A stretch of 9,058 nucleotides of DNA from an uncultured beta proteobacterium (GTDB lineage Bacteria; Pseudomonadota; Gammaproteobacteria; Burkholderiales; Burkholderiaceae_C): contig CAIQEX010000313.1 in NCBI GenBank assembly GCA_903870955.1, forward strand, positions 1-9,058, given 5' to 3'. The position numbers were made by a program, and so were the translations under genes. Position 1 is the first letter of the stretch; each line of letters begins with the position of its first letter. The notes below the pieces were generated by a model that did not search any database, was not told the DNA's origin, and saw nothing but the letters and a program-made list of their open reading frames with translations. Positions 1-9,058 of this stretch are shown piece after piece.

Positions 1-555
1 GACCAGTTGCAGGGCTACGAGTTCGACAAGATATTCCCGGGCTGCCGCATCATCGACATCCACGAGTACCTGCTAGAGAAGGGCATTACTCTGGTGCCAG
101 AAGGCGGCGCTGGCGCGGGCTATTTGTTCCACGACCCCTGCCACAGCCCGATGAAGTTGCAGGACCCGATGAAGACCGTCAAGGCGCTGGTGGGCGATGC
201 GGTTTTGAAGAGTGAGCGTTGCTGCGGCGAGTCTGGCACGCTGGGCGTGAACCGTCCCGACATCTCGACGCAAATCCGCTTTCGCAAGGAAGAGGAGTTG
301 CGTAAGGGTGAAGCGGATCTGCGCGCGTTGACCGCGGTGGAGGGTGCTCCGCCGTCCAAGGGCAATTTGAAAATTCTCACCAGTTGCCCCAGTTGCCTGC
401 AAGGCCTGACGCGTTACGGCAACGACCTGAACAATGGCTTGCTGGAAGCCGACTATGTGGTGGTCGAAATGGCCAATATGATATTGGGCAAGGAATGGTT
501 ACCCGAATACGTGCAAAAAGCGAATGCGGGAGGCATTGAGCGGGTGCTGGTGTAA
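1..555 (+). CDS. FAD/Fe-S oxidoreductase, C-terminal CCG domain (partial, 5' end outside window)
   Basis: The reading frame is open from base 1, so only the last 184 residues are seen. They form a cysteine-rich CCG domain as in the GlpC/heterodisulfide-reductase/glycolate-oxidase iron-sulfur subunits. In window numbering there is FHDPCHSP (Cys47), then ERCCGESG (Cys74-Cys75-Gly76), then SCPSC (Cys129 and Cys132), a typical set of Fe-S ligands. In betaproteobacteria this kind of tail ends very large FAD-binding, D-lactate-dehydrogenase-like oxidoreductases (DUF3683-type annotation). That larger identity is inferred, because the FAD domain lies upstream. It would be a cytoplasmic or membrane-associated 2-hydroxyacid-type dehydrogenase. 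An internal TTG at base 7 is not a credible start, since the domain is already under way. The next gene begins 12 bases after the stop, so the two may be cotranscribed although their functions look unrelated. Confidence 0.85.
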   Translation, partial: DQLQGYEFDKIFPGCRIIDIHEYLLEKGITLVPEGGAGAGYLFHDPCHSPMKLQDPMKTVKALVGDAVLKSERCCGESGTLGVNRPDISTQIRFRKEEELRKGEADLRALTAVEGAPPSKGNLKILTSCPSCLQGLTRYGNDLNNGLLEADYVVVEMANMILGKEWLPEYVQKANAGGIERVLV

Positions 556-556
556 C

Positions 557-564
557 GGAGGTGA
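557..564 (+). promoter_or_regulatory. Strong ribosome binding site for the glycosyltransferase gene
   Basis: GGAGGTGA lies directly after the oxidoreductase stop codon. The GGAGG core is six bases before the ATG at 568. It fixes that start and supports translation from a transcript shared with the upstream gene. Confidence 0.8.
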
Positions 565-567
565 TGC

Positions 568-1773
568 ATGGCCCGAATCTTGTTTGTCTGGGAGCAAGGG
601 GGCAATATTGGACACCTCAATAACCTGCGTCTGCCAATAGAAATTGCCATCAAAAATGGGCACCAGGTCATCCTGGCGGCCCGTGAACTGCACGCGTTGA
701 AGTCCATCATTGGGGACTTGCCAATTACCTGCATGCAGGCGCCCTTCAAGCAAAACACGGTCACCTTGGGGCAAGAGGCATTTCTGAGCTTTACCCATTT
801 ATTGAGCCGACAGTGCTTTTCCAATACCGACGAATTGCAGGTTTATCTCAATGCCTGGTGTGCCCTGTATTACCTGGTAAAGCCCGATCTGGTGGTGTTT
901 GAACACAGTCCCACGGCCTTGATCGCGGCGCACGACTACCCGTTTAAAAAGATGCTGGTGGGAAACGGCTTTTCCATTCCACCACAAGGCCAAGATCCCG
1001 ATGCGCCATTCATGCCTTTTCCGACGACGCAGTTGACCCCTGCCGTTCTGGAGTCTTTACACAGTGACGACAAAGCGCTGTTAAGGATTATTAACACTGC
1101 GCAGACGCTGATTGGTGCCAAACCCATGGACAGTTTGTACCGGATTTACGGACAGGCCCATGCCCGTCTGCTCACCACATGGCCGCAACTGGATCACTTT
1201 GGCGAGCGCACGGGACAGGTCTACGTGGGTGTCCAACCGCCGCCAAACCTTACCGCACCCGAGTGGCCTTCAGGCGCTGGCCCAAAAGTCTTTGGTTACC
1301 TTAACGCAATGCCCTCATTGGAGCTTTTACTGCAGGGCTTGGTCAGCGCCCAAGTTTGTGCCCTGCTGCTGGTGCGAAACCTGCCACTGCACCTGCGAGA
1401 GCGCTACAGTTCCGAGCGCATCCGGTTCATCGACCGTGCAGTCAACCTCGAAGACGTGGCGCGCCAGGTGTCATGGGTGGTCAGTAACTGCAACCACAAC
1501 ACGGTCGCATACTTTGCGCAGCGGGGCGTGCCGCAGTTGCTCATTCCAACCTACCAGGAGCATCTGTTTCTGGCGCTGCGGTTGGTGCAGAGGGGAGCAG
1601 CAGCCATGGCCTATCAGGACCAGCCGGCCTACACCGCGGCCATCAATGCCATGCAGACCCATGCGCCACTGCACGAGCAGGCTAAATTGCTCGCGGCACA
1701 GATGACACCCTACCAAAAGATGGATGTTGAAAAACATGTTCGCAAGGTCTTTGCGAAATTGCTCCCAACCTGA
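568..1773 (+). CDS. YjiC/MGT-like glycosyltransferase (GT1 superfamily, GT-B fold)
   Basis: This 401-residue cytoplasmic protein has the two-domain layout of UDP-glycosyltransferases of the GT1/YjiC group. The N-terminus has a beta strand ILFVWEQ followed by GGNIGHLN (residues 11-18), matching the glycine-rich loop and GH found at the start of these enzymes. The C-terminal half has WVVSNCNHNTVAYFAQRGVPQLLIP (303-327, W303 to P327 in outline), which aligns with the donor-binding region. The usual HGG is SNCN here, while the following H-N-T and the GVP..IP loop are kept. No signal peptide or membrane segment is seen. The start is fixed by the strong GGAGGTGA site. It abuts the sulfotransferase gene stop to stop. 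The acceptor is unknown; a role with the neighbouring sulfation/glycosylation genes is only inferred, because it is read from the opposite strand. Loss of the HGG histidine could mean an altered donor. Confidence 0.75.
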   Translation: MARILFVWEQGGNIGHLNNLRLPIEIAIKNGHQVILAARELHALKSIIGDLPITCMQAPFKQNTVTLGQEAFLSFTHLLSRQCFSNTDELQVYLNAWCALYYLVKPDLVVFEHSPTALIAAHDYPFKKMLVGNGFSIPPQGQDPDAPFMPFPTTQLTPAVLESLHSDDKALLRIINTAQTLIGAKPMDSLYRIYGQAHARLLTTWPQLDHFGERTGQVYVGVQPPPNLTAPEWPSGAGPKVFGYLNAMPSLELLLQGLVSAQVCALLLVRNLPLHLRERYSSERIRFIDRAVNLEDVARQVSWVVSNCNHNTVAYFAQRGVPQLLIPTYQEHLFLALRLVQRGAAAMAYQDQPAYTAAINAMQTHAPLHEQAKLLAAQMTPYQKMDVEKHVRKVFAKLLPT

Positions 1774-2595
1774 CTATTTCGCTGTTGGGTAAAACCAGTC
1801 GTAGTACCAGGCACAGGCTTTACGGATCAAGTCCTCGACCCGTTGCGGATTCTCGTGGCGACGTGGTGGCGTGATGCTGCTATGGAGTGTGTGCAGGTAC
1901 TTGTGACGAAAGTGGCTGTCGCTCTCATGCGGGCGCACCGTGAGTTGATTGGGATTGAGCTTGTAGTCCTTCATACCAAGCCACTGGTAAATGTGAGACA
2001 TGGTTTCGACTGGCTGAGCTAACAGGTTTTCAAAGCGCACAAAATAAATACGATCTTTGACCTGCTGCGGCAAGTCCTGCACCGACTGAATCGAAGACAG
2101 CGGTGCGCCGATTGCTTTATCTTTTGCAAACAACTGGTCAGCGCGCCCGAGGCGATCAAAATCTGCCAAATGGTCAATGAAGTCCAGCAGTATGGTCTTT
2201 TGGTGTTGGGCTTCTATCGAGCCGTATATCTGGCCGAGATCGCGAATGGACACCAGGAGTTTTGCATTGGGTTGTAGTCGCAGCAAAAACTCGATGCAAT
2301 GCAGCCAAGCACGATTCTTATCCACAATGACCGGCTTGTTGGTGCCCGCATACCAACCATTCAGAAATCCCTGCAAGGCGGTGTGCAGATGACCGTATGT
2401 CGTATCAAACTGGACGTCCAGTTGCGACAGCATGAAAGAGTCGTCGCTGATGCTACGCCGCGTTGCCAATAGCGCATTGCAAAGCGGAGAGCTATGGCCT
2501 TCACAATGAATGTCCGGGTGTTCAGCCAGCAATTGACACAACAAAGTGGAGCCCGCCCGGGGCAGACCACAGACGCCGACAAACTGAGCGGACAT
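1774..2595 (-). CDS. PAPS-dependent sulfotransferase
   Basis: The 273-residue protein begins MSAQFVGVCG. Residues 10-19, GLPRAGSTLL, are the 5'-phosphosulfate (PSB) loop of the sulfotransferase fold. VSIRDLGQIYGS (115-126) is the region with the conserved Arg and Ser that bind the 3'-phosphate of PAPS. VRFENLL (187-193) and the following helix are typical of the Sulfotransfer_3/TPST-like families. It should transfer sulfate from PAPS to a hydroxyl of a sugar, protein or small molecule; the acceptor cannot be read from sequence. The frame extends upstream to 2733, but that would overlap the preceding gene. The ATG at 2595 is preferred because AAGGAA sits seven bases ahead of it and the PAPS loop follows at the usual distance. 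No signal or membrane segment is seen, so it is probably cytoplasmic. It is the last gene of the minus-strand set that starts with cysC, which supplies its cosubstrate. Confidence 0.85.
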   Translation of the reverse strand: MSAQFVGVCGLPRAGSTLLCQLLAEHPDIHCEGHSSPLCNALLATRRSISDDSFMLSQLDVQFDTTYGHLHTALQGFLNGWYAGTNKPVIVDKNRAWLHCIEFLLRLQPNAKLLVSIRDLGQIYGSIEAQHQKTILLDFIDHLADFDRLGRADQLFAKDKAIGAPLSSIQSVQDLPQQVKDRIYFVRFENLLAQPVETMSHIYQWLGMKDYKLNPNQLTVRPHESDSHFRHKYLHTLHSSITPPRRHENPQRVEDLIRKACAWYYDWFYPTAK

Positions 2596-2635
2596 GGGAT
2601 GTTTCCTTGTGAATTGGGTTGTGAAAGGCGCGAAA

Positions 2636-3373
2636 TCAGTAGCCGGTAATGCCTTGTGGCATGGCGCGCAACATTTTGAAACGACGGAATCCCAGGTCCA
2701 AAAAGGGCATGAGGTCGAAATCGACCATGCCAAGAACCTCGCGTTCCTTGACGGTCTTCGAACATTTGAATTGGGCTCCCGGAACTTGCTTGTTGATTAT
2801 GGAAATGGACCCATAGCAAATCTTTGACGGGCAATTGAGGGCGCAGCCAGCGTTGCCAAATAGGGTGATGCGGCTCTTGTCTTGAATGCCTGCCAGGAAT
2901 TCCAGATTTTGGTTTAACGACATCGGCAACACGACGGTGTCGTACAGAGCCATGGCTTCGTCAATGCGTGCGTAGGAGTCAATGGCCTTTATGACGCTGG
3001 ATTCCAACTTGTAATGCGGATAGTCCCGGCGGATCCAGTGTGCCAATTTGTCGTTGGTGACAATGGCCGAGTTGCCTTCGCGGTGATGCTTCTCAAAGAA
3101 GGCAGAATAGTCCCGGTATTCTTTCTCGGTAACTACATGGTTGGTCAGCGGAAGGCGCAAGCCGATCCCCATGGCTGAGAGTTCAAACAGGTCATTGTTA
3201 CTGAGCTGTGGACCTTCGTAGATCCTTCCCCCGTAGAGTGTGCAGGGCTCGACAAAGCCGAACAGGCTGTCAATTTGCCGCAAAGGAATATTCGCAAAAT
3301 GGGTTTTCAAAAAAGGAATAACCGGTTCGCTGGCCTTCTTGCCGCGGGCTGAGATAGTGAATCGGACGTCCAT
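2636..3373 (-). CDS. U32-peptidase-like TIM-barrel protein with four-cysteine cluster
   Basis: This 245-residue protein is not recognised with certainty. Its pattern suggests a short member of the U32 peptidase/UbiU-UbiV-like group: a strand DTVVLPMSLNQNLEFL (145-160), then ITLFGNAGCALNCPSKIC (169-186), then LDLGFRRFKMLR (225-236), resembling the late barrel strand 'GI..FKI.GR' of that group. Cys177, Cys181, Cys186 and Cys204 lie close together and could bind a 4Fe-4S cluster, as in UbiU/UbiV (known for those proteins, inferred here). Cys44 is separate. No signal peptide or membrane helix is seen. The start ATG at 3373 has AGGGAG ten bases upstream. The gene begins 25 bases after the TPR-glycosyltransferase stop and ends 40 bases before the sulfotransferase start, so it is probably in the same operon. 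Its function in a sulfation/glycosylation setting is unknown; it could be an oxygen-sensitive hydroxylase-like modifier or a cofactor-dependent enzyme. Confidence 0.6.
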   Translation of the reverse strand: MDVRFTISARGKKASEPVIPFLKTHFANIPLRQIDSLFGFVEPCTLYGGRIYEGPQLSNNDLFELSAMGIGLRLPLTNHVVTEKEYRDYSAFFEKHHREGNSAIVTNDKLAHWIRRDYPHYKLESSVIKAIDSYARIDEAMALYDTVVLPMSLNQNLEFLAGIQDKSRITLFGNAGCALNCPSKICYGSISIINKQVPGAQFKCSKTVKEREVLGMVDFDLMPFLDLGFRRFKMLRAMPQGITGY

Positions 3374-3398
3374 GCTCTTGCTGCTCCCTGTACTTCAT

Positions 3399-5105
3399 TC
3401 AAGCTGCGAGCCAATCGTCGAGCGCCGTACCAACCCGCAAAACAAGATTCTCCCAACTACTGTGCTCGTGTCGTTGAAATAGCCGCACAGAAGGATACCA
3501 GCGGCTGTTCATTTGACCATCGCCGCCCTGCATAGTGATGGCCCAGCGCCAGTCGGGCCAAGGCAAGAGCAGAAGCCAGGTTTTCTTTCCCATTGCGCCA
3601 GCCAGGTGAGCTACGGCGCTGTCGATCGTGATCACCAGGTCCAGGTTTGCAATGGCCGCTGCGGTCTCGGCAAAATCAGCAAGGTAGGGCGCCAAGTCAT
3701 GTAACTTTGTGTCGTTTTGGGCGCCGTGGCCGGGAGGCGCATCCACCTGCAGTGAATACCAATCCACGGTGCGGCGCTCCAATAGTGTGGCTAATGCGGA
3801 AAACGGCACACTGCGCCGAGTGTCGGGCCGACCACGACCTGCCCACACAATGCCGACGCGCGGGAGGTTATCCCGGCCCAGGCGTTGAGCCCATTGCAAT
3901 ACCAAGTCGGGCTCGGCCTTCAAATAGGCGTTGGCCACCGGCAGGTCTTGTGCCTGGAGATTCAGGTTGAGGGGCAGGCTGAGCAGGGCTACGGCGAAGT
4001 CTAAAATGCCCAAGTCTGGCAGTTCGGTAGCTGCCGCGATGACGCTGACTCCTGGTAGGTTGTGAGCCAATAGCATGTGCAAACTGGGGTCCACCTCAAA
4101 AGTGACCTGCGCCCCCTGTTCCAGCAACTGGCTTAGCAACGGCGTGAACTGGAGCGTGTCGCCAAAACCCTGTTCCGCCCAGACCAAAATCCGCTTGCCC
4201 GCTAACGGTTCACCTTGCCACTTTGGCAAGCCGCGATTGCGCCATACACCGGGGAACCCGGGCCATGCCCAACGCCATTCGTACTCCCGCCAGCCTTGGT
4301 CATACCGGCCTAAAGTCAGCAGTGCCAATGCCAGGTTCCAATGGGCCAGCGCGAACCCGGAAGTCATCGCGACTGACTTTTGATGGCACAACACGGCCTC
4401 TTCATGCAGTCCGAGTTCACCCATGACCTTGCCCAAAGTGGTGAGTGCGTCGCCCATCATTGCAATCCGTCCGCTGGGCCGGCCGGCCGGCAGGGGTGTG
4501 GTGAGTGGCACATCCAATATGACTTCCAGGCGAGAAGCCATACCGTGGGCAAATTGCCTTAGCGACGGGTCAATGCGGGCAAACAACTGGATGGCGCGAA
4601 ATAGTTGTTGCACCGCTTCGGGTAGGCGTTGCACCTGTGCCAGGCAGGTACCCAAATTGACGTATGCACCGTAGTTCAACGGATCCTGAGAAAGGATGTT
4701 TCGGTATGAAATTTCAGCGTCGGCATAGTTTTTTGCCAACTGCAGCATGCGACCTTGCTCAAGCAACACGTTCAACGCCGCCTGCCCTTGTCCCGTACGC
4801 TCCAGCGCATTCGCCAAGCGGTCATACGTGGCTGGCAATGTTGGGTTCAGTCGAAGGGCATGCTGGAACAATTCGACCGCAATACCTGCTTCTGAGCGCT
4901 CCAGTGCAAGACTGGCCAGTTGATGCAAACAGGCGGCGGTCAGTCGGGGCCGATCGGATAGCTCCTTGTAAATTGCCCGCGCCTCCTCCAACTCGCCACG
5001 GGCGTGCAAATTCAGGGCTTGCGCAAAGCGCGGGAAATGCGCTGCCAGGTCGGCGAAAGGGCCGAACTCTTGAGGTGCCGGCGGATGTGCTTCTAAGCTT
5101 TGCAT
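3399..5105 (-). CDS. TPR protein with C-terminal GT9-like glycosyltransferase domain
   Basis: The 568-residue protein has two parts. Residues about 25-270 contain TPR helices, for example ARGELEEARAIYKEL (35-49), AVELFQHALRLNPTLPATYDRLA (76-98 in outline), YADAEISYRNILSQDPLNYGAYVNLG (127-152 in outline) and HWNLALALLTLGRYDQGW (255-272). Residues about 300-568 are a GT-B-like domain: KRILVWAEQGFGDTLQF (304-320), PRVGIVWAGRG (415-425), and DLVITIDSAVAHLAGAMG (489-506) followed by PWPDWRW (515-521), the pattern of TPR-linked heptosyltransferase/GT9-like enzymes common in proteobacteria. It probably transfers sugar to protein or glycan in the cytoplasm, with the TPRs binding the acceptor. The frame is open to a GTG at 5150, but the ATG at 5105 is chosen for the smaller, 13-base overlap with cysC; its Shine-Dalgarno site is weak, which suggests translational coupling. 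Its place beside a giant secreted adhesin recalls HMW1C-type modification, though the catalytic family looks different. Confidence 0.85.
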   Translation of the reverse strand: MQSLEAHPPAPQEFGPFADLAAHFPRFAQALNLHARGELEEARAIYKELSDRPRLTAACLHQLASLALERSEAGIAVELFQHALRLNPTLPATYDRLANALERTGQGQAALNVLLEQGRMLQLAKNYADAEISYRNILSQDPLNYGAYVNLGTCLAQVQRLPEAVQQLFRAIQLFARIDPSLRQFAHGMASRLEVILDVPLTTPLPAGRPSGRIAMMGDALTTLGKVMGELGLHEEAVLCHQKSVAMTSGFALAHWNLALALLTLGRYDQGWREYEWRWAWPGFPGVWRNRGLPKWQGEPLAGKRILVWAEQGFGDTLQFTPLLSQLLEQGAQVTFEVDPSLHMLLAHNLPGVSVIAAATELPDLGILDFAVALLSLPLNLNLQAQDLPVANAYLKAEPDLVLQWAQRLGRDNLPRVGIVWAGRGRPDTRRSVPFSALATLLERRTVDWYSLQVDAPPGHGAQNDTKLHDLAPYLADFAETAAAIANLDLVITIDSAVAHLAGAMGKKTWLLLLPWPDWRWAITMQGGDGQMNSRWYPSVRLFQRHEHSSWENLVLRVGTALDDWLAA

Positions 5106-5653
5106 GGGGCACGTCCCGGTGCAAGCAGACCGAGTATTTGTTCCACGCACTGCGCGGGCGAATATCGGGCGGTATCCAAAGTGAGCTGCGGCGATAGGGG
5201 CGCTTCATAGGGCGCATCGATGCCGGTAAAGTGCGGTAAATTTCCGGCCCTTGCACGTACGTACAGGCCCTTTGGGTCGCGCGATTCACAAACGGCCAGT
5301 GAGGTACTGAGGTAAATTTCCAACATTGAGGGGTCACCAATAAGCGTGCGGGCGTTGGCCCGATCAGCGCCTGAAGGCGATATAAGCGCCACGATTGCGT
5401 ACAGACCCGAACGATTCAACAGGGCGGCCACCTCTGCAGTGCGGCGAATGTTTTCGCTGCGATCTTTGTCCGAAAACCCCAAGTCCCGGCATAGGCCCTG
5501 GCGCATTTCGTCACCGTCAAGGATCACGCAAGAGTGCCCACGGTTCGCGAGTTCTTGTTTGAGCAGTCGTGCCAACGTGGATTTTCCGGCACCGGATAGC
5601 CCTGTGAGCCAAAAAGTGCAGGGCGGTTGGGTGCCAAATCCCGAAGCATTCAT
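5093..5653 (-). CDS. cysC: Adenylylsulfate (APS) kinase
   Basis: The 186-residue protein is a full-length stand-alone APS kinase, phosphorylating adenylylsulfate to PAPS with ATP in the cytoplasm. Seen in order: the P-loop GLSGAGKS near residues 18-25, the DGDEMR substrate region, GFSDKDRSENIRR, ISPSGADRANAR, and the family signature RDPKGLYVRARAG followed by FTGIDAPYEAP. The tyrosine or phenylalanine often found after ISP is a serine here; the other signature residues are intact. The frame remains open upstream to 5806, but that stretch is AT-rich and unlike the family, so the ATG at 5653 is preferred even though no clear ribosome binding site precedes it. It is the first gene of the minus-strand set and overlaps the TPR-glycosyltransferase start by 13 bases. 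With a sulfotransferase three genes on, its likely job is to make PAPS for sulfation rather than for cysteine synthesis (inference). Confidence 0.93.
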   Translation of the reverse strand: MNASGFGTQPPCTFWLTGLSGAGKSTLARLLKQELANRGHSCVILDGDEMRQGLCRDLGFSDKDRSENIRRTAEVAALLNRSGLYAIVALISPSGADRANARTLIGDPSMLEIYLSTSLAVCESRDPKGLYVRARAGNLPHFTGIDAPYEAPLSPQLTLDTARYSPAQCVEQILGLLAPGRAPCKA

Positions 5654-5659
5654 AGTTTG

Positions 5660-5674
5660 ATTTTTGTCAAAAAT
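5660..5674. promoter_or_regulatory. Perfect 15-bp palindrome upstream of cysC (operator-like)
   Basis: ATTTTTGTCAAAAAT has 7-bp inverted arms around a single central base. It lies 7 to 21 bases before the cysC ATG, covering the place where a ribosome binding site would be. It resembles a transcription-factor site more than a terminator, as the arms are nearly all A/T. No regulator can be named. Confidence 0.35.
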
Positions 5675-5724
5675 GCTAAAGATCCGACAATATCGATCAT
5701 GATTTGAAAAATAGCTTAATTTAT

Positions 5725-5754
5725 TTGAAGATGCTAGCATGTAGCCCATATAAA
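5725..5754 (+). promoter_or_regulatory. Candidate sigma-70 promoter for the adhesin gene
   Basis: TTGAAG (5725-5730) and TATAAA (5749-5754) are separated by 18 bases and fit the -35 and -10 consensus fairly well. Transcription would start near 5761, giving a leader of about 55 bases. A 10-bp palindrome, ATGCTAGCAT (5731-5740), fills the first part of the spacer and could be an operator. Prediction by eye only. Confidence 0.4.
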
Positions 5755-5767
5755 TTCTCGGCCTTTC

Positions 5768-5788
5768 ATTGGGACAAACCAGCCCAAT
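5768..5788 (+). promoter_or_regulatory. Possible leader hairpin of the adhesin mRNA
   Basis: ATTGGG (5768-5773) and CCCAAT (5783-5788) form a 6-bp stem with a 9-base loop. It would lie in the untranslated leader just upstream of the GGGAG ribosome binding site (5807-5811). It has no U-tract, so it is not a terminator; an RNA-stability or translation role is speculative. Confidence 0.25.
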
Positions 5789-5815
5789 AATGCCGTTGAC
5801 TTGCATGGGAGAGCC

Positions 5816-8800
5816 ATGGTGGGCAAGGCTTCTTTAAATCACATTTACCGCACGGTATGGAATGAGGCGTTGGGGGCTATGGTGGCCGTCGCCGAAATAG
5901 CCACCGGTCGCGGCAAGTCTTCCGGCACCGCTGTTCGGGGCCACCTCTGTTTGCAAGCCCCGCTATGGGCATATTCCAATCTGGTTCCATTAGCCGTCGG
6001 GGTTGCGTTGGCTTGGGGCGCATCGTTCCGCTTGGCACTTGCCAACCCGACAGGCGGGGTAGTCACCGTTGGGACGGCCACTTTTGTCGACAAGGGCAAT
6101 CAGCTCACCGTCACGACGACCACGGCCAAGACGGCGATCAATTGGCAGAGCTTCTCCATCCCCAGCGGCAGCACGACCTACTTTAACCAACCCAGCGCCA
6201 GTAGCTCGGTGCTCAACCGGGTTGTAACCAACACGCCGTCGTTGATTTTTGGCACGTTAAGCAGCAATGGCAATGTGCTGTTGGTGAACCAGTCGGGCAT
6301 TACGGTGGGCAGCGGCGCGGTGGTGGACACGGCAGGGTTCACGGCAGCGGCCATGAATTTGAAAACGCCTGACGACCTTTGGGCGAGTGGAAGTACTTTG
6401 AATTTTGCCAATGATGGCGCGTTTAGTGGCACGGTCGACGTACAGGGTGGTGCGAACGTGTTGGCGCGCAGCGCGGGTGGTGATATTGTTTTGCTCGGCG
6501 GCAATGTCAAGGTCGGAACGGGTGCGCTGGTGCAGGCTTTGGACGGCACCGTGATTCTTGCCGCCGGTCAGGATGTCAATCTAACCGGGCGCGGGCTGGA
6601 TGGAATTGTTTTCAATATTCAGGCCGCCAATAACTCGGCGCTGAATTTGGGTAATTTGCAAGGCAGTGCGGTAGGAGTATTTGCTGGCACGCTGAGTAAT
6701 AGTGGCGCCATTCAGGCACAGGCGACAACTGCCAGCACCATCGACGGGCGCGTATTCATCTCAGCCGGACAGACTTTTGGTGGTAGCGTAAACGTCGAAG
6801 GATCAGTTTCCGCGGTGAATTCAAATGGCACAGGAGGCAGTATTCAACTGACTGCCAGCACCGTACGTGTTGGCGACAACGTTAGTTTGGCTCCCGTCAA
6901 TGCAATCAGCGCGGGCCAGTTGTCTATTGACGCATCCAACTTCACTGTTAGCCAGGCGGCACCGGCGTCAACCGATAGCGGGATGTCGGCCACCGAATTG
7001 CAGTCGGTGCTGGGTAGCAACAACGTGGCGATCAACACCACCATCCCGTTTGGAGAAGCATCCGGTGGAAGCATCACAATCAATGGTGCGTCGGAATGGG
7101 CTAACCATGACCTGACACTTAATGCCAACCAATCAATCCACGTCAACGCGGCTCTGACTGGACACAATTCAACATTGAACTTGTCTGCGGGAAATAGTGT
7201 CAACGTTAATCAATCGATTACGGTCACCAATGCGTCCAGCCTGACAATTTCCTCTTCTGGCAGCGATATCAATTTACTTGCTCCGGTTGTTGCCAATGGC
7301 AGCAACGTTGACCTTGAACCCTTCGGCAACCTCAACATACCGATGGATGCCGCGACGGGCGTGTTCAGCGGCAGCCTGAAGTTGGCTGACTCTTTGGGTG
7401 TCGTCGGTGCGGGCAGTGGACTCCTGACGATAAAGAACCAGCCCTATACCGTGGTCGGGAAGATGTCGGATATGACCGACATGGCGGGACGTTACGCGCT
7501 GGGAGGCGACCTGGACTTGTCCAGCACGACCGGCTATGTACCTGTCGGTAACTCGTCAGCACCCTTTGCCGGCACTTTTGAAGGCCTGGGCCACACCATC
7601 AGCAACCTGACGATCAGCGCCGCAAACCAAGGGGACGTGGGCCTGTTTGGCAGTCTGTCGGGCGCCGTGAGCAATCTGCGCATGGACAAAGTCGCCGTCA
7701 CGGGTGGTTCCAATGTCGGCGCGCTGGCCGGAAATGTGAGTGGTGGAGCGATTTTCCAGACCTCGGTCACCGGCTCGTCCAGCGTGACCGGCAGTAATGT
7801 TGACGGCGCTTTTTACGTGGGTGGTTTGATCGGTTCAATGGGCGCCGGCAGCATAAGCAAGAGCGTCAGCTTTGCAAATGTGAGCGGTGGCACCAATACC
7901 GGTGGTTTGGCCGGGTCCGCATCGGGTTCGGCTATTAGCAATAGCTTGGCGACCGGGACTGTGACGGGCAGTAGCTATACCGGGGGACTAATCGGATCAG
8001 CATCGAGTTCGACTATCAGCAATAGTCGCGCTTCGGGCAATGTCACGGGCACCTACCGTGCCGGTGGATTGGTTGGATACGTGAACCATGGGTCAATTTC
8101 CGTCAGCAGTTCCAGCGGTGCGGTGCAGGGGGCGAATTATGTGGGTGGGCTGGTCGGCTACATGAATTATGGTGACATTAGCAATAGCTATAGCGCATCT
8201 ACTGTTGGCGGTGATTTGGACGTCGGTGGTCTCGTGGGCTACACCTATGGCACCAATTTGCATTTTGATCACGCCACAGGAAATGTAACCGGAACCGCAA
8301 ACGCAAACAATGTAGGCGGTTTGGTTGGTTATCACAACTATGGCGACAGTACCAATGGAACCGGCATATTGGATTCAAGCTTTGCCACAGGGGCAGTCCA
8401 AGGTGCAAATTCTGTGGGTGGCCTAGTTGGATATAACAACGGAGCAATATCCAACAGCGATGCCACGGGTACAGTGCATGGGGCCATTGATATCGGTGGG
8501 CTGGTTGGACACAACGCGGCATTAATTAGTGGCAGCACGGCATCGGGCGACGTATTTGGCACTGATAGAGCGGCCGGTGGACTTGTTGGAAACAACGGCA
8601 ATACTGTAGTTAGCAGTAGTGCCACGGGCAATGTCAGCGGTGGCACCGAAGTTGGCGGATTGGTCGGCTACAACTTTGGATTTGCCAATAGCCCGGCAAG
8701 TATTTTGCTCAGCAGCGCCTATGGATCAGTCAATGGTATCTCGTATGTAGGTGGTCTGGTCGGTAACTCTCTTTATGGAACCGTTGGCTTTAGTCATGCC

Positions 8801-9058
8801 AGCGGTAATGTTGCGGGTACTGGGAATATTGTTGGCGGCTTGGTAGGTAAAATTACAAACGGTTCAATTGACGGCTCATATGCCATAGGAAATGTGCAGG
8901 GTGCAAATTCTGTTGGGGGATTGGTTGGTTCAATTTCTTACGGTTCAATTAATAACTCATTTGCCATAGGAAATGTGCAGGGTGCAAACTACGTCGGAGG
9001 ATTGGTTGGTTCAATTTCTTACGGTTCAATTGACAGTTCATTTGCCTCAGGGAATGTA
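5816..9058 (+). CDS. Giant filamentous-haemagglutinin-like adhesin with ESPR, TPS domain and GLUG repeats (partial, 3' end outside window)
   Basis: The frame is open from ATG 5816 to the window edge, 1081 codons with no stop. GGGAG lies four bases ahead of the start. Residues 7-36, beginning LNHIYRTVWNEALG and ending GRGKSS, match the extended signal peptide region of type V secreted proteins. A hydrophobic segment follows (about 54-70), with probable cleavage after RLALA (residue 76). Residues about 77-190 form a haemagglutination/TPS secretion domain with INWQSFSI, FNQPSASSSVLNRV and a NQSGITVG stretch where NPNGI is usual. A Gly/Asn/Ser/Thr-rich beta-helical section follows to about residue 535. 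From there YALGGDLDLS, FAGTFEGLGHTISNLTIS and DVGLFG lead into some seventeen GLUG-type VGGLVG repeats. It should be exported by Sec and then through a TpsB-type outer-membrane pore to the cell surface. More than twenty N-x-S/T sequons are visible, which would suit N-glycosylation. Cysteine is nearly absent (one, in the signal region). The full protein is probably much longer. Confidence 0.92.
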   Translation, partial: MVGKASLNHIYRTVWNEALGAMVAVAEIATGRGKSSGTAVRGHLCLQAPLWAYSNLVPLAVGVALAWGASFRLALANPTGGVVTVGTATFVDKGNQLTVTTTTAKTAINWQSFSIPSGSTTYFNQPSASSSVLNRVVTNTPSLIFGTLSSNGNVLLVNQSGITVGSGAVVDTAGFTAAAMNLKTPDDLWASGSTLNFANDGAFSGTVDVQGGANVLARSAGGDIVLLGGNVKVGTGALVQALDGTVILAAGQDVNLTGRGLDGIVFNIQAANNSALNLGNLQGSAVGVFAGTLSNSGAIQAQATTASTIDGRVFISAGQTFGGSVNVEGSVSAVNSNGTGGSIQLTASTVRVGDNVSLAPVNAISAGQLSIDASNFTVSQAAPASTDSGMSATELQSVLGSNNVAINTTIPFGEASGGSITINGASEWANHDLTLNANQSIHVNAALTGHNSTLNLSAGNSVNVNQSITVTNASSLTISSSGSDINLLAPVVANGSNVDLEPFGNLNIPMDAATGVFSGSLKLADSLGVVGAGSGLLTIKNQPYTVVGKMSDMTDMAGRYALGGDLDLSSTTGYVPVGNSSAPFAGTFEGLGHTISNLTISAANQGDVGLFGSLSGAVSNLRMDKVAVTGGSNVGALAGNVSGGAIFQTSVTGSSSVTGSNVDGAFYVGGLIGSMGAGSISKSVSFANVSGGTNTGGLAGSASGSAISNSLATGTVTGSSYTGGLIGSASSSTISNSRASGNVTGTYRAGGLVGYVNHGSISVSSSSGAVQGANYVGGLVGYMNYGDISNSYSASTVGGDLDVGGLVGYTYGTNLHFDHATGNVTGTANANNVGGLVGYHNYGDSTNGTGILDSSFATGAVQGANSVGGLVGYNNGAISNSDATGTVHGAIDIGGLVGHNAALISGSTASGDVFGTDRAAGGLVGNNGNTVVSSSATGNVSGGTEVGGLVGYNFGFANSPASILLSSAYGSVNGISYVGGLVGNSLYGTVGFSHASGNVAGTGNIVGGLVGKITNGSIDGSYAIGNVQGANSVGGLVGSISYGSINNSFAIGNVQGANYVGGLVGSISYGSIDSSFASGNV
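7420..9058 (+). repeat. GLUG repeat array encoded in the adhesin
   Basis: The translated repeat follows the pattern [x]VGGLVG-(x)n-GxISNSxAxGxVxG and recurs about every 25-33 residues. About seventeen copies are visible: VGLFG, VGALAG, VGGLIG, TGGLAG, TGGLIG, AGGLVG, then mostly VGGLVG to the edge. The array continues beyond the window. Early copies differ in length and sequence, while the last ones are highly similar, suggesting recent growth toward the 3' side. GLUG repeats are known from bacterial surface and M26-type proteins and are thought to form a beta-helical stalk. Confidence 0.85.
8861..9058 (+). repeat. Near-identical 81-bp tandem repeats at the end of the visible array
   Basis: Two full units, 8861-8941 and 8942-9022, and a 36-base third unit cut by the edge each start GGTTCAATT. 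By eye the two full units differ at about 10 of 81 positions, much less than earlier GLUG copies. The period of 27 codons keeps the frame, so gain or loss of units would change stalk length without breaking the gene. Confidence 0.8.

Follow-up and report, generated by a model that had tools for sequence, protein, structure and literature searches.

To our knowledge, very few instances of bacterial protein sulfation have been described. The sites modified by eukaryotic protein-tyrosine sulfotransferases (TPSTs) usually sit amid acidic residues, and RaxX is the name of the substrate of the bacterial Rax system. In Xanthomonas, the tyrosine sulfotransferase of Rax and the PAPS-making RaxP and RaxQ serve an exported product; raxST adjoins the export genes raxA and raxB, and the part of the account used here does not place raxP and raxQ there (PMC4216712). 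For adhesins of the two-partner secretion (TPS) type, the precedent is HMW1, which has a dedicated cytoplasmic modifier, HMW1C, encoded alongside it (as outlined in PMC3983070). HMW1C is a GT41 enzyme that adds hexose to Asn.

We analysed a window of 9,058 nt, the whole of contig stretch CAIQEX010000313.1 positions 1 to 9,058, from an uncultured beta proteobacterium. We propose, at a probability of roughly 60%, that it carries a cassette for cytoplasmic sulfation of a GLUG-repeat adhesin, with tyrosines of the repeats as the probable sites, before predicted export of the adhesin by the TPS pathway. On our best reading, this cassette functions like RaxST and HMW1C and is a member of neither. 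It resembles Rax, as that system is described, in combining a TPST-like sulfotransferase (ST) with PAPS synthesis in the service of an exported product. However, Rax uses a type I system, whereas here the partner is a two-partner GLUG adhesin and the PAPS genes share a locus with the ST; type I secretion genes were absent from the seven window proteins scanned with Pfam, and in place of a small leader-peptide substrate there is a TPS adhesin, with FhaC in relatives. As with HMW1, a TPS adhesin has a candidate dedicated cytoplasmic modifier encoded nearby, but the conserved modifier is an ST, and the glycosyltransferase present is a TPR and GT9-like protein.

Organization of the locus

The features of the window are listed in Table 1. 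The open reading frames and domains confirmed the original prediction that a TPR-glycosyltransferase, an ST and cysC are read away from a TPS adhesin across 162 bp, with the correction that the ST, which had been placed within 3399-9058, lies outside that span. The minus-strand genes are tightly spaced, with a 13 bp overlap followed by gaps of 25 and 40 bp, and therefore likely form one operon. CysC scored 208 bits against the APS kinase model TIGR00455 (cut-off 138.7), which assigns it to this family.

Table 1. Features identified in the 9,058 nt window
Feature	Position	Strand	Basis or remark
Glycosyltransferase-like gene	568-1773	plus	Convergent with ST; cassette membership uncertain
Sulfotransferase (ST), 273 aa	1774-2595	minus	Sulfotransfer_3 E 4.2e-21; PDB phmmer/hmmsearch; predicted fold
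U32-like TIM-barrel protein, 245 aa	2636-3373	minus	Predicted fold; window copy without own Pfam match
TPR and GT9-like glycosyltransferase	3399-5105	minus	Pfam TPR models; PF01075 just above cut-off
cysC, APS kinase	5093-5653	minus	Pfam APS_kinase E 1.5e-57 and NCBIfam apsK, above cut-offs
Divergent intergenic region, 162 bp	5654-5815		Sequence; cysC start ATG 5653
Two-partner-type adhesin	5816-9058, open at contig end	plus	Pfam ESPR, TPS and Glug above cut-offs
Adhesin parts	ESPR ~5837-5959; TPS domain ~6044-6712; GLUG repeats ~7700-9058	plus	

The adhesin starts at ATG 5816 or GTG 5819, and GGGAGAG at 5807-5813 lies 2 nt before the former and 5 before the latter. Its ESPR (PF13018, 51.5 bits) and TPS (PF05860, 76.3 bits) domains both exceeded their cut-offs, as expected of a TpsA protein, and its N-terminus also matched the NCBIfam filamentous hemagglutinin N-terminal domain. 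It had been called giant, a size that the window itself does not show, with 1081 aa of a frame still open at 9058; ST-linked relatives attain lengths of 2000 to over 3000 aa. The cognate TpsB gene (FhaC/ShlB) is not in the window, whose contig ends within the adhesin; such a gene adjoins the relatives L044, L168, L169, L136 and L133.

The 162 bp region contains a single weak sigma-70-like match (5664-5691, plus strand), which is not evidence for a promoter, as the window held two such matches against 5.4 in shuffled sequences. Terminators were not above shuffles, and an Rfam scan of the window gave no match. The gene at 568-1773 matched no Pfam or NCBIfam family in its window copy; a 28% identical relative in another ST locus (L173, 515-1810) matched Pfam EryCIII-like_C/UDPGT. 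A defence system was considered and set aside, PADLOC having returned only weak matches of the APS kinase.

Among solved structures, the sulfotransferase is closest to protein-tyrosine sulfotransferases

Both sequence searches (PDB phmmer and hmmsearch) and fold comparison gave the TPSTs as the nearest solved relatives of the ST. The structural alignment with TPST1/2 showed 16-19% identity, and the TPST lead over other sulfotransferases was 1 to 3 Z units in a comparison using a predicted model of modest confidence (pLDDT 66.9). The PAPS-binding loop GLPRxGST is conserved; where TPST has its Cys-Gly-Glu-Glu stretch, the HMM alignment shows a gap. In addition to this low identity, the window ST differs from TPST1/2 in being bacterial and presumably cytoplasmic. 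Tyrosines in acidic context were not enriched as a rule and were rejected as a sulfation signal: 10 of the 17 ST-linked adhesin frames had no tyrosine with at least three acidic residues within five positions.

We also considered that the cassette was horizontally transferred, and do not claim it, as grouping the window's order in a single clade is not rejected by the ST tree (p-AU 0.22). Among 72,556 plasmid records, one carried an ST at E <=1e-20 (Geminocystis, 52%), and the incomplete gene table of that plasmid named no adhesin alongside it.

ST genes cluster with PAPS genes and TPS adhesins

We surveyed 25 loci with a close ST (at least 60% identity), of which those within one family are not independent. 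A TPS-type adhesin was in the same cluster at 16, PAPS-making genes were present at 14, and both at 11. Complete sets, arranged in the order FhaC, adhesin, ST, U32 or TauE, CysD and CysNC, were found in Chlorobiaceae and in the order of Geobacter; the Geobacter relative G1031 has the version with TauE. The order adhesin, ST, PAPS genes is common to these two groups and to Syntrophaceae L054, there with intervening genes. This clustering of ST, PAPS genes and TPS adhesin across distant bacterial groups supports sulfation of the adhesin, and does so beyond the single contig from which it was first predicted. Regular occurrence of the gene set without any adhesin had been named as an observation that would count against the idea; for the sulfate genes, an adhesin accompanied 11 of the 14 loci with ST and PAPS genes; of the other three, one runs into a contig edge (G927) and the remaining pair lacks an adhesin (G1004 and G988).

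The link between the two proteins extends to the adhesin repeats. GLUG repeats were concentrated in ST-linked adhesins (7 of 8 frames, versus 3 of 39 without ST). GLUG-rich adhesins without ST do exist (L200, L203 and L219), and in the L062 cassette the adhesin is GLUG-poor and a close ST is lacking. None of the 39 sister adhesin frames without ST had any cassette gene, PAPS genes included, within 9 kb of available DNA; one of these controls, L204, is a remnant that lies some 10 kb away from the ST of G1005, itself decayed.

The ST might instead act on a surface polysaccharide, a lipid or a small molecule, and neighbour the adhesin since both contribute to the cell surface. Marine bacteria are reported to make sulfated capsular polysaccharides, in the portions of the sources drawn on here (PMC11641403, PMC11766843), and eight of the 25 ST loci had no visible adhesin, with one more cut. 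Two of these eight carry ST and CysC. Five are contig-limited or decayed: G352 is on a 4467-b contig, in G293 and G118 some 1 kb separates the ST from the end of the contig, the ST of G988 is partial and that of G1005 contains a stop. The contig of G1004 stops 2 kb upstream, and G355 and G1074 are plain negatives with ST and no adhesin. Against a different target stand the GLUG association and the Chlorobiaceae loci, where the ST starts at most 91 bp after the adhesin stop in all eight frames that have one. We consider such a target unlikely.

The glycosyltransferase is not a conserved component

The original prediction was of a sulfo-glycosylated adhesin, in which the TPR-glycosyltransferase would place a sugar on the protein and the ST would sulfate that sugar. 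The glycosyltransferase gene sits within the operon, flanked by cysC on one side and the U32-like gene on the other, and HMW1/HMW1C provides a precedent for a TPS adhesin with its own cytoplasmic glycosyltransferase (in the part of PMC3983070 considered). Equal-sized longest contigs of paired records suggest that the enzyme is encoded together with the U32-like gene on three further contigs (P0003/P0246, P0006/P0249 and P0007/P0242), and together with the ST on two (P0126/P0255 and P0169/P0292). Its homologs reach 58% identity over nearly full length. However, it had no match in the cassettes of Chlorobiaceae, the Geobacter order or Syntrophaceae, and BLAST showed no TPS adhesin in the surroundings of 20 of its relatives from the window's genus and order, which were picked from a longer match list and include several on short contigs. 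It was therefore rejected as the conserved core. Its PF01075 (GT9) match is marginal (22.5 bits, cut-off 22), with no GT41 domain match in Pfam and only sub-threshold TPR-type matches in NCBIfam. The more than twenty N-x-S/T sequons predicted in the adhesin are there, 23 in its visible part, but not above chance (20.5 +/- 3.7 in shuffles, p 0.29), so they offer no case for N-glycosylation. The ST, moreover, is closer to tyrosine than to glycan sulfotransferases. We thus regard sulfation of an adhesin-borne sugar as improbable; the sulfate half of the original prediction is carried by the conserved neighbourhood, while its glycan half fared poorly.

Many bacteria have CysC and CysDNC for assimilation, but that the PAPS genes here serve ordinary sulfate assimilation beside an incidental adhesin is very hard to reconcile with the gene order shared by Chlorobiaceae, the Geobacter order and Syntrophaceae L054, or with the lack of PAPS genes near the 39 sister adhesins.

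The U32-like protein

The window protein has a predicted U32 fold and four invariant cysteines (177, 181, 186 and 204), as in the U32 family (UbiU/UbiV, RlhA and others), to which it may be assigned on this modelled basis. One listed relative (P0054) has a Peptidase_U32 Pfam match. The four cysteines recall the Fe-S-binding U32 proteins, whose recurrent pattern, in the section of the source consulted, is CX6CX15CX3/4C (PMC6747719), whereas the spacing here is C-x3-C-x4-C-x17-C. Its co-occurrence with the other cassette genes had been suggested as a check. It regularly stands without them: in 71 of 80 loci, among which many are short, no tested gene lay within 6 kb, and a further locus had only a distant ST. 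It was consequently discarded as a cassette marker.

Proposed mechanism and significance

In the proposed route to a sulfated adhesin, CysC, or CysD with CysNC elsewhere, would make PAPS, as family assignment suggests. The ST would move sulfate from PAPS to the adhesin, as conserved adjacency and the ST/GLUG link indicate, with tyrosine the probable acceptor given its closeness to tyrosylprotein sulfotransferases. The U32-like protein, with its predicted fold and four invariant cysteines, is likely an Fe-S accessory enzyme. Export would follow through an FhaC-type TpsB, the gene for which is present in the loci of relatives, and polysulfated repeats could give a negatively charged fibre with new binding properties. 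In the window's lineage, the TPR-glycosyltransferase is an addition to the operon and may contribute a sugar too. A more elaborate version is possible but doubtful: a self-contained island with its own PAPS supply would O-sulfate GLUG tyrosines of giant TPS adhesins in at least three lineages to yield polysulfated surface fibres, and oxygen-independent hydroxylation of the acceptor ring by the U32-like Fe-S protein may come first, giving sulfated DOPA-type repeats.

We found no description of a sulfated two-partner adhesin in the open-access literature, judged by title and start of abstract among the matches listed and leaving aside three Xanthomonas genome papers that name both sulfotransferase and two-partner secretion. 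If the proposal is right, sulfation would join HMW1C glycosylation as a second dedicated modification of TPS adhesins, and would explain why CysD-CysNC is kept beside an adhesin in some members of the green sulfur bacteria and some relatives of Geobacter. These would also offer a likely cultivable host for testing bacterial protein sulfation.

A He_PIG-like domain at the C-terminus of the adhesins was considered as a sulfation tag and rejected, since adhesins without ST can carry it too; it is therefore a general adhesin end domain. In the window's genome, a 996-aa frame on contig C129 finishes with this domain and may be the terminal part of the window adhesin or of the one on contig C312. 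Among adhesins with a close ST, it is found in seven from Chlorobiaceae, six from the Geobacter order and that of L054, and by eye is absent from those of G380 and G317. Its profile, built from ST-linked copies whose high scores are thus partly circular, matched in 39 of the 86 genomes from Chlorobiaceae and in 26 of the 141 from the Geobacter order.

Sulfotransferase genes recur with two-partner adhesins and PAPS genes

The best reading of the window is a real, conserved adhesin-sulfation cassette, to which we assign a probability of roughly 0.6. The cassette consists of a two-partner (TPS) adhesin, a sulfotransferase and genes predicted to make PAPS (cysC, or CysD with CysNC), at some loci with a U32-like or TauE gene and FhaC. 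In the window, the minus-strand genes are closely packed, so cysC and the genes for the TPR-glycosyltransferase, U32-like protein and sulfotransferase likely form one operon. The 162 bp originally predicted between cysC and the divergent adhesin gene was borne out by the sequence.

Genes of the window (contig C313, 1-9058, of genome G000, which is 87% complete)
Feature	Position	Strand or orientation
Cys-rich/DUF3400 protein, cut-off end	1-555	
Glycosyltransferase-like gene	568-1773	
Sulfotransferase	1774-2595	minus
U32-like protein	2636-3373	minus
TPR-glycosyltransferase	3399-5105	minus
cysC	5093-5653	minus
Adhesin with ESPR, TPS and GLUG	5816 to window end	divergent from cysC

At E <= 1e-40, sulfotransferase matches came from the window's order (7 of 399 genomes), the Geobacter order (9 of 141), Chlorobiaceae (11 of 86) and the phylum of G435 (3 of 148, the same three recurring in the Chlorobiaceae count); among 398 genomes of the window's phylum the sulfotransferase was found in the window's own genome only. 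The group names given to these genomes are inferred from the titled locus at the centre of each set. We used BLAST with window and cassette proteins to annotate the regions around matches, giving a survey set of 25 loci with a sulfotransferase of at least 60% identity. A TPS-type adhesin was present in the cluster at 16 of these (the window, G317, G380, G435, G436, G437, G438, G439, G984, G1002, G1030, G1031, G1032, G1123, G1010 and G1027), PAPS genes at 14, and both together at 11. In four cases the contig carries an adhesin end only, identified through the common C-terminal domain (G984, G1010, G1027) or through its repeats and adjoining FhaC (G317). Eight loci had no adhesin in the available DNA (G355, G352, G293, G118, G1004, G988, G1005 and G1074); among them, the G352 contig is 4.5 kb long, the contigs of G293 and G118 break off about 1 kb from the sulfotransferase, the sulfotransferase of G988 is partial and that of G1005 contains a stop. 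The G927 region begins inside the sulfotransferase at a contig edge. A Syntrophaceae locus from the U32 search (L054) and a sulfotransferase remnant in G851 (L180) lie outside the 25.

Also outside this set, sulfotransferase copies of 49-51% identity adjoin YDG-repeat proteins of 2318 and 2821 aa in G1117 and G1098; the gene in between encodes some 236 aa and, where scanned, is FecR-like. Loci L173 and L174 show this branch beside a 2300-2800-aa YDG-repeat protein and the ~236-aa gene (FecR-like in L173), and L173 also holds a relative of the window's glycosyltransferase-like gene. A 52% identical sulfotransferase lies between recombinase and transposase genes on a Geminocystis plasmid (L117, NZ_AP014824.1 46071-46865).

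The U32-like gene and TauE as cassette members

A genome scan with the U32-like family alignment identified 93 relatives, and the best 80 of the 93 loci were retained. Adhesin and/or PAPS genes lay beside the U32-like gene at eight of these (five Chlorobiaceae, two Syntrophaceae, one Geobacter); at 71 of the 80 no tested gene was found within 6 kb of available DNA, and at L104 the only one of the tested genes present was a distant sulfotransferase 4.4 kb away. Six of the eight carried this same sulfotransferase at 65-73% identity; L056 had none and L062 a distant one only. CysD and CysNC were present at all but L061, and the copies scanned scored above curated cut-offs. The gene row of L044 reads FhaC, a 1127-aa ESPR/TPS/GLUG adhesin, sulfotransferase, U32, CysD, CysNC. 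TauE was additionally present in the Syntrophaceae and Geobacter loci.

Across the Syntrophaceae and Geobacter-order loci L054, L056, L062, L166, L168 and L169, the cassette includes a TauE-type transporter, which in the last three occupies the position that U32 has in Chlorobiaceae.

Adhesins with and without a sulfotransferase

As a control, we collected adhesin frames with the common C-terminal domain from 46 Chlorobiaceae regions, spanning domain matches down to about 59 bits plus one weaker. Eight frames had a sulfotransferase within 91 bp (one, L180, a remnant) and 39 did not. None of the 39 had a sulfotransferase, U32, CysD, CysNC or TauE gene within 9 kb of available DNA, which was short on one side for some; several had FhaC only. 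Among the 39, the L204 frame is a 70-aa remnant, and the decayed G1005 sulfotransferase lies about 10 kb from it; together with L161 (G1005:C1), L204 marks a decaying locus, with adhesin-end and FhaC remnants and an in-frame stop in the sulfotransferase.

A density of at least 0.5 GLUG motifs per 100 aa was seen in 7 of 8 sulfotransferase-linked versus 3 of 39 unlinked frames (p 1.4e-5), or 6 of 6 versus 3 of 29 with frames below 500 aa excluded (p 5e-5), the related genomes being non-independent samples. The exceptions, L200, L203 and L219, are GLUG-rich adhesins with no sulfotransferase. G437 encodes both a GLUG-rich adhesin with the cassette and a GLUG-poor one without it. This enrichment and the G437 pair suggest that the acceptor region of the putative sulfation would be the GLUG repeats. 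Tyrosine content was also higher in linked frames, and GLUG repeats themselves bring tyrosines.

The genome's sole match to the sulfotransferase-linked C-terminal domain (E <= 0.01) is G000:C129:8030-8356. It lies in a 996-aa frame of YDG/MBG repeats (L176 8018-11008), open at the contig edge, with a He_PIG-like C-terminal domain like that of the linked adhesins. Contig C312 carries another TPS adhesin that likewise runs off its contig, and the C129 frame could be the far end of either that adhesin or the one in the window.

Relation to known systems and nature of the proposed modification

Rax (PMC4216712) combines PAPS synthesis, a tyrosine sulfotransferase and export genes. The predicted cassette would operate in a similar way, but the tested features do not place it in Rax. 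HMW1/HMW1C (PMC3983070) pairs a TPS adhesin with a dedicated modifying enzyme, as predicted here, but by the tested features the cassette is not a member of that system either. Among the matches listed from the open-access literature, the scope of our search, we found no description of a sulfated TPS adhesin.

A more specific proposal is that the island makes its own PAPS and O-sulfates GLUG tyrosines of giant two-partner adhesins, possibly after ring hydroxylation by the U32-like protein. In 10 of 17 sulfotransferase-linked frames no tyrosine lies in a strongly acidic setting, which argues against the eukaryotic site preference being reproduced here and slightly lowered our estimate for this proposal, which we now consider rather unlikely.

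The original prediction also had the TPR-glycosyltransferase glycosylate the adhesin. Its argument from N-x-S/T sequons does not hold. The expected co-occurrence was found for the sulfotransferase, PAPS genes and, at some loci, the U32-like gene with a TPS adhesin, but the TPR-glycosyltransferase had no match in other lineages' cassettes. Its family is large (1240 proteins at E <= 1e-60 among 7998 candidates scored). Of 61 related genomes 45 hold a match, some of these matches covering just the TPR part, and no TPS adhesin was seen in 20 regions examined around its relatives. The equal sizes of the longest contigs suggest that close relatives sit with a U32-like gene on three contigs and with a sulfotransferase on two, so the TPR-glycosyltransferase may be a lineage-specific addition to the sulfation cassette.

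At L153 and L154 (G007:C1 and G001:C1), TPR-glycosyltransferase relatives adjoin a repeat protein exceeding 2200 aa in length. Other neighbours at L153 we take to be an FkbM-like methyltransferase and TolC/HlyD/ABC-type secretion genes. These neighbourhoods suggest that the family modifies other exported giant proteins.
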